This document shows positions 1 to 64,000 of a stretch of 64,000 bases of DNA, one piece after another. The DNA comes from Microbacterium suwonense (GTDB lineage: Bacteria > Actinomycetota > Actinomycetes > Actinomycetales > Microbacteriaceae). The translations under genes and the position numbers were made by a program. The notes under the pieces are model-generated. The model searched no databases, was not told the origin of the DNA, and saw nothing but the letters and a program-made list of their open reading frames with translations. Each line of letters opens with the position of its first letter. Position 1 is the first letter of the stretch. The stretch lies in the NCBI RefSeq assembly GCF_030296555.1, contig NZ_AP027728.1:2604001-2668000 (forward strand). Reading direction: 5' to 3'.

Positions 1-646
1 CCCCCTCGTGGCTGTTCCCCGTCACAGTGGGGGCGACCACGGTCTGGGAGCGCTGGGACGGACTCCGTCCCGACGGCACGCTGAACCCCGGCGCGATGGT
101 GTCGTTCAACCACGTCGCGCTCGGCTCGGTGGCCGCCTGGCTCCACGAGGACGTCGTCGGCCTCAGGGCCGCGGAGCCGGGGTATCGGCGCTCGCGGATC
201 GAGCCGCTGATACTCGACGGCCTGGACCATGCCGAGGCCGCGCACCTGACCCCGTACGGGCGGCTCCGGGCGCGCTGGGAACGGCAGCAGGATGAGGTGA
301 CTCTGACCGTCGAGGTGCCTCCGAACACGACCGCCGAGGTTCTCCTGCCGGACGGCAGGACCTTCGATGTGCTCTCCGGCGAGCACGAGTGGTCCTTCGC
401 CGACAGCCCGCGCGCGACGCATCCGCCGCTCACCCTCGACTCGTCGATGGCCGAGCTCGCCGACGATCCGGACGCGTACCGGGGGTTCTACCGCGCTCTG
501 GCGACCTCGCCGAACACCTTCGTGGCGAGGGCCGTGCGCTCGAACGCGCAGTACCGGGAGACCCTGTCGATCAGGGATGCGCTGGTGTTCTGCGACGAGG
601 CGACGCTCGCGGCCGTCGAGGTGGCGCTGCGCGGGGGGACGGCTGA
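1..646 (+). CDS. alpha-L-rhamnosidase (GH78), C-terminal part
   Basis: This is the 3' end of an alpha-L-rhamnosidase, which releases terminal rhamnose from glycosides. The gene enters from before the window; its first full codon is at base 3. The visible protein begins with PSWLFPVT, WERWDG and NPGAMVSFNHVALG, the end of the (alpha/alpha)6 catalytic barrel of GH78. About 110 residues of a C-terminal beta domain follow. The last ~70 residues (from LTLDSSMAELADDP) match nothing I recognise. Read as given, the frame has no stop and runs on under zur into the permease. Adding one G to the G6 run at 633-638 gives a TGA at 644-646, which I take as the true end. The sugar importer at 7.8-10.9 kb could be related, but zur and five other genes lie between. 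Confidence 0.85.
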
Positions 647-702
647 GACTGTTCCCGTCACGATCGACCGACCTCACCCGCGCGGCTCTCAGCCGCCCGG
701 CC

Positions 703-714
703 TAGACTCGGAGC
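703..714 (+). promoter_or_regulatory. -10 box of a leaderless zur promoter
   Basis: TAGACT at 703-708 is followed by six bases and then the ATG of zur at 715. This is the TANNNT-N6/7-start layout of actinobacterial leaderless transcripts. No ribosome binding site precedes the ATG, which supports that start. Confidence 0.6.
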
Positions 715-1137
715 ATGGCTCAGCGGAATACCTGGCAGCGGGAGCGCGTGCGCGACGCACTCGCCGACGCGCGCGGCTTCGTGAGCGCGCAGACGCTGCA
801 CGCCGACCTGCGTCAGGCGAATACCGGAATCGGCCTGGCCACCGTGTATCGTGCGCTGGCAGGGCTCGCGGCATCCGGCGACGCCGACTCGCTGCAGAGC
901 CCGGAGGGCGAGGCCCTCTACCGGGCCTGCTCCACGCAGGGGCACCACCACCACCTGATCTGCCGCGCCTGCGGCAGGGCGGTGGAGATCGAGGCCAGGG
1001 ACGTCGAGCAGTGGGCTCAGCGCACCGCATCCGCCTACGGCTTCCGCGACGCCGAGCACGTCGTCGACATCTTCGGACTGTGCACCGAGTGCGCCGACCG
1101 CCGCGATCGCGAGGCAGGCGCCGGAGCGGCGGAGTGA
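715..1137 (+). CDS. zur: Fur-family zinc repressor (Zur)
   Basis: This 140-residue Fur-family regulator is most like actinobacterial Zur, which represses zinc-uptake and zinc-sparing genes when zinc is plentiful. Residues 1-80 form the winged helix, with GLATVYRAL as the recognition region. The metal-binding half has GHHHHLICRACG (HHHH plus the first CxxC) and FGLCTEC (the second CxxC), the structural zinc site. The HHHH run and long acidic linker fit Zur better than Fur. The start lies six bases after a TAGACT box, and the stop overlaps the GTG of the permease, so the two are co-transcribed. Zur rather than another Fur paralogue is an inference from motifs and from the permease/TIGR03943 neighbours. 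Confidence 0.85.
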   Translation: MAQRNTWQRERVRDALADARGFVSAQTLHADLRQANTGIGLATVYRALAGLAASGDADSLQSPEGEALYRACSTQGHHHHLICRACGRAVEIEARDVEQWAQRTASAYGFRDAEHVVDIFGLCTECADRRDREAGAGAAE

Positions 1138-2180
1138 CGTCAGCCCCGCCGCAGAAAGCATCCGCGCGCGCGGAGCACGGCCATCGGCATCCGGCGCGCA
1201 GCATCCCGCTCGGACGAGCGCTCGTGATCGGCGTCGGGATCGTCGCCGTCCTCGTGCTCATCGACGTGCTCGCGCCGACGCTCTTCTCGCAAGCGCTGCC
1301 CGACCGTGCGCAGGATGGCCTGACCCTCACGCTGAGCGTGCTCATCGAGGCTCTGCCCTGGGTGCTGCTCGGCGTGGTGCTGTCGATCGTCGTGCAGGTG
1401 TGGCTGCCCGCCGACGCCGTGCAGCGCTGGCTGCCCCGCAGCGCCTGGGTGCGCCGGGCGGTGCTGTCGCTGCTGGGCATGTTCATCCCGGTGTGCGAGT
1501 GCGGCAACGTGCCCTTCGCGCGCGGGCTGATGATGCGTGGGCTCGCACCCGCCGAGGCGATGACGTTCCTCGTCGCGGCCCCGATCGTGAACCCGATCGT
1601 CATCCTCACCACGCACGCCGCATTTGGCTGGGACGGTGGCATCCTCGTCGCGCGCCTGGTCGGCGGCTACCTGATCGCGAACCTGATCGGTTGGATCTAC
1701 AGTCGTCATCCCGATCCGCAGGCGCTGCTCACCGAGCGCTTCGTCGAGACCTGCGAGCAAGTCGTGCACGAGCCCGGGTCGCCGGTGCGCCGCAGTCTGA
1801 TCCAGTTCCTCGTCGAGCTGCGCGCCGTGATGCCGGCGCTCGTGATCGGCTCCGCGCTCGCCGGAGCGGTGCAGGTGCTGGTGCCGAGAGACGTGCTGCT
1901 GGCGATCGGCTCCAACCCGGTGCTGTCGATCCTGGCGATGGTGGCGCTGGCCATGACGGTGGCGATCTGCTCGAACGTCGACGCCTTCTTCGCGCTCTCG
2001 TTCGCGTCGACGTTCTCATCGGGGGCGATCATCGCCTTCCTGCTGGTCGGTCCGCTGGTCGACGTGAAGATGCTCGCCCTGCTGCGCACCACCTTCACCG
2101 CGCGCGTGCTCGCGGGCCTGGTCGGCGTGGTGGTGCTCAGCGCCTGCGCCATCGGGATCGGGGTGAACGTCTTTGGCTGA
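1134..2180 (+). CDS. COG0701-type permease (PF03773), likely zinc-linked
   Basis: This 348-residue integral membrane protein belongs to the YraQ/ArsP_1 family of predicted permeases. The first ~25 residues are cytosolic; about eight membrane segments follow. The family signature PVCECGNVPFARGLM lies near residue 125, and APIVNPIVIL near 165 marks the second half of the first repeat. CSNVDAFFALSF near 285 is the equivalent of the CECG motif in the second repeat. The GTG start overlaps the stop of zur, and the end overlaps the next gene. Family members move organoarsenicals or unknown substrates. With Zur and a TIGR03943 partner, a role in zinc homeostasis is the best inference. Confidence 0.8.
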   Translation: MTSAPPQKASARAEHGHRHPARSIPLGRALVIGVGIVAVLVLIDVLAPTLFSQALPDRAQDGLTLTLSVLIEALPWVLLGVVLSIVVQVWLPADAVQRWLPRSAWVRRAVLSLLGMFIPVCECGNVPFARGLMMRGLAPAEAMTFLVAAPIVNPIVILTTHAAFGWDGGILVARLVGGYLIANLIGWIYSRHPDPQALLTERFVETCEQVVHEPGSPVRRSLIQFLVELRAVMPALVIGSALAGAVQVLVPRDVLLAIGSNPVLSILAMVALAMTVAICSNVDAFFALSFASTFSSGAIIAFLLVGPLVDVKMLALLRTTFTARVLAGLVGVVVLSACAIGIGVNVFG

Positions 2181-2955
2181 CACGGATGCTATGCGGAACC
2201 CGCGTCTGCATGCGCTCGCCGCGCGCTGGCTGGGCCTGGGACTGGCGACGGTGGTCGCCGTCGTCACGTTCGTGCTCGGTGTCACGGGTCGGCTCACGCT
2301 GTACATCAGCCCCGACACGGTGTGGTTCGCGTGCGCGGCGGCCGTCGTCATGCTCGTCGTCGCCGTCTGGTCGTGCACGCTCCCGCTCGGCGCGGAGGGC
2401 GATCACGATCACGACCACGGCGCGGTGGGGGCGGATGCCGGGTCCCTTCGCCGCCGGATGCTGCAGACCGCCGGCGTCGTGACCGGAGGGGTTCTCGCAT
2501 CCGCCGTGGTGCTGGCCGCGCTCGTGCTGCCGCCCGCCTCGCTGTCGACCCAGCTGGCGATGTCGCGGGCAGGGGAGAGCCCGGTGCTGTTCGCCGGCGC
2601 GGACGATGTGACCCTCGGGGTGGCTGACACCACGACGTTCGGCGTCGGGGACTGGGCGAGTGCATTCGCCACGGCGACGCGACCGGAGAGCTATGACGGC
2701 GCATCGGTGACGCTGACCGGCTTCGTCACCCCGGGCGAGGGCGACACCACCGGGCTCACCCGCATGATCATCACGCACTGCGTCATCGACGCGCAGCCGG
2801 CCACCGTTCCCGTGGGCGGCGTCGCCGACGAGTACGCCACCGGCCAGTGGGTCGAGGTCACCGGCACCGTGCGCGCCGATGCCGACGGCACCCTGCGCAT
2901 CGAGCCGACCGCGGTGAAGAAGGTCGCAGAGCCCAAGGACCCGTATGAGTACTGA
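2173..2955 (+). CDS. TIGR03943-family permease partner
   Basis: This 260-residue membrane protein matches the TIGR03943 family, the usual neighbour of COG0701 permeases. There are two N-terminal membrane segments, a short loop with DHDHDHG (about residues 77-83) that could bind zinc, and a third segment near residue 105. A ~130-residue soluble domain follows, with VTLTGFVTPG and MIITHCVIDAQP typical of the family; its single Cys may ligate metal. I take the TTG at 2173, which overlaps the permease stop; the ATG at 2191 is an alternative. It probably forms one complex with the upstream permease. The transported substrate is not shown by the sequence. Confidence 0.75.
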   Translation: MADTDAMRNPRLHALAARWLGLGLATVVAVVTFVLGVTGRLTLYISPDTVWFACAAAVVMLVVAVWSCTLPLGAEGDHDHDHGAVGADAGSLRRRMLQTAGVVTGGVLASAVVLAALVLPPASLSTQLAMSRAGESPVLFAGADDVTLGVADTTTFGVGDWASAFATATRPESYDGASVTLTGFVTPGEGDTTGLTRMIITHCVIDAQPATVPVGGVADEYATGQWVEVTGTVRADADGTLRIEPTAVKKVAEPKDPYEY

Positions 2956-4660
2956 CGGCTCCGGAGAACCGCTGACCAGGGCCCAGCTGCGCGCCCTCCG
3001 CGCCGCCGAGGAAGCCGCCCGCGAGGGGGAGCAGGCGGCCGCGCCGGCCGAGCAGGGGGTCGAGTCGGCAGTCGATGAGGCTGAGGCACAGCATCCGGTT
3101 CCCCCGGTTCCCGTCCCCGCGACGCCCGTCGCGGTCGGCATCACGGTGCCCGACCTGGACGCCTCCGCACCCGCCGATCCCGGTGACGTTCCGGGGGCCG
3201 ACACGCCAGATGTCGGACCGATTCGCGGGAAACGACCTGCGTCTGGCGTGTCGGCCCCCGATTCGCATCCGCCCCGCAGACCCCGCTCGCCCGGCAGCCG
3301 ACGCTTCACGGCCACGCTGCTGTCGGTGCTCGGCGTGCTCGTGCTCGTGGTCGGAGTGCTCGGCGCGGTCAGCTTGACGCAGGGCCCGCGCGTCTCAGCC
3401 GTGAACGTCGATGCCGCGCAGACCATCGCGACTTCGGGCAGCCGGCTGACCCTCACGCTCAACCAACCCGTCGCCGCGATCGATCCGGCACAGGTCTCCG
3501 TCCAGCCCGCTGTGCCGTTCACGATCGATGCGGCCGGGCGCAGCATCGGCATCCGCTTCACCACCGCACTGGACGACGAGACGACCTACTCGATCTCGGT
3601 CACCGGGGTTCGTGGCGCTTCAGGCGGGCCCGCATCGGACCTGACGACCAGCTTCACCACCCCGGCCTCGCGCATCCTGCTGCTGCAGCGCTCAGCCGAC
3701 GGCGACGACAAGATCTTCCGCACCGACCTGAGTGGCGAGCGGGCCACGCCGGTGTTCGCGCATCCGCGCATCGACGACTATCGCGCCACCTCGAACCGGA
3801 TCGTGGTCGCCGTGGAGGACGACGACGGCTCGCGGCTGATCGTGATGGACCGCGACGGCACGAATCAGCGCGAGCTGCCGCTGCCGGGTGACGGCTACGT
3901 CTCGTCGGTGCAGGTCTCCGATCGTGGCGGCTTCGTCGGCTACAGCTACTCCGACCGCGAGCTCACCGAGACCACCGGTCGCGCCAGCGTGCTGGTCACC
4001 CAGTCGCTGAGCGGCGAGGGCGAACCGCGCGTCGTTCAGGTGGCGGGCGAGGACGCCAGCATCGCCGAATGGCAGTTCGTGCCCGGCTCCTCCTCGCTGC
4101 TGTTCATCGACTTCGACGGCGCGCTCGGCGTGGAGGACCCCAGTACGAACGCCGAGGTGAAGTCGATGGGCGTCGCCGCCGGCATCCTCGGCATCAGCCG
4201 CGGCACCTACACGGCGATCGTGGAACGCACCGACGGCAGCACCGTGCAGCTCGATCTCACCGACGGCACCGAGACGCCGCTGCCGGCATCCGACCCCGAC
4301 TACGGCGACGCCGACACGATCGTGCCGTACCCGGGCGGCACCCTGCGGCACGTCGTTCAGCGCGACGAGTCCGGCATGCCCACCGGACAGGCGGTCGTGC
4401 GCGTGAACGACGACGGCGCCGCCGACGTGATCCGCGAGGTGAGCGGAGCGGATGCGATCCTGCAGACCTGCGTGTCGCCGAGCGGACAGTACGCAGCCGT
4501 CGTGGTCGCGCCGGATCTGCCCACCAACGCCTACGACGACCTGCTGCTGCCGCTGCCGAGCACGCTGCACACCCAGCTGATCGATCTTTCCGGAAAGCGC
4601 GCGCTGCCGAACCTGAACGGCTTCGACATCTCCTGGTGCGAACAGGCGCCGCAGCCATGA
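2945..4660 (+). CDS. membrane-anchored Ig-like/beta-propeller protein
   Basis: This 571-residue protein has a cytosolic Glu/Ala- and Pro-rich N-terminus (1-~115) and one membrane segment (~120-145, LLSVLGVLVLVVGVLGAVSL). An Ig-like Big_5-type domain (~150-240) follows, then a repeat region with TolB-like sheets such as SRLIVMDRDGTNQRELPLPG (~280-570). A secreted, membrane-tethered role is likely; the ligand is unknown. The start overlaps the TIGR03943 gene, so the protein belongs to the zur operon. The linker just before the membrane segment contains a perfect 19-bp inverted repeat, listed separately, that looks like an in-frame insertion. The downstream glycosylase ATG overlaps the stop. Confidence 0.65.
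   Translation: MSTDGSGEPLTRAQLRALRAAEEAAREGEQAAAPAEQGVESAVDEAEAQHPVPPVPVPATPVAVGITVPDLDASAPADPGDVPGADTPDVGPIRGKRPASGVSAPDSHPPRRPRSPGSRRFTATLLSVLGVLVLVVGVLGAVSLTQGPRVSAVNVDAAQTIATSGSRLTLTLNQPVAAIDPAQVSVQPAVPFTIDAAGRSIGIRFTTALDDETTYSISVTGVRGASGGPASDLTTSFTTPASRILLLQRSADGDDKIFRTDLSGERATPVFAHPRIDDYRATSNRIVVAVEDDDGSRLIVMDRDGTNQRELPLPGDGYVSSVQVSDRGGFVGYSYSDRELTETTGRASVLVTQSLSGEGEPRVVQVAGEDASIAEWQFVPGSSSLLFIDFDGALGVEDPSTNAEVKSMGVAAGILGISRGTYTAIVERTDGSTVQLDLTDGTETPLPASDPDYGDADTIVPYPGGTLRHVVQRDESGMPTGQAVVRVNDDGAADVIREVSGADAILQTCVSPSGQYAAVVVAPDLPTNAYDDLLLPLPSTLHTQLIDLSGKRALPNLNGFDISWCEQAPQP
3192..3260. repeat. perfect 19-bp inverted repeat inside a coding region
   Basis: Arms at 3192-3210 and 3242-3260 are exact reverse complements (CGGGGGCCGACACGCCAGA and its complement), with a 31-base loop. 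The element sits in the disordered Pro-rich linker of the membrane-anchored protein and is read through in frame, encoding about 23 residues that include GADTPDVGP and ASGVSAPDS. Such a long perfect palindrome is unlikely by chance and resembles a REP-type element. Confidence 0.75.
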
Positions 4661-5399
4661 GCGAGACGACGGAGATGCCACGCGGGGGCCGGATGGCCCA
4701 CCGTGTACGTCGCACCGATCTGATGGGGCTTCCTGTGGACGTTGCCCCCGCCTGCTGGGTGCGCAGCTGACGACGTTCGTCGACGGCGTCGAGACCCGCC
4801 TGCGCATCACCGAGGTCGAGGCGTATCACGGCAAGGGCACCGGGCCCGTCCCGGATCCCGGTTCGCATGCACGAATGGGCCCGACCGCCCGCAACGCCAC
4901 CATGTGGGGTGAGCCGGGCCATCTGTACGTGTACCTCAGCCACGGCATCCATTCCTGCGTCAACGTGGTGTGCGGGCCCGAGGGCGAGGCCGGCGGTGTG
5001 CTGCTGCGGGCCGGCGAGGTGATTGGGGGAACGGATGCCGCCGCCCGGCGCCGCGGTGTCGCGACGCCGCTCGGGCGCATCGCGCTGCGGGATCTGGCTC
5101 GCGGGCCGGGCAGACTCGGTCAGGCACTCGGTCTGCGGCACGCACTGCACGACGGCATCGACGTCGTCGCCGGTGTCGAGCTGAACGGGGCCGTCGCGCG
5201 GCTGGAGCTGCTCGACGAGCCGCTCGCGGAGGTCTCGGCCGGGCCCAGGGTCGGCGTCGCAGGCGAAGCTGGCACGATGGCCTTCCCCTGGCGCTTCTGG
5301 ATCACCGGCGATCCGACCGTGTCGCCGTTCCGGTGGGGGCGCGGGGCGGCAGAGGCCGAGGTGCTGCGCGATCCCGACCGGGCCGGCTCCACCGACTGA
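4657..5399 (+). CDS. DNA-3-methyladenine glycosylase (AAG/MPG), frameshifted
   Basis: This is a base-excision-repair enzyme that removes 3-methyladenine and other alkylated purines. The repaired protein is about 247 residues. It has the AAG-family motifs ITEVEAYHG (catalytic Glu), MGPTARNATMWG and GHLYVYLSHGIH, then SCVNVVCG and GGVLLRAGE. Near the C-terminus PWRFWITGDPTVSPFR is typical. As given, the frame from the ATG at 4657 stops early. One extra C in the C5 run 4745-4749 joins the N-terminus (MGLPVDVAPRLLGAQL) to the rest. The start overlaps the stop of the previous gene. I regard the frameshift as a sequence error. Confidence 0.85.
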
Positions 5400-5404
5400 G
5401 CGGT

Positions 5405-5463
5405 TCAGCCCTCCGAACCGGAGCCCTCCGAGCCGGAGCCCTCTGAACCGGAGCCCTCCGAGT
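5405..5463 (-). repeat. 15-bp tandem repeat (about four copies)
   Basis: The unit GAGCCCTCCGAACCG (plus strand) is repeated about four times with few changes just before the LacI stop. It encodes SEGSG repeats. Copy number could vary by slippage without breaking the frame. Confidence 0.75.
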
Positions 5464-6454
5464 CGCACCCGCACGACTCGCGGATGCGCAGCTGGGTCGA
5501 GTAGGCACGATGCTGCCGTGGGGTATCGGGGTTCAGCAGCAGCTCCACTGCCGCTCGCGCCATCCGCTCCATGGGCTGCGCGGCGGTGGTCAGGCGCGGT
5601 GAGACGAAGTCGGCGATCATGGTGCCGTCGAAGGAGGCCAGCGCGACATCCTGCGGAACGCGGATGCGGTGCTCGTGGAACGCGGCCAGCAGGCCGATCC
5701 CGATCTGATCGGACGCCGCCAGCACTGCGCGCGGCAGAGCGCCCTGACGCATCAGCTTCATCGCCGTGTCGTATCCGCCCTGATAGCCGAACGGCGTGTG
5801 CACGAGCGTGCCCAACGGAAGCCGTGCGGCGGTGAGCGCCTCGCGCCAACCGCGTTCGCGTTCGTCGTACCGCGCCGCGCTTCCGGCGAAGGCGATGTCG
5901 CGGTAGCCGTGCTCGATCAGGTGCGCGCACACCTCGTATGCACCTCGTGCGAAGTCGACGCCCACGCTGTACAGTCCATCCGTCTCGCCGAACTGGCCGA
6001 TCACGACCGCGGGGATGCCCAGCGACTCGACCACGGACTGCTCACTCGCCGTGAGCACGTCGGCGATGATCAGGCCGCCGATCTGCCGTGACGCCAGATC
6101 GCGGATCTGCTCGGCGGTCGACACCTGCGAGCGATCCGAGTTCACGATCAGCAGGGAGCGTCCGACATCCGCCGTGGCCTGATCGAGGGCGTGGCACAGC
6201 TCGGCGAAGAAGGGGTTGCGATTGTCGTGCACGACAAGACCGAACATGTCGGCGGTGCCCTTCGACAGCGCTCGCGCGGCGGCGTTCGGGCGGTATCCGA
6301 GCACCCGCACGGCATCCAGCACGCGTTCCCTGGTGAGCGGTGCGACGGCCTTCGGCCCGTCGTTGAGCACATAGCTGACGACGGCAGTGCTGACACCGGC
6401 GTACCGGGCGACGTCGGCCCGCGTCACCGAGCGGGGCCGACTCTCAGCCGGCAT
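5405..6454 (-). CDS. LacI-family sugar repressor with C-terminal repeat tail
   Basis: This is a 349-residue LacI/GalR regulator. Residues ~8-60 hold the helix-turn-helix and hinge (VTRADVARYAGVSTAVVSYVLN, then RPNAAARALS), and the rest is a periplasmic-binding-like effector domain (GLIIADVLT, GLLAAFHEHRI, ASFDGTMIADF). The tail after ESCGCD is four units of SEGSG encoded by a 15-bp tandem repeat at about 5405-5463. This is not part of the fold. The start was set at the ATG giving MPAESRPRSVT. It overlaps the end of the Gfo/Idh gene by 11 bases, so both form one operon. It presumably controls itself and the divergent importer at 7844; the inducer is unknown. Confidence 0.85.
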   Translation of the reverse strand: MPAESRPRSVTRADVARYAGVSTAVVSYVLNDGPKAVAPLTRERVLDAVRVLGYRPNAAARALSKGTADMFGLVVHDNRNPFFAELCHALDQATADVGRSLLIVNSDRSQVSTAEQIRDLASRQIGGLIIADVLTASEQSVVESLGIPAVVIGQFGETDGLYSVGVDFARGAYEVCAHLIEHGYRDIAFAGSAARYDERERGWREALTAARLPLGTLVHTPFGYQGGYDTAMKLMRQGALPRAVLAASDQIGIGLLAAFHEHRIRVPQDVALASFDGTMIADFVSPRLTTAAQPMERMARAAVELLLNPDTPRQHRAYSTQLRIRESCGCDSEGSGSEGSGSEGSGSEG

Positions 6455-7652
6455 CCGGCATTCCCAGGTCGGGCACCCTGAGACGTTCACCGCCCCGCCG
6501 TGCCGACTCGTGGGCGATCACGCCGGGGAGGGTGAAGCGTGCTGCCTGCCAGGCGTTCACCGCAGGCATCCCGCCCCCGTTCACGGCGCGCACGAAATCG
6601 TCCACCAGGAAATGGTGGCTTCCCTCGTGTCCGTTCGGCAGGGGCAGCAGCTCTGCGGGAATCCGCGCACGATCCGCCTCGTGGATCGCCGCATAGCCCG
6701 AGATGAACGCATCCCGCAGAGCGGGCGCCACATGCGCCAGGGAAGGATCGTCGGGCGAAAGCGAGGCGTGCGTATCGATCAGGTGGGAGATGTCCTCGAC
6801 GCCCTGACGGTTCTGCCACACCGTCGTCGACGCGAGCTGTTCGAAGGACCCCTCGGTGCCGAACCAGCGGAAACGCGACTCGCGCAGGTGCGAGGGGTAG
6901 CCCACACGGCGGAACTCGTTGATGCGCATGGACCCGCCTGCGGCGAGCTCGAAAAGCGCCGTCGCGTTGGAGATGTCGTTGTCGAACTGGCTCACCGAGC
7001 GGTCGAAGACCCCGTCGCCGCGCTGATCGACGACTCCGATCGCCGAGACGGCGACGGCGTGGGTCGGCCAGGCTCCCAGGACGCCGCCGATCGAGTGGGT
7101 CGGATACAGCAGCGGAGGATAGCTGGCCGTCGCCTTCCAGCCCTCTCCGCCGGAGTACTGGTACGCCTCGTAGAAGCCCAGTTCCATGTCGTGCACGTAG
7201 TCGCCCTCGCCGTAGAAGAGCCGGCCGAACGAGCCCTCGGCGAGCTTCTGCCTGGCGAACACCGTCGCCGGGTTGTAGTAGCTCGTCTCGCCCATCATGT
7301 AGGTCAGGCCCGTCTCGCGGACGGTGTCGACGATGGCTGCGATCTCGTCCACGGTGATCGCCATCGGGACGGCGCAGTAGACATGCTTGCCGGCGCGCAG
7401 CGCCTTGACGACCAGCGGACCGTGAGTCCAGCGCTGGGTGAAGATCGCGACGGCGTCGACGAGCGGCGAGGCGATCATCTCGTCGAAGGAGCCGAACGTG
7501 CCCGCCAGCCCTGCGGAGCGCACGAGTTCGTCTGCCCTCGAGCCGATCAGATCGGTCACGTGGACAGCCGAGACACCGGGGTGATGGTGGAACAGAGTCG
7601 CGAACTGGCCGGCGAACTGACCAGCGCCAACGATCCCCAAGGTGAACGGCAT
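6444..7652 (-). CDS. Gfo/Idh/MocA-family oxidoreductase
   Basis: This is a 402-residue NAD(P)-dependent sugar or inositol dehydrogenase-type enzyme. The N-terminus has the Rossmann motif GIVGAGQFAGQFA (residues 5-17). RAGKHVYCAVPMA (~85-100) corresponds to the conserved GKHV-EKP region, although Glu-Lys-Pro is AVP here. The C-terminal alpha/beta domain follows (YPTHSIGGVLGAWP holds the usual His). It is the first gene of an operon with the LacI regulator and is divergent from a sugar importer. It therefore probably oxidises the imported sugar or a derivative. The changed EKP motif may reduce or alter activity. The substrate cannot be told from sequence. Confidence 0.8.
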   Translation of the reverse strand: MPFTLGIVGAGQFAGQFATLFHHHPGVSAVHVTDLIGSRADELVRSAGLAGTFGSFDEMIASPLVDAVAIFTQRWTHGPLVVKALRAGKHVYCAVPMAITVDEIAAIVDTVRETGLTYMMGETSYYNPATVFARQKLAEGSFGRLFYGEGDYVHDMELGFYEAYQYSGGEGWKATASYPPLLYPTHSIGGVLGAWPTHAVAVSAIGVVDQRGDGVFDRSVSQFDNDISNATALFELAAGGSMRINEFRRVGYPSHLRESRFRWFGTEGSFEQLASTTVWQNRQGVEDISHLIDTHASLSPDDPSLAHVAPALRDAFISGYAAIHEADRARIPAELLPLPNGHEGSHHFLVDDFVRAVNGGGMPAVNAWQAARFTLPGVIAHESARRGGERLRVPDLGMPDAG

Positions 7653-7692
7653 GAGTTGAGTCTTTCAGTGTGGGTCTACGGGTGTCAACACG

Positions 7693-7723
7693 ACGGAGGG
7701 GCCCCGGAATCATGCCCCTCCGT
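7693..7723. promoter_or_regulatory. inverted repeat in the LacI/importer divergent region
   Basis: ACGGAGGGG (7693-7701) and CCCCTCCGT (7715-7723) form a perfect 9-bp inverted repeat with a 13-base loop. It lies between the Gfo/Idh start (7652) and the binding-protein start (7844). It is a candidate regulatory hairpin or operator. It lacks the central CG of a typical LacI site, so assignment to the LacI protein is uncertain. Confidence 0.35.
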
Positions 7724-7843
7724 ACGATTCCGAGACCCCCTGTACCCCAGCGATCTACGCGGGTAACATATCACGAACGGAGCGACAGCGCACGAGTTTT
7801 TCTCCGTATCGACGAAGACACCCGAGGACTGTGAGGATCGGCG

Positions 7844-9106
7844 ATGACGACATCCATGGATTTCAAGCGCTCATTGATCGGGATGGCGGTCGTCGCGACG
7901 ACCGCCATCGCGCTCACCGGGTGCAGCTCCGACCAGGGCGGTGAGGGCGGAGGAGAGGTCGACATCGAGATGCAGACGAACTTCGGCGCGACCGATCCCT
8001 CGCTGAAGGTGCTGCAGAAGATCACCGACGCCTATGAGAAGGACAACCCGGGGGTCACGATCGAGCTGGTGCCGTCGACCGACACCTACGAGGCCGACAT
8101 CAAGGTGCGCCTCTCCTCGAACGACATCCCCGACATCTGGGCCACCCACGGGTGGTCACTGCTGCGATACAGCCAGTTCCTGGAGCCGCTGAACGATCAG
8201 CCGTGGGCGAAGAACTTCAATGAGGCGCTCGCGCCCGCGATGCAGAACGCCGATGGGCAGTTCTTCGCACTGCCCATCGACACCGACGTCGCGGGTATCG
8301 TCTACAACCGCACCGTGCTGAAGGATGCCGGTATCGACCCGACCACACTGGTGGACTGGGATTCGTTCGAGGCGGCGCTGAAGACATTGAAGGACGACGG
8401 CATCACCCCCGTCTCCGCCTCGGGCAAGGACAGCTGGTTCGCCGGGAACATCACCGACTTCATCGGCTCGGGCGACTTCAGCGAATCCGAGCTGAACGGC
8501 TTCAAGGACGGCACCTTCGATGAGAAGGGCTACACCCGTATCCTGGACCACATCTCCGCATGGCAGAAGGCCGGCTGGTTCAATCCGGACTACTCCTCCG
8601 CCACCACCGACGACCTGGGCCGGGCGCTCGCCGAGGGGAACACCGCGTTCGTGTTCGTGCAGAACTATCTGGTCGCCACGGCGCTCGGCTTCAATCCCGA
8701 CGCCGACCTCGGCTACATGCCGATCCCGTCCGAGAACGGCAAGCCGTTCCTGGTCGGCGGTGAGGGACGTGCCTACGGCGTCTCCAAGACCTCGCCCGAC
8801 AAGGAGCAGGCGCTGGACTATCTCGCCTACCTCGCCGAGCCCGACAACCTCTCGCAGCTGGCGAGCTCGATCGGCGGCATCCCGGGGCTGACCAACGCCA
8901 CCAGCGACCTCGGCGTGCTCACCGCCAGCTATGACGCCTTCGTCGAGCCGGGCACCGTGCCGCTGCAGCCGTACTTCGATCGCGTCTACCTGCCCAACGG
9001 CATCTGGGACACCATGGTCACCACGACCGATGGCGTGATCACGGGCCAGATGAGTCCGGCGGATGCCGTGAAGCAGATGAAGTCGAGCTACGACTCGCTG
9101 CGATGA
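7844..9106 (+). CDS. sugar ABC importer, solute-binding lipoprotein
   Basis: This 420-residue extracellular binding protein (SBP_bac_1 type) delivers a sugar to the two permeases encoded next. It has a signal peptide with the lipobox LTGC (Cys near residue 26), so the mature protein is lipid-anchored. Family regions include SSNDIPDIWATHGW, FFALPIDTDVAGIVYN and GRAYGVSKTSPDKEQALDYL. GAGGAT lies about nine bases upstream of the ATG at 7844. An internal ATG four codons later is an alternative. Its stop overlaps the start of the first permease. No ATPase gene is present, so a shared MsmK-type ATPase elsewhere is expected. Confidence 0.85.
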   Translation: MTTSMDFKRSLIGMAVVATTAIALTGCSSDQGGEGGGEVDIEMQTNFGATDPSLKVLQKITDAYEKDNPGVTIELVPSTDTYEADIKVRLSSNDIPDIWATHGWSLLRYSQFLEPLNDQPWAKNFNEALAPAMQNADGQFFALPIDTDVAGIVYNRTVLKDAGIDPTTLVDWDSFEAALKTLKDDGITPVSASGKDSWFAGNITDFIGSGDFSESELNGFKDGTFDEKGYTRILDHISAWQKAGWFNPDYSSATTDDLGRALAEGNTAFVFVQNYLVATALGFNPDADLGYMPIPSENGKPFLVGGEGRAYGVSKTSPDKEQALDYLAYLAEPDNLSQLASSIGGIPGLTNATSDLGVLTASYDAFVEPGTVPLQPYFDRVYLPNGIWDTMVTTTDGVITGQMSPADAVKQMKSSYDSLR

Positions 9107-10033
9107 CGACCACCGTCGGCGACGCGGTGCACAAGCCGAAGCGGGGGACCGGCGGGGGCGTCCCCGCTTCGCGCGCCGCGGGCTGGACGCGCTCTACCTG
9201 CCCGCCCTCGCGGTGCTCGGCGTCTTCACGCTGTGGCCGCTGCTGAACGGCGTGCTGCTGTCGCTGTCCAACTGGGACGGCTACTCGCCGGAGCGTCGTT
9301 TCGTGGGGCTGGAGAACTATCTGCGGCTGTTCGAGGATCCGAACTTCCGCACCGCCCTAGGCAACACCTTCCTGTACGGCGTCGGGTCGACGGTTCTGCA
9401 GCAGATCATCGGCCTGGGGCTGGCACTGGCGCTGGATCGGGCCGTGCGCGGCCGGGGCATTGCACGAGCGATCATCTACCTGCCCGTGCTGGTCTCGCCC
9501 GTGGTGATGGGCACGATGTACTACCTCTTCTTCTCCTACAACGGCGGCGGGCTCAACGACCTCGTGATCGCCCTCGGCGGTGAACGCACCGCCTGGCTCA
9601 GCGATTCCGGTGCCGCGATCGCCGTGATCATCGCGGTGAACTCGCTGCAGTTCGTCGGCATCTCGATGGTCATCTACCTGGCGGGCCTGCAGTCGATCCC
9701 GACGATGTACTACGAGGCCGCTCGGCTCGACGGCGCGAACGCTGCGCAGTCGTTCCGCCACATCACCGTGCCGATGCTGCAGCCGGCCTTCGCCACCAGC
9801 ATCGTGCTGAATCTGATCGGCGGCCTGAAGCTGTTCGACGTCATCCAGGTGCTCACAGGGGAGGTCCCGGCTACTCGACCAACTCGGTGTCGACGCTGAT
9901 CGCGAAGATGTACTTCGGCAGTCAGCGCGCCGGCTATGCGTCGGCGATGGGGGTCGTGCTGTTCCTCATCATCGCCGTGTTCACGCTGGCGTTGAACACC
10001 ATGCTGAATCGGCGAAGGCTGGAGCAGCTGTGA
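9103..10033 (+). CDS. sugar ABC importer permease (MalF-type), two frameshifts
   Basis: This is the first membrane subunit of the importer, about 310 residues after repair, with six membrane segments. GLDALYLPALAVLGVFTLWPL is helix 1 and YEAARLDGANAAQSFRHITVPML is the EAA loop that contacts the ATPase. Two single-base losses break the frame. One is in a G5 run at 9143-9147 or 9154-9158, near the N-terminus. The other is in the G4 run 9858-9861, where LTGGGPGYSTNS is expected. With both repaired the gene reads from the ATG at 9103 (overlapping the binding-protein stop) to the TGA at 10031-10033. It overlaps the next permease by four bases. Confidence 0.8.
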
Positions 10034-10878
10034 CCGCGGCATCTCCGGCATCCGCTCACTCGCCACTGCCGGCGCGGGTGGGGATCGCGGCCGCCGTGCT
10101 GCTGGCGGTGCTGCTGCAGCTGCTGCCGTTCTACATCACCGTGACCTCAGCCATGAAGCGGCGCAGCGACCTGTCATCGCAGTGGCTACCGCCGTCCGGG
10201 GGCATCTACTGGCAGAACTTCGCCACGGCGGTCGAGCAGGGCGGCATTCTCCGGGCCATCGGCAACAGCGCGATCGTGACACTCGGCGCCACCCTGCTGG
10301 TGTGCGTGCTGGCGGCGCTCGCCGCATATCCGCTGGCACGGCGGCCCACCCTGGCGAACAAGCTGGTGCTCGCCGGCGTCGTGGGGCTGATCATGATCCC
10401 GCCGCTGTCGATCCTGGTGCCGCTGTATTCGATGATGAGCCAGTGGCATGCGATCAACACCTACTGGGGCATGATCCTGGTGATGACCGCTACGCAGCTG
10501 CCGCTGGCGATCTTCCTCTACGCCTCGTTCATGCGCGGGCTGCCGCTCTCGATCGAGGAGGCCGCCTCGGTGGACGGAGCCAGTGCCGTGCAGGTGCTGT
10601 TCCGCGTGGTCGTCCCGATGCTGAAACCGGTCACCGCGACTGTGGTGATCCTGACCAGCGTGAACGTCTGGAACGACTACGCGCTGAGCGTGTACCTGCT
10701 GCGCAGCCCGGAGATGCGCACGATCGCGCCGGCGACGGCGACGTTCTTCTCGACGACCTCCAGCGACGTGGGAGCGGCTGCGGCGGCTTCGCTGCTGTCT
10801 GCGCTGCCCGTGCTGATCGTCTACCTGATGCTGCAGAAGTACTTCATCAAGGGCATGGTCGCCGGTGCGGAGAAGTGA
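10030..10878 (+). CDS. sugar ABC importer permease (MalG-type)
   Basis: This is the second membrane subunit, 282 residues with six predicted membrane segments. The EAA loop is EEAASVDGASAVQVLFRVVVPML near residue 180. The N-terminal block FYITVTSAMKRRSDL and the C-terminal QKYFIKGMVAGAEK are usual for MalG-like proteins. The GTG start overlaps the TGA of the first permease. It is the last gene of the importer operon; the rpmB promoter begins directly after its stop. Confidence 0.88.
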   Translation: MTAASPASAHSPLPARVGIAAAVLLAVLLQLLPFYITVTSAMKRRSDLSSQWLPPSGGIYWQNFATAVEQGGILRAIGNSAIVTLGATLLVCVLAALAAYPLARRPTLANKLVLAGVVGLIMIPPLSILVPLYSMMSQWHAINTYWGMILVMTATQLPLAIFLYASFMRGLPLSIEEAASVDGASAVQVLFRVVVPMLKPVTATVVILTSVNVWNDYALSVYLLRSPEMRTIAPATATFFSTTSSDVGAAAAASLLSALPVLIVYLMLQKYFIKGMVAGAEK

Positions 10879-10889
10879 ATCGCCCATGC

Positions 10890-10895
10890 TAAACT
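10890..10895 (+). promoter_or_regulatory. probable -10 box of the rpmB operon
   Basis: TAAACT lies 12 bases after the permease stop and about 160 bases before rpmB. It would place transcription start near 10902. No good -35 box is visible at the usual spacing. Confidence 0.45.
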
Positions 10896-10899
10896 GACT

Positions 10900-11036
10900 C
10901 CTTGTCTGTGCACACTCCGGTGCACAGTTCGTCTCTCCCTCTCATTCGCGCGGGTCCCTGAGCATGTCGACGGGCCCTGATCGGTGTGAGCGGGCGGGGC
11001 AGACAAGGGATCTTGGGTGAGGCCGTCCGGCCTCAC
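10900..11036 (+). promoter_or_regulatory. structured leader of the rpmB operon
   Basis: Three perfect pairings lie in the untranslated leader. P1 pairs CCTTGTCTG (10900-10908) with CAGACAAGG (11000-11008). P2 pairs CTGTGCAC (10906-10913) with GTGCACAG (10920-10927). P3 pairs GTGAGGCCG (11017-11025) with CGGCCTCAC (11028-11036), just before the ribosome binding site (AGAAGGAG, about 11041-11048). P1 and P2 share three bases and cannot both form fully. This is a candidate autoregulatory ribosomal-protein leader, not a family I can name. Confidence 0.45.
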
Positions 11037-11056
11037 GGTAGAGAAGGAGTCACAAC

Positions 11057-11293
11057 ATGGCAGCAGTGTGCCAGGTGACCGGCGCCGTTCCCGGCTTCGG
11101 TCACAACGTCTCACACTCGCACCGCCGGACGAAGCGCCGCTTCGACCCGAACGTGCAGAAGAAGACGTATTTCGTTCCGTCGCTCGGCCGCAAGGTCACC
11201 CTGAACGTGTCCGCCAAGGGCATCAAGGTGATCGACGCCCGTGGCATCGAGAAGGTTGTCGCTGACCTCCAGGCGAAGGGTGTGAAGCTCTAA
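11057..11293 (+). CDS. rpmB: 50S ribosomal protein L28
   Basis: This 78-residue large-subunit protein L28 shows the family pattern [39 protein letters not shown] and [13 protein letters not shown]. It has only one Cys, so it is a zinc-free (C-minus) type. A strong AGAAGGAG site precedes the ATG. The stop overlaps the start of rpmG. The gene follows a ~160-base structured leader. Zinc-free L28/L33/S14 sets are Zur-controlled in mycobacteria and Streptomyces. No AT-rich Zur box is seen here, so these may be the ordinary housekeeping copies. Confidence 0.95.
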
Positions 11294-11463
11294 TGGCCAA
11301 GAAGGCGCAGGACGTCCGTCCGATCATCAAGCTGCGTTCGACGGCGGGCACCGGTTACACCTACGTGACCAAGAAGAACCGTCGCAACACCCCCGACCGT
11401 CTCGTGCTGAAGAAGTACGACCCGGTCGTCCGCAAGCACGTCGAATTCCGAGAGGAGCGTTGA
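11293..11463 (+). CDS. rpmG: 50S ribosomal protein L33
   Basis: This 56-residue protein ([42 protein letters not shown]) is L33. It contains no Cys and so lacks the zinc ribbon of the C-plus form. It starts in the last codon of rpmB (TAATG) and is followed three bases later by rpsN. The three genes are one operon. Confidence 0.95.
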
Positions 11464-11466
11464 TCC

Positions 11467-11772
11467 ATGGCTAAGAAGAGCAAGATCGCTCGCAACGAGC
11501 AGCGCAAGGTCATCGTCGCCCGTTACGCGGAGCGCCGTGCCGAGCTGAAGAAGACCCTGGTCGACCCGAACGCCACCGACGAGGCCCGCGAGGCCGCACG
11601 CGTCGGCCTGCAGAAGCTGCCGCGCAACGCGTCGCCGGTTCGCGTGCGTTCGCGTGACGCCATCGACGGCCGCCCCCGCGGCATGCTCACGAAGTTCGGC
11701 ATCTCGCGTGTCCGCTTCCGTGACATGGCCCACCGCGGCGAGCTGCCCGGCATCACCAAGTCCAGCTGGTAA
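11467..11772 (+). CDS. rpsN: 30S ribosomal protein S14, long zinc-free type
   Basis: This 101-residue S14 has [20 protein letters not shown] at the N-terminus and the conserved C-terminal block [24 protein letters not shown] and GITKSSW. The length and absence of CxxC pairs show the long, zinc-independent form. It is the last gene of rpmB-rpmG-rpsN and is followed by a perfect 16-bp terminator hairpin. Confidence 0.95.
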
Positions 11773-11784
11773 GCAGTCGCTTTC

Positions 11785-11820
11785 AGAAGGGGCGAGGATC
11801 TTCGGATCCTCGCCCCTTCT
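11785..11820 (+). terminator. terminator of rpmB-rpmG-rpsN
   Basis: A perfect 16-bp stem (AGAAGGGGCGAGGATC and its complement) with a TTCG tetraloop at 11801-11804 lies 12 bases after the rpsN stop. The tail is CTGTGTTCC, with only weak T richness. Confidence 0.85.
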
Positions 11821-11858
11821 GTGTTCCTCGTGATGCTGTGCATCCCGCGCGCTCGATC

Positions 11859-11932
11859 TGCAGGACTTCGCATGAAATGCAGGATGCTTCCTGGCATCCG
11901 TTCCTGTGTTTCGTGCGATCTCCTGCGTTTCG
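11859..11932. repeat. 74-bp palindromic element, copy 1
   Basis: This is identical over 74 bases to 12878-12951, in the same orientation. Each copy is an imperfect palindrome. The arm 11860-11884 (from GCAGGACTTCGCA) pairs with 11902-11926 (ending GATCTCCTGC) at 20 of 25 positions. A nested GGATGC/GCATCC hairpin sits at 11882-11899. Together the copies bracket the nuclease-like gene at 12036-12866. The element looks like a REP-type or small non-autonomous mobile repeat. Confidence 0.9.
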
Positions 11933-12035
11933 GATGCTGTGACCAGCCCTGCACAATCGCACGTGTCGCCGACTTGTGCACAGATGCCGTGCTGGTGGTG
12001 CGAGCGTGCGCTCCCGCGAGAGCAGACTCTTGCGC

Positions 12036-12866
12036 ATGGACCCCGTGAAAGAGCTGCGGCGACGAGGCGGGATCGCGCGAACCCGAACGCTTCTCGACGC
12101 CGGTGTATCGGCCTACGCCCTTCGCCGTGCGAAGCAAGCCGGGATGATCTTCCGGCCGCGAAACGGCTGGGTGGCGGTGAAGGATGCTGACTGGCTGGCT
12201 CTCGGTGCCGTGCGTAGAGGACTGGTGCTCAGCTGCCTGACGGTCGCAGAGCGCCGAGGTCTGTGGGTTCCCGAGAAGGGCAACTGGCACGTCGTCGCCC
12301 CGCGTCACGCCGGCCGGATCCAGGTGCCCCAGCGCACGGTCGTGCACTGGTCCGCGCCGATCGTGCCACGAGAGCCGGATGCCGTCGAGGACGATCTGCC
12401 CAACGCACTGGCCCTGGTGGCGCAGTGTCAGCCGTTCGAGACCGCGCTGATCGTGTGGGAGTCGGCGCTGAACAGGAACCTCATCGATGCGCAATCGATG
12501 GCCCGGCTTCCTCTTCCGGCGGCGGCGCGCGACGTGCTCGCCCGTGCTCGCCCCTTCGCGGATTCGGGTCTGGAGACGATCGTCGTGCATCGCCTGCGGT
12601 GGCTGAACGTCCCGATGCTGCCGCAGGCGTGGGTTCTCGGACATCGTGTGGACCTGCTGATCGGCGAGCGCCTGGTGATCCAGATCGACGGTGCGACGCA
12701 CACGGGAGCCCAGCGCACGAGCGACATCGAGCACGATGCGCAGCTCGATCTGCGTGGCTATCACGTGCTTCGCTTCAGCTACGAGCAGATCATGGAGCAC
12801 TGGGAACAGGTGCAGGCCGTCATCACCGAGGCCGTCGCCCAGGGCCTGCACCGTGCTCCGCGATGA
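12036..12866 (+). CDS. AbiEi-like winged helix plus DUF559 nuclease-fold protein
   Basis: This 276-residue protein has an N-terminal helix-turn-helix like the AbiEi-type domain (ELRRRGGIARTRTLLDAG, GMIFRPRNGWVAV, ~1-55). Its C-terminal domain is DUF559-like, of the Vsr/PD-(D/E)xK nuclease fold (VDLLIGERLVIQIDGATH, then DLRGYHVLRFSYEQI, ~205-265). In the core, Asp and QxD are seen where many relatives have D and ExD, so catalysis is uncertain. The ATG lies seven bases after CAGACT, a possible leaderless promoter. The gene is enclosed by two identical 74-bp palindromic repeats, with no partner toxin gene. The function is not established; a nuclease acting on the flanking palindromes is a hypothesis. 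Confidence 0.75.
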   Translation: MDPVKELRRRGGIARTRTLLDAGVSAYALRRAKQAGMIFRPRNGWVAVKDADWLALGAVRRGLVLSCLTVAERRGLWVPEKGNWHVVAPRHAGRIQVPQRTVVHWSAPIVPREPDAVEDDLPNALALVAQCQPFETALIVWESALNRNLIDAQSMARLPLPAAARDVLARARPFADSGLETIVVHRLRWLNVPMLPQAWVLGHRVDLLIGERLVIQIDGATHTGAQRTSDIEHDAQLDLRGYHVLRFSYEQIMEHWEQVQAVITEAVAQGLHRAPR

Positions 12867-12877
12867 CGCTCCCCGTT

Positions 12878-12951
12878 TGCAGGACTTCGCATGAAATGCA
12901 GGATGCTTCCTGGCATCCGTTCCTGTGTTTCGTGCGATCTCCTGCGTTTCG
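12878..12951. repeat. 74-bp palindromic element, copy 2
   Basis: This is an exact direct copy of 11859-11932, starting 12 bases after the stop of the DUF559 gene. Flanking bases differ on both sides, so the repeated unit is 74 bases long. The start-to-start distance between copies is 1019 bases. Confidence 0.9.
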
Positions 12952-13129
12952 CGAGGGTGGAAATGTGACGGATGTGACTCCTGTGGCGTGACATGCCGAA
13001 AAAACACACCGAAACCCGCGAAATGACGCGGATTTCCGTGCTGTGGTTGGTACATTCAAGGCGGTCGATCGACCAGGGGGCTTCCCCGTAATCAACACGA
13101 TGCGACGGACGTCGTCGCTGGAGGATGAC

Positions 13130-13417
13130 ATGGCTGACAAGTCCATCACCAAGACCGAGCTCGTCGCGAGCATTGCTTCCGCCACCGGCGAGAGCCAGGC
13201 CACCGTTTCGCGCGTCCTCGACTCGCTCTTCGGCACCGTCTCCGACGCTGTCGCCAAGGGCAGCAAGGTCTCGATCCCGGGCTGGATCTCGTTCGAGCAG
13301 GTCGACACCGCTGCCCGCACCGGCCGCAACCCGCAGACCGGCGCCGAGATCAAGATCCCGGCAGGCAAGCGCGTCAAGGTGACCGCCGGCTCGAAGCTCA
13401 AGGCTGCTGTCAAGTAA
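13130..13417 (+). CDS. HU-family nucleoid protein
   Basis: This 95-residue histone-like DNA-binding protein has ITKTELVASIASATG, VSRVLDSLFGTVSDAVAKG and the beta-arm region SFEQVDTAARTGRNPQTGAEIKIP, which has the conserved RxGRNPxTG. It lacks the long Lys/Ala-rich tail of mycobacterial HupB. GGAGG lies about eight bases before the ATG at 13130. A terminator-like hairpin follows the stop. The gene is monocistronic. Confidence 0.92.
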   Translation: MADKSITKTELVASIASATGESQATVSRVLDSLFGTVSDAVAKGSKVSIPGWISFEQVDTAARTGRNPQTGAEIKIPAGKRVKVTAGSKLKAAVK

Positions 13418-13429
13418 GACCGCATCACG

Positions 13430-13455
13430 AAGGCCGTCCCTCCGGGGGCGGCCTT
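13430..13455 (+). terminator. terminator after the HU gene
   Basis: AAGGCCG (13430-13436) pairs with CGGCCTT (13449-13455) across a 12-base loop, about 13 bases after the HU stop. The downstream tract is TCTGCG rather than a T run. Confidence 0.7.
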
Positions 13456-13529
13456 CTGCGTACCGGGATGACTCGTGCGTCCGCCTCGCACCCGGCATCC
13501 GTCACAGTCAACAGCCGTAGGCTGGAGGC

Positions 13530-15535
13530 GTGAAAGCGTACCGTCTGGCCGGCCTGGCGATCCTCCTCGCCGGCGCGACGGCGGGACTCCTGGTCGCCCT
13601 GGCCGTCGGCGGTGCCGCCGAGCCCCCAAACTGCTCGATCCCGGTCCCATCGTGATGTGGGGGCTGCCGGCGGTCAAGCTCGTCTCGAACCTCGCCGCCG
13701 CGGCCATGCTCGGCTCGCTCGTGCTCGCGCTGTTCGGGCTGCGCAGCGGCACGCGCCCCTTCGACATCGCGCTCGATACGGCATCCGTGGGTGCCGCGGT
13801 CTTCACCGTCACCGCGGCCATCGCGGCCGGCATGAACCTGCTGGCCGCCTTCAACCCCCGGCTCTCGGCCGACCGCTCCTTCGGCGAGCAGCTGGGCATG
13901 TTCCTGCTCACCCTGCCGCTCGGCCAGTCCTGGCTGATCACCGTGCTGATGGGGGCCGTGATCACCCTGATGGCTTTCGGATGGCGCAGCTGGACCGGCA
14001 CGCTGATCACCGCGGGTCTCGCCGCGGCATCCTTCATCCCGCTGGCGACCGAGGGGCACTCCGGCGACCTGGCCGGCCACAACGTCGCGGTGAATGCGAT
14101 CCTGCTGCACACCGTCGGCGCCGCGGTCTGGCTGGGCGGCGTGATGCTGCTGGTCATCCTGCGCGCGGTCGGCGAACACCGCAGCGCGAAGAAGGATGCC
14201 GATCGCATCGATCTGCCGACGCTGGTCAGCCGGTACTCGTCGCTCGCGATCGCCGCATTCGTGGTCGTCGCGATCTCGGGCGTGGCCCGCACGGTGGTGG
14301 CCCTCGGCGACTGGAGCGAGCTGTTCTCGCCGTACGGGCTGATCGTGCTCGGCAAGGGCGCACTGCTGGTGGGGCTCGGCCTGTTCGGGGCCTGGTACCG
14401 GCGCAGGCTCATCCCGAATCTTGCCGGCGAGAAGCAGAAGCGCTCGTTCTGGACGCTGATCCTCGGCGAGCTGTTCCTGATGGGAGCGGCGTCGGGGGCC
14501 GCAGCGGCGCTCGCCCGCACGCCCCCGCCACAGGGCGACGAGCCTCCTGCGGTGCAGACCGCCGCGCAGCGTCTCACCCAGACGCCGCTGCCGCCCGAGC
14601 TGACGCTGCAGCGCTGGTTCACCTCGTACGACATCGACATCCTGTGGCTGGTCGCCGTCGGCTTCGGGGCGTTCCTGTACATCGCCGGCATCCTGCGACT
14701 GCACCGCCGCGGCGATGCGTGGCCGGTGCATCGCACGATCTTCTGGATGGCCGGGCTGCTGATGCTGCTGTGGGTCACCTGCGGCCCGCTCAACGAGTAC
14801 CAGGAGTACCTGTTCAGCGTGCACATGGCCGGGCATATGGCGCTGACCATGGCGATTCCGCTGCTGCTGGTCAGCGGTGCGCCCATCACGCTGGCGCTGC
14901 GCGCCATCCGCAAGCGCGAGGACGGCACGCGCGGAGCCCGCGAATGGATCCTGTGGGCGGTGCATTCGCCGTTCTCGCGCGTGGTCACGCATCCGTTCGT
15001 CGCGGCCGCGATCTTCGTCGCCTCGCTGTGGGGGTTCTACTTCACCGATCTGGTGCGCTGGGCGATGTACGACCACCTCGGCCACGAGTGGATGATCATC
15101 CACTTCCTGATCTCCGGCTACCTGTTCGTGATGACGCTCATCGGCATCGACCCGATCCCGTACCGGCTGCCGCACGCCGGCCGCCTGATCACCCTGATCG
15201 GCGTGATGGCCATGCACGCCTTCTTCGGAATGGCGATCATGATGCAGGAGGGCCTGATGGTGGCCGAGTGGTTCGGCTCGATGGGCCGCACCTGGGGGCC
15301 GACGCCCATGGAGGACCAGTACATCGGCGGCGGCATCGCCTGGTCGGTGGGCGAGATCCCGACGCTGATCCTGGCGGTCACCGTCGGGATCCAGTGGTCG
15401 GGATCGGATGCCAGGCTGCAGCGTCGCCGTGACCGGCACGCCGACCGCACGGGAGACGCCGAGCTGGCGGAGTACAACGCCCGGCTGGCGAAGCTGGCGG
15501 AGCAGGACCGTCAGGAGGAATCCCGGATCCCCTGA
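13530..15535 (+). CDS. CopD / CtaG fusion, copper membrane protein, frameshifted
   Basis: This large polytopic protein (about 668 residues after repair) has a CopD-like copper-transport half (~1-330) and a caa3_CtaG-type half (~370-640). The CtaG part shows NEYQEYLFSVHMAGHMALTM, HPFVAAAIFVASLWGFYFT and HLGHEWMIIHFLISGYLF. Its His pairs are the likely copper ligands for cytochrome oxidase assembly. The GTG at 13530 lies six bases after TAGGCT, a leaderless layout. As given, the frame breaks after GGAAEPP. One added C in the C5 run 13623-13627 joins AEPPKLLDPGPIVMW. It converges with the next gene. It likely works with CopC encoded at 21.1 kb. Confidence 0.85.
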
Positions 15536-15554
15536 GCCGCGGGCTCGGGCGGGC

Positions 15555-16627
15555 TCAGCCGCCGTCGACCGACGGGGATCCGACGCGGATGGATGCCGTG
15601 CCGTCGGGCAGGATGCCGATCGTGCCGTCGATCTGGAACGGGACGTCCTCGGACACATCGTGCACGGAGCCGTCGAACACCGACTTGATCTTCACGTCGA
15701 TGTGGGCCACGGCATCCGTCGGCGGGATCTTCCAGTCGGCGCCGTCGGGCTCGATCGTCACGGTCGGCTGCTGAGTGATCGACCACTTCGGCAGCGCACC
15801 GTCGGCCAGGCGGTTGGACACCTCGAGACCGAACGGGCAGGCGGTCGGCAGCAGCACCTGCTGCGTGGTGCAGTTCGCCAGGAACTCCTCGACCTTCTGC
15901 TGCACCAGGCTGGTGAACTTCTCGGTGGGGTGCGCCTGCACATCCACCGGAGTGCGGGCGAGGGCGGTGTCGGCCAGCACACGCACGCCGGGAGTCGCGG
16001 CGATCGGGGTGTCGACGGTGACCGAGTAGGCGCCGGGTGTGAACACCAGCAGGTGCAGCGGATCCAGCGGGTCGGCATCCGCACCCTGAGTGGAGACCTG
16101 GTGGCGATTCAGCGCGAAGCCGTTGATCGCGAAGTCGTCGGCGCCGCGCACGGTCAGCTCGATCTCGGCGAGCGGACTGCGCTGGAACCGCCAGTTGGGC
16201 ACCACACCCAGCCAGCCGTCCTGCACGACCGAGTACGTCGTCGTGCCGCGCATGCCGCCGGCTCGGTACGCGGTCGTCACCCGGTAGGTGCCGTCGTCGG
16301 GCTGCTCGGAGGTGACCCGGTAATCGGTCAGCTGCGCGAGCGCGGCGGCGCGCAGCAGCGCCTCGGACGACGAGGCGTCGATGCCGGTGTCCTGCTGCAG
16401 GGCGAGATCGGCCGAGACTCCCGGCACCCGGAGCGCGTCGGCCGCGCGGCCGGTGGCGAGCAGGTCGAGATAGCGCTGCACGAAGGCAGAGGGGCTGTAC
16501 ACCTCCTGGTACAGCGAGATGCCGCCGGCGCCGAGCGCGGCGATGAGCAGAATGCCGACGAGCCCGAGGATGGTCAGATCGGTGCGAAGCGCAGAGCGCC
16601 GCCGTGAGACCCCCGCCTCTGCATCAT
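15555..16627 (-). CDS. unrecognised membrane-anchored protein, frameshifted
   Basis: I do not recognise a family. The repaired protein is about 357 residues. It has a short basic N-terminus (MMQRRGVSRRRSALRT), one membrane segment (LTILGLVGILLIAALGAGG), and a large extracytoplasmic part beginning SLYQEVYSPSAFVQRYLDLL, rich in beta-strand-like sequence, ending GSPSVDGG. The start at 16627 lies seven bases after a minus-strand TAGACT (16634-16639). To reach it, one C must be added to the C5 run 16610-16614. The domain resembles scaffolds made of NTF2-like plus Ig-like modules. That is only an impression. Confidence 0.6.
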
Positions 16628-16694
16628 GCCGTCAAGTCTAAGGATCGCCGGCTGGGACGGAGCCGAGCGGCGACGCACGATGACTCATGGCGCT

Positions 16695-16707
16695 TAACAT
16701 GGGTTGC
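16695..16707 (+). promoter_or_regulatory. -10 box of a leaderless helicase promoter
   Basis: TAACAT at 16695-16700 is followed by seven bases and a GTG at 16708. No ribosome binding site is present. This favours the GTG over the in-frame ATG codons at 16687 and 16699. Confidence 0.45.
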
Positions 16708-18107
16708 GTGTCCGTGACCCTCTCCGATGAACAGCAGACGCTGTTCCGTCTCATCGAGGACACCGACGAGCACGTGTTCATCACCGGGCGAGCCGGCACG
16801 GGCAAATCGACGCTGCTGCAGTACTTCGCCTGGAACACCGAGAAGCAGATCGCGATCTGCGCACCCACCGGCGTCGCCGCCCTGAACGTCGAGGGGCAGA
16901 CGATCCACTCGCTGTTCCGGCTGCCGATCGGCCTGATCGCCGAGAGCCAGATCGAGCAGTCCGATGCCACCCGCCGTGTGCTCAACGCCATCCAGACCCT
17001 CGTCATCGACGAGATCTCGATGGTCAATGCGGATCTGATGGATGCCATCGACCGATCGCTGCGTCAGGCCAGGGGCAAGCGCGGCATCCCCTTCGGCGGG
17101 GTGCAGGTCGTGATGTTCGGCGATCCGTATCAGCTCGCCCCGGTGCCGCCGCGCGGCGACGAGCTGCGCTACGTGCAGGATCACTACCGCTCGTTCTGGT
17201 TCTTCGACGCGAAGGTGTGGACCGGCGGGCTGCAGGGGCAGGGCGGGTCGAGCGGAGGGAGCGGCGACCAGCTGCTCGATCTGGGTGAGTACGGAACGCG
17301 CCTGCACGTGCACGAGCTGGTGCACATCCACCGCCAGTCCGACGACGGCTTCAAGGCGATGCTGAACGCCGTGCGCTACGGGCGGGTCACCGCCGACATC
17401 GCCGAGACGCTCAACACCCAGGGCGCCCGCACACCTCCCGAGCCCGAACCCGGCGAGGTGCCGATCATCACCCTCGCCACCCGGAACGACATCGTCAACA
17501 GCATCAACAGCCGCCATCTCGCAGCCCTGGCCGGGCGCGAGCAGATCGCGCGCGCCGAGGTGAGCGGCGACTTCGGGCGCGGCGAAGCGAACTACCCGGC
17601 CGATTCCGAGCTGAAGCTGAAGGTCGGCGCGCAGGTGATGTTCCTGCGCAACGACATCGCCATGCAGGGGAGCCGCCGCGCTGGGTGAACGGGTCGATCG
17701 GCACGGTGACCCGCATCCTCGGCGACACGGTGCGCGTGGAGGTCGACGGCGACGAGTTCGATGTGGAGCCTGCGGTGTGGGAACGGTTCCGGTACGCCTA
17801 CAACCCCGGCACCAAGACGCTCTCCCGCGAGGTGGTGGCCGAGTTCACTCAGTTCCCGCTGCGCCTGGCCTGGGCGGTGACGATCCACAAGTCGCAGGGC
17901 AAGACCTACGATCAGGCGATCATCGACCTGGGCTCGGGGGCCTTTGCGCCCGGTCAGACGTACGTGGCACTCAGCCGGCTGACGTCGCTGGACGGGCTGT
18001 ATCTGTCGCGGCCGCTGCGGCCGAGCGACATCCGGGTGGATGAGGACGTGCGCCGCTTCATGCGCGAGGCGTGGGAGGCCAGGCAGGCGCAGAAGATCGA
18101 GAGCTGA
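16708..18107 (+). CDS. Pif1/RecD-like AAA helicase, frameshifted
   Basis: This is a superfamily 1B helicase of Pif1 type, about 466 residues after repair. Walker A is GRAGTGKST (~28-36), Walker B is LVIDEISM (~100), then [13 protein letters not shown] (motif III). The C-terminal half has [19 protein letters not shown], motif V/VI-like, and [13 protein letters not shown], the UvrD-like end. It would unwind DNA, perhaps structured or RNA-paired sites. The frame breaks at the G4 run 17667-17670; one extra G gives [14 protein letters not shown] and joins both halves. The GTG start is chosen from the leaderless -10 at 16695; ATG 16687 is an alternative. Confidence 0.85.
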
Positions 18108-18187
18108 GCAGAAGACGGATGCCGAGAGGCGGGCTCCCAGCATCCGCGTTCTAGACTCGGAGAGTCCATCCCCGGGAGAGTCGATAC

Positions 18188-19472
18188 ATGCATCTTCGTT
18201 CGTCGCGCCGTCTGCGCGCTGCCCTCGTCGGCGCCGTGGGCCTGGCACTGGCACTCACCGCGTGCACGCCGGCCCCTCCGGAGTTCAGCTACACGCCGCC
18301 GGAGCAGGTCGACGCCAAGCTTCCGGACGACGTCACGGGCCAGCTGCAGGCGGCCGTCGAGCAGGCCATGGTCGCCACCGGATCGTCGGGCGCGATCGTC
18401 GGCGTGTGGGTGCCGTGGAGCGGCGAATGGGTCACCGGCCTGGGCACCCAGGCCCTCGGCGACGACACCAAGGTCACTAAGGACATGTCCTTCCGCGTGG
18501 CCGACGTGACCCGCATGATGACCTGCGATGTGCTGTACGGCATGGCCGATGACGGCAAGATCAAGCTCGACGCGCCCGTTCCGAAGTACGTCTCGGGAGT
18601 CGCCGACCTCAGCGACATCACCCTGCTCGATCTGTGCAACGGCACCAGCGGCATCGGCTCGTCCGAGAGCGCGGTGAAGCCCTACTGGCTGAACACGCCC
18701 GAGCGGGTGTGGGCGCCGCTGCAGCTGGCGAGCTTCGGCCTGGGGGCGCAGCGCAGTGCCGCGCATACCGCCTACCGCGATTCGGATGCCGGGTACCTGA
18801 TGCTGGGAATGGCCCTCGAGCGCGCCTCGGGGATGAGCGCCTCGCAGCTGATCAGCAAGTACGTCACCACGCCGCTCGAACTGGACTCCACTTCGCTGCC
18901 CTCGGATGCCGCAGCCGCGCCGCGCCCTCGCCGGCGCTGAAGGGCGCCTACCTGCCCTCGGGGAGGACGGCTACGACTGCACCGCGCCGATCGACATCAC
19001 CAAGAGCTCCGCGAGCATCGGGTTCACTGACTCGGGCGCCGTCTCGACGATCACCGACCTGGGCCGCTACGTGCAGGCCGAGGCCCGTCAGGCCCTGCGC
19101 GAGAAGGATGCGACGCCCGCGCGCTTCGGCGCGCCGCTGCCCTCCTCCGCCAAGGCACCAGCCTGGTATCAGGCGACCGGCGGTGCATTCCTGGTCGGAT
19201 CGATGATCGGCCAGTTCGGCTGGACCCCCGGCTACGCGACCGCCGCCTATTCCGATCCAGCGACCGGCTTCACCGTGGCCGTCACCCTGAACAACTCCAC
19301 GGCAGGCGGAAGCCCGGCAGCCTACTTGGCCTGGGAGCTCGCGGCGATCGCCTCGAAGTCGCCCGCCGCTGAGGGTCAGACCGCTCCCGACTTCGGTCTG
19401 CCCTTCACCGCCGAGCAGTACGGGCAGGCCATCGCCGACGGCGCGATCTGCCAGGCTCCGGCCGCGGAGTGA
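18188..19472 (+). CDS. beta-lactamase-fold lipoprotein lacking catalytic residues, two frameshifts
   Basis: This secreted lipoprotein (signal peptide with lipobox LTAC) of about 428 residues after repair has the serine beta-lactamase/DD-peptidase fold. Where active members have FRIGSVTK (SxxK), it reads FRVADVTR. The YSN motif region is DSDAGYLMLG, and the C-terminal HTG region reads QFGWTPGY. All three catalytic motifs are therefore changed, which suggests a non-enzymatic binding or scaffold role. The frame is lost twice, near 18913-18925 and in the G4 run 18960-18963; restoring one base at each gives PSPALKGAYLPSGEDGYDC. A TAGACT box at 18152-18157 precedes it with a ~30-base leader. Its stop overlaps the DMT gene. 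Confidence 0.75.
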
Positions 19473-20371
19473 CCGGCACCGGGGCATCCGTTCCCGGTGC
19501 GCTCGGCGCGCCCTCGGCTCGCGTTCTGGCGGTCGGGCTGGTGGCCACCGGACTGGTGTGCCAGGAGATCGGCGCCTCACTGGCGGTGCTGCTGTTCCCG
19601 CAGGTGGGGCCGCTCGGCATGGTGATGCTGCGCCTGGTCTTCTCGGCGCTGATCCTGCTGCTGATCGCCCGCCCGGCATGGCGAGGGCATTCCGCCCGCG
19701 CGTGGCGCTCGGCCCTCCTGCTCGGCGGCGTGCTGGCCCTGATGAACGGGCTGTTCTATCTGGCGCTGAGTGAGCTGCCGCTGGGCGTCACCGTCACGAT
19801 CGAGGTGCTGGGTCCGCTCACGCTCGCCGTCATCGTCGCGCAAACGCGAACGGCGTGGCTGTGGACCCTCGTCGCACTCGCGGGCATCCTGGCGCTGGGT
19901 GGCGGTGGCTGGGATCGGCTCACTCTGCCGGGTGTGCTGTTCGCGCTCGGCGCCGCGGCCAGCTGGGCGGGATACATCCTCGCCTCGGCGCGGGTGGGCC
20001 GCGATTTCGTCAAGCTCGACGGCCTGGCGCTGGCGATGGCGTTCGGGGCGCTGCTGTCGCTGCCGTTCGGCATCGCGGATGCCGGACCCGCTCTGCTGCG
20101 CATCGATCTGATCGCGCTGGGGGCGGCTGTCGCCGTGCTCAGCTCGACCATCCCCTATGCGCTCGAGCTGAGCGCGTTGCGGCGCCTGACCCCCGCCGTG
20201 TTCGGTGTGCTGATGAGCCTGGGGCCGGCCACCGCGAGTGCCGCCGGATTCGTGCTGCTCGGCCAGCACCTCTCGGCACTGGAGCTCACCGGGATCGCCC
20301 TGGTGATCGTCGCCAGCGCCGGCGCGGTGTGGGCGGGCCGGACCCGTCCCGCACTCGAGCCCACAGTGTGA
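19469..20371 (+). CDS. DMT (EamA/RhtA-like) exporter
   Basis: This is a 300-residue membrane protein with about ten helices in two EamA repeats. The first repeat includes LPLGVTVTIEVLGPLTLAVI, and the second AAVAVLSSTIPYALELSALRRLTP, the motif of RhtA-like amino acid or metabolite exporters. The GTG start overlaps the stop of the preceding lipoprotein, so they are co-transcribed. The substrate is not shown. Confidence 0.82.
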   Translation: MTGTGASVPGALGAPSARVLAVGLVATGLVCQEIGASLAVLLFPQVGPLGMVMLRLVFSALILLLIARPAWRGHSARAWRSALLLGGVLALMNGLFYLALSELPLGVTVTIEVLGPLTLAVIVAQTRTAWLWTLVALAGILALGGGGWDRLTLPGVLFALGAAASWAGYILASARVGRDFVKLDGLALAMAFGALLSLPFGIADAGPALLRIDLIALGAAVAVLSSTIPYALELSALRRLTPAVFGVLMSLGPATASAAGFVLLGQHLSALELTGIALVIVASAGAVWAGRTRPALEPTV

Positions 20372-20393
20372 GATCGCGTGAAAAGATGGAGGC

Positions 20394-21008
20394 GTGCGTC
20401 CCTCCCGTAAGATCCCGCTGCTGCGCGGGTTCGTCGGTGCCACGGTCGCGACGTTCGTCGCCCTGGCCTCGCACGTCTGGACCGGTGGCGCCATGCCCGG
20501 GATGCTGGGCATTGCCGTGCCGTGGCTGTTGTCGCTGACCGTGTGCACGCTGCTGGCGGGGCGGCGTCTCTCGCTGTTGCGGCTGAGCGTGTCGGTTCTG
20601 CTCTCGCAGCTGCTGTTCCACGCGCTGTTCGTGCTGGGCAGCATCACGCCGACAGGTGTCCTGACCCCGCACGTGCACGGCCTCGCGGGCGGCTTCGGCC
20701 CGGGTGGCTTCGAGCCGGGCGCCCTCGGCCCGGGCACGGCGGTGCTCGTGCCGCAGGGTGCCGGCATGTGGTTCGGGCATCTCGCGGCAGGAGTGCTGAC
20801 GATCGTGCTCCTGCATCGCGGCGAGCTGATCGTGCGCGCGCTGCTGGCCGCAGCATCCGCTGTCTCCGCGTGGCTGCGTCGGATCCTGCTCGTTCCGACG
20901 CGAGCCCAGCGGCCCGCATCCCGCCGGTGGACAGTGCTCGTCGCCCCGATCATCCGCAGAGCGCGCCTCGATGCGATGCGGCGCAGGGGGCCTCCCCGTC
21001 TGGTCTGA
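20394..21008 (+). CDS. unrecognised His-containing membrane protein beside copC
   Basis: I cannot name a family for this 204-residue protein. It has four or five hydrophobic segments (GFVGATVATFVALASHVW, WLLSLTVCTLLAG, LLFHALFVLG, MWFGHLAAGVLTIVLLH). Several His residues sit at or near membrane faces: SHVW, FHAL, PHVHG, FGHL and LLHRG. It ends in a basic tail. The GTG lies six bases after AAAGAT. Because it directly precedes copC, and His residues at membrane faces suit metal handling, a copper-related role is a reasonable guess only. A GC-rich hairpin separates the two genes. Confidence 0.6.
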   Translation: MRPSRKIPLLRGFVGATVATFVALASHVWTGGAMPGMLGIAVPWLLSLTVCTLLAGRRLSLLRLSVSVLLSQLLFHALFVLGSITPTGVLTPHVHGLAGGFGPGGFEPGALGPGTAVLVPQGAGMWFGHLAAGVLTIVLLHRGELIVRALLAAASAVSAWLRRILLVPTRAQRPASRRWTVLVAPIIRRARLDAMRRRGPPRLV

Positions 21009-21043
21009 CTCCGGGCTCGACCGCCGCACTCGATGCGGCATCC

Positions 21044-21061
21044 GGGGTGCGTTCGCACCCC
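21044..21061 (+). terminator. short strong hairpin before copC
   Basis: GGGGTGCG (21044-21051) and CGCACCCC (21054-21061) form a perfect 8-bp stem. It lies 36 bases after the upstream stop and 54 before the copC ATG. It could be a weak terminator or a leader hairpin of copC. Confidence 0.45.
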
Positions 21062-21114
21062 TGCAGACTCACAGACACCTGCCGCTCTGCGGCATCCGAA
21101 TCGAGGTATTTCCC

Positions 21115-21729
21115 ATGTTCCGAATCCGCACCGCACTGGCGGGCACGGCCGTGGCGGTCATCGCACTGCTCGCCGTCGCCGCCCCAGCATCCGCTCACGA
21201 CCAGATCATCACCAGTTCGCCGGCCGCCGACGAGCAGCTGACGAGCATCCCCGAACAGGTCGTGCTCACCTTCTCGGGCAACCTGTTGTCGCTGGCCGAC
21301 AACAGCGGCACGGCCATGACCGTCGTCGATGAGAACGGCCAGGACTGGGTCGCCGGCGAGCCCGTGGTCTCGGCCGACACCGTCACCACGCCGCTGAAGC
21401 CCGGCATGCCGAACGGGGCATACGTCGTCACCTGGAAGGTCGTTTCCAGCGACGGGCACCCCACCTCCGGCGAGTACTCGTTCTCGCTGGATGCGGAGGA
21501 GTCCGCACCCGCGCCGACGGAGAGCACGGCGTCGACGGACAGCACGGCGTCGACGGAGAGCACGGCGCCGGTGGAGAGCACGGCGCCGGTGGCGCCCGTT
21601 GCGACGCAGACCCCGACCTCGACGGCGCCGGACTCCACGCCGTGGCCGTTGGTGATCGCCCCCGTCGTGGTGCTGCTGATCGCGGTCATCGTCATCATCG
21701 TGATCGCCGCACGCAGGCGCCGCCGCTGA
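21115..21729 (+). CDS. copC: copper-binding CopC-domain protein
   Basis: This 204-residue secreted protein has a signal peptide ending APASA at residue 27, so the mature chain begins with His, the first Cu(II) ligand of CopC. The cupredoxin-like domain (~28-125) carries SSDGHPTSGEYSF, which supplies the Asp and His of the same site. A Ser/Thr/Pro linker follows with repeats such as STASTDSTASTEST, then one membrane helix and a basic end (ARRRRR). It is tethered to the outer membrane face with the domain outside. It would bind Cu(II) and could pass it to the CopD/CtaG protein. Confidence 0.9.
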   Translation: MFRIRTALAGTAVAVIALLAVAAPASAHDQIITSSPAADEQLTSIPEQVVLTFSGNLLSLADNSGTAMTVVDENGQDWVAGEPVVSADTVTTPLKPGMPNGAYVVTWKVVSSDGHPTSGEYSFSLDAEESAPAPTESTASTDSTASTESTAPVESTAPVAPVATQTPTSTAPDSTPWPLVIAPVVVLLIAVIVIIVIAARRRRR

Positions 21730-21796
21730 GTCGCGCCGCAGCCGCCGCGCCATGAGTCGATGACGCCCATGACGCCATGTTGCTCATGACTCCACG

Positions 21797-21885
21797 TTCG
21801 CGGGTCCCGAATGGTCGCCTCGGGAGAGGTGAGGCGACCATTCAGGGCCCGCGAACCGCGATGAGGCGACCAGCTGGGGCCCGCG
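21797..21885. repeat. 25-bp stem repeat with an extra half copy
   Basis: The arm 21797-21821 (from TTCGCGGGTCCCGAATGG) pairs with 21831-21855 with two mismatches, both G-U compatible in RNA, and a nine-base loop. A second copy of the right arm, from GAGGCGACCAGCTGGGGC, follows at about 21862-21885. The element lies between copC and the convergent formylglycine enzyme, so it may also end transcription. It looks like a REP-type repeat. Confidence 0.75.
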
Positions 21886-21904
21886 AACTGCGAGAGGGTC
21901 TGCG

Positions 21905-22888
21905 TCAGACGGCGGCGACCGTGCGGAACCCGGCGTTGCTCATCGACGAATCCGGGGTGTTCTGCGAGCGCGCTGAGTTGCGGTAGCGGTTGCAGTACGA
22001 GATGTGGCAGAGGAAGCTGCCGCCGCGCATGACCCGGGCGCTGCCGGATGCCGGGCCCGGCGGATCCGCGACCGCGCTGCGGGCGTAATAGCGCGGGTCG
22101 TACCAGTCCGCGCACCACTCCCAGACGTTGCCGACGGTCTGCCACAGCCCGTAGCCGTTGGGCTGGAAGGTTCGCACCGGTGCGGTGGTGAGGAACCCGT
22201 CTTCCAGGGTGTTGACCCGGGGGAAGCTGCCCTGCCAGATGTTCACCCGCCAGCCGCCGTCCGAGACCTCTTCATCCCCCCACGGGTACTTTCGGGAATC
22301 CAGCCCGCCGCGGGAGGCGTACTCCCACTGCGCCTCAGTGGGCAGCATCCGTCCCGCCCACGCGCAGTAGGCGAGGGCGTCGTTGTGGCTGACGTGCACG
22401 ACCGGGTGGTCGCCGAGGTCGTCGATCGACGATCCTGCACCGCCCGGATGCCGCCAGTCGGCGCCCTTCACCCCCAGCCACCAAGGCGTCTGGGCGGCCT
22501 GGCCCATGATGTCGGACTCCGGGGCGGTGAGGGCGAGGTGGAACACCGCCGAGAAGCCGAACGTCTCGGCCTCGGTGCGGTACCCCGTCGCGTCGACGAA
22601 TGCGGCGAATGCGTCGTTGGTCACCGTGGTCGTGTCGATCTCGAATGCCGACATGCGCACCGCGTGCACGGGTGTCTCACCGTCGCCGCGGTTCTCGTCA
22701 CCGGACGAGTCGCCCATCAGGAAGGTTCCGGCCGGGATCTGCGCCTGCGGGATCGGATGGCTGCCGGACGCCGCCGGGGTGGAGGCACGGGGAGGAACGC
22801 TCAGCGAGAAGGTCTGACGCTGCGGCGCGCCGCACGTGCAGGAGGGCCCGCAATCGCCTGCGCTCTGAGATTCGCTGTCATCGGTCAT
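21905..22888 (-). CDS. formylglycine-generating enzyme (sulfatase activator)
   Basis: This ~327-residue enzyme oxidises a Cys of sulfatases to formylglycine, using copper and oxygen. The SUMF1 domain starts with IPAGTFLMGD (~55). It contains HPVVHVSHNDALAYCAWAG, LPTEAQWEYASRGG, YPWGD and NVWEWCADWY. Near the C-terminus RGGSFLCHISYCNRYR (active-site Cys near 294 and 299) and SARSQNTPDSSMSNAGFR are the hallmarks of true FGE rather than EgtB. The N-terminus is Cys-rich (CGPSCTCG). The ATG at 22888 is preferred; one at 22897 is possible. No sulfatase gene lies in the window. It is separated from copC by a hairpin repeat. Confidence 0.9.
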   Translation of the reverse strand: MTDDSESQSAGDCGPSCTCGAPQRQTFSLSVPPRASTPAASGSHPIPQAQIPAGTFLMGDSSGDENRGDGETPVHAVRMSAFEIDTTTVTNDAFAAFVDATGYRTEAETFGFSAVFHLALTAPESDIMGQAAQTPWWLGVKGADWRHPGGAGSSIDDLGDHPVVHVSHNDALAYCAWAGRMLPTEAQWEYASRGGLDSRKYPWGDEEVSDGGWRVNIWQGSFPRVNTLEDGFLTTAPVRTFQPNGYGLWQTVGNVWEWCADWYDPRYYARSAVADPPGPASGSARVMRGGSFLCHISYCNRYRNSARSQNTPDSSMSNAGFRTVAAV

Positions 22889-22955
22889 CAGCTCCATTCT
22901 CACCCACGGTGCGCATCGTTCGGCCGACCGAGGGGACACCCCGCACAATGGGGAC

Positions 22956-24143
22956 ATGAGCATTGCAGAAGCGGCCGTGGCCGGGCATCCGTTCGACGCG
23001 ATCACCGAGAGCGACCTGCGCAGCGCGGGAAGCCTGAAGTGGACGATGTTCCCCGAGACGATCGGCGCGTTCGTCGCCGAGATGGACTTCGGTGTCGCCC
23101 CGGCGATCTCGCAGGCCATCGGCGCCGCGGTGGGCGCCGGGTTCACCGGCTACCTGCCCTCCTCACTCGCCGACGAGCTGTGCACCGCGAGCGCGCGCTG
23201 GTACGCCGAGCACTACGGATGGGGCGTCGCAGCATCCGACGTGCGCCTTGTGCCCGACGTGATCGCGGCGTACGAGTTCGCGATCACGACGTACACGGCC
23301 CCAGGGGCGGCCGTGATCGTGCCGACACCCGCGTACATGCCGTTCCTCAGTGTGCCGCTGCGGCACGGCCGGCGGGTCATCGAGGTGCCCAGCCGCGAGG
23401 TCGACGGGCGTTGGGTGATGGACCTCGATGCCGTCGCCGCGGCCTTCGCGGACGGTGGCGAGCTGCTGGTGCTGTGCAACCCGCACAACCCGCTCGGCAC
23501 GGTCGCGACCCGGGACGAGCTGCATCGGATCGCCGAGGTGGTGACGGATGCTGGTGGGCGGGTGTTCTCCGATGAGATCCACGCGCCGCTCGTCTACGCA
23601 CCGGCGACGCACATCCCGTACGCCTCGGTGTCGGATGCTGCGGACGCGCACACCTTGACCGCCACCTCCGCGTCGAAGGCGTGGAATCTCGCCGGCTTCA
23701 AATGCGCGCAGCTGATCTTCTCGAACGACGAGACCCGCGACGCCTGGAAGGCGAATGACGGATGGGTCGGCCACGGCACGGCGACCATCGGCGTGGTCGC
23801 CCAGCTCGCCGCGTACACCGGCGGAGGCGGTTGGCTGGCCGAGGTGGTGGAGTATCTCGACGGCAATCGGCGGATGCTGGCCCAGCTGGTCGCCGAGCAC
23901 CTGCCGGGTGTGCGGGTGACGGTGCCGGAGGGCACCTACATCGCCCTGCTCGACTTCCGCTCGACCGGGTTGACCGGTGACCTCGGGGCCTGGTTCCGCG
24001 AGCATGCGAAGGTGGCGATGACCGACGGTGCGCAGTGCGGACAGGCGGCGATCGGCTTCACCCGCTTCGTCTTCGCGACCCCGCGTCCTCTCCTGCGCGA
24101 AGCCGTGCTGCGCATCGCCCGGGCCCTCCGGGAAGATCTCTGA
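22956..24143 (+). CDS. MalY/PatB-type PLP-dependent C-S lyase
   Basis: This 395-residue class I/II aminotransferase-fold enzyme is of MalY/PatB type, cleaving cystathionine-like C-S bonds with PLP. Conserved regions are WVAEMDF-like FVAEMDFG, NPHNPLGT (substrate/PLP contact), VFSDEIHAPLVY (the Asp that pairs with PLP nitrogen) and TSASKAWNLAG (the Schiff-base Lys). The ATG lies six bases after CACAAT, a leaderless layout. It diverges from the formylglycine enzyme. A neighbouring YeiH-type exporter suggests sulfur metabolism, but the two genes are convergent and not one operon. Confidence 0.88.
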   Translation: MSIAEAAVAGHPFDAITESDLRSAGSLKWTMFPETIGAFVAEMDFGVAPAISQAIGAAVGAGFTGYLPSSLADELCTASARWYAEHYGWGVAASDVRLVPDVIAAYEFAITTYTAPGAAVIVPTPAYMPFLSVPLRHGRRVIEVPSREVDGRWVMDLDAVAAAFADGGELLVLCNPHNPLGTVATRDELHRIAEVVTDAGGRVFSDEIHAPLVYAPATHIPYASVSDAADAHTLTATSASKAWNLAGFKCAQLIFSNDETRDAWKANDGWVGHGTATIGVVAQLAAYTGGGGWLAEVVEYLDGNRRMLAQLVAEHLPGVRVTVPEGTYIALLDFRSTGLTGDLGAWFREHAKVAMTDGAQCGQAAIGFTRFVFATPRPLLREAVLRIARALREDL

Positions 24144-24269
24144 CTGCTTCTTCATCCCCCGCTTCAGGTGGCGCAGTTTGCCGCCTCGGGCGCGCATGAT
24201 GCAGCGATTCGTGACACGCGAATCACTTGTGGGTTCGCGGGAGATGCGGCGGGCCCGGGGATGGCAGAG

Positions 24270-25349
24270 CTACCCGCGCAGGGCGGCGGTTCCGGCGATC
24301 GTGAGCAGCGCCGTGACCGTCACGAGCACCCACAGCATCCCGCCGAGGGCGAGTGGCCGCCAGCCGGCGCGACGCAGCGCGGGGATGTCGGTGGACAGCC
24401 CGATGCCGGCCAGTGCCATCGCGATCAGGAACACGCTGGCCTGCACGAGCACCTCGCGCGGGGCGTCCGGGATGATGCCCGTGGAGTTCACGATCGCGAC
24501 GATCAGGAAGCCGATCAGGAACCACGGCACGAGCTTGGCGATCCGGCGGCCGGTGAGCGGCTGCGCGGCGCTGTCTGCCCGGGCACTGCGCCGTGCTTCC
24601 ATCACCGACAGGCCGATGCTGATCGGGATGATCATCAACGTGCGCACGAGCTTGACGACCACCGCGTAGCCGAGCGCCAGGGTGCTGAACACCCCGGCGG
24701 CGGCGACCACCGAACTCGTGTCGTTCACTGCCGTTCCAGCGAACAGCCCGAAGGTGTGCGGATCCAGGTTCAGTGCATGGCCGATGAGCGGGAAGAGCAC
24801 CACGGCCAGGATGTTGAAGAGGAAGATCGTCGAGACGGCATAGGCGATCTCTGCGCTCGCCGCGCCGATCACGGGCGAGACGGCGGCGATGGCGGAGGCC
24901 CCGCAGATGCCGGTGCCCACGCCGATCAGGGTGGTCAGGCGCCGCTCGGTGCGCAGCATCCGTCCCAGCAGCCACGCGCCGACCAGGCAGACCACGAGCG
25001 TCGTGAGCATGATCGGCAGCGACTCCAGGCCGACCTGCGCGATCGCGCCGATCGACAGCTGTACACCCAGCAGCACGACGGCGAGCTGCAGCAGGAACTT
25101 GCCGGAGTAGGCGATGCCGGGCTGGATGCGGGCATCCGCCTTCTCGTGCCCGGCCATCAGCCGGGGTCGTACGAGCGACAGCAGCACCCCGATGACGATC
25201 GCCGGCACGGCCGATCCGAGCACCGGGACGATCGCGCCGATGCCGGTGGCGACGAGGGCGATGGCGGCTGTGATCAGCACGCCGGGAAGCACGTCGGCGC
25301 CGCGGGTGAGGAGACGGGGCGGGAGGGTCTGCACGGGGGAGAGCTGCAC
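24270..25349 (-). CDS. YeiH-family putative sulfate/sulfite exporter
   Basis: This ~359-residue protein with about ten membrane helices belongs to the YeiH/UPF0324 family. Typical regions are YSGKFLLQLAVVLLGVQLS, GVGTGICGASAIAAVSPVI, FAGTAVNDTSSVVAA and GIGLSTDIPALRRAGWRPL. The start is taken as the GTG at 25349 (VQLSPVQTL), although it is not supported by a clear site. It is divergent from a LysR regulator that likely controls it. Family members are linked to export of sulfite or taurine-derived sulfur; direct evidence is limited. Confidence 0.82.
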   Translation of the reverse strand: MQLSPVQTLPPRLLTRGADVLPGVLITAAIALVATGIGAIVPVLGSAVPAIVIGVLLSLVRPRLMAGHEKADARIQPGIAYSGKFLLQLAVVLLGVQLSIGAIAQVGLESLPIMLTTLVVCLVGAWLLGRMLRTERRLTTLIGVGTGICGASAIAAVSPVIGAASAEIAYAVSTIFLFNILAVVLFPLIGHALNLDPHTFGLFAGTAVNDTSSVVAAAGVFSTLALGYAVVVKLVRTLMIIPISIGLSVMEARRSARADSAAQPLTGRRIAKLVPWFLIGFLIVAIVNSTGIIPDAPREVLVQASVFLIAMALAGIGLSTDIPALRRAGWRPLALGGMLWVLVTVTALLTIAGTAALRG

Positions 25350-25430
25350 CTCACCAGCCTGCCTGTCTCCTGGTCCCCGCGGTATCGGGATAATGTCGAT
25401 AGGGGTACAGGATCGGATTGTAGGTGTGGA

Positions 25431-26348
25431 ATGCGCGGTGTTCCGGAGCTGGATGCGCTCGAGCTGTTGTGCGCGGCGGTGCGCTACGGATCGATATCCC
25501 AGGCGGCGCGCACCTGCGGGGTGACGCAGCAGTCGGCCTCGGTGCGGCTGCGCGGAATCGAGCGACAGCTGGGCATGGAGCTGTTCCTGCGCACTCCGCG
25601 CGGAGTCGTGCCGACTGCGGAGGGCGAGACCGTCGCCTCCTGGGCGGCCGACGTGCTCGCCGGGGCGGAGCGGTTCCGCGCCGGCGTTGAGACGCTGCGT
25701 GATGAGCATCGGCGCGAGCTGACGGTGGCGGCGAGCCAGACCGTTGCGGCTCATATGATCCCGACCTGGCTGGTCGCATTGCGCGAACGGCAGGTGCGCT
25801 CCGGTGGGACGCCCACCGCCGTACGGCTGCTCACGGGTAACAGCGTCGAGGTGACCGAGCTGGTGCGCGGAGGCGCGGCGGATCTGGGCTTCATCGAGTC
25901 GTCCACGATTCCCGGCGGCCTGTCGCAGACCGCTGTCGGGGTGGACGCCCTGGTGCTGGTCGTGGCGCCGACGCATCCCTGGTCGGGTCGCGATGGGATC
26001 GCGATGGCTGAGGTGGCGGATGCCGCGCTCGTGGCGCGTGAGGAGGGCAGCGGCACCAGGCAGACCTGGGAGGATGCCGTCCGCACACGCCTCGGGAGGG
26101 ACGTCGCCGATCCATCCGTGGTTCTGCCGACGTCTGCTGCAGTCCGTCTCGCCGCCGCGGAGGGCCTGGCGCCCGCCGTGCTGTCGCGTCTCGCCGTGGC
26201 GGACGATCTTCGGCTCGGACGCCTGTCGGAGGTGCCGGTGGAAGGCGCGCCCGTCGTGCGACCGATCACTGCGCTGTGGCGCGGCGGGGTGAGGGATCTG
26301 ACCTCGACGAGTCGGGAGCTGGTCGAGGTGGCGACCACGGGAGCATGA
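25431..26348 (+). CDS. LysR-family regulator
   Basis: This 305-residue LysR-type regulator has an N-terminal helix-turn-helix (LDALELLCAAVRYGSISQAART, QQSASVRLRGIERQLGMELF, PTAEGETVASWA). The co-inducer domain (~85-290) includes VRLLTGNSVEVTELVRGGAADLGFIES. It is divergent from the YeiH exporter across 81 bases with AT-rich words (TATCGGGATAATGTCGATA), the expected regulator site. The ATG at 25431 gives MRGVPELDALELL. A long frame open upstream of this ATG is only the antisense of the exporter. Confidence 0.87.
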   Translation: MRGVPELDALELLCAAVRYGSISQAARTCGVTQQSASVRLRGIERQLGMELFLRTPRGVVPTAEGETVASWAADVLAGAERFRAGVETLRDEHRRELTVAASQTVAAHMIPTWLVALRERQVRSGGTPTAVRLLTGNSVEVTELVRGGAADLGFIESSTIPGGLSQTAVGVDALVLVVAPTHPWSGRDGIAMAEVADAALVAREEGSGTRQTWEDAVRTRLGRDVADPSVVLPTSAAVRLAAAEGLAPAVLSRLAVADDLRLGRLSEVPVEGAPVVRPITALWRGGVRDLTSTSRELVEVATTGA

Positions 26349-26413
26349 TCGAGAGCGGGCCCCGCGGCACTGTCGACGCTTGACCAGAGACGGGGGAATG
26401 CCTACCGTGTGAG

Positions 26414-26446
26414 TAAAGCAACATCGAATGTTGATAAAGCAACATT
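26414..26446 (+). promoter_or_regulatory. operator-like repeats before the FAD/Fe-S dehydrogenase
   Basis: TAAAGCAACAT occurs at 26414-26424 and again at 26435-26445, exactly 21 bases (two helical turns) apart. Between them ATGTT at 26428-26432 makes AACAT/ATGTT inverted pairs with each copy. The AT-rich block stands out from its GC-rich surroundings, 64 bases before the gene. The regulator is unknown; a GntR/FCD remnant lies downstream at 29.8 kb. Confidence 0.55.
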
Positions 26447-26509
26447 CACTGGGTCGGATGCTCGTGCCCGACGACGAACGCCGACGAATCGCTGGAGAGA
26501 GAAGACGCC

Positions 26510-29314
26510 ATGCTCGAGATCGCCGTCGATCTGGCCGCCGAACTGCGTGACCAGGGGCTCGCGGATGTCTCGGTCAGCGACATTGATCGAGCGATGTACT
26601 CCTCCGACGCCTCGCTCTACCGGGTCGTGCCGCAGGCCGTGGTGCGCGCGCAGCACGTGGACGAGCTGCATGCCGTGCACGAGGTGTCGCGTCGGCTCGG
26701 AGTGCCGTTGACCCTGCGCGGGTCGGGAACCTCGATCGCGGGCAACGCCATCGGCTCCGGCATCGTCGTCGACACCCGCGGACTCAACCGTGTGCTCAAC
26801 ATCGATCCGGAAGCGCGGACCGCGACCGTCGAGCCCGGAGTGGTGCACTCCGAGCTGCAGCGCGCCGCCGCCCCGCACGGGCTGCGGTTCGGACCCGATC
26901 CGTCGTCGCACACCCGCGCCACGATCGGCGGCATGATCGGCAACAACGCCTGCGGGTCGCGAGCCCTCGGCTACGGCCGCACGGTCGACAACGTCGAGGA
27001 GCTCGAGGTGATCTGGGGCGCAGACACCGCATCACCCGAGATCACAGCCGGTCTCGGCGCGCTCGCCGAACGCAACCTCGGCACGATCAGAACCCAGTTC
27101 GGCCGGTTCGGTCGGCAGGTGTCGGGATACTCCCTGGAGCACCTGCTGCCCGAGCGACGCAGCATCCCGAAGTTTCTGGTGGGCACCGAAGGGACACTCG
27201 CGACCGTCACCAGGGCGACCGTGCGCCTGGTGAGCGCCCCCGCATCGCGGGTGCTCGTCGCGCTCGGCTACCCGGACATGGCGCACGCCGCGGATGCCGT
27301 CCCGCAGATCCGCGCCGGCATCGCCCCGTACGAGAGCCCGCAGCTGCGACTGACCGCGCTGGAGGGCATGGATGCACGGATCATCGACCTGGTCCGCAGC
27401 CGGGGAGTGGTGGTGCCAGAACTGCCCCGGGGCACGGGCTGGCTGTTCGCCGAGATCGGCGGCGAAGCCGGGGCGGTGGCGGATGCCGCAGTCAAGGTCA
27501 TCACGGCGTCCGGGAGCCTGGCATCCCGGGTTGTCAGCACCCCGGCGGAGCAGGACGCGCTCTGGCGGATCCGCGAAGACGGCGGCGGCCTGGCCGGCCG
27601 CGCGCTGCCGACGCCGGCGCATGCCGGATGGGAGGACTCGGCGGTGCCGCCCGAGCATCTGGGTGCGTGGCTGCGCGATTTCGAGCGTCTGCTGGTGGAT
27701 CACGGGCTCAAGGGCATCCCGTACGGGCACTTCGGCGACGGGTGCATCCACGTGCGGATCGACTTCCCGTTCCAGCCGGGAGATGCGGCATCCGCGACGG
27801 TGTTCCACGACTTCATGCACGCCGCGGCATCCGCCCTTCAGAAGTACGGGGGAACAATATCCGGCGAGCACGGTGACGGACGCACGCGCTCCGAGCTGCT
27901 GCCGTACATGTATGAACCCGATGCGCTGCGGCTGTTCGACGAGGTGAAGCGCATCTGTGACCCGCGCGGACTGATGAACCCGGGCGTGATCGCCGACCCG
28001 TCCGGCGACGGGCCCGCCGACATCACCGAGGATCTGCGCACGGTGCGCCCGCGAGGGCGCCCGCGTACCGCACTGAAGCTGCTGCACGACGGCGGCGATC
28101 TGGGCGCGGCCGTGCACCGCTGCACGGGAGTCGGCAAGTGCGTCGCCCCGCACGCCGCAGGCGTGATGTGCCCCTCGTATCAGGCGACGAGGAACGAGAA
28201 GGACTCGACGCGAGGACGAGCACGGGTGCTACAAGAGGCGCTCGATGGCGGGCTGCTGCGCGACGGCCTCACCAGCGCCGCTGTCGACGAGGCTCTGGAT
28301 CTGTGCCTGGCGTGCAAGGGCTGCGCGACCGACTGCCCGACCGGGGTCGACATGGCGACCTACAAGTCAGAGGTGCTGCATCAGAAGCACGACGTGGCGG
28401 GCATCCGCCGACCGCGTTCGCACCTGACGCTCGGCCGCCTGCCGCTGTGGGCACGGCTGGCGGCGCCGGTGGCGACGATCGCGAACCTGGCGGCGCGGAT
28501 CCCGCCGCTTGCGGCCCTGGGCAAGTGGGCCGTCGGCATCGACCAGCGTCGTTCCACCCCGACGTTCGCCCCGCGCACGCTGCGACGAGCGGATCGCCGG
28601 GCGGTCACCGGCGGCGGTCAGCCGGATGTCTGGATCTGGGCCGACTCGTTCACAGATCACTTCTTCCCGAACTCGGGAGTCGCCGCGCTGGAGTACCTGC
28701 GTGCGAACGGGATCGATGCCCGGGTGATCCAGGACGACGCCTGCTGCGGCCTGACCTGGATCACGACAGGTCAGCTGGACCGCGCCAAGCCCATGGTCAC
28801 CCGCACGGTCGAGCGGCTCGCCGCCTATGTGGACTCGGGTGTCCCCGTGCTCGGCCTGGAGCCCTCGTGCACGGCCACGCTGCGCTCGGACGTTCTGGAT
28901 CTGGTCGATTCCGCCGACGCCCGGCGCGTGGCCGACGGCGTGCTCACCTTCGCCGAGCTGGTCACCCGACTGAAGCTGCCGGTGCCCGACCTCACCGGCG
29001 TCGAGGTGGTCGCGCAGCCGCACTGCCATCAGAACGCCGTGCTCGGCTGGAGCGTGGACGAAGCACTGCTGCGTCATGCCGGAGCGACGGTCACCCGTGT
29101 GGACGGATGCTGCGGACTGGCCGGCAACTTCGGCGTCGAGAAGGGCCACTACGAGGTCAGCGTCGCGGTGGCCGAGACGCACCTGCTGCCCAGCCTGCGC
29201 GCACATCCAGACGCGGTGGTGCTGGCCGACGGCATGAGCTGCCGCATCCAGGTCGACGACCTGACCGATCGCCCGACCATGCATCTCGCCGAGCTGCTGG
29301 CGTCGAGACTCTGA
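26510..29314 (+). CDS. FAD- and Fe-S-binding D-2-hydroxyacid (lactate-type) dehydrogenase
   Basis: This 934-residue fused dehydrogenase has an FAD_binding_4 domain (~35-210: LTLRGSGTSIAGNAIG, ATIGGMIGNNACGSRALGYG). The FAD-oxidase C domain (~215-490) has YGHFGDGCIHVRIDFPF and SGEHGDGRTRSELLPYMY. A two-cluster ferredoxin part (~535-620) shows CTGVGKCVAPHAAGVMCPSY and CLACKGCATDCP. The heterodisulfide-reductase-like end has two CCG motifs (DDACCGLTW ~742, DGCCGLAGNFG ~865). This layout oxidises D-lactate, glycolate or 2-hydroxyglutarate and feeds electrons to the chain. GGAGAG lies before the ATG. No other gene shares its operon. Confidence 0.88.
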   Translation: MLEIAVDLAAELRDQGLADVSVSDIDRAMYSSDASLYRVVPQAVVRAQHVDELHAVHEVSRRLGVPLTLRGSGTSIAGNAIGSGIVVDTRGLNRVLNIDPEARTATVEPGVVHSELQRAAAPHGLRFGPDPSSHTRATIGGMIGNNACGSRALGYGRTVDNVEELEVIWGADTASPEITAGLGALAERNLGTIRTQFGRFGRQVSGYSLEHLLPERRSIPKFLVGTEGTLATVTRATVRLVSAPASRVLVALGYPDMAHAADAVPQIRAGIAPYESPQLRLTALEGMDARIIDLVRSRGVVVPELPRGTGWLFAEIGGEAGAVADAAVKVITASGSLASRVVSTPAEQDALWRIREDGGGLAGRALPTPAHAGWEDSAVPPEHLGAWLRDFERLLVDHGLKGIPYGHFGDGCIHVRIDFPFQPGDAASATVFHDFMHAAASALQKYGGTISGEHGDGRTRSELLPYMYEPDALRLFDEVKRICDPRGLMNPGVIADPSGDGPADITEDLRTVRPRGRPRTALKLLHDGGDLGAAVHRCTGVGKCVAPHAAGVMCPSYQATRNEKDSTRGRARVLQEALDGGLLRDGLTSAAVDEALDLCLACKGCATDCPTGVDMATYKSEVLHQKHDVAGIRRPRSHLTLGRLPLWARLAAPVATIANLAARIPPLAALGKWAVGIDQRRSTPTFAPRTLRRADRRAVTGGGQPDVWIWADSFTDHFFPNSGVAALEYLRANGIDARVIQDDACCGLTWITTGQLDRAKPMVTRTVERLAAYVDSGVPVLGLEPSCTATLRSDVLDLVDSADARRVADGVLTFAELVTRLKLPVPDLTGVEVVAQPHCHQNAVLGWSVDEALLRHAGATVTRVDGCCGLAGNFGVEKGHYEVSVAVAETHLLPSLRAHPDAVVLADGMSCRIQVDDLTDRPTMHLAELLASRL

Positions 29315-29329
29315 CGGAAGTGCGGCCCG

Positions 29330-29803
29330 TCAAGGCAGCGGATGCACGAGCGTGAACCGCTCGCAGAGCACGGGCATATCCGGCGCCCAGCCGCGCGGGT
29401 CCTCGGAGTGGGTGCGCCAGAAGCGCTCGTGGATCTCACGCCACGCGCGGAGCGTGCGGTCGCCCTCGCCTTCGGCGTGGGCGTGCTCTTCACTGACCTC
29501 ATCGAACGGAACCGTGAGCAGCGAGGAGGTGCGGATCACGGCGCGGGGGATCCCGCTGCCGTCGAGGATCACGCTCAGCTCGCCCACCCGCGGCATCGGA
29601 TCGCCGGATGCCTCGTAGTCCCACACAGATGACGCGGTGCCCGTCTTCACGCCGGACATGACGAGTTCGAGCAGGCCATCGGCGTGCTCGGGGGTGGCGC
29701 CGAACGCCCAGGCTTCGGGCGGCTCAGGCGGCAGCTCCGGGAGTGTGCTGCGCAGATCCTGCCAGTAGGAGGCGAGGACTTCGGGATCGGCGGTGATGCT
29801 CAT
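29330..29803 (-). CDS. ASCH-domain protein
   Basis: This is a 157-residue ASCH protein, a beta-barrel related to PUA domains and thought to bind RNA or nucleosides. Typical features are WAFGATPEHADGLLELVMSG, KTGTASSVWDYE (GxKxxT-like), GELSVILDGSGIPRAVIRT and VPFDEVSEEHAHAEGEGDRTL, with WREIHERFW. It converges with the dehydrogenase with only 15 bases between stops. Nothing shows its substrate. Confidence 0.85.
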   Translation of the reverse strand: MSITADPEVLASYWQDLRSTLPELPPEPPEAWAFGATPEHADGLLELVMSGVKTGTASSVWDYEASGDPMPRVGELSVILDGSGIPRAVIRTSSLLTVPFDEVSEEHAHAEGEGDRTLRAWREIHERFWRTHSEDPRGWAPDMPVLCERFTLVHPLP

Positions 29804-29860
29804 GCTTCGACACTAGGCGCGAGCCACCATTGACAGTGGGGGTCTCCATCTTCCGGGGCC

Positions 29861-30205
29861 GTGCAGGCTGCTGCCGCACTGGCGCGGCTGTGTGCTGATC
29901 AGGAGAAGCGACTGGCGGAGCGTGACATCGACGGGCACCGCCGCCTGGACATTCTCTTTCACCGCGCCCTCTGGCAGGCGAGTGGGAACTCCCGGATCCT
30001 GCGCGCCGGTGAGCCGCTGCTCGATCAGATGCTGCTCGGCAATGCGCTCTCCGCGCGGCAGCCGGGTCGTGGCGATCAGTCACTCCAGGAGCATCGGGCG
30101 ATCATCGATGCGATCGCCCGCGCCGATGCGAGTGCCGCCGAGGATCTCGCCCGCACGCACATCTGGCGATCGCATCAGAGCTTCGCCGACGCCATCGCGT
30201 CGTAG
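29861..30205 (+). pseudogene. GntR-family regulator remnant (FCD domain only)
   Basis: This frame holds only the effector half of an FCD-type GntR regulator. It has RLDILFHRALWQASGN, LDQMLLGNALSARQ, LQEHRAIIDAIARADASAAEDLARTHI. The ~80-residue winged helix is missing: in frame, a TGA at 29830 closes the sequence upstream and no helix-turn-helix is found. The region before it belongs to the divergent ASCH gene, so the 5' part was lost. It may once have controlled the dehydrogenase at 26.5 kb. Confidence 0.7.
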
Positions 30206-30375
30206 GCCGACGCCATCGCGTCGTGGTCGGCCAGGGGCTCCCGGATGCCGACGCGGAGCGTGCCGGCAGCGTCCTGGGCCGGATCGGAGGCGACCCCTTG
30301 ACGGGCCGATGCGGTCTGGCTATGGTTGTTCGCATTCCGACAATAAATGTTGGAAATAGAACATGGCTGGAGAGG

Positions 30376-30558
30376 ATGAGCTCGATGGCAGAGACCGAGA
30401 CTCGCGCGGAGACCGTGCTGCGGTATGGACTGGTCGGGGCAGGCACGATGGGCCAGGAGCACATCCGCTACATCGAGCTCATCGACGGCGGCGAGATCGT
30501 TGCGATCGCTGACCCGCATGTGCAGACGACGTCGACGGTACACGACGTGAGAGAGTAG
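30376..30558 (+). pseudogene. Gfo/Idh/MocA dehydrogenase remnant (N-terminus only)
   Basis: About 60 residues remain: LRYGLVGAGTMGQEHIRYIELIDGGEIVAIADPH is a clear NAD-binding start of a Gfo/Idh/MocA enzyme. After HVQTTSTVHDVRE the frame stops at 30556-30558. The remaining ~300 residues are absent, and the DeoR gene begins 10 bases later. This marks a deletion endpoint near 30525-30558. Its upstream region (AATAAATGTTGGAAATAG) is AT-rich and may keep the old promoter. Confidence 0.75.
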
Positions 30559-30567
30559 GTGGAGGAC

Positions 30568-31342
30568 ATGGGGGAACTGACGCTCTGTCCGCTCGCCAGC
30601 GTTCGATCGTTCAGGATCTGAAGGAGCGCGGCTTCGTCGCGACGACGGCACTCGCCGAGAAATACCACGTCTCGGACATGACGATCAGACGCGATTCCCG
30701 GCGGCTCGAGGAGCAGGGGATCGCGCGGTCGGTGCACGGCGGGCTCATGCTTCCGCACGGCACGATCCACGTCGCGGGGTTCGCCGCACGAGCGGAGGAC
30801 GACAGCGATGCCAAGCGCAGCATCGCCGCCGCCTGCGCCGAGATCATCTCGTCCACGGAGCGCGTCTTCATCGATGCGGGCACCACCGCCTTCAGCGTCG
30901 CTCGGGCGCTGCCGCCCACCTTCGAGGGCACGCTCATCACGCACTCCGCGCCGGTCATGCAGCTCGCCCTGCAGCGCCGAACGCCACGACGATCTCCCTC
31001 GGCGGTCAGCTGCTCCACGACAGCCAGGCATTCGTCGGCCACCTCGCCATCGCCAACCTGGAGGGCCTGCGGGCCGAGACGGCCTTCATGGGCATCGCGG
31101 GAGTGAACGCGCACGGCCTGTACATCGAGCGGAATCTGGAGCTCTCGACCAAGCGCGCGATCATGGCGGCATCCGACCGGGTCGTCCTCGTCGCCGCGAG
31201 CAGCAAGCTGGGCCGCAGCGATCTGGTGCGCCTCGGCGACTTCCACGACATCGACGTGCTGGTGACAGATCACGAACCGCCGGCAGCGATCGCCGCCGCG
31301 CTCGCCGATGCCGATGTCGAGGTCATCGTCACCGGGGAGTGA
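30568..31342 (+). CDS. DeoR-family sugar regulator, two frameshifts
   Basis: After repair this is a DeoR-type repressor of about 258 residues. The helix-turn-helix is RQRSIVQDLKERGFVATT, then SDMTIRRDSRRLEEQG. The sugar-phosphate-sensing domain has FIDAGTTAFSVARAL, THSAPVMQLAL, TAFMGIAGVNAHGLYIE, KRAIMAASDRVVLVAASSK and LVTDHEPP. The ATG at 30568 reads correctly only if one G is added to the G5 run 30570-30574 (MGGTDALSARQRS). A second added G near 30979 restores RRNATTISLGGQLLHDS. The order after a dehydrogenase remnant suggests it once regulated a lost sugar-acid or polyol pathway. Confidence 0.78.
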
Positions 31343-31425
31343 CGGCTGGCGAGCGTCGTAGGTGCCGACTGCACCGTCGGCCGGAGTCGGCACCAGCGGG
31401 AGGGGCCTGCGGCTAATGTCGGAGC

Positions 31426-32121
31426 GTGAACAGGACCGATCGCCTCTACGCCTTGGTGGAGGGATTGCGCGCAGTGGCGCCACGACCGCGCAGCGCCCGG
31501 TGGTTGGCCGAACGCTTCGAGGTCAGCATCCGAACAGTCGAACGCGACATCAGTGCACTGCAGCAGGCGGGGGTGCCGATCTGAGCGGAGTCGGGGCGCA
31601 CGCGCGGCTACTGCCTGGCACCCGAGCGGACCCTGCCACCGGTGAACTTCACTCCCGACGCGGCCGTCGCGGTGGCCGTTGCGCTGCGGCTGACGGATGC
31701 ATCACCGTTCCATCCCGCTGCCAGGACGGCACTGCACAAGCTGACCTTCGCGATGGACGATGCGGATGCCTCCTCAGCCCGGGAACGGGCTCAGCGAGTG
31801 CATTTTCTGAGGGATCGACCGGCTCGACCCCGCGTCCCGCGGGCGATCGCGGACGCCCTGTCGACGCGGCGCGTGCTGCGGATGTCCTACGTCGATCGCA
31901 ACGGCAGGCACACGGCACGTGAGATCGAGCCGCTCGGCTATGTCGAGGCGGACGGCGTCTGGTGCCTCGTCGCGTGGTGTCGGCTGCGCGACGGCATCCG
32001 TGCGTTCCGGATCGACCGCATCCGGGGCGTGACCGTGACAGCGGGGACGCCCGAACCCCGACCGCTCACCGGCGATGATCTCGACATCGCCTACGGGTCG
32101 CTCGAGCCGCTCGAACTCTGA
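31426..32121 (+). pseudogene. WYL-domain regulator with an in-frame TGA
   Basis: One frame from the GTG at 31426 (six bases after TAATGT) to 32121 encodes an HTH_11 plus WYL regulator of 231 codons. The helix-turn-helix is SARWLAERFEVSIRTVERDISALQQAGVPI, and the WYL part is RVLRMSYVDRNGRHTAREIEPLGYVEADGVWCLVAWC. At 31582-31584 a TGA stands where relatives have Trp (GVPIWAEPGR). The reading frame is otherwise intact, so this is one nonsense change (TGG to TGA) or a base error. The typical TRGYCL region follows. Confidence 0.75.
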
Positions 32122-32211
32122 GATCGCCAGAATCGCCGACAGCACGCTGTCGCGCACAGTCGTCAGGCTGGGCAGGTCGAGAACAACCTCGACCACTCAC
32201 CGAGGAGAACC

Positions 32212-32640
32212 ACGAACCTTGTCTCTGTGCGCCTCATCACTGACGACGTCTCGCGTCTCGCTGACTTCTACGAGCTCGTCACCGGCGGCATCGCCGCACG
32301 CAACGGCGATGTGTTCGCTGAACTCAGGACATCGCTCGGTACGCTCGCGATCGGCAGCACCCGCACCGTGCCCGCGTTCGCACCGGGCGCCGCAGAGGGC
32401 GGGAACAACCGATCGGCGATCATCGAATTCCTGACCGCGGATGTCGACGCGGAGTACGCCCGCCTTCGCGACGTCGTGGATTCGTGGGTCAACGAGCCGA
32501 CGGACATGCCCTGGGGCAACCGTTCGCTGCTGCGCGACCCCGACGGGAACCTCGTGAATCTCTTCACCCCGGTCACCCCGGCGGCTGTCGAGAAGTTCGC
32601 GCGCTTCTCGGGAGGAGACGACCGGCACCGGGGTAGGTGA
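32212..32640 (+). CDS. VOC (glyoxalase/bleomycin-resistance) protein with possible ACG start
   Basis: This is a ~142-residue VOC-fold protein of the dioxygenase/glyoxalase superfamily. It opens with NLVSVRLITDDVSRLADFYELVTG and has VDAEYARLRDVVDSWVNEPTDMPWGNRSLLRDPDGNLVNLFTP, where the Glu/His metal-ligand pattern is only partly kept. The family usually starts M-N-L-V. Here an ACG at 32212-32214 lies in that place, with GAGGAGAA a few bases upstream. The first conventional start (GTG at 32227) has no such site. Either ATG has mutated to ACG or the start is unusual. Substrate unknown. Confidence 0.7.
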   Translation, partial: TNLVSVRLITDDVSRLADFYELVTGGIAARNGDVFAELRTSLGTLAIGSTRTVPAFAPGAAEGGNNRSAIIEFLTADVDAEYARLRDVVDSWVNEPTDMPWGNRSLLRDPDGNLVNLFTPVTPAAVEKFARFSGGDDRHRGR

Positions 32641-32674
32641 CCCGCGGATACACGCCGTGTCCTATGGTCGAGGC

Positions 32675-33457
32675 ATGGTGGATCTGCGGGTCGGGTTCCT
32701 CGGCGATGGGCACATCAACCGGGTGCTGCGCCGGGCGGTGCACGAGTCCCGTCCCTATCGGGTGATCGGCGCCTATGGCCGGGATGACCCCCTTCCGGGA
32801 GCGGGTGCGGTCGACGTGATCGTCGAAGCATCGACCCAGCAGGCCGTGCAGGAGCGGGTGCCCGCGCTGCTGGACAGCGGCGTGGACGTCATCCTGCTGT
32901 CGGTCGGCGCGCTCGCCGATGCCGGATTGCGCTCGGCGCTGCTGAGGCGGATGCCGGGCCGCGGCCTGCTCATTCCCTGCACCGGCGCGATCGGCGGACT
33001 GGACCAGGTCCGCGCGCTGCGCGCCGCCGGGCCGTTGACCGCCGTTTCACTGGAGAGCCGCAAGCTGCCTGCCACACTCATCCAGCAGTGGATGCCAAGC
33101 GACCTGCAGGCGACGCTGCGCGCCGGCGACGCGGAGATCGTGCTGGCGGATGGGCCGGCGGGTGAGGTGGCACAGCGATTCCCGGCATCCGCCAACGTCG
33201 CTGCAGCGCTCGCGCTCGCTGCGGATGCCTGGGACATCGCGACTGCGAGGGTCGTCGCCGATCCCGATGCGGCGGCGACCCGGCACGAGATCCGCGCCGC
33301 TGGTGCGCTCGGCGAGGTGCGCGCCATCGTCACCAATGCGCCGTCGCCCGAGCGCCCTCGATCCAGCGCCGTGGTGGCATGGGCGGCACTGCGGGCACTG
33401 GACGATTACGCGAGGCTTCGACGGTTCCCGGAGGCCGGCGGTGTCGCGTTCCTCTGA
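32675..33457 (+). CDS. aspartate dehydrogenase-like oxidoreductase
   Basis: This ~260-residue NAD(P)-dependent enzyme resembles L-aspartate dehydrogenase (NadX-type, DUF108). The Rossmann start is LRVGFLGDGHINRVL. AVDVIVEASTQQAVQERVP and LIPCTGAIGGLDQVRAL follow the NadX pattern, and the C-terminal region has SANVAAALALAADAWD. The ATG at 32675 lies six bases after TATGGT, a leaderless layout. Aspartate dehydrogenases make iminoaspartate for NAD synthesis; no nad genes are nearby, so another amino acid is possible. Confidence 0.75.
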   Translation: MVDLRVGFLGDGHINRVLRRAVHESRPYRVIGAYGRDDPLPGAGAVDVIVEASTQQAVQERVPALLDSGVDVILLSVGALADAGLRSALLRRMPGRGLLIPCTGAIGGLDQVRALRAAGPLTAVSLESRKLPATLIQQWMPSDLQATLRAGDAEIVLADGPAGEVAQRFPASANVAAALALAADAWDIATARVVADPDAAATRHEIRAAGALGEVRAIVTNAPSPERPRSSAVVAWAALRALDDYARLRRFPEAGGVAFL

Positions 33458-33492
33458 TGCGGTTCTCCTTCGTGCGCCAGGAGTGCTGAGAC

Positions 33493-33528
33493 GAGAAGCA
33501 CGCGGCCACGACGGACCGCCTGCTTCTC
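33493..33528. terminator. bidirectional terminator between convergent genes
   Basis: GAGAAGC (33493-33499) pairs with GCTTCTC (33522-33528), with inner CGG/CCG pairs in the loop. It sits 36 bases after the aspartate dehydrogenase-like stop and 14 bases from the azoreductase stop. Confidence 0.6.
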
Positions 33529-33541
33529 GCCTCTGTTCGCC

Positions 33542-34207
33542 CTACGCGGCAGCGGCGTCTGCGAAGCTCGCTGCGACGCGCTTGCCGTGCTCCTCGGCCG
33601 CCTCATGCGCCCGAGCGCGGTTCTCCTTGGCGAGGTCCACCAGGTGGGCCATCGCCGGGTTGTGCTCGGCGAGTGTCAGCTCGGTCTCGATGATCTCGGT
33701 CTCGTAGCCGAACACGTCGCGGAAGATGCGCACCAGCCACGGGGTGCCGTGGTCCCAGCCGTAGCGCGGTGTTCCCTCGGAGTATCCGCCGCCACGGGAG
33801 GCGACGATGAAGGCGGTCTTACCCTCGCCGGGGCGTGTTCCGGGGCTGAAGCGGCTGTCGGTGATGATGGCGTCCAGCCAGGCCTTGGTGTGCTGCGAGA
33901 CGCCGAAGTTGTAGAACGGGGCGCCGATGATGAGCACGTCCGCGGCGTCGACCTCGTCCGCGAGCATCCGCGCGTAGTCGACGGCGGCGACCTGCTCGTC
34001 CGAACGCTGATCCTCGGGCACGAACCCGGCATTCGCGGCCAGGCCCCACGTGGCAGGCGGCACCGGGTCGGCGGCGAGGTCGCGGCGTGTGACCGTGGCC
34101 ACGTCGCCGAGTTCCGAGGTCAGGGTCTCGAGCAGGGTGTCCGACAGTGCGCGGCTGACGGACGCCTCACCGCGGATGGAGGCGTCGAGGCGGAAGATGC
34201 GGGTCAT
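33542..34207 (-). CDS. FMN-dependent NADH:quinone/azo reductase (AcpD-like)
   Basis: This 221-residue flavodoxin-fold reductase of the AzoR/AcpD family opens with RIFRLDASIRG (FMN phosphate loop). It has DVLIIGAPFYNFGVSQHTKAWLDAI and KTAFIVASRGGGYSEG, which contact the flavin. It reduces quinones or azo compounds with NAD(P)H by two-electron transfer. It is the third gene of a minus-strand set after an SDR and an NADP-binding reductase. A TetR regulator divergent from the set probably responds to a quinone-like or electrophilic compound. Confidence 0.85.
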   Translation of the reverse strand: MTRIFRLDASIRGEASVSRALSDTLLETLTSELGDVATVTRRDLAADPVPPATWGLAANAGFVPEDQRSDEQVAAVDYARMLADEVDAADVLIIGAPFYNFGVSQHTKAWLDAIITDSRFSPGTRPGEGKTAFIVASRGGGYSEGTPRYGWDHGTPWLVRIFRDVFGYETEIIETELTLAEHNPAMAHLVDLAKENRARAHEAAEEHGKRVAASFADAAAA

Positions 34208-34262
34208 AGTGTGTCGCTTTCTCTGTTTTTTGGGGGTGGGATCTACAGGTGCCGTCCGCGGC

Positions 34263-34883
34263 TCAGCCGGCGTCGACGTTGAGGGCGAAGTCGAAGTGGC
34301 CGAGGGCGTTCTGCGCCAGGCCGATCAGAAGCGTGCCGGTGGCCTCGAGGTTGCGTGCCATCGCCAGCCCGCCGACGTCGAGGGGACGCAGGCCGAGGCT
34401 GGTGATGAACTCCGAGACGCGCTCCTTGGCGGCCGGATCGTCGGATGCCACGAACGTGTCACGGCTTCCGCCGCGGGCCAGCACCTGGCCGACCAGGGTG
34501 TTGAACGCCTTCACGACGGTCGTCCCTGCGGGCAGCAGCTTGGTGATCTCCTGCGCGCCGGAGCTTCCGGCAGGGGTGACCAGGGCCCCGGGCTCGGGAG
34601 AGTACGGGTTGGTGATGTCGATGATCACCTTTCCGGCGAGCGCGTCGCCGTACGCGCCCACCACGGATGCGGCGACGGAGTAGGGCACCGCCAGGACGAC
34701 GAGGCCGCCGGCCGGAACGGTGCCGTGCACGCCCACAGTCGCGTCGATCGCCAACCGGTCCGCGAATGCCTGGGCGCTCGCGGTGTCACGGCTGAGGACT
34801 TGGATGGCGTGTCCGGACGCGGACGCGCGTCCGGCGATCGCGGCGGCCATGCCGCCGGTGCCGATGATGGTGATGGTGCTCAT
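34263..34883 (-). CDS. NADPH-dependent F420-reductase-family protein
   Basis: This 206-residue protein has the NADP_F420 fold: STITIIGTGGMAAAIAGRASASGHAIQVLSRD (NADP site), GLVVLAVPYSVAASVVGAYGDALAGKVIIDITNPYSPE, KAFNTLVGQVLARGG and LDVGGLAMARNLEATG. Relatives reduce F420 or serve as plain NADP-dependent reductases. There are no F420 genes nearby. The ATG at 34883 follows an AAGGAGAC site on the minus strand. It is the second gene in the operon SDR, reductase, azoreductase. Confidence 0.85.
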   Translation of the reverse strand: MSTITIIGTGGMAAAIAGRASASGHAIQVLSRDTASAQAFADRLAIDATVGVHGTVPAGGLVVLAVPYSVAASVVGAYGDALAGKVIIDITNPYSPEPGALVTPAGSSGAQEITKLLPAGTTVVKAFNTLVGQVLARGGSRDTFVASDDPAAKERVSEFITSLGLRPLDVGGLAMARNLEATGTLLIGLAQNALGHFDFALNVDAG

Positions 34884-34915
34884 GTCAGTCTCCTTCTGGG
34901 TGGTGTTCGGATGGC

Positions 34916-35851
34916 TCAACGGACCGGGAAGTAGTGGCCGTTGTCGAGGCCGTCGAGAAGGCTGGGTTCGAGCGGCTCCCAGCCCAGGTCCCGACGGGTG
35001 ATGAGGTTGGATGCCGGGTAGCTGTGCGTGACGATGTTGGAGAGGAACCCGAAGTATCCGGGCACCATCAGCTCGTCGAGCGGAACGCTCACGGCGGGCA
35101 CGCCTACCCGCGCGCCGATCGCCTCGGCGAGCGTGCGGAGAGGAACTTCTCCATCGGCGACGGCGTGCCAGTAGCGGCCGGGTGCGCCCTTCTCCAGCGC
35201 AAGTCGGTAGATGCGGGCGACATCGCGGATATGGATGGCGTTCCACAGATTCGAGCCGTCGCCCGGATAGCCGGCGAATCCCTTCTCCTTCGCCAACGCG
35301 ATGAGGGTCGGCAGGAATCCTGCCTGATCGACCGTGCTGTGCGCGATGTTGGCTATCCGAACGACCGAGGAGCGCACGCCCTGCTCGGCGAAGCCGATGA
35401 CGGCGGATTCCACGCTGTTGCGCATCCGAAGAGTACCGCTGTGCTCCGCGTCTGCGGGCAGCGCCTGATCGGTCTCGATCGCAGGGCGTCCCAGGTGTCC
35501 GGGGGAACCGATGCTGCCGGCCGCGACCAGGGGCTTGCCGGTTCCGGCGAGGGCATCACGGTACGCGTTCATGACCTCGATCTCTGCGGCGGCGACGGCA
35601 TCCATCCCGCCGACCGGCAGCAGATCCTGACGATGGGCGACGTGGATGACACCATCGGACTCGGAAGCGGCCTGCTTGAGGTCGTCGAGGTCGCGGAGGT
35701 CGCCGCGGCGGGCCGTGGCGCCGAGCGCGGTGACTGCCGCTGCGGCCTCGTCCGAGCGGACGAGGCCCGTGACCTGGTGGCCCGCGGAGATGAGTTCGGG
35801 GATGATATGCGAGCCGGAATGACCGGTTCCGCCGGTGATGAGTACGTGCAT
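34916..35851 (-). CDS. extended SDR-family NAD(P)-binding epimerase/reductase
   Basis: This 311-residue extended short-chain dehydrogenase begins MHVLITGGTGHSGSHIIPELISAG with the GxxGxxG nucleotide site. DLRDLDDLKQAASESDGVIHVAH and WNAIHIRDVARIYRLALEKG are characteristic. The usual YxxxK is not plain (RMRNSVESAVIGF stands there), so catalysis may be altered. It is the first gene of the minus-strand operon and lies 51 bases from the divergent TetR gene, with a palindromic operator between them. Confidence 0.82.
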   Translation of the reverse strand: MHVLITGGTGHSGSHIIPELISAGHQVTGLVRSDEAAAAVTALGATARRGDLRDLDDLKQAASESDGVIHVAHRQDLLPVGGMDAVAAAEIEVMNAYRDALAGTGKPLVAAGSIGSPGHLGRPAIETDQALPADAEHSGTLRMRNSVESAVIGFAEQGVRSSVVRIANIAHSTVDQAGFLPTLIALAKEKGFAGYPGDGSNLWNAIHIRDVARIYRLALEKGAPGRYWHAVADGEVPLRTLAEAIGARVGVPAVSVPLDELMVPGYFGFLSNIVTHSYPASNLITRRDLGWEPLEPSLLDGLDNGHYFPVR

Positions 35852-35858
35852 ACCGGGG

Positions 35859-35880
35859 TAAACGGACTATCCCCCGTTTA
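35859..35880. promoter_or_regulatory. TetR-type operator between the redox operon and tetR
   Basis: TAAACGG (35859-35865) and CCGTTTA (35874-35880) are a perfect 7-bp inverted repeat with an eight-base spacer. It lies between the divergent SDR and TetR starts, next to the TAATCT box (35891-35896) of the TetR gene. Confidence 0.65.
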
Positions 35881-35902
35881 TTATTCCGCCTAATCTGAAA
35901 CC

Positions 35903-36524
35903 GTGAGCATTCCTCTTCTGCAGCCAGGCGGTCCGCGCCCCAAGCGTGCGGATGCGGTGCGCAATCACGAGCGCCTGATCGCCGCCGCTCAGCAGGTGCT
36001 CGCCGAGCGCGGCCCGTCGGGGATCACGATGGACGGTCTCGCTGAGCGCACCGGACTCGGCAAGGGGACGGTCGTGCGCGCCTTCGGCTCGAGAGCGGGC
36101 ATTTTCCGCGACCTGCTCGGCACTGACGAGTTCGCCTTCCAGCAGCGTGTGATGCAGGGGAGCCTCCGCTGGGTCCGGGGCTGACCCGGTGCAGCGGCTG
36201 ATCGCCTATGGTCGTGGGCGCTACTCCCATCTGGTGAACCATCTGCAGGTCATGCGGGAGACTCTGGAGCCGGGCAGTGAAGTGCCCGCCTCGGGTGTGC
36301 AGTTCACCCAGATCCACATCCGGATGCTGCTGGCGCAGGCGCATATCGGAGTGGAGGACCTCGACAACCTGGCCGTCCAGCTCACGCTGGCACTGGAAGG
36401 GCCGCTGCTGCTCGCGCTGAGCGCTCCGCCGCCGCCCACGGCGCGCAGCGTCGGCTCGTTCGAGGACAGCTGGCAGACGCTCATCGAGCGGGTCTGCACG
36501 CGTCCTGCGGCGACCGCGGACTAG
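35903..36524 (+). CDS. TetR-family regulator, two frameshifts
   Basis: After repair this is a TetR-type repressor of about 207 residues. The DNA-binding half is NHERLIAAAQQVLAERGPSGITMDGLAERTGLGKGTVVRAFGSRAGIFRDLL. The ligand half includes RLIAYGRGRYSHLVNHLQVMRE and a C-terminal helix bundle. The frame is lost in the G4 runs 36157-36160 and 36177-36180. Adding one G to each gives MQGEPPLGPGADPVQRLI. The GTG lies six bases after TAATCT, a leaderless start. It is divergent from the three redox genes, which it presumably represses together with itself. Confidence 0.85.
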
Positions 36525-36531
36525 CCGGCAG

Positions 36532-36897
36532 TCAGATCGCGAGGATGCCGGCGACGCCCGTCAGCGCATCCGGAAGGAGTCGGTAGTACGCCCACGTGCC
36601 GCGTTTGGAGCGTGACAGGAATCCGGCTTCGGTAAGCACCTTCAGATGATGCGACACGGTGGGCTGCGAGAGTCCGACCGGCTCGATCAGATCGCACACG
36701 CAGGCCTCCTGCCCCTGAGAAGACGCGACGATCGACAGCAGTCGCAGGCGGGCCGGATCGGCGAGGGCCTTCAGTGTGGCGGCCAGGTGCTCGGCATCCG
36801 CCTGCGTGAGCGGCTTCTTCACCAGCGGTACGCAGCACGTCCCGCCGCGTTGCGCGGTGACGTCGGTGACGTCGGTGACCTCGAGCATCGTGACCAT
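36532..36897 (-). CDS. arsR: ArsR-family metalloid sensor
   Basis: This 121-residue ArsR/SmtB repressor reads as MVTMLEV from the ATG at 36897. The winged helix is LAATLKALADPARLRLLSIVAS, then CDLIEPVGLSQPTVSHHLKVLTEAGFLSRSKRGTWAYYRL. EACVCDL at the start of the DNA-reading helix is the CxC As(III)/Sb(III) site of ArsR proteins. GGTCC near the N-terminus may add a third thiol. It is divergent from a flavoprotein, and two palindromes lie between the genes. Response to arsenite is likely from the motif. Confidence 0.88.
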   Translation of the reverse strand: MVTMLEVTDVTDVTAQRGGTCCVPLVKKPLTQADAEHLAATLKALADPARLRLLSIVASSQGQEACVCDLIEPVGLSQPTVSHHLKVLTEAGFLSRSKRGTWAYYRLLPDALTGVAGILAI

Positions 36898-36898
36898 G

Positions 36899-36957
36899 TA
36901 TCGATGATAGTCGATATTGACAGGCATCTATATCTGCGTCGATACTGAACATCGACG
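36899..36957. promoter_or_regulatory. two ArsR operator palindromes
   Basis: TATCGA-N6-TCGATA spans 36899-36916, next to the arsR start. CGTCGAT-N7-ATCGACG spans 36937-36957, nearer the flavoprotein. Both share TCGAT half-sites in an AT-rich gap, fitting one ArsR dimer on each divergent promoter. Confidence 0.65.
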
Positions 36958-36984
36958 CTTATCGATATATGCCGGGAGGCCAGC

Positions 36985-38298
36985 ATGACCCTGATCGATC
37001 TCACACCCCGTTCGGCCGTGACCGATCGCCTGGCGACGCTGCCCGTGGTGATCATCGGCGCCGGCCCGATCGGTCTGGCCGCCGCGGCGAATCTGGTTGA
37101 GCGGGGCATCGACTTCGTGGTGCTGGAGGCCGGTGACCGCCCGGCCTCCTCGATCCGCCTGTGGGGGCACACGCGCCTGTTCTCGCCGTGGCGGCACCTG
37201 ATCGACCCCGCGTCACGAAGGCTGCTGGACGCCGCCGGGTGGGCTCCGCCGGTAGATGAGGGCCGGGCGCCGAGCGGACATGAGCTCGTCGACGAGTACC
37301 TGATGCCGCTGGCCGAGCTCGACGCGATCCGCTCCCGGATCCGATACGGCGCCCGCGCGAGTGCGGTGACCAGGCAGGGCATGGATCGCACCCGAACGGC
37401 GGGTCGGGAGTCGACGCCGTTCCTGCTGCGCGTCACGACGGCGGACGGGAGGGTGGAGGAGATGACGGGACGAGCGGTGATCGACGCATCCGGCACCTAT
37501 ACGAGCCCGAACCCGTTGAGCTCATCCGGCTTGGTGCCGATGGGCGTCGGCGGCGCCGGCGACCGCATCATCCACGCGCTGCCGGATGTGCGCGGCACCG
37601 ATCGCGCACGGTTCTCGGGCCGTCACACCACCGTCGTCGGCGCCGGCCATTCGGCGGCGAACACGCTGATCGCGCTGGCCGAGCTGTCGCGGACGGAGCC
37701 GGACACACGTGTGACGTGGCTGATCCGCAACGCGTCCGCCGTGCGCGTGTCGTCCTCCGCCGATGACGAGCTGGCCGACCGCGCGCGCCTCGGCTCCCGC
37801 GTCGACCAGCTCGTGGACGACGGCCTGATCGAGAAGATCGACTCGTTCGAGATCTCCGCCGTCGAGCGCCAGGGTGACGGCATCCGACTGATCGGCACGC
37901 GCCGCGGCGAGCCCGCTGTCCACGACGCCGACCTGGTCGTGGGGGCGACGGGATTCCGACCCGATCTGGACATGCTCCGCGAGATCCGGCTGCAGCTGGA
38001 CGACATCGTCGAGGCGCCGGTCCGGCTGGCTCCGCTGATCGACCCGAACCTGCACTCCTGCGGAACCGTCGCCCCGCACGGTTTCGACGAGCTGCGGCAT
38101 CCGGATTCGGGCTTCTTCCTCGTCGGGATGAAATCCTACGGCCGTGCGCCCACGTTCCTGCTTGCCACCGGCTATGAGCAGGTCCGCTCTGTGGCCGCCT
38201 GGCTCGACGGCGACATGCGGGCCGCGACCGAGGTGCGACTCGCGCTCCCCGCGACCGGCGTATGCTCCACCACCAGTGGCGGCGGCGGATGCTGCTGA
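36985..38298 (+). CDS. ArsO-like FAD monooxygenase with Cys-rich tail
   Basis: This 437-residue flavoprotein has two Rossmann motifs: VVIIGAGPIGLAAAANLVERG (FAD, ~21) and HTTVVGAGHSAANTLIALAE (NADPH, ~213). VIDASGTYTSPNPL and LVVGATGFRPDLDML are typical of flavin monooxygenase-like proteins linked to ars genes. The chain ends CSTTSGGGGCC, a flexible tail with three Cys that could hold As(III). GGGAGG precedes the ATG. It is divergent from arsR and shares its operators. No arsB, arsC or acr3 is nearby, so the pair is isolated. The reaction is unknown; thiol-metalloid oxidation is a guess. Confidence 0.72.
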   Translation: MTLIDLTPRSAVTDRLATLPVVIIGAGPIGLAAAANLVERGIDFVVLEAGDRPASSIRLWGHTRLFSPWRHLIDPASRRLLDAAGWAPPVDEGRAPSGHELVDEYLMPLAELDAIRSRIRYGARASAVTRQGMDRTRTAGRESTPFLLRVTTADGRVEEMTGRAVIDASGTYTSPNPLSSSGLVPMGVGGAGDRIIHALPDVRGTDRARFSGRHTTVVGAGHSAANTLIALAELSRTEPDTRVTWLIRNASAVRVSSSADDELADRARLGSRVDQLVDDGLIEKIDSFEISAVERQGDGIRLIGTRRGEPAVHDADLVVGATGFRPDLDMLREIRLQLDDIVEAPVRLAPLIDPNLHSCGTVAPHGFDELRHPDSGFFLVGMKSYGRAPTFLLATGYEQVRSVAAWLDGDMRAATEVRLALPATGVCSTTSGGGGCC

Positions 38299-38363
38299 CT
38301 ACGTAGACCGACGCAGATCTCGCGAAGCGGATTTCGTGGGTGGCCGTCCGTACTCGGTGGCGA

Positions 38364-39314
38364 TCAGAGCGCAGGCAGCTCGGCCCGTCGCGGCGGATCG
38401 GCGCCGGGGCGAGAGACGGTGATCGCTGCCGCTCTCGCGGCGAACGAGAGTATCCGCTCAAGGTCCGGCGCGTCGATCTCACGCAGCAGCGGCCGCGCTT
38501 CGGCACCCGCGAAGCGCAGGTGCAGGAGGCCGTGGATCAGCGCCCCCATGAACGTGTCTCCGGCGCCCACTGTGTCGACCACCGTGACGGGCCGACCCGG
38601 ACTGCGAGTGACGCCACCTCTCGTGACGGCTGCCGCCCCGTCGCCGCCGGTGGTGACCACGACGACCGCCGGACCGGAGCGCCTCCACGCATCCGCGCTG
38701 TCCAATGGTGACCGCTCCGGATAGAGCCAGGTCAGATCCTCGTCGCTGGCCTTGACCACGTCTGCCAGCGCCACCAGCGCCTCCACGCGTCGACGCGCAT
38801 CATCCCGATCGGGGATCAGCGCTGGGCGGACGTTGGGATCGAAGGTGATCAGTGCCGTGCTCTCAGCCGTCCGCAGGAGCTGCTGGACCACATCCGCCCC
38901 CGGGTGCAGGATGCTCGCGATCGAGCCGGCATGCACGACGCCCGGGGTCCCGATGGACAGGTCGGCGGGGAGACGCCAGGTGATATCGAACTCGTAGGTC
39001 GCTGAGCCGTCTGCGGCGAGACGCGCGGTCGACGTCGCGGTGCGTTCGCCCTCGACGGCACTCAGGCGAACGCCCGACTCCGCGAGCCAGGCGCGGATGA
39101 CATCGCCGTGGGCATCGGCGCCGACTGCTGCGACGAGCTCGGCGGCATCGCCCAGGCGACCGACAGTCAGTGCGACGTTGGCGGGACTGCCGCCGGGGAC
39201 CTCGTCGACGCGTCCATCCGCGCGGTGGACGATGTCGATCAGCGCCTCGCCGATGACGACGACGCGGCGATCGGCGCCGGGCGTGGGAGTGATGACGCTC
39301 TCATGCTCAGTCAT
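38364..39314 (-). CDS. PfkB-family sugar kinase, likely fructokinase
   Basis: This 316-residue ribokinase/PfkB-type kinase begins VVVIGEALIDIVHRADGRVDEVPGGSPANVALTVGRLG, the first family signature. The second, DTVGAGDTFMGALIHGLL, carries the catalytic Asp (~255). Its ATG overlaps the stop of the LacI gene (ATGA), so both are translated together. In a locus with three GH32 enzymes the natural job is phosphorylation of released fructose to fructose-6-phosphate. Confidence 0.85.
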   Translation of the reverse strand: MTEHESVITPTPGADRRVVVIGEALIDIVHRADGRVDEVPGGSPANVALTVGRLGDAAELVAAVGADAHGDVIRAWLAESGVRLSAVEGERTATSTARLAADGSATYEFDITWRLPADLSIGTPGVVHAGSIASILHPGADVVQQLLRTAESTALITFDPNVRPALIPDRDDARRRVEALVALADVVKASDEDLTWLYPERSPLDSADAWRRSGPAVVVVTTGGDGAAAVTRGGVTRSPGRPVTVVDTVGAGDTFMGALIHGLLHLRFAGAEARPLLREIDAPDLERILSFAARAAAITVSRPGADPPRRAELPAL

Positions 39315-40342
39315 GGACGTGTGACCCTCTCCGAGATCGTGCGCACCGACCCGCGGGTGACCACAGGCATCGGAAGCAGCTCATGCGAGAGCTCGCGCTC
39401 TCCGAGCAGCATGAGCACTCCCTGGTGCGCCATCTCCTCGTAGGGCAGTCGTGCGGTGGTGAGCCCTGGGCGGACCATCGCAGCGAGATCCTCGTCGTCG
39501 AACGAGACGATCGAGATATCGTCCGGGACGCGCAGACCGAGTTCGGCGAGCGCCTGCATGATACCGAAGGCCATGCCATCGGTGGCTGCGATGACGGCGG
39601 TGAGCTCGGGATGAGCGGGGAGCATCCGCATCGCCTCTCGATATCCCACCTCGGGATTCCAATCATCGACGTCCACACGAACCGGGGTGACGCCTGCGGA
39701 GGACAGGGTCTCGTCGAGTCCCTCGAAACGGCGCGTGATCGTCACGGATCGACGTGGGTTCGCCGCTGCGGGGAGGTCGCCGATGAGGCCGATGCGCCGA
39801 TGGCCGGCATCGAGCAGCACAGATGCCATGGCGTGCCCCGCCTCGTATTCGTCGGGGAGCACGCTGGGCAGGTCATCGGGGGTGCGGCCGTTCACGATCA
39901 CGACAGGGACGCCGTGAGGGGCGGTCGGGACATCGACCATGCGCGCGGCCATCAGCCCTACGACGATGCCGTCGACGCGACGGTCGACCATCTCCCGGAA
40001 CGACTCGGTGAGCTGCATGAGATCATCACCGGTCTCAGCGATGAGCACGGTGTGATCGAGTTCCTTGGCTGCACGCAGCGTGCCTCGCACCATCGCCGAT
40101 GCGAAGCGGGTGATCGTCACCTGATCGGAGATGAACCCGATCGAGCGCGTCTTTCCGAAGCGCAGGCTCTGGGCTGCGGGATCGGGACGATACCCGAGTT
40201 GATCAGCTGCGGTGCGGATGCGTCCTGCTGCCTCCTCGGACAGGCGTGACGGACGGTCGTTCAGGACCAGGCTCACCGCCGTCTTCGAAAGCCCCGACAG
40301 ACGGGCGACGTCAGCCAGGGTCGGTCTGCTTCCTCTCGCCAT
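39311..40342 (-). CDS. LacI-family repressor of the fructan locus
   Basis: This 343-residue LacI regulator has the helix-turn-helix LADVARLSGLSKTAVSLVLND and hinge YRPDPAAQSLRFGKTRSIG. The effector domain has GHRRIGLIGDLP and AATDGMAFGIMQAL, then DDISIVSFDDEDLAAMVRPGLTT. The ATG at 40342 is preceded on the minus strand by GGAGGAGG, so this start is better than an in-frame ATG eight codons upstream. It is divergent from the importer and overlaps the kinase gene. Two operators and the importer promoter lie in the 170-base gap. The inducer is probably fructose, sucrose or an oligofructoside. Confidence 0.88.
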   Translation of the reverse strand: MARGSRPTLADVARLSGLSKTAVSLVLNDRPSRLSEEAAGRIRTAADQLGYRPDPAAQSLRFGKTRSIGFISDQVTITRFASAMVRGTLRAAKELDHTVLIAETGDDLMQLTESFREMVDRRVDGIVVGLMAARMVDVPTAPHGVPVVIVNGRTPDDLPSVLPDEYEAGHAMASVLLDAGHRRIGLIGDLPAAANPRRSVTITRRFEGLDETLSSAGVTPVRVDVDDWNPEVGYREAMRMLPAHPELTAVIAATDGMAFGIMQALAELGLRVPDDISIVSFDDEDLAAMVRPGLTTARLPYEEMAHQGVLMLLGERELSHELLPMPVVTRGSVRTISERVTRP

Positions 40343-40385
40343 CGAGCACCTCCTCCTCTCGACCAACCTAGCGGATGAATCACGA

Positions 40386-40403
40386 TGATAAATCAGTTGA
40401 TCA
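40386..40403. promoter_or_regulatory. LacI operator 1 of the fructan locus
   Basis: TGATAAATCAGTTGATCA has TGAT/ATCA ends in inverted order and shares GATAAATCRGTT with operator 2 54 bases downstream. It lies upstream of the importer -35 box, toward the lacI gene, and may serve both directions. Confidence 0.6.
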
Positions 40404-40409
40404 AAGTTC

Positions 40410-40439
40410 TTGCGCGGAATCCCGGGTGCCTGCTACATT
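40410..40439 (+). promoter_or_regulatory. promoter of the fructan importer operon
   Basis: A possible -35 (TTGCGC, 40410-40415) and -10 (TACATT, 40434-40439) are 18 bases apart. The -10 directly abuts operator 2. The first gene starts at 40513. Confidence 0.55.
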
Positions 40440-40460
40440 GCGATAAATCGGTTCACCGCA
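40439..40460. promoter_or_regulatory. LacI operator 2 of the fructan locus
   Basis: A 22-base palindrome runs from TGCGATAAATC to GGTTCACCGCA with a central CG; 16 of 22 positions are symmetric, as is usual for LacI/GalR sites. It starts at the last base of the -10 box and covers the transcription start, a position for direct repression. Confidence 0.7.
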
Positions 40461-40512
40461 AGTTCATCGCACAATGGGTGCGAGCCGATCCGCTCTCAGA
40501 GAGGAGAAGTAG

Positions 40513-41925
40513 ATGGCACGAGAATTTGGCCCACTGCTGGGCCGCCGCGATCTGATGAAGCTCGGAGGAATCAGCCTCGCGGGACTCTCGCTCGCCGGAC
40601 TCGGCGCAGGGCTGACCGGCTGCGCGCCTTCCGGCGGCGAGTCCGGGGCCGGAACGCTCAGCATGCTGTACTTCGGCGACCAGAAGGCGGCCACGACACT
40701 CCAGAACGCTCTGCAGCCCAAGATCAAGAAGATCGACAAGGATCTCGCGCTCAAGATCACTGCGATCAACGGCACCGACTGGAACGACTTCCTCGCCAAG
40801 GTGCTCACTCTGATCGCCTCTGGTCAGGCACCCGACATCGTGAGTGTCGCGACTGAGGGGCTGCAGCTCATGGCCGGCAAGGAGCTCATCGTCCCGCTGG
40901 ACGAGTACGTCACCAAGGACATGGCCTCCTTGAAGTCGAGCTACTTCGACGACATCCATCCCGCGCTCATCGAGGCGATGATGGTCGACGGGCACCTCTA
41001 CAACATGCCCGACAGCTTCAACGCCGGCAGCATGTTCTACAGCAACGACGTCCTGCAGAAGGCCGGTGCCACAGCGCCCGCGACCGGCTGGACGATCGAT
41101 GACTTCCACTCGACGGCTGAGCAGATCGCGAAGGTGGGTGGAGACATCCTGCCGTTCAACTGGGTCGTTCGGCTGTGGGGCAGCTGGACCTCGTTCCTGT
41201 ACGCCAACGACGGAAACCTCGTCGAGGAAGGCAAGTACAGCGGCGGCGAGTGGCTGTGGGGCAAGGCGTACGACTCGAGCGACGCGAGCGTCGCGGGCCG
41301 CAAGGGCGGCTGGAAGTGGGGTGCGCCCACCGCCAACGCGGCGAGTACCGTCGAGGCGCTCGAGTACGTCATCGACCTGCAGAAGGCCGGTCTGTCACCC
41401 TCGCCCGACGTGGGAGGCGGCGCCACCCTGCAGGGCCTGTTCTCGTCCGGGCGCATCGGCATGACCGTCGGTGGCGGATTCTGGGCGGGCGGTCTGCACA
41501 ATGCCGGCATGACTGACGGCAGCTTCGACGTGCAGGCCTTCCCGACCTGGAAGAGCAACAGATCGCTGTTCGGCACCGGCGGGTACTCCATCTTCAAGTC
41601 ATCGCAGAAGAAGGATGTCGCCTGGGAGGTCATCAAGATGATGATCGAGCCGGAGAGCTTCGACATCATGTTCCCGGGCAACATCACCACGCCAGGACGC
41701 AAGTCCCTGATGACGGCCGAACGCTACAAGAGCACCGGTCCCACCAACTGGTCGGTGTTCTACGACCAGCTCGACGGCTCGGTTCCGATCTCGGCGCCGT
41801 CGTACTACAACGCTCTGGCGACATCCTTGAACCAGCGCACGACGGAGGCGATCTCGTCGGGCAACGCGAAGAAGGCGCTCGACGCGATGCAGAGCGACCT
41901 CGAGAAGGTGGCGAAGGGCAGCTGA
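40513..41925 (+). CDS. fructan/sucrose ABC importer, solute-binding lipoprotein
   Basis: This 470-residue extracellular binding protein of the SBP_bac_1 family has an N-terminus with GRRDLMK, a Tat-type twin Arg, followed by a hydrophobic stretch and the lipobox LTGC (Cys ~37). It is thus likely exported folded and lipid-anchored. FLAKVLTLIASGQAPDIVSVATEG and DGHLYNMPDSFNAGSMFYSNDVLQKAG are typical. AGAGGAGAAG precedes the ATG. Its stop overlaps the ATG of the first permease. It would capture fructosyl-oligosaccharides or sucrose; specificity is inferred from the GH32 genes. Confidence 0.87.
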   Translation: MAREFGPLLGRRDLMKLGGISLAGLSLAGLGAGLTGCAPSGGESGAGTLSMLYFGDQKAATTLQNALQPKIKKIDKDLALKITAINGTDWNDFLAKVLTLIASGQAPDIVSVATEGLQLMAGKELIVPLDEYVTKDMASLKSSYFDDIHPALIEAMMVDGHLYNMPDSFNAGSMFYSNDVLQKAGATAPATGWTIDDFHSTAEQIAKVGGDILPFNWVVRLWGSWTSFLYANDGNLVEEGKYSGGEWLWGKAYDSSDASVAGRKGGWKWGAPTANAASTVEALEYVIDLQKAGLSPSPDVGGGATLQGLFSSGRIGMTVGGGFWAGGLHNAGMTDGSFDVQAFPTWKSNRSLFGTGGYSIFKSSQKKDVAWEVIKMMIEPESFDIMFPGNITTPGRKSLMTAERYKSTGPTNWSVFYDQLDGSVPISAPSYYNALATSLNQRTTEAISSGNAKKALDAMQSDLEKVAKGS

Positions 41926-42893
41926 TGTCCGTCTCCGCCTCCACAGCGCGCGCGCAGCGCGCCCCATCGCGTGAGGCGACTCCTCGCCGGTCCGTCCGCC
42001 GCCCCGGTGCGCGGCTGACGGCCCGGCGGGAGGCCCTGTTCGGCTACGCGATGATCGCCCTCGCGATGACTTTCGTGACGGTGTTCACGTTCATCCCGAT
42101 CGTCGCCTCTCTCGGACTGTCGTTCTTCGACTGGGACGTGATCTCACCACCGAAGTGGGCAGGACTGGCCAACTATGAGCGCTTCTTCAACGACGGGCCG
42201 GTGCTGCAGTCCTTCGGCGTCACCATCGTGATGGCGCTCGCGATCGTGGTGCTGCAGCTGTCGCTGGGGCTGTTCCTCGCCGTACTCGTGAACCAGCGCA
42301 CCTCCAACTTCGGGCGCACGTTCTTCCGCACGGCGTTCTATCTGCCGCTGCTGGCCTCCACCGCGGCGGTGGCGATCTTCATGGGCTATCTGTTCGACTA
42401 CAAGTTCGGCGCGATCAACTACTACCTCGGGCTGCTCGGTGGAGCCGGGGTGCCCTGGCTCACGAGTTCCTTCGGCGCGCAGGTGACCATCGTGCTGATC
42501 GTCGTGTGGCAGCAGGTCGGTTTCACCTTCGTGCTGTTCGTGGCCGCGCTGATGTCCGTTCCCACCGATGTCCTCGAAGCGTCCTCGATCGACGGCGCGG
42601 GCCCACTGCGGACGCTGTTCCGGATCAAGGTCCCGTTGATCAGCCCGACCATCCTGTTCGCAGCCGTGATCGCGTTGATCAACGCCATGCAGCTGTTCGA
42701 CCAGCCGTACATCATGACCAAGGGCGGGCCGGGATCGGCGACCACGACCGCGGTGATCTCGATGTACCGGACTGGATTCCAGAACCTCGAGTTCGGATAC
42801 TCCTCGGCGATCTCGATCGTCCTCCTGCTGCTGATCCTCGCGATCACCGGCGCTCAGTTCCTCGCATCCCGGAAGCTGGTGTTCTACCAATGA
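41925..42893 (+). CDS. fructan importer permease (MalF-type)
   Basis: This is a 322-residue membrane subunit with six predicted helices after a basic cytosolic N-terminus. ARREALFGYAMIALAMTFVTVFTFIPIVASLGLSFFDWD is helix 1 and the family start. The EAA loop is LEASSIDGAGPLRTLFRIKVPLI. It overlaps the binding-protein stop by one base and the next permease by four, showing tight coupling. It needs an ATPase encoded elsewhere. Confidence 0.9.
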   Translation: MSVSASTARAQRAPSREATPRRSVRRPGARLTARREALFGYAMIALAMTFVTVFTFIPIVASLGLSFFDWDVISPPKWAGLANYERFFNDGPVLQSFGVTIVMALAIVVLQLSLGLFLAVLVNQRTSNFGRTFFRTAFYLPLLASTAAVAIFMGYLFDYKFGAINYYLGLLGGAGVPWLTSSFGAQVTIVLIVVWQQVGFTFVLFVAALMSVPTDVLEASSIDGAGPLRTLFRIKVPLISPTILFAAVIALINAMQLFDQPYIMTKGGPGSATTTAVISMYRTGFQNLEFGYSSAISIVLLLLILAITGAQFLASRKLVFYQ

Positions 42894-43780
42894 GCACGAC
42901 GACCGCCATCCTCACCGGCAAAGCGCCGGTCGTTCAGCCCGTGATCGGCAAGCGCCGTCGAGTCTTCAAGATCGGCAAGATCGCAGGCCTCATCACGCTG
43001 ATCCTCGCCGCGGTGTTCGCGCTGGGGCCGCTGCTGTGGGCGCTGACCACTTCTCTGCGCACACCCGCCGAAGCGTTCAACAACCCACCGCAGTGGATTC
43101 CGTTCTCCCCCGACTTCAGCAACTATGCGGCGGTGTTCGAGCAGATCCCGATCGGCCAGTTCTTTCTCAACAGCGTCGTGGTGACCGTGCTGATCGTGGT
43201 GGGACAGACGGTCACGTGCACGCTCGCCGGATACTCGTTCGCGGTGATCTCCTTCCCCGGTAAGAACTGGATCTTCGGCGCGTTCCTCGCGACGATGATG
43301 GTGCCGCTGCAGACGATCATCATTCCGGTGTTCATGATCGTGAAGACGCTGGGACTCACAGACAGTCTGTGGTCTCTGATCATTCCCGCTCTCGGCAGCG
43401 CCTTCGGCACCTTCCTCATGCGGCAGTACTTCATGCAGATGCCTCGTGAGCTCGGCGAGGCGGCGCGCATCGACGGGGCGAGCCAATGGGGTGTGTTCTT
43501 CCACGTCTACGCCCGCATGGCTGCGCCGGCGATCTCGACCCTCGCGATTTTGAACTTCTCAGGCTTCTGGGCGGAGTTCTACCGGCCCCTGATCTTCCTG
43601 CAGTCGCAGGGCAACTTCACGTTGCCACTGGGGCTCGTGGGACTGCAGGGCAATCTCGGCACGGGTTCGATCTCGGTCGTGCTCGCCGGAGTGGTCATCT
43701 CGATGATCCCCAGCGTGCTGCTCTTCATCTTCGCGCAGCGCTATTTCATCGCCGGCGTCACCGCGGGTTCGTCCCGCTGA
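42890..43780 (+). CDS. fructan importer permease (MalG-type)
   Basis: This 296-residue second membrane subunit has six helices. ALTTSLRTPAEAFNNPPQWIP follows helix 1. The EAA loop is LGEAARIDGASQWGVFFHVYARMAAPAIS. The end QRYFIAGVTAGSSR is typical of MalG-like permeases. The ATG at 42890 overlaps the upstream TGA. The first GH32 gene follows after 38 bases. Confidence 0.9.
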   Translation: MSTTTAILTGKAPVVQPVIGKRRRVFKIGKIAGLITLILAAVFALGPLLWALTTSLRTPAEAFNNPPQWIPFSPDFSNYAAVFEQIPIGQFFLNSVVVTVLIVVGQTVTCTLAGYSFAVISFPGKNWIFGAFLATMMVPLQTIIIPVFMIVKTLGLTDSLWSLIIPALGSAFGTFLMRQYFMQMPRELGEAARIDGASQWGVFFHVYARMAAPAISTLAILNFSGFWAEFYRPLIFLQSQGNFTLPLGLVGLQGNLGTGSISVVLAGVVISMIPSVLLFIFAQRYFIAGVTAGSSR

Positions 43781-43818
43781 GCCCGCGTATTCATCCGGCA
43801 TCCGAAAGGCATCCTCCG

Positions 43819-45177
43819 ATGGCATCCGCCTCCGATCACCACCTGCCCGCCTACCACGTGCATACTTCGCGCGGCTATCTGAACGACCCCAACGGGCCGG
43901 TGGAGCTCGAGGGCACCACGCATCTGTACTTCCAGTCGCGCCCCTACCCGCACAAGGACGTTCCCGTGGAGTGGGGGCACGCCTCGACGACCGACCTGAT
44001 CAACTGGCGATTGCACCGTCCCGCGATGTCGCCGCTGCCGGGCGCACGCGACGCCGACGGCTGCTGGTCGGGCAACGCCCTGGTCGACGGCAGCGAGGTG
44101 CACGCCTACTACTCGGGCAAGACGGCGGGCGACACCTACCAGTCGGTGCTGCGAGCGGTGTCCACTGACGGCGGAGCGAGTTTCGGCCCACCCCGCCAGG
44201 TGCTCGCCGACCCGCTGCCGGATGAGCAGGTGACGATGTTCCGCGACCCGTTCGTGTACCGCGAGGACGATGCGCTGACCATGATGGTCGGCGCCGCGCG
44301 CGCTGACGGCTCGGGCGCCATCCGCCGCTATCGCAGCACCGATGGCATCTCGTGGGCGTACACGGGTGATGTGGCGGGTCGCGTGCGGGGGATCGTCGGC
44401 GGCGAGGACACCGGTGAGGGCTGGGAGTGTCCGCAGATCCTGCCGACGGATGCCGGCGAGATCGCGCTGATCTCCTCCTGGAGCTTCGCAGACGGTGTCG
44501 GGCATGTGCTGTCCTTTCCCGTAGGAGGGGACGCTCCGGTCGTGCCCGTGCCGCAGCGCGTCGACCACGGCACGAGCTTCTACGCGGCATCCGTGATGCG
44601 GGAGCACTCATCGGGTTCCCCGGTGCTGTGGGGCTGGATCCGGGAGGCCCGCAGCACGGTCGCGTGGCAGGATGCCGGATGGGCGGGTGCGATATCCCTG
44701 CCCCGCACGGCATGGTGCGCGGCAGATGGCTCGCTGCGTACCGCGCCGCATCCGGCTGTCGATGCGCTGCGAATCGACACGGGGCGGCCGGCGGACGGCG
44801 CGCGCATCGATGGGCGTGCGGAGATCGTCGTGCCCGAGGGCGGTGGGGCGGTGCGGATCGACTTCGGCGCCGACGAGTACTGCACGATCGACATCGACCC
44901 GGATGCCGGGATCGTGACGCTCGACCGCTCCCACGCGGCCGGGGTCGACCCGCTCGACGGCAGTCGCTCGGTGGCACCCGACGCGTTCGATGCCTCCGGT
45001 CGTCCCGCGGTACGGATCTTCGTCGACGGGTCCATCCTCGAGATCTTCACCTCCGCAGGGCGCTCGGTCACCTCTCGCGTGTACCCGCGCAGCGCGCCGG
45101 AGTGGACCGTGCACGCTCCAGCGGGTGCCGTCCTGTTCGACATCCGTCGTTCGATCGAGGCGGAGAGCACCCGATGA
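43819..45177 (+). CDS. GH32 fructosidase 1 (cytoplasmic)
   Basis: This 452-residue glycoside hydrolase family 32 enzyme has the three catalytic motifs: YLNDPNG (nucleophile Asp ~23), MFRDPF (transition-state Asp ~143) and WECPQ (acid/base Glu ~202). The beta-propeller is followed by the C-terminal beta sandwich (RIFVDGSILEIFTSAGRSVTSRVYP). There is no signal peptide, so it acts inside the cell on imported sucrose or short fructans. The ATG at 43819 has only a weak site. The stop overlaps the ATG of the second GH32 gene. Exact linkage preference is unknown. Confidence 0.9.
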   Translation: MASASDHHLPAYHVHTSRGYLNDPNGPVELEGTTHLYFQSRPYPHKDVPVEWGHASTTDLINWRLHRPAMSPLPGARDADGCWSGNALVDGSEVHAYYSGKTAGDTYQSVLRAVSTDGGASFGPPRQVLADPLPDEQVTMFRDPFVYREDDALTMMVGAARADGSGAIRRYRSTDGISWAYTGDVAGRVRGIVGGEDTGEGWECPQILPTDAGEIALISSWSFADGVGHVLSFPVGGDAPVVPVPQRVDHGTSFYAASVMREHSSGSPVLWGWIREARSTVAWQDAGWAGAISLPRTAWCAADGSLRTAPHPAVDALRIDTGRPADGARIDGRAEIVVPEGGGAVRIDFGADEYCTIDIDPDAGIVTLDRSHAAGVDPLDGSRSVAPDAFDASGRPAVRIFVDGSILEIFTSAGRSVTSRVYPRSAPEWTVHAPAGAVLFDIRRSIEAESTR

Positions 45178-46600
45178 GCGCATTCTTCCAACCCGAAGGC
45201 GGCTGGGTGGGCGATGTCATCCCGTACGAGAAGGACGGCGTCTTTCACCTCTGGTATCTGTTCGCAGACCGGATGGCCGGCGCGGACGGTGCGCCGGCCA
45301 ACGGGATGCCCTGGCATCTGGTCACCACGGAGGACTTCGTCACCTTCACCGACGGCGGCGAGGCCGTGCCGAGCGGGGAGCGGATGCCGAGGACTTCAAC
45401 GTCTACACCGGGTCGGTGATCGTCGACGACGAGGGCGTGGCGCATCTGTTCTCCACCGCCCAGAATCCGAAGCGGCTGGGTGACGACGGGCGGCCCCTGC
45501 AGCTGGTCGCACACGCCACCGGCGGCGAGGGACTGGGCGGATGGGTGAAGCATCCGACGCTCACCTTCGGCGCTCCTGCGGGGTATGAGGCTGGCGACTG
45601 GCGTGACCCGTTCGTCTTCCGCGACGGCGGAATCTGGCGGATGCTGGTCGCTGCGCGGCATGCAGACGGCCCCGAGCGACGCCGCGGCACCGTGGCGCAG
45701 CTGACCTCGACCGACCTCGAGACCTGGACGCCTGTGGACCCGATCTGGGACCCGCGCCGGTACATCGCCCACGAGTGCCCGGAGGTCTTCCGGTGGGGTG
45801 ACTGGTGGTACCTGGTGTACTCCGAGTTCAGCGACGCCTTCTGCACGCGCTATCGGATGGCGCGCTCCTCGCAGGGGCCCTGGCTGCTGCCCCCGGGTGA
45901 CGACCAGATCGACACGCGTGCCTTCTACGCAGCCAAGAGCGTCGAGCGCGGCGGGAGGCGGTTCTTCGTCGGCTGGATCGCCACGCGGGAAGGCGAGACG
46001 GACGACGGCGCATGGCAGTGGGCCGGGACTATGTCGGTGCTCGAGGCCGATCAGCGGCCTGATGGCAGCCTGTCCTTCCGGCTTCCCGAAGAGATGACCG
46101 CCTCGTTCGGCGAGAGCCTGGGTGCAGGCATGCCGGCGCTGCCACTCACCCTGAACGCCGTCGACCGGTATGTCGACGTCGTCGGCGTGGAGGACATGCC
46201 CGACGCTTTCCTGCTCAGCGCCGAGATCGAGATCGACGAGGCGACCGAGGAGGTCGGTGTGCTGGTGCGCTCCAGCTCCGACGGCGATGAAGCGGGCGCG
46301 ATTCGGCTCGAACCGCGGCGCAGTCGGATCGTCTTCGACTGCTGGCCGCGCACGCTCACCGGCAGCGAGCAGTGGCAGATCTCGGGCGACGTCCCCTTCG
46401 TCTTCGAGCGTCCGTGTCCTCTGGCTCCCGGCCGACACCGCGTCGACATCCTCGTCGAGGGCGAGATCGTCGTCGCCGTGGTCGACGAGCGGGTCGCGCT
46501 CAGTACGCGACTGTACCGCCGGGCCGGTGAGCGGATCGGCTTCTTCGCGAACGGCGGCGGCGCCGAACTCGTCTCGCTCGACATCCGGAGGCGAGCATGA
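45174..46600 (+). CDS. GH32 enzyme 2, atypical nucleophile motif, frameshifted
   Basis: After repair this is a ~475-residue GH32-like enzyme. The usual WMNDPNG is replaced by GGWVGDVIPYEKDGVFHLWYL, with Asp kept but NDPNG lost. RDP is DWRDPFVFRD, and the acid/base motif is AHECPEVF. This is the divergent WVGD-type branch, whose substrate is often not sucrose. The C-terminal sandwich is present (HRVDILVEGEIVVAVVDERVALSTRLY). The frame breaks in the G4 run 45375-45378; one G restores GGADAEDFNVYTGSV. It overlaps both neighbours. There is no signal peptide. Confidence 0.85.
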
Positions 46601-46635
46601 TCGCCTCCCCGACGACGCTTCAGGAGGAACGTCTC

Positions 46636-47999
46636 ATGTCCCGCCCGCTCGTGCACTTCACTCCGGCGCACAACTGGATGAACGACCCGAACGGTCTGCT
46701 CTTCCACGACGGGCGATACCACCTCTTCTTCCAGTACAACCCTGAGGGGATCGGGCACGCCAACATGAGCTGGGGACACGCCTCCAGCACCGATCTGATC
46801 GACTGGACCGAGCATCCCGTCGCCATTCCCTGCGACGAGAACGAGCAGATCTTCTCGGGCTCGGCTGTGGTCGACGAAGGCAATACCGCCGGATTCGCCG
46901 GCCCGGGCGAGACCGCCCTGGTCGCGATCTACACCTCGGTGTCGGCGGTCACGGGCATCCAGTCCCAGACGCTGGCCTACAGCGTCGACGACGGCATGAC
47001 CTGGACCAAGTACGGCACTCCGGTGCTTGACCGCGGGTCGAAGGACTTCCGCGACCCGAAGGTCTTCCGCTACCGGGGGCCGTCCGATGACTACTGGGTG
47101 ATGGTGGCGGTCGAGGCGGTGGATCGCCAGGTCGTGCTGTACCGGTCGGATGATCTGAGGGAGTGGACGTTCCTGTCCGTCTACGGTCCTGCGGGTGCGG
47201 TCGACGGCATCTGGGAGTGCCCCGATCTGTTTCCGCTGGCCGTCGATGGGGACAGTGGCGATGTGCGCTGGGTGCTGGTGATCAGCATGAGTCCCGGCGC
47301 AATCGCGGGGGCTCCGGCACGCAGTACATCGTCGGCCGCTTCGACGGGGTCGCTTTCACCGCTGATGTTCCGCTGGCGGCAGGGGAGTCGGATGCTGTGG
47401 ACTGGCTCGATTTCGGCCGGGACTGCTACGCCGGAGTGACGTTCAACGGGCTGCCCGACGAGCGTCGCACATTCATCGCCTGGATGAGCAACTGGGACTA
47501 CGCCCGCGAATGGCCGGCGGAGGGTGCGCGCGGAGCCATGACTGTAGCGCGACGACTGTCGCTGACCATGGTGGACGGGAGGCCGCAGCTGACGGCCGCG
47601 CCGGTGCTGCCGGACGGCGTCGTCGTCGAGTCGAGCGCTGACGGGACGTGGCTGCTGCCCGACGCCGCGCGCATCGAGATCACCGGTCGGGCAGGAGAAG
47701 TCGAGCTGATCGTGCGTGACGGTCCGAAGGCGGTCCTGAGCTGGACGCCCGAAGAGGTCGTGCTGGATCGGACCGCGTTCATCGGTATCGACGATTCGTT
47801 CCCCAGCCGGGAGAGGATGCCGCTGCCCGTCACCGTGACGGGCTCGCTGACTCTTGTGGTGGATCGCGGTTCGGTCGAGGTCTTCGCGGCCGGAGGTTCC
47901 CGTACGCTCACCGACCTGGTCCCGTGGAACGGGCCCGTCACGCTGGTCCCGCGTGAGCCGACCACGCGCGAGAGCATCGCCGTGCAGGCGTTGACGTGA
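46636..47999 (+). CDS. GH32 fructosidase 3 (cytoplasmic), frameshifted
   Basis: After repair this ~454-residue GH32 enzyme has classic motifs: HNWMNDPNGLLFHDGRYHLF (nucleophile ~16), DFRDPKVF and IWECPDLFPL. FNGLPDERRTFIAWMSNWDYA and the C-terminal VVDRGSVEVFAAGG fit exo-fructosidases such as levanase/inulinase types. The ATG at 46636 has AGGAGG 9 bases upstream. An in-frame ATG at 46597 overlapping the previous stop is less likely. The G5 run 47307-47311 needs one more G to join IAGGSGTQYIVG. There is no signal peptide. It is the last gene of the locus. Confidence 0.88.
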
Positions 48000-48079
48000 G
48001 CGGCCGACCCGGTCGAGTCCCTCTACGACGAGGACTGCGTCGCAGGTCGCAACGCACAGCCGCATCGGCGAAGCATAAG

Positions 48080-48153
48080 TGGAGGGGCTGACGGGAATCG
48101 AACCCGCGCTGTCTGCTTGGGAAGCAGAAGTTCTGCCATTGAACTACAGCCCC
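48080..48153 (-). tRNA. tRNA-Gly (anticodon CCC)
   Basis: On the minus strand the cloverleaf is complete. The acceptor GGGGCTG pairs with CAGCCCC, the anticodon stem TCTGC/GCAGA encloses TTCCCAA with anticodon CCC, and the T arm is GCGGGTTCGATTCCCGT. The gene encodes its own CCA (48080-48082). It reads GGG codons. Confidence 0.95.
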
Positions 48154-48287
48154 GCACGCCTTGCGGCGCTTCGCCAGCATAACAAACCCGGCGCGGGGGT
48201 ATGGCACCACGGTGCCATACCCCCGCGCGCCAGGATCATCCCGCAGGCGGACGCGCGGGACACGCCAGTGAACGTAGCGTCGTAGAC

Positions 48288-49232
48288 ATGATCACAGCAG
48301 AAGGCCTCAGCAAGAGGTACGGAGACAAGGTCGCCGTCGACGACGTGTCGTTCACGGTGCGTCCGGGCAGCGTCACGGGATTCCTCGGGCCGAACGGTGC
48401 GGGAAAATCCACCACCATGCGCATGATCGTCGGGCTCGACCGCCCCACCACGGGGCGCGTCACCGTCAACGGCAAGCAGTACGCCAAGCTGGGCGCACCG
48501 CTGACCGAGGTGGGCGTGCTGCTCGATGCCAAGGCCGTGCACACCGGCCGGTCGGCACGCAACCATCTGCGCGCCATGGCGGCGACGCACGGCATCCCGT
48601 CCGCGCGCGTGGACGAGGTGATCGACATCACCGGCATCGGCTCGGTCGCCCGCAAGCGCGCCGGCGGCTTCTCGCTCGGCATGGGGCAGCGCCTCGGCAT
48701 CGCCGCAGCGCTGCTCGGCGACCCGCACACGCTCATCCTCGACGAGCCGGTCAACGGCCTCGACCCCGAGGGTGTGCGCTGGGTGCGTCAGTTCGTGCGT
48801 CACGCGGCATCCGAGGGACGCACCGTGCTGCTCTCCAGCCACCTGATGAGCGAGATGGCGCAGACCGCCGACCATGTCATCGTGCTCGGACGCGGGAAGG
48901 TGCTGGCGGATGCCGCGCTGCCCGACCTCGTGCGCGCCTGGACCACCGAGCGCGTGCACGTGCGCAGCCCGCGCGCCGCCGAGCTCGCCGACGCCGTCGC
49001 CGGCCGCGACGTCGAGGTGGTCACCACCGACCGGTTCACCCTCGACGTGACCGGCCTGCCGGCATCCCGCATCGGCGATCTCGCCTTCGAACGCGGCATC
49101 CCGATCCACGAGCTCACCCCGACCAGCGGGTCGCTCGAGGACGCCTACCTCGCCCTCACCGGCGAGTCCGTCGAATATCGCACACGTGCCGTCCCTCAGG
49201 ACGGCGCCCCGCTCGAAGGAGCACTCTCATGA
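48288..49232 (+). CDS. ABC exporter ATPase (DrrA/CcmA-like)
   Basis: This 314-residue ATP-binding subunit has Walker A GPNGAGKST, signature FSLGMGQRLGIAAALLG, Walker B HTLILDEPVNGLDPEG and the switch His in LLSSHLMSEM. The C-terminal ~90 residues form the extra domain seen in drug/bacitracin-type exporters. The ATG lies seven bases after TAGCGT, so a leaderless transcript is likely. The end overlaps the permease. With a two-component system just downstream, it is likely a regulated antibiotic or stress exporter. Confidence 0.9.
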   Translation: MITAEGLSKRYGDKVAVDDVSFTVRPGSVTGFLGPNGAGKSTTMRMIVGLDRPTTGRVTVNGKQYAKLGAPLTEVGVLLDAKAVHTGRSARNHLRAMAATHGIPSARVDEVIDITGIGSVARKRAGGFSLGMGQRLGIAAALLGDPHTLILDEPVNGLDPEGVRWVRQFVRHAASEGRTVLLSSHLMSEMAQTADHVIVLGRGKVLADAALPDLVRAWTTERVHVRSPRAAELADAVAGRDVEVVTTDRFTLDVTGLPASRIGDLAFERGIPIHELTPTSGSLEDAYLALTGESVEYRTRAVPQDGAPLEGALS

Positions 49233-50038
49233 CCGCGATCCAGGCCCGTGCCACGCACATCCCGGCACCCGCGAGAAACCTGACCTTCGTTCGCCAGCTG
49301 CGCAGCGAGCTGATCAAGCTGGTGACCGTGCGCGGCACCTGGTGGTCGGTCGGCATCGTCGCGGCCCTCAGCATCGGACTGGCCTTCATCGTCACGGCTA
49401 CGATCTCCCCGCCGATGGACAACATCATCATGGCCGTGGTCGCCCCCGTGCAGTTCACGATGATGCTCGCCGGCATCCTCGGCGTCATCTCGGTGTCGGG
49501 CGAGTACTCCACAGGCATGATCCGCTCCACCTTCACTGCGAACCCGGTGCGCGGTGCCGTGGTCGCAGCCAAGGCGACCGTGCTCGCGGCGTTCATGTTC
49601 GTCGTGGCGCTGGTCATCTTCGTCATCGCGGCCGTCGGCATCTCGCCGCTCGCCGCCTCGAAGGACATGGCGCTGGACTGGTCGGACCCGGCCGCCGTCA
49701 TCCTGCCCATCCTCGCCGCCTCCGCAGCCATGGCGCTGTTCGCTCTGCTGGGCGTCGGCCTCGGCTTCGTGCTGCGCTCGGGTGCGGGAGCGATCGCCGT
49801 CACCGTCGGCATCCTGTTCGTGCTGCCGGTGATCGTCAGCCTGCTCGGTGTGCTCGCACACGACGTGCAGTGGATCGGCGAGCTCGGCAACTACCTGCCC
49901 TCCTCGGCGGCGCCGCTCGCGATCCTGCCGCAGGACGGCGCGGCCATCAGCACGCCGGTCGCCTGGATCACGCTCGCCGCATGGCCGGCCGCCGCGCTGC
50001 TGGGCGGATGGGCCGTGGTGCGCGGACGGGACGTCTGA
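49229..50038 (+). CDS. ABC-2-type exporter permease
   Basis: This 269-residue permease has six membrane segments. The N-terminus RQLRSELIKLVTVRGTWWSVGIVAAL matches ABC-2 exporters. GILGVISVSGEYSTGMIRSTFTANPVRGAVVAAKA is the usual coupling region. It overlaps the ATPase gene by four bases and is followed by the kinase 43 bases later. Confidence 0.88.
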   Translation: MTAIQARATHIPAPARNLTFVRQLRSELIKLVTVRGTWWSVGIVAALSIGLAFIVTATISPPMDNIIMAVVAPVQFTMMLAGILGVISVSGEYSTGMIRSTFTANPVRGAVVAAKATVLAAFMFVVALVIFVIAAVGISPLAASKDMALDWSDPAAVILPILAASAAMALFALLGVGLGFVLRSGAGAIAVTVGILFVLPVIVSLLGVLAHDVQWIGELGNYLPSSAAPLAILPQDGAAISTPVAWITLAAWPAAALLGGWAVVRGRDV

Positions 50039-50080
50039 CCCTTCGGCCGGCTCAACGCCCCACGCCGTAGAGTCATCAGC

Positions 50081-51471
50081 GTGTCCAGATCGCACAGCCG
50101 CAGCTCCGCCGTCCTCCGGGACGACGAGCTGCGGCTGCCGCGTCCGCCCGGCATCTTCCGGCAGTTCTGGGCGCGGCATCCGCGCGTCACCGACATCCTG
50201 GTCGCCCTCGTCTGTCTGCTGCTGTCGGTGGGAGCCAGCGCCGCGCCCGGCTCGCGCGCGAATCCGATCTCGCCGTGGGGAGCGGTCGTCGTGGGCATCG
50301 TCCTCGTCGCCACCGCCGTGCTGCTGGTCTGGCGTCGGCGCTGGCCCGTCGCGGTGCTCATCGCCGCGATCGTGTGCGATGTGCTGCTGCTGGCCGTCAC
50401 GCGCTCGTCGGGCGGGCCCGCCTTCGCGCTCGCCGTGTACACCCTCGCCGTCCACCGCTCGCCCAGGTCGAGTTGGATCGGCCTCGGAGCGGGTGTGGCG
50501 ATCACCGGTGGCCTCGCCTTCGCCTGGTTCGGCCTCGGCGGGCTGAGCCTGCAGACGACGGTCAACACCCTTCTGTCCGTGAGCATCCCCGGGCTGATCG
50601 GCGCGCTGATCGGCATCAACATCGGCAACCGCAAGCGCTACATCGAGGCGGTCATCGACCGCTCCCGGCAGCTGCTCGTCGAGCGCGATCAGCAGGCTCA
50701 GCTCGCGGCGGCCGCCGAGCGCGACCGCATCGCGCGCGAGATGCACGACATCGTCTCGCATTCGCTGACGGTGGTCGTCGCGCTCTCGGAGGGTGCGGCT
50801 GCGACATCCGATCGCGACCGGGCGCGCGACGCGTCGATGGCCGCAGCGACCACCGCTCGCGATGCACTCGCCGAGATGCGGTCCATGCTGGGGGTGCTGC
50901 GTGACGGCGACGCGGATGCTCCGCTGGCGCCGCTGGATGCGGCGAGCCCCCAGACACGGTCGCGACCGCACAGCGCGCCGGATTCCCCGTGTCGCTCACC
51001 ACCCGCGGAGAGGCGGATGCTGCACCGGCGCTGCGCTTCGCCATCGGACGCATCGTGCAGGAGGGCGTCACGAACGCGATCAGGCACGCGCCCATGGCGA
51101 GCAAGATCGACGTGCGGATCGACAACGACGCGACGCCGATCATCATCGAGATCGTGAACGACGGCGTAACCGGGCCGGTGTCCGAGGGCGGGTTCGGCCT
51201 GCGCGGCCTCGCCGAGCGCGCCGCATTGCTCGGTGGCGTCGTCGTCTCCGCTCCCGCGGGAGACGGACGATGGATGCTGCGCGCCGAGTTGCCGCGTCAG
51301 GCCGGCGATTCGTCTGGCACGTCCTCGCCCCTGATCAGCGACGCCGCCCCTGCTGATTCACGTGGACCAGCAGGGGCGGCGGCGACCAGCAGGGGCGGCG
51401 ACGCAGAAGCGCAGTCCTCGACGAGTCCGGCCCCCTCGATCCCCACGCCCGCCCAGGAGGTCGACCGATGA
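50081..51471 (+). CDS. NarL-type sensor histidine kinase, frameshifted
   Basis: This two-component kinase is about 463 residues after repair. Five membrane segments (~35-190) are followed by HisKA_3 with the phospho-acceptor His in REMHDIVSHSLTVVVALSEG. Then comes a HATPase_c domain (IVQEGVTNAIRHAP, FGLRGLAERAALLGG) and an Ala/Pro-rich tail. The frame breaks in the C5 run 50946-50950; one added C gives AASPPDTVATAQRAGFPVSL. The GTG lies seven bases after TAGAGT, a leaderless layout. It overlaps the regulator gene. It probably senses a compound handled by the adjacent exporter. Confidence 0.87.
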
Positions 51472-52148
51472 CCGACCCCATCCGCGTGCTGCTGGTCGAT
51501 GACCAGTCGCTCATCCGCATCGGCTTCCGCCTCGTTCTTGAGGCAGAACCCGACATCGAGATCGTCGGCGAGGCCGGCGACGGCGCCGACGCGATCGCGC
51601 AGACGGCGGCGCTGCAGCCCGACGTCGTGCTCATGGACGTGCGGATGCCGGGCCTCGATGGCATCGCCGCCACCGAGCAGATCGTGCATGAGCATCCGCA
51701 GGTCCGGGTGCTGGTGCTCACGACCTTCGATCTGGATGAGTACGCGTTCGGCGCGATCCGGGCCGGAGCGAGTGGATTCCTGCTGAAGGACGCGCAGCGG
51801 CACGAACTCGTCTCGGCTGTGCGGGCCGTGCACCGCGGCGATGGGGCGCTCGCGCCGCGCGCCACCAGGGCGCTGCTCGACCACCTCGCGACCCAGCCCG
51901 CCACCGCAGCGGGAGAAGCTGCCGCGCGCCCCGCATCCGACCCCCTCGTCGAACTCACCGATCGTGAACGCGACGTGTTCCACGCGATCGCGCAGGGCCT
52001 GAGCAACAGCGAGATCGCGGAGAGCTTCTTCCTCAGCGAGTCCACCGTCAAGACGCACGTCGGCCGGGTGCTGGCGAAGCTCGACGCCCGCGATCGCGTG
52101 CACATCGTGATCCTGGCCTACCAGTGGGGGCTGGCCGAGACCGGCTGA
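51468..52148 (+). CDS. NarL/LuxR-type response regulator
   Basis: This 226-residue regulator has a receiver domain IRVLLVDDQSLIRIGF (acidic pocket) and DVVLMDVRMPGLDG with the phosphorylated Asp (~55). LVLTTFDLDEY and GFLLKDAQR complete it. The LuxR helix-turn-helix is LTDRERDVFHAIAQGLSNSEIAESFFLSESTVKTHVGRVLAKL. The ATG overlaps the kinase stop. It likely controls the exporter genes just upstream. Confidence 0.93.
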   Translation: MTDPIRVLLVDDQSLIRIGFRLVLEAEPDIEIVGEAGDGADAIAQTAALQPDVVLMDVRMPGLDGIAATEQIVHEHPQVRVLVLTTFDLDEYAFGAIRAGASGFLLKDAQRHELVSAVRAVHRGDGALAPRATRALLDHLATQPATAAGEAAARPASDPLVELTDRERDVFHAIAQGLSNSEIAESFFLSESTVKTHVGRVLAKLDARDRVHIVILAYQWGLAETG

Positions 52149-52207
52149 CCCCGCTTCGCGCACTGATCCGTGCTCCGGTGTCCCGGCGCACCGTTGATCC
52201 CTCCGCC

Positions 52208-52331
52208 GGCCGCGTCCCACAACTGGTGGGTGCAGCCCGCCCGGACCCGCCACCACTGAGACATGGTGTGCGGTGGGGCACAGAAATAGAGAGTCCGGAT
52301 GCCGGGGACTCGCCACTTGTGGGACATGGCC
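52208..52331. repeat. 19-bp inverted repeat pair in the dcd upstream gap
   Basis: GGCCGCGTCCCACAACTGG (52208-52226) pairs with CCACTTGTGGGACATGGCC (52313-52331) at 16 of 19 positions across 86 bases. The interior has further GC-rich pairing such as CCACCAC with GTGCGGTGG. It is outside any gene I can support and resembles a REP-type or structured RNA element. Confidence 0.55.
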
Positions 52332-52362
52332 GGAGCATGCAGGAGGGCGACCGAGTGGTTTC

Positions 52363-52397
52363 GCGCGGGATGAGCCCGCAACCGAGCCATCCCGCGC
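52363..52397. promoter_or_regulatory. perfect 10-bp inverted repeat before dcd
   Basis: GCGCGGGATG (52363-52372) and CATCCCGCGC (52388-52397) are exact complements, ending three bases before the dcd -10 box (TAGGCT, 52401-52406). It could be a terminator or an operator. Confidence 0.5.
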
Positions 52398-52412
52398 CAG
52401 TAGGCTGAAGAC

Positions 52413-53017
52413 GTGCTTCTCAGCGACCGCGACATCAAAGCAGAACTCGCATCGGGCCGCATCGGTCTCTCCCCGTTCGACGACGAGATGGTGCAGCCCT
52501 CGAGCGTCGACGTACGGCTGGACCGGTACTTCCGGCTGTTCGACAACCACAAGTACCCGTTCATCGACCCCTCGGTCGAGCAGCCCGAGCTGACCAGGCT
52601 GATCGAGGTCGCCCCCGACGAGCCGTTCATCCTGCACCCGGGGAGTTCGCGCTCGGCGCGACCTTCGAGCAGGTGACGCTGCCGGACGACATTGCCGCCC
52701 GGCTGGAGGGCAAGTCGTCGCTGGGGCGCCTCGGTCTGATCACGCATTCCACGGCAGGGTTCGTCGACCCCGGGTTCACGGGGCACGTCACCCTGGAGCT
52801 GGCGAACGTCGCCACTCTGCCGATCAAGCTGTGGCCGGGCATGAAGATCGGGCAGTTCTGCTTCTTCCGGCTCAGCTCGCCGACCGAGAACGCGTACGGC
52901 TCGGGCCCGTACGGCAACCGCTACCAGGGCCAGCGGGGCCCCACGGCATCCCGCGCGCATCTGAACTTCCACCGCACCGATGTGGGCACGACGGATGCAG
53001 GAGCGATCGGAGGCTGA
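52413..53017 (+). CDS. dcd: dCTP deaminase, frameshifted
   Basis: This makes dUMP or dUTP from dCTP for thymidylate supply; actinobacterial forms are usually bifunctional and yield dUMP. The repaired length is about 201 residues. It shows [27 protein letters not shown], the catalytic [17 protein letters not shown] (Glu), [12 protein letters not shown] and [19 protein letters not shown]. The end [20 protein letters not shown] is typical. The G4 run 52640-52643 needs one more G. The GTG lies six bases after TAGGCT, a leaderless layout. As an essential-type enzyme, the break is most likely a sequence error. Confidence 0.9.
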
Positions 53018-53018
53018 C

Positions 53019-53483
53019 ATGACTGATCCCGACGAGGGCGCGCAGCAGCCGGATGCCTCGGCGCCGGAGCCGGAAGTGCCCGACCTCGAGATCCCCGAGG
53101 CCGAGGTGCCCGAGCTCGACCAGCCCGAGCCGGCGATCCCGGAGGCTGTGCTGCCGGAGTCCTTCCTGGCCGAGCCGGTCATCCCACCGCCGCCCGCGGA
53201 GACACCCGTGACGAGGGCGGACTGGCGTGAGAAGTGGCAGGATCGCTCCGGCGCACCCGATGCCCCACGGGCAGGGCGCCGTGCGGCATCCGGTCTCGCC
53301 GCCGCGCCGAAGGCACCGGCATCCGATCCGCGACTGACCGCACCCGAGCCCGACCCGGCCGTGGTGCCGCCACCTTCGGGCGCGACGTCGGGCGGCTACC
53401 GGGGCCTGACCATCGCGATCTACGGCTTCCTGGGCGTGCTGCTGGTCGGCGCGGTGGTGCTGATCTCGACGCTGCTGTCCTGA
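53019..53483 (+). CDS. unrecognised Pro/Glu-rich protein with C-terminal membrane helix
   Basis: I do not recognise a family. The 154-residue protein has an acidic, Pro-rich N-terminal region with a repeating pattern (PEVPDLEIPEAEVPELDQPEPAIP). A short conserved-looking middle follows (TRADWREKWQDRSG), then a disordered part and a single C-terminal helix (LTIAIYGFLGVLLVGAVVLISTLLS). It is a tail-anchored membrane protein with a cytosolic disordered arm. It starts one base after the dcd stop. Its stop lies at the joint of a 20-bp tandem duplication. Confidence 0.6.
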   Translation: MTDPDEGAQQPDASAPEPEVPDLEIPEAEVPELDQPEPAIPEAVLPESFLAEPVIPPPPAETPVTRADWREKWQDRSGAPDAPRAGRRAASGLAAAPKAPASDPRLTAPEPDPAVVPPPSGATSGGYRGLTIAIYGFLGVLLVGAVVLISTLLS

Positions 53484-53500
53484 TCTCGACGCTGCTGTCC
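53461..53500. repeat. exact 20-bp tandem duplication at a stop codon
   Basis: TGATCTCGACGCTGCTGTCC occurs twice in succession (53461-53480, 53481-53500). The first copy encodes the last residues of the tail-anchored protein, and the second supplies its TGA. It looks like a recent slippage event. Confidence 0.9.
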
Positions 53501-53600
53501 TGATCCCTCCGGACCCGCTCGCGGCGCCTCCCGGACGAGCGGTCGGATGCCGCGGACGGATGGTCGGGTGCTGCATCCGCACACCCGGCACGCTGGAAGC

Positions 53601-54799
53601 ATGACCACGACCGCACCCGTGCCGACCGTCCCCGCGACGGTGCGACGCATGCCCTACGCCGCGCTGCTGACGATGATGGCGATGAGCTTCCTGCTCGTCA
53701 GCGCCGAGTTCCTTCCCAACGGGGTGCTCACGGAGATCGCAGCCGAGCTCGGTGTGACTGCCGGGCAGGCCGGGCAGCTGGTGACCGTCACCGCACTGGC
53801 CGGATTGATCGTCGCGCCCACCATCGGGCTCGCACTGCCTCGGTTGGACCGGCGCACGCTGCTGGTGTGGATGGCTGTGCTCGCCGCGATCTCGAACCTG
53901 ATCGTGGCGATCGCGCCGAGCCTGCCGCTCATGCTGCTCGCCCGGGTGCTGCTGGGAGCCGCGCTTTCGGGCTTCTGGACCATGTCGATCACGGTGGCGG
54001 CCAGCATCGCGGGCCAGGAGCGGCTCGGGCGCGCGGTGATGTTCACCGCTGCCGGAACCTCCCTGGCGACTGTCGCCGGCGTGCCGGTCGGCGTGGCGCT
54101 CAGCGAACTGCTGGACTGGCGCGGCGTCTTCGGCATCGCCGCGGCGGTCACCGCACTGCTGGCGGTAGGACTGCGCACCCTGCTGCCAGCGGTGCCGGCG
54201 CAGAACGTCGCGCGCATCGCGGTGCTCGTCGAGACCCTCCGGCGTCCCGGCATCGGGCTCGGGATCGTGGGGCACGTGCTGGTGATCTTCGGACATGCGC
54301 TGGCCTACACCTACATCCGGCTCGCGCTCGAGCGTGTGCAGTCGGGCGGCGTCCCGATCGATGCGAGCACGATCATCGTCCTGCTGGCCGTGTTCGGCAT
54401 CGGCGGGTTCATCGGAAACCTCGTGATCGGAGCCGGGATCGACCGCACCTACCGGGTGCTGGCGGTGGTGACCCCGCTGGCGATCGCCGTCACCATGATG
54501 CTCGTCATCCTCGCTGCAGCATCGCTGTGGACGGTCGGGGCCGCCGCGTTCGTATGGGGCTTCTTCTTCGCGTCGTGGCTGCTGATCGTGAACACCTGGG
54601 TCGGTCATCGGATGCCCGATCGGCTCGAGGCCGGGGAGGCCTCGTCGTGGTGGGATTCCAGGGAGCGATCATGCTCGCCGCAGGGGTGGGTGGGCTGCTG
54701 GTGGATGCGCTGGGCATCGGCCTGGCCTACGCCGTGGGCGCAGCGCTGCTCGCGGTGGGTGCTGTGCTGTTCGGCGTCTCCGGTCGCCAGGCCAGCTGA
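53601..54799 (+). CDS. MFS exporter (DHA1/AraJ-like), frameshifted
   Basis: This 12-helix major facilitator is about 399 residues after repair. PYAALLTMMAMSFLLVSAEFLPNGVLTEIAAELGV and LPRLDRRTLLVWMAVLAAISNLIVAIAPSLPLML mark the DHA1 family, whose members export sugars, purines or drugs. The frame breaks in the G4 run 54633-54636; adding one G restores AGGGLVVVGFQGAIML. The ATG at 53601 (MTTTAPVPTV) is preferred to one 18 codons upstream. It converges with an AraC gene. Confidence 0.85.
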
Positions 54800-54822
54800 G
54801 CCGCGGTGTTCGGTCGGCTCGC

Positions 54823-55695
54823 TCAGGCGGATGCCAGGGCGCGGCGGCTCCGCCACGCCGATGGCGTCATGCCGGTGTGCCGACGGAACGCACGGCTGAA
54901 GCCCTCGCCGGAGCCGTAGCCGAGCTCACGGGACACCTCGCTCACACCGCGCCCGTCGATGAGCAGCGCCCGTGCTGCACGCATCCGCACCTCGGCGACG
55001 TACTGCGCCGGGGAGACCCCGAAGGTGAGGCGGAAGCGCTCGGCGAACACCGAGCGCGACAGCGCGCTCACGGATGCCATCTGCTCGACGCTCCAGTCGC
55101 GGCCGGGGTCGTCGTCGATGGCTCGGACGACGCGATCCAGGAACGGGTCGTTCGAGCGGGAGGGCCAGCCCTGCGGGGCGCAGCCGATGCTCGACCAGGC
55201 GCGGATCACAGACTGCAGCAGCGTGGTCGCCATCATGCGGCAGATGACCGGGTCGCCGCCACGGTCACTGACCACCGCGGCGTCTCCGCCCATGTGCTGG
55301 GCGAGCGCGGCCGCCGCAGGCTCGAGCTCGTCGAAATGCCGGATCCATGCGGTGTCGGGCAGCAGTGCGCTCAGATGCGCGGCGCTGTCGGCCCAGCGTA
55401 GCCGCGAGACGAGCACTCCGGTCCCGGCGGGGATGCGCAGAGTGAGGGAGCGACGTGCCACGAGCAGGGCGTCGCCGACGTGGAGGGTGTCGGGGAGCCC
55501 GGCATCCGACGGCGTCCTGACGCTGCCGTTCAGCACGTACACCAGGGAGATGTCGTCGAGGATCACGGCTTCGTCGACATCCGGAAGGATGCGCCGTTGG
55601 GAGCGGATGCCGATCGCGACCTCACTCAGCACGCGCTCCAGTGCGTCGCTCGACGCCGAGGAGGCGGACCGGATGTCCAGGGCGGGGCTGACCAT
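54823..55695 (-). CDS. AraC-family regulator with cupin-like sensor
   Basis: This is a ~290-residue AraC regulator. The N-terminal domain is cupin-like (VYVLNGSVRTPSDAG, GDALLVARRSLTLRIPAGTGVLVSRLRW). The C-terminal double helix-turn-helix is WSVEQMASVSALSRSVFAERFRLTFGVSPAQYVAEVRMRAARALL, then VSEVSRELGYGSGEGFSRAFRRHTGMTPSAWR. I take the ATG at 55695 (MVSPALDIRS). Upstream codons would add an unusual extension. It converges with the MFS exporter and could regulate it, but no shared operator is seen. Confidence 0.85.
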   Translation of the reverse strand: MVSPALDIRSASSASSDALERVLSEVAIGIRSQRRILPDVDEAVILDDISLVYVLNGSVRTPSDAGLPDTLHVGDALLVARRSLTLRIPAGTGVLVSRLRWADSAAHLSALLPDTAWIRHFDELEPAAAALAQHMGGDAAVVSDRGGDPVICRMMATTLLQSVIRAWSSIGCAPQGWPSRSNDPFLDRVVRAIDDDPGRDWSVEQMASVSALSRSVFAERFRLTFGVSPAQYVAEVRMRAARALLIDGRGVSEVSRELGYGSGEGFSRAFRRHTGMTPSAWRSRRALASA

Positions 55696-55795
55696 GAACG
55701 GTTCAACCTGCTCGGAGCGGTGGGTATTCCAGTCGATCCTGCGGTCTCCGCCGGGGCGGCGGATGGGAAAGGCTGGTGTGAAGCGTCCTGGAACA

Positions 55796-55836
55796 GCGAA
55801 AAGCATCCGCGCCGATGGGACGCGGATGCTTTTCGC
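55796..55836 (-). terminator. perfect 16-bp hairpin after the minus-strand MarR gene
   Basis: GCGAAAAGCATCCGCG (55796-55811) and its exact complement (55821-55836) enclose a nine-base loop. It begins 16 bases after the minus-strand stop at 55852, and the minus strand ends TTTTCGC, fitting an intrinsic terminator. Confidence 0.75.
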
Positions 55837-55851
55837 TGGTGAGTTCAGGGC

Positions 55852-56511
55852 TCAGCCGTGCGTGTGGATGTGGATGTGGGTGGCAGGCATCAGGTGGCCG
55901 CGGAAGCCGTGGCCGCGGTGGCGCCGGCCTTCGAAGCCGTGCCCCCGGCCTTCGAAGCGCTGGCCCCGACCGTGACCGCGGTGGTCGCGGCGGCCGAAGC
56001 CGTCACGCTGGCCGAAGCCGTCACGCCGGGCGTGCGGACCGAAGCCGCCCCGTCCGGTGCGCCGGCGGTCGCCGCGCTCCCTGCGGGGGAGCCTGCGGCC
56101 CTCTTCCCAGCCGAACTCGCGGGCGATCTTCTCGAGGGAGGCGGTCATGGTGGCGTACTCCTCCGGTGTCACTGCGCCGGCGACGCGAGCGCGGAGCTCG
56201 TCTACGGCGACGCTGAGACGCTGTTTGGCCAGTGAGCCCGACTCCGTGAGGGCCCAGCCCTCCGGGCCGCGCTCGACCCAGCCGCGTTCGATGAGCCGCT
56301 GCAGGCGGTGTGCCTTCAGGGGGCGGTCGGTGGCGCCGGGCCGTGCGGCGAAGGTGCCGTCGATGCGGTTCAGCATCCGCCAGTCGCGGCGGGTGATGCC
56401 CTCGTCCTCGAAGACGGTGGCGAACTCGGCGCGCATCAGACGGTCGACCGCGGTGATCCAGTAGCCGAAGGGGCGGGTGTTGGTGTCATTGCTGTTCGTT
56501 TCGGTGTTCAT
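55852..56511 (-). CDS. winged-helix regulator with His/Gly/Arg-rich tail
   Basis: This 219-residue protein has a MarR-like winged helix (~15-140: YWITAVDRLMRAEFATVFEDEGITRRDWRMLNRIDG, HRLQRLIERGWVERGPEGWALTESG, EEYATMTASLEKIAREFGW). The last ~75 residues are Arg/Gly/His-rich and end HLMPATHIHIHTHG, with HRGHG blocks before that. Such His repeats can bind Ni, Co, Zn or Cu. It is divergent from a second MarR gene whose N-terminus is also His-rich. The ATG at 56511 follows AAGGA. DNA-binding function is likely; metal sensing is inferred. Confidence 0.7.
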   Translation of the reverse strand: MNTETNSNDTNTRPFGYWITAVDRLMRAEFATVFEDEGITRRDWRMLNRIDGTFAARPGATDRPLKAHRLQRLIERGWVERGPEGWALTESGSLAKQRLSVAVDELRARVAGAVTPEEYATMTASLEKIAREFGWEEGRRLPRRERGDRRRTGRGGFGPHARRDGFGQRDGFGRRDHRGHGRGQRFEGRGHGFEGRRHRGHGFRGHLMPATHIHIHTHG

Positions 56512-56534
56512 GGGAATCCTTTATATGTCATTGA

Positions 56535-56575
56535 GCATGTACATGCATTATGACATGTAATTTAAGTGCATGTCA
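56535..56575. promoter_or_regulatory. paired CATGT operators between the MarR genes
   Basis: GCATGTACATGC (56535-56546) is a perfect 12-base palindrome. TGACATG (56551-56557) and CATGTCA (56569-56575) form a second perfect inverted repeat with an 11-base spacer. Further CATGT words occur at about 56581-56585. The sites are in an AT-rich gap among GC-rich DNA and cover both divergent promoters. Confidence 0.7.
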
Positions 56576-56596
56576 AATCGCATGTAAAGTCGAGGT

Positions 56597-57121
56597 ATGA
56601 CCGCAGACCCCGTGGACCCCGCCGACGCCATCGCGGCCGCGCTCTTCCGGCTGCGGGGACGGCGTCCGCATCAGCATCCGCATGGACACGGCCCCCACGA
56701 GCGTGGACTGCACGGCACGCGAGCTCGCGATGCCCGAGCTCAGGGGCGTCGCGGCCCGTGGGGCGCGGATGGCGGCATGCGCCACGGCGCCCCTGCGGTG
56801 ATCCGCATGGTGGAGGCGCTGGCCTCGGCATCCGAACCGCTCAGCGTCAGCGGTCTCGCTGAGGCGATCGGCGTCGATCAGCCCCGCGCCTCCCGTCTTG
56901 TGCAGCAGGGCGTGGATCGCGGCTGGGTGCGTCGCGAGGCCGACCCCGACGATGCGCGCCGCACGCGCATTGCGATCACCGACGACGGCGCACGCCTGTT
57001 CCGAGGCGTGCGCGGCGAGCGTCGTGAGGCGCTCGGGCGGGCCCTCGCCGCCTTCACCGAGGAGGAGAGCGCCGAGCTGGCGCGGCTGCTCACCAAACTG
57101 GCGGAGAACTGGACTGCGTGA
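56597..57121 (+). CDS. MarR-family regulator with His-rich N-terminus
   Basis: This 174-residue MarR protein has a His-rich arm (~24-38, RPHQHPHGHGPHERGLHG) before the fold. It then has APAVIRMVEALASASEPLSVSGLAEAIGVDQPRASRLVQQGVDRGWVRREADPDDARRTRIAITDDG (helix-turn-helix and DxRxxR wing). The C-terminal dimer helix is EEESAELARLLTKLAENW. The ATG lies six bases after TAAAGT. It is divergent from the other His-rich regulator. The MFS gene next to it converges with it by one base. A metal or metal-linked ligand is plausible. Confidence 0.8.
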   Translation: MTADPVDPADAIAAALFRLRGRRPHQHPHGHGPHERGLHGTRARDARAQGRRGPWGADGGMRHGAPAVIRMVEALASASEPLSVSGLAEAIGVDQPRASRLVQQGVDRGWVRREADPDDARRTRIAITDDGARLFRGVRGERREALGRALAAFTEEESAELARLLTKLAENWTA

Positions 57122-58549
57122 TCAGACCCCGACGTCCTTGGGGAATCGCACCATCAGCAGCAGGATCAGGCCGATGAGCAGGATCAGCCCGATGCCCAGC
57201 ACGCCGTAGACGATTCCGCCGAACCACAGCAGGAACAGCGACCAGGCCAGTGGCGAGAGGAACGAGGCGACCCGGCCGGTCGTCGCGTACAGGCCGAAGA
57301 TCTCGCCCTGCTGGCTCGGCGGGGTCAGGCGCGTGAGCAGGCTGCGACTGGATGCCTGGGTCGGCCCGACGAACGCGCACAGCAGCAGGCCGCAGACCCA
57401 GAACACGATCGTGCCGAGATCCTTGAGGGCGAAGACCACGAACGCCATCGCGACGAGTCCCGTCAGGGTGATCACGATGAGGCGCCGCGGGCCGATCGCG
57501 TCGTCGATGCGTCCGGCGAGCAGCGTCGAGACCCCGGCCACCAGGTTCGCGGCGAGCCCGAAGACAATCACCTCCAGGAACGAGAACCCGAAGCCCTGTG
57601 CGGCGAGCACGGCGCCGAAGGCGAACACCCCGGCCAGACCGTCGCGATAGACGGCCGCCGCCAGCATGAACCAGAAGGTCGGTCGGTTGGTGCGGAACAG
57701 CTTCGCGATGTTCTTCGCCAGCACGACGTACGAGCGGAAGAAGCCCACCTTCTGCGACGGCGCATACGCCGGCGACTCGGGCACGTTACGGAACATCGGG
57801 ATCGCGAACACCAGCGTCCACACCGCGCAGATCACGGCGACGAGCTTGAACGAGAGCGGGTCGTCCTGTCCGATCAGGAACAGCACGGGGATGCAGGCGA
57901 TCAGCGCGACCACGCCGCCGACGTACCCCAGGCCCCAGCCGAGCCCCGAGATGCGCCCCACGTTCTGCGGCGTCGACACCTCCGAGAGCATCGCGTAGTA
58001 GCTGACGTTGCCGATCTCGCTCACCACCGCCGCGATCGCGACAGCGAAGGCCCCGTACCAGAAGTACGCGGGCTCCGCCTCGATGAAGAGCAGGGCGAAC
58101 TGGAACAGCGCGACCCCGATCGTCGCGCCGACGACCCACTTCTTCTTGTTGCCGCGTGCGTCGGCCTGCTGGCCCAGGACCGGGGCCAGCACGAGGATCA
58201 CGATGCCGGCGGCGAAGTTCGCCCACCCCCACCATGCCGACAGGTCGGTGAGACCCTGGCAGTACGCCGAGCTCATGAACTCGCTCTTGTTGCAGTTCAT
58301 GTATGAGCCGTCGGCCAGCAGGCCCGACTCGCGCACGGCGGGATCGAGGAACATCCGGCTCGTCAGGTAGAGCGCGATCCACACGAAGGTGAGGATGACG
58401 GTGTTGAACGGCTGCAGCGCCCAGTCCCACATCGCCCACGAGATCACCTGCTTGCGGGTCGCTTCGGGTGCCCCGTCGTGGTCGCGTCCGAACGCCGTCA
58501 GCGCGGCGGTGTTGATCGGCGTCTCTGCCGCGGAGTGATCGTCGCTCAT
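57122..58549 (-). CDS. MFS transporter (UMF1/Atg22-like)
   Basis: This ~475-residue, 12-helix transporter is of the UMF1 family. KQVISWAMWDWALQPFNTVILTFVW is the diagnostic start. GWANFAAGIVILVLAPVLGQQADARGNKKKWVVGATIG, SEIGNVSYYAMLSEVSTPQNVGRISGLGWGLGYVGGV and PTQASSRSLLTRLTPPSQQGEIFGLYATTGRVASFLSPL are typical. The ATG at 58549 gives MSDDHSAAET. The stop is adjacent to the MarR stop (convergent). The substrate is unknown. Confidence 0.88.
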   Translation of the reverse strand: MSDDHSAAETPINTAALTAFGRDHDGAPEATRKQVISWAMWDWALQPFNTVILTFVWIALYLTSRMFLDPAVRESGLLADGSYMNCNKSEFMSSAYCQGLTDLSAWWGWANFAAGIVILVLAPVLGQQADARGNKKKWVVGATIGVALFQFALLFIEAEPAYFWYGAFAVAIAAVVSEIGNVSYYAMLSEVSTPQNVGRISGLGWGLGYVGGVVALIACIPVLFLIGQDDPLSFKLVAVICAVWTLVFAIPMFRNVPESPAYAPSQKVGFFRSYVVLAKNIAKLFRTNRPTFWFMLAAAVYRDGLAGVFAFGAVLAAQGFGFSFLEVIVFGLAANLVAGVSTLLAGRIDDAIGPRRLIVITLTGLVAMAFVVFALKDLGTIVFWVCGLLLCAFVGPTQASSRSLLTRLTPPSQQGEIFGLYATTGRVASFLSPLAWSLFLLWFGGIVYGVLGIGLILLIGLILLLMVRFPKDVGV

Positions 58550-58616
58550 GGTCGAAGTCTGGCCGGGACGGGTGAACGGCGGGTGGCGGCGCGCCGTGCG
58601 CAACCGCCCCGACGCT

Positions 58617-58695
58617 ACGGATGTCGGCTCAGATCACGGATGTCGGCTCAGATCTGCAATCTCGACCGACATCCGTGAAATCGGCCGACATCCGT
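58617..58695. repeat. double direct and double inverted repeat (ACGGATGTCGG)
   Basis: ACGGATGTCGGCTCAGAT occurs at 58617-58634 and 58636-58653. The complement of its first 11 bases, CCGACATCCGT, follows at 58666-58676 and 58685-58695. Two nested or alternative hairpins can form. It lies between two minus-strand genes (the lipoprotein upstream, the MFS gene downstream), so it could also end transcription. Confidence 0.75.
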
Positions 58696-58759
58696 GCGGG
58701 CGACCGCGTCGCGCTGAGTCTCCGGCGTCCAGGTCTCGATTCGTCCCGCTACTCGCACG

Positions 58760-59422
58760 TCATGACGGAAGGTCGATCAGGATGGCTGTCTTCGACAGCA
58801 CCTCGTGCGCGACCTCTCCGATGTCTGGGCCCTCACAGGACACGAGCAGGCTGAGTCCGCGATTCGCCGCCACGAACGCCCGCGCCGCGCTGAAGAGTCC
58901 CACGTCGTTGATCGTGACCGAGAACTGGCGGCCCTCGACGAGTGACCCTCCGAGCTGGTTCAGCAGGAATCGTCCATCGAAGCCGCGGTCCGAGCCCTCG
59001 GCTGCGGTTGTGCCCAGCGCCTGCCACATCAGCACGTCGGACGCCTGACGGTCGTCCATGTCGCTGATGCCCTCCGTGCGGTCCAGTCTGAACAGCTGAA
59101 ACGTCGCGGTGCAGGTGTCGGCGGCGTTGTCGTATGCGAAGCGGCCGAGTGTGGACTTCGAGGGGTCCTTCTTCCACCCGGCATCCCCGCCGAGCCCGTC
59201 TCCCCAGCCGATGCTCGTGTCCTCGGTCAGTGTCGCGCCGTCGGCGAACGTGAACGTCGTGACCTCGTCCGGGGATGGCGACGGAGCGGGACGGGCTGTG
59301 GTCACGGGCGTCGAAGTCGGCGTGCTTCCGGCCGGGCTGCACCCGGCGAAGGAGGCGGCGGCGAGGACTGCGATGGCGGGAATCGCGATACGGCGAAGAA
59401 GTCGCTGGAACATGCCCGCCAA
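58760..59422 (-). CDS. secreted lipoprotein of unknown function
   Basis: This ~220-residue protein starts MAGMFQRLLRRIAIPAIAVLAAASFAGC, a lipoprotein signal with lipobox FAGC (Cys ~28). A Thr/Pro/Ser linker follows (TPTSTPVTTARPAPSPSP). The domain after it has FTFADGATLTEDTSIGWGDG, ADTCTATFQLFRL and LSLLVSCEGPDIGEVAHEVLSKTAI, with two Cys likely bonded outside. I do not recognise the family; similar small lipoproteins occur in Microbacteriaceae. The ATG at 59422 or the one three codons in is possible. Confidence 0.7.
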   Translation of the reverse strand: MAGMFQRLLRRIAIPAIAVLAAASFAGCSPAGSTPTSTPVTTARPAPSPSPDEVTTFTFADGATLTEDTSIGWGDGLGGDAGWKKDPSKSTLGRFAYDNAADTCTATFQLFRLDRTEGISDMDDRQASDVLMWQALGTTAAEGSDRGFDGRFLLNQLGGSLVEGRQFSVTINDVGLFSAARAFVAANRGLSLLVSCEGPDIGEVAHEVLSKTAILIDLPS

Positions 59423-59593
59423 AATAGGGAGATCGGCGGATGCCGCGTTTCGGCCCTGTGGATAACCCCGGGATGCACGGCGGTCTCCACCTTTCGGATG
59501 ATCTTCTGGCTGCAGGCCCGGTTCCGCCCGGAATCCCAGGTGACAGAAGGGGCCGGTCGCCTAGCGTGGGGACAGATCGAACCGAGGAGATCC

Positions 59594-60055
59594 ATGTTCC
59601 GTAGCCCCGCCCGCCTGTTCCGCGTCCTCGCGATCGCCGAGGCGATCACCTGGACCCTGCTGATCAGCGCTCTGATCGCCCGCGCCGTCGGCCTGCCGGC
59701 GACCCTCGTGACGATCGGCGGTGGCATCCACGGCTTCGTCTTCCTGTCCTACGGGGCGACCGCGGTGCTGCTCGCCTTCCACCAGCGCTGGCACGCCGGC
59801 GTCGCGATCACCACCATCGCCAGCGCGATCGTGCCCTACGCCACCATCCCGGCGGAGATCTGGCTGCACCGTTCCGGACGGCTCGAGGGTGAATGGCGCC
59901 TCACCGAGACCGACGATCCGCGCGACCGCACCTGGTACGACCGCACCATGCGCTGGTTCCTGCACCGGCCGTGGGTTCTCGCGGTGCTCATCCTCGTCGC
60001 GATCGTCGTGATCTTCAGCATCCTGCTGATCATCGGTCCTCCCGGCGGCAAGTGA
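59594..60055 (+). CDS. DUF3817-type membrane protein
   Basis: This 153-residue protein has three or four helices. FRSPARLFRVLAIAEAITWTLLISALIAR is the DUF3817 signature (R-x3-EA-x2-W). HGFVFLSYGATAVLLAFHQRW and the C-terminal helix WVLAVLILVAIVVIFSILLIIG follow. GAGGAGA stands before the ATG at 59594. It is unlinked to the dnaK operon just downstream. Function unknown. Confidence 0.8.
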   Translation: MFRSPARLFRVLAIAEAITWTLLISALIARAVGLPATLVTIGGGIHGFVFLSYGATAVLLAFHQRWHAGVAITTIASAIVPYATIPAEIWLHRSGRLEGEWRLTETDDPRDRTWYDRTMRWFLHRPWVLAVLILVAIVVIFSILLIIGPPGGK

Positions 60056-60119
60056 GCCGACGGCTCAGGCGTTCGGAGCTGTGGACGACTCAGACTTGAG
60101 TCGACTCGTATCAACTTTC

Positions 60120-60146
60120 TTGACAGCATCCGATCCTGTGCCTACA

Positions 60147-60148
<2 letters not shown>
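60120..60148 (+). promoter_or_regulatory. dnaK promoter
   Basis: TTGACA (60120-60125) and TACACT (60143-60148) are 17 bases apart, a near-consensus housekeeping promoter. The HAIR box overlaps the end of the -10. dnaK begins at 60227. Confidence 0.88.
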
Positions 60149-62092
<1,944 letters not shown>

Positions 62093-62094
62093 CC

Positions 62095-62781
62095 ATGACG
62101 GACAAGAACTTCGACGAAGTTCCTGACGACGAGGGGTCGGATGCCACGGCATCCGGCCCCGCGCCGGATTCAGGAAACCCCACCGGGCAGAACTCTGCAG
62201 ATCAGAACCCTGCAGATCAGAACCCTGCCGACCAGGACTCCGCCGAGGCGGCGGCCGCGGAGGGGTCGGACGACGAGCTGACGATCGACGACATCCTCGG
62301 CGCCGAGCAGACGCCGGAGGCGGCCTCGGAGGACGGCTCCGACGCGGCGCCGTCGGACGTGCAGGCCGAGAACCCGCACCTGGACGACCTCAAGCGGCTG
62401 ACCGCCGAGTACGCCAACTACCGGCGTCGCACCGAGGAGCAGCGGCACCTGGAGATCGCACGCGCCAAGGGCGAGGCGGCCAAGGGGCTGCTGCCCGTGC
62501 TGGACGACCTCGACCGGGCGCAGCAGCACGGCGACCTCGTCGAGGGCTCGGCCTTCGCCGTGATCGCCGAGAAGGTGCGCGCCGTGGTCGAGAAGCTCGG
62601 CGTCACCGCCTACGGTGAGGCCGGCGAGGAGTTCGACCCGCAGCACCACGAGGCGATCTTCCAGCAGCCCACTCCGGGCGCCGAGACCTCGACCATCCTC
62701 GAGGTGGTCGAGGTCGGGTACCGGTTGGGTGACGTCGAACTGCGTCCGGCGAAGGTCGTCGTCGCCGTTCCCACGGAGTAG
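62095..62781 (+). CDS. grpE: nucleotide-exchange factor GrpE
   Basis: This 228-residue GrpE is the DnaK exchange factor. A long acidic, Asn/Asp/Gln-rich N-terminal region contains three NPADQ-like repeats (QNSADQNPADQNPADQ). The GrpE fold begins at DDLKRLTAEYANYRRRTEEQR. LLPVLDDLDRAQQHGD, EFDPQHHEAIFQ and TSTILEVVEVGYRLGDVELRPAKVVVA follow. It starts two bases after the dnaK stop. Confidence 0.97.
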   Translation: MTDKNFDEVPDDEGSDATASGPAPDSGNPTGQNSADQNPADQNPADQDSAEAAAAEGSDDELTIDDILGAEQTPEAASEDGSDAAPSDVQAENPHLDDLKRLTAEYANYRRRTEEQRHLEIARAKGEAAKGLLPVLDDLDRAQQHGDLVEGSAFAVIAEKVRAVVEKLGVTAYGEAGEEFDPQHHEAIFQQPTPGAETSTILEVVEVGYRLGDVELRPAKVVVAVPTE

Positions 62782-62788
62782 GTGATCG

Positions 62789-63777
62789 ATGGCCAGCCAG
62801 GATTGGTTTGACAAGGACTTCTACAAGACGCTCGGCGTCTCGAAGGACATCTCCGACGCGGAACTGAAGAAGACGTACCGCAAGCTCGCGCGCAAGTATC
62901 ACCCGGATTCGAACCCGGGGGATGCGAAGGCCGAGGCGAAGTTCAAGGAGATCAGCGAGGCGTACAGCGTGCTCAGCGACGCCGAGCAGCGTCGCGAGTA
63001 CGACGAGATCCGTGCGATGGGGTCGGGTGCGCGTTTCACCGCCCCCGGCGGCGGAGGCGCGGGCGGCTTCGAAGACGTCTTCAGCCGGTTCGGGCAGGGC
63101 GGCCGGCAGGCCGACTTCGACGACATCTTCTCGATGTTCTCGCAGGGTGGTGGTTCGTTCGGCTCCGGCCGGTTCGGACAGCCGACCGGCGGGTACCGGG
63201 GCTTCGGCGGCCCGCAGAAGGGTGCCGACGTCACCGCTCGCACCACGCTCGATTTCATCACCGCAGCACGCGGCGAGACCATCACCCTGCAGGCCGAGGA
63301 CGGCAAGCCGTTCAAGATCAAGGTACCCGCAGGTGTCGCCGATGGGCAGAAGATCCGGCTGCGCGGCCGCGGTCGCCCCTCGCCGGACGGCGGCGAGCCC
63401 GGCGACATCGTCGTGCAGGTCACCGTCAGGCCGCATCCGGTGTTCAGCCGTGACGGACTGAATCTGCGCCTGACGGTGCCGGTCACGTTCACAGAGGCGA
63501 CCCTCGGCGCGACCATCGAGGTGCCCACCCTCGGCGGCGATCCCGTCAAGCTGCGCGTCGCACCGGGAACCCCTCCGGGCGGGTGCTGCGGGTCAAGGGC
63601 CGCGGCATCGTGTCGGCGAAGAAGGGCACCGGCGACCTGCTCGCCGAGCTGCAGGTGGCCGTCCCCTCGCACCTGGACGACGCCGCACGCGAAGCGCTGG
63701 AGCGCTTCCACGAGCTCGAGCCCGCTGAGAATCCCCGCGCCGAGATGATGGCGAAGGCATCCTCCGCCGGTCGTTGA
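62789..63777 (+). CDS. dnaJ: DnaJ without zinc finger, frameshifted
   Basis: This is the DnaK co-chaperone, about 329 residues after repair. The J domain (~8-75) has KTLGVSKDISDAELKKTYRKLARKYHPDSNPGD with HPD. A Gly/Phe-rich part follows (FGSGRFGQPTGGYRGFGG). The two C-terminal substrate domains have FKIKVPAGVADGQKIRLRGRG and RPHPVFSRDGLNL. The CxxCxGxG repeats of classic DnaJ are absent, so it is a CbpA-like type. The frame breaks at the C4 run 63570-63573; adding one C restores PGTPSGRVLRVKGRG. It is third in dnaK-grpE-dnaJ-hspR. Confidence 0.92.
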
Positions 63778-63800
63778 GCGGCAGAATCGAGACGAAACGC

Positions 63801-64000
63801 ATGGATGCCGAGTCCCCCGTCTTCGCGATAGCCGTCGCAGCAGAGCTGTCCGGCATGCACCCCCAGACGCTGCGGCAGTACGACCGCATCGGCCTGGTGG
63901 TGCCGCGACGTACGCGGGGCGGCTCGCGACGCTACTCGATGCGCGACATCGAGCAGCTCCGCGAGGTGGCGCAGCTGAGCAGCGAGGGGATGAGCCTGCC
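63801..64000 (+). CDS. hspR: heat-shock repressor HspR, N-terminal part
   Basis: This MerR-type repressor is cut by the window end; about 66 residues are visible. PVFAIAVAAELSGMHPQTLRQYDRIGLVVPRRTRGGSRRYSMRDIEQLREV is the helix-turn-helix of HspR. HspR binds the HAIR box before dnaK and is released on heat shock with DnaK as cofactor. It is 23 bases after dnaJ in the same operon. Confidence 0.95.
   Translation, partial: MDAESPVFAIAVAAELSGMHPQTLRQYDRIGLVVPRRTRGGSRRYSMRDIEQLREVAQLSSEGMSL

Follow-up and report, generated by a model that had tools for sequence, protein, structure and literature searches.

What is a lone nuclease-like gene doing between two identical palindromes? The question is raised by a window of 64,000 nucleotides from Microbacterium suwonense (assembly GCF_030296555.1, contig NZ_AP027728.1, positions 2,604,001 to 2,668,000 of the forward strand). 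To our knowledge, the REP-RAYT transposases are the only enzymes whose genes are known to lie between palindromes of their own. The product of this gene was expected to join a DUF559 nuclease-like domain to a region resembling AbiEi, the antitoxin that neutralises its cognate AbiEii nucleotidyltransferase toxin in an operon. The original prediction linked nuclease and palindromes, either as a new class of palindrome-associated endonuclease unit or as a domesticated nuclease acting on these repeats.

Layout of the locus

The unit lies between rpsN, with its terminator, and the HU gene, in the order palindrome, gene, palindrome (Table 1). The names rpsN and HU, like tsaD and rimI below, were read off the translations and do not come from a family search. 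The two palindrome copies are identical even through the loop, and each of their four arms holds two boxes at a distance of 19 bp. As single-stranded DNA the palindrome folds computationally into one long imperfect hairpin (-21.5 kcal/mol, z -5.8), and as RNA it reaches -42 kcal/mol (z -7.6); none of 200 shuffles folded as well. With up to 3 mismatches allowed, the 26-nt palindrome arm occurs twice in the window, compared with no occurrence in 100 shuffles. The exact direct 74-bp repeats claimed at the outset, and their placement between rpsN with its terminator (a 17-bp stem) and HU, are borne out.

Table 1. The locus and its parts, numbered from the first nucleotide of the window.
Feature	Position	Strand	Details
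rpsN terminator hairpin (neighbour, outside the unit)	11784..11821	+	17-bp perfect inverted repeat
Upstream palindrome	11859..11932	+	74 bp, imperfect
Boxes of the upstream palindrome	GCAGGA at 11860, 11879; TCCTGT at 11902; TCCTGC at 11921		19-bp spacing per arm
Two CACA boxes, CTGCACAA ... TTGTGCACAG	11949..11983	+	between palindrome and start codon; read by eye
AbiEi-like/DUF559 predicted nuclease gene	12036..12866	+	276 aa
Predicted AbiEi-antitoxin-like DNA-binding region with winged helix	12036..12551	+	residues 1-172
Predicted Vsr/EDxHD-type nuclease domain	12564..12848	+	residues 177-271; E180, D206, D218, H233, D234
Downstream palindrome	12878..12951	+	identical to upstream copy, direct orientation
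Boxes of the downstream palindrome	12879, 12898, 12921, 12940

The cores of the two CACA boxes in the window are 28 bp apart, which resembles a 28-29 bp pattern upstream of many relatives; the boxes themselves give no match to the search pattern used for the family. That pattern (CTCCACAG or CTGCACA, then a TCCACAG-like box) occurs at 29/97 of the loci analysed below, on the gene strand and at most 150 bp upstream; at 26 of these 29 loci the starts of the two boxes are 28-29 bp apart. It was found at 0/97 loci on the opposite strand, at 0/97 downstream and at 1/97 further upstream. CACA boxes are also seen at a Tsukamurella plasmid locus (L256). We take some of these boxes to resemble DnaA boxes.

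The predicted protein

The window protein matches DUF559 (2.9e-9) and AbiEi_4 (2.7e-6), both past the Pfam cut-off, and its remaining Pfam match, MTES_1575, is below cut-off. Neither the Pfam search nor the predicted fold gave a match to a transposase, including the IS200/IS605-type tyrosine (HUH) enzymes. An AbiEi-HTH/DUF559 gene without a transposase is what had been claimed, and both parts of that claim hold.

The structure is predicted with a pLDDT of 95.8, as an AbiEi module followed by a Vsr-like nuclease. In this model residues 1-172 superpose on the Streptococcus agalactiae AbiEi antitoxin, and both the AbiEi winged helix and the C-terminal domain are present. The nearest solved structure to the modelled catalytic domain is the homing endonuclease I-Bth0305I, and the predicted Vsr-like fold carries the E, D and HD active-site residues. 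D206, D218 and D230 are conserved in 85/85 alignment rows, E180 and D234 in 84/85, and H233 in 64/85. E180, D206, H233 and D234 probably correspond to the residues of the EDxHD motif, whose name we take from the available portions of PMC6083498 and PMC3943268. The gene is under purifying selection (dN/dS 0.14-0.25).

Bracketing across the genus

Five DUF559 genes were found in this genome (DUF559 search, E up to 1e-3), and a search with the window protein returned the identical set: the window gene and four paralogues (E 1e-3). All five are bracketed. Each flanking pair has a different sequence, and two of the pairs are weak: the paralogues L031 and L032 have strong flank scores of 150 and 116, and L029 and L030 have scores of 67 and 70, the former of which does not reach 69, the 99th-percentile line. 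Four named Microbacterium genomes have orthologues (4 loci) that are bracketed as well, by palindromes that differ across species and agree within each.

Bracketing is also general in our sample of the genus. We built a family profile from nine proteins and searched 59 genus genomes, one per species. The family is present in 58, with up to 10 genes per genome among the matches listed; G022 is the only genome of the 59 without a match at E 1e-15. This large group of genes is annotated, among 120 listed of 1780 matches, only under names such as 'AbiEi family antitoxin domain-containing', 'DUF559', 'endonuclease domain-containing' and 'very-short-patch-repair endonuclease'. We analysed 98 loci, comprising the 4 paralogues, the 4 named orthologues and 90 from the genus search; these 90 were 30 taken directly from that search, the window gene included, and 60 picked by hand (40 from the upper and 20 from the middle part of the matches listed). 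As only listed matches were drawn on, the sample leans towards close relatives. Exclusion of L069 for its missing downstream flank left 97 loci, among which we kept L038, which has the scores of L033 and is probably from the same species.

Comparison of the upstream and downstream 300-bp flanks gave a median score of 89 for the 97 loci versus 37 for 970 mismatched pairs. The 95th percentile of this control is exceeded by 82/97 loci and its 99th by 72/97; 25/97 fail the latter test. A same-genome control of 575 pairs of sequence windows had a median of 42, a 99th percentile of 75 and a maximum of 88, with 12/575 at 70 or more; against it, 64/97 loci score above 75 and 50/97 above 88. When the ten loci that make or repeat rows of the profile are left out, 63/87 still exceed 69 and 56/87 exceed 75. 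The orientation of 72 pairs is clearly direct in 40, clearly inverted in 4 and ambiguous in 28. The downstream palindrome lies a median of 24 bp past the stop codon (43 loci).

Design of the palindromes

A hairpin score of at least 12 was reached by 99/194 flanks, compared with a median of 7, a 95th percentile of 11 and a 99th of 18 for 384 control windows. These 99 hairpins, which include some terminators such as the one upstream in our window, have a median arm of 24 nt, loop of 17 and span of 68. By a strict ungapped hairpin score, only 14/97 loci have a flank above 18, the control's 99th percentile.

The arms have an internal period. Autocorrelation within arms is 0.48 at 18 bp and 0.51 at 19 bp, and lies within 0.23-0.34 for every remaining spacing between 5 and 26 bp. 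Among the 198 arms scored, 113 have a strong internal repeat, and its period is 18 or 19 in 86 of them; for shuffled arms the figure is 5/40. We could assign a period to 43 elements (18 in 21, 19 in 18, 16 in 3 and 20 in 1), and those with two or more scored arms agree on it in 31 cases and disagree in 5. On the protein tree the 18/19 period changes 6 times over 38 elements, with four elements of other periods and the repeat L038 left out, compared with a shuffled mean of 12.8 and minimum of 7 (0/500 shuffles as low). The palindromes thus share a design: two boxes separated by a spacer lead into the loop, and the reverse complement of this arm follows. The box is private to its gene, and the box spacing of 18 or 19 bp follows the protein tree.

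The two palindromes of a pair also change together. In 68/75 same-site comparisons of orthologous loci, a palindrome is closer to its partner at the same locus (median 85) than to the palindromes of the other genome (median 53). These comparisons (protein identity at least 0.6, among 71 loci with a flank score of at least 70, under a loose same-site rule) share loci and hence are not independent. The pattern is one of concerted evolution.

Copies away from the gene

Palindromes of these families also occur on their own. The window palindrome occupies 6 places in this genome (17/17 candidates scored), two of them flanking the gene. The four further near-full-length copies are 81-87% identical to it and, judged by the lists of open reading frames, lie between or just upstream of genes; one is between tsaD and rimI and overlaps the end of an open frame. 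Elsewhere in the genus the window palindrome was found only in G030, where two copies surround the orthologue and there is none elsewhere in the genome; the search found none in the other 57 genomes. The result that would have spoken against the link, a palindrome common genome-wide and not enriched near DUF559 genes, was not seen: 2/59 genomes have it, both with the gene.

We traced a second palindrome family, that of L086, whose gene was seen only in G031 and G038 of the 59 genomes. It occupies at least 8 places in G031 and at least 9 in G038, two of which flank the gene in each; these are lower bounds, as 15/30 and 15/28 candidates were scored (up to 15 per genome). G000, G057 and G001 yielded a single copy each, that of G001 being partial; no family gene among those listed adjoins any of the three. 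In 54 of the other 57 genomes no copy was found. Across the two families and 59 genomes, gene-distant copies therefore occur in 3/4 gene-bearing genomes (4, 6 and 7 copies counted), and three other genomes have one copy each. We could read neither a target duplication nor a clean junction of an insertion.

By eye, the tsaD-rimI site of G031 (L196) holds a palindrome of different sequence where this genome has its own copy.

The rpsN site

We located rpsN in 59/59 genus genomes, and in 8 of them a family gene follows it on the same strand, within the 1 to 1.5 kb examined. The family genes at rpsN, including the window gene, form a clade of 11 rows. The expectation that genes at this site keep their repeats stands for 8 of the 11, whose two flanking palindromes match (scores 84 to 151); it fails at L044 (G001), which has the upstream palindrome and no matching downstream one, and the two other flanks are incomplete or unreadable (at L069 the contig edge falls inside the matching half, and the downstream flank of L067 could not be read). 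Because the family gene at rpsN behaves as one clade, its mobility would be slow. A domesticated nuclease, as had been suggested, would fit both this clade and the purifying selection.

In G048 a family gene lies near rpsN on the opposite strand and belongs to another clade, possibly a second, independent arrival at the site. Two similar hairpins lie near this opposite-strand gene (L101, L237). At L043 (G004), an rpsN-adjacent family gene has one internal TAG stop, yet its flanking palindromes match (score 122).

Gene-less rpsN sites with one clear palindrome exist in two genomes: G027, between rpsN and HU, and G014, which has no HU in the examined stretch. The palindrome of G014 best matches the gene-bearing rpsN stretches of G057, G038, G053, G004 and G031 (scores 68 to 55); it scores 56 against another G014 stretch, L205, and the next best is 47. 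That of G027 has no like among the gene-flanking palindromes compared (best scores 47 to 45). In the rpsN-HU stretch of G036 (L138, score 47) we read by eye a sequence like the left arm of the G027 palindrome, with a decayed right arm. Possible solo palindromes at further gene-less sites form long hairpins in G013, G029, G012 and G043 and shorter ones in G042 and G032; at most gene-less rpsN sites no palindrome was seen. A site with one palindrome and no gene would fit loss through recombination between direct repeats, and a pre-insertion state would look the same.

Beyond the genus

At family level, 104/149 genomes and 58/78 genera have a family match; in a phylum-wide draw the match rate was 3/197 genomes, this genome among them. 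For loci outside the genus (31 loci, one dropped because tblastn did not find it) the flank effect is present and weaker, with a median of 58 versus 35 for the control; 17/30 exceed the 95th percentile and 11/30 the 99th, several of these 11 having low-complexity flanks by eye. Two Tsukamurella plasmid genes fail the flank score (L256, 36; L257, 37). At L257 similar hairpin arms are visible by eye on both sides; the downstream arm overlaps the end of the annotated gene and so escapes the flank score.

Discussion

The explanation that we favour, at about even confidence, is a two-part element: a gene for an AbiEi-EDxHD/Vsr fusion, bracketed by palindromes that the fusion protein would recognise and cut or nick, with repair homogenising and spreading them. 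Each palindrome offers four repeated boxes to which the AbiEi-like part would bind, and it is at these boxes that the nuclease part would cut or nick. If a second copy of the palindrome served as template for repair of the break, the flanking copies would stay alike and solo palindromes would occasionally be seeded elsewhere, and recombination between the direct palindromes would lose or gain the gene, leaving one palindrome. Repair from another copy, as proposed here, would explain the identical loops, the concerted change, the rare distant copies and the one-palindrome sites. The original link between nuclease and palindromes has thus gained from the bracketing of most sampled relatives, the concerted pairs, the concentration of copies in gene-bearing genomes and the gene-less rpsN sites with one palindrome; we infer the cutting or nicking itself. 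The geometry known for AbiEi sites, which comes close to that of these palindromes, and the long target of dimeric I-Bth0305I, both described below, also count in favour of this reading.

Several findings weaken this two-part reading. Gene-distant copies are few. G030 has the gene and no distant copies, the solo palindrome of G027 is unmatched, and L044 has a single palindrome. It is weakened further because 25/97 loci fail the flank test, strict hairpins are few, no junction is readable and mobility is slow. Moreover, a donor whose palindromes are both intact would be a target of its own enzyme, unless cleavage depended on some condition, which also counts against it.

The main rival holds that the palindromes are operators. 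The AbiEi-like part would repress its own gene from the upstream copy, the downstream copy would be a second operator or a boundary to the neighbouring gene, and the nuclease would act elsewhere, for example in defence or repair. There is a precedent: the available portions of PMC7319586 describe AbiEi proteins whose binding sites are two 23-bp inverted repeats with 3 or 13 bp between them, and an S. agalactiae antitoxin, the one on which residues 1-172 superpose, that represses its own operon. Arm length and spacer here are similar to those of AbiEi sites, L044 has the upstream palindrome only, and plain autoregulation would also fit AbiEi-type binding to inverted repeats. An operator, however, does not call for a palindrome just after the stop codon, for distant copies in three of four gene-bearing genomes or for palindromes kept at gene-less sites, and selection on binding alone would not require copies that can be identical through the loop. 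We consider this rival possible, though unlikely.

It is improbable that some other enzyme spreads the palindromes and that the family gene settles beside them or is captured by chance. Each gene has a box and a spacing of its own, spacing tracks the protein tree, paired copies evolve together, and for the two families no copy was found in 57 and in 54 of 57 genomes without a seen cognate gene; all of this speaks against a foreign enzyme, for which one can cite the solo palindromes without an adjacent family gene and, by eye, the different palindrome at tsaD-rimI in another species. Still less probable is a strict free-standing homing endonuclease that cuts the gene-less allele at its solo palindrome, whereupon repair of the break would copy the gene into it: the likeness to I-Bth0305I, the one-palindrome gene-less sites and the mostly direct pairs would suit it, but an occupied allele still has both its sites intact and hence lacks immunity, and dispersed copies at unrelated loci are unexpected of site-specific homing.

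The cutting-and-repair element that we favour recalls known systems in parts. According to the available portions of PMC2817692 and PMC3116915, REPs flank the RAYT genes and coevolve with them, and further REP copies are scattered elsewhere. The likeness is a single enzyme gene bracketed by two private palindromes that change together, with extra copies outside genes. The enzyme here, however, is a predicted AbiEi-nuclease fusion, whereas RAYT is a tyrosine (HUH) transposase. The clear pairs here are mostly direct (40 to 4), whereas the portions available report that the REPs on either side of a RAYT gene are always inverted. The palindromes here carry four spaced boxes over about 70 nt, and copies number fewer than ten where counted (partly lower bounds), whereas in the same portions REPs usually exceed 100 copies, although some are tabulated with few. 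We ruled out a REP-RAYT system on the missing tyrosine (HUH) transposase, the mostly direct pairs and the low copy number.

With AbiEi systems the locus shares the AbiEi-like fold of residues 1-172 and, as the likely sites of binding, pairs of inverted repeats that are about 23-24 bp long. It differs in that the palindrome also lies downstream and dispersed and in the fused nuclease domain, and the neighbours of the window gene are rpsN and HU. With I-Bth0305I and Vsr it shares the predicted Vsr-like fold and the E, D and HD residues. It differs from EDxHD homing enzymes and Vsr in being free-standing between rpsN and HU, in its AbiEi-like DNA-binding part and in that the occupied allele keeps intact target-like palindromes. 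In the available portions of PMC3943268, I-Bth0305I is a dimer on a target of nearly 60 bp.

More tentatively, and at somewhat less than even confidence, we propose that Microbacteriaceae, and probably other actinobacteria too, have a new class of palindrome units that propagate themselves. The fusion nuclease would read a private four-box palindrome, cut it and spread or homogenise it. Box sequence and the 18/19-bp spacing would change in step with the protein, and the gene too would spread by break repair. Among the best-ranked matches in the open-licence literature searched, we found none that describes palindromes on both sides of a DUF559 or AbiEi gene; the unit may be new.

If the proposal is true, a second, unrelated enzyme would share the palindrome-bracketed layout and the arrangement would have arisen more than once. 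The family would then parallel REP-RAYT with an enzyme that is no transposase, and it would provide a natural collection of nucleases whose paired targets are diverse. Its dozens of natural enzyme-target pairs would allow tests of how DNA recognition changes, and the palindromes suggest a specific substrate for a large, vaguely annotated group of genes.
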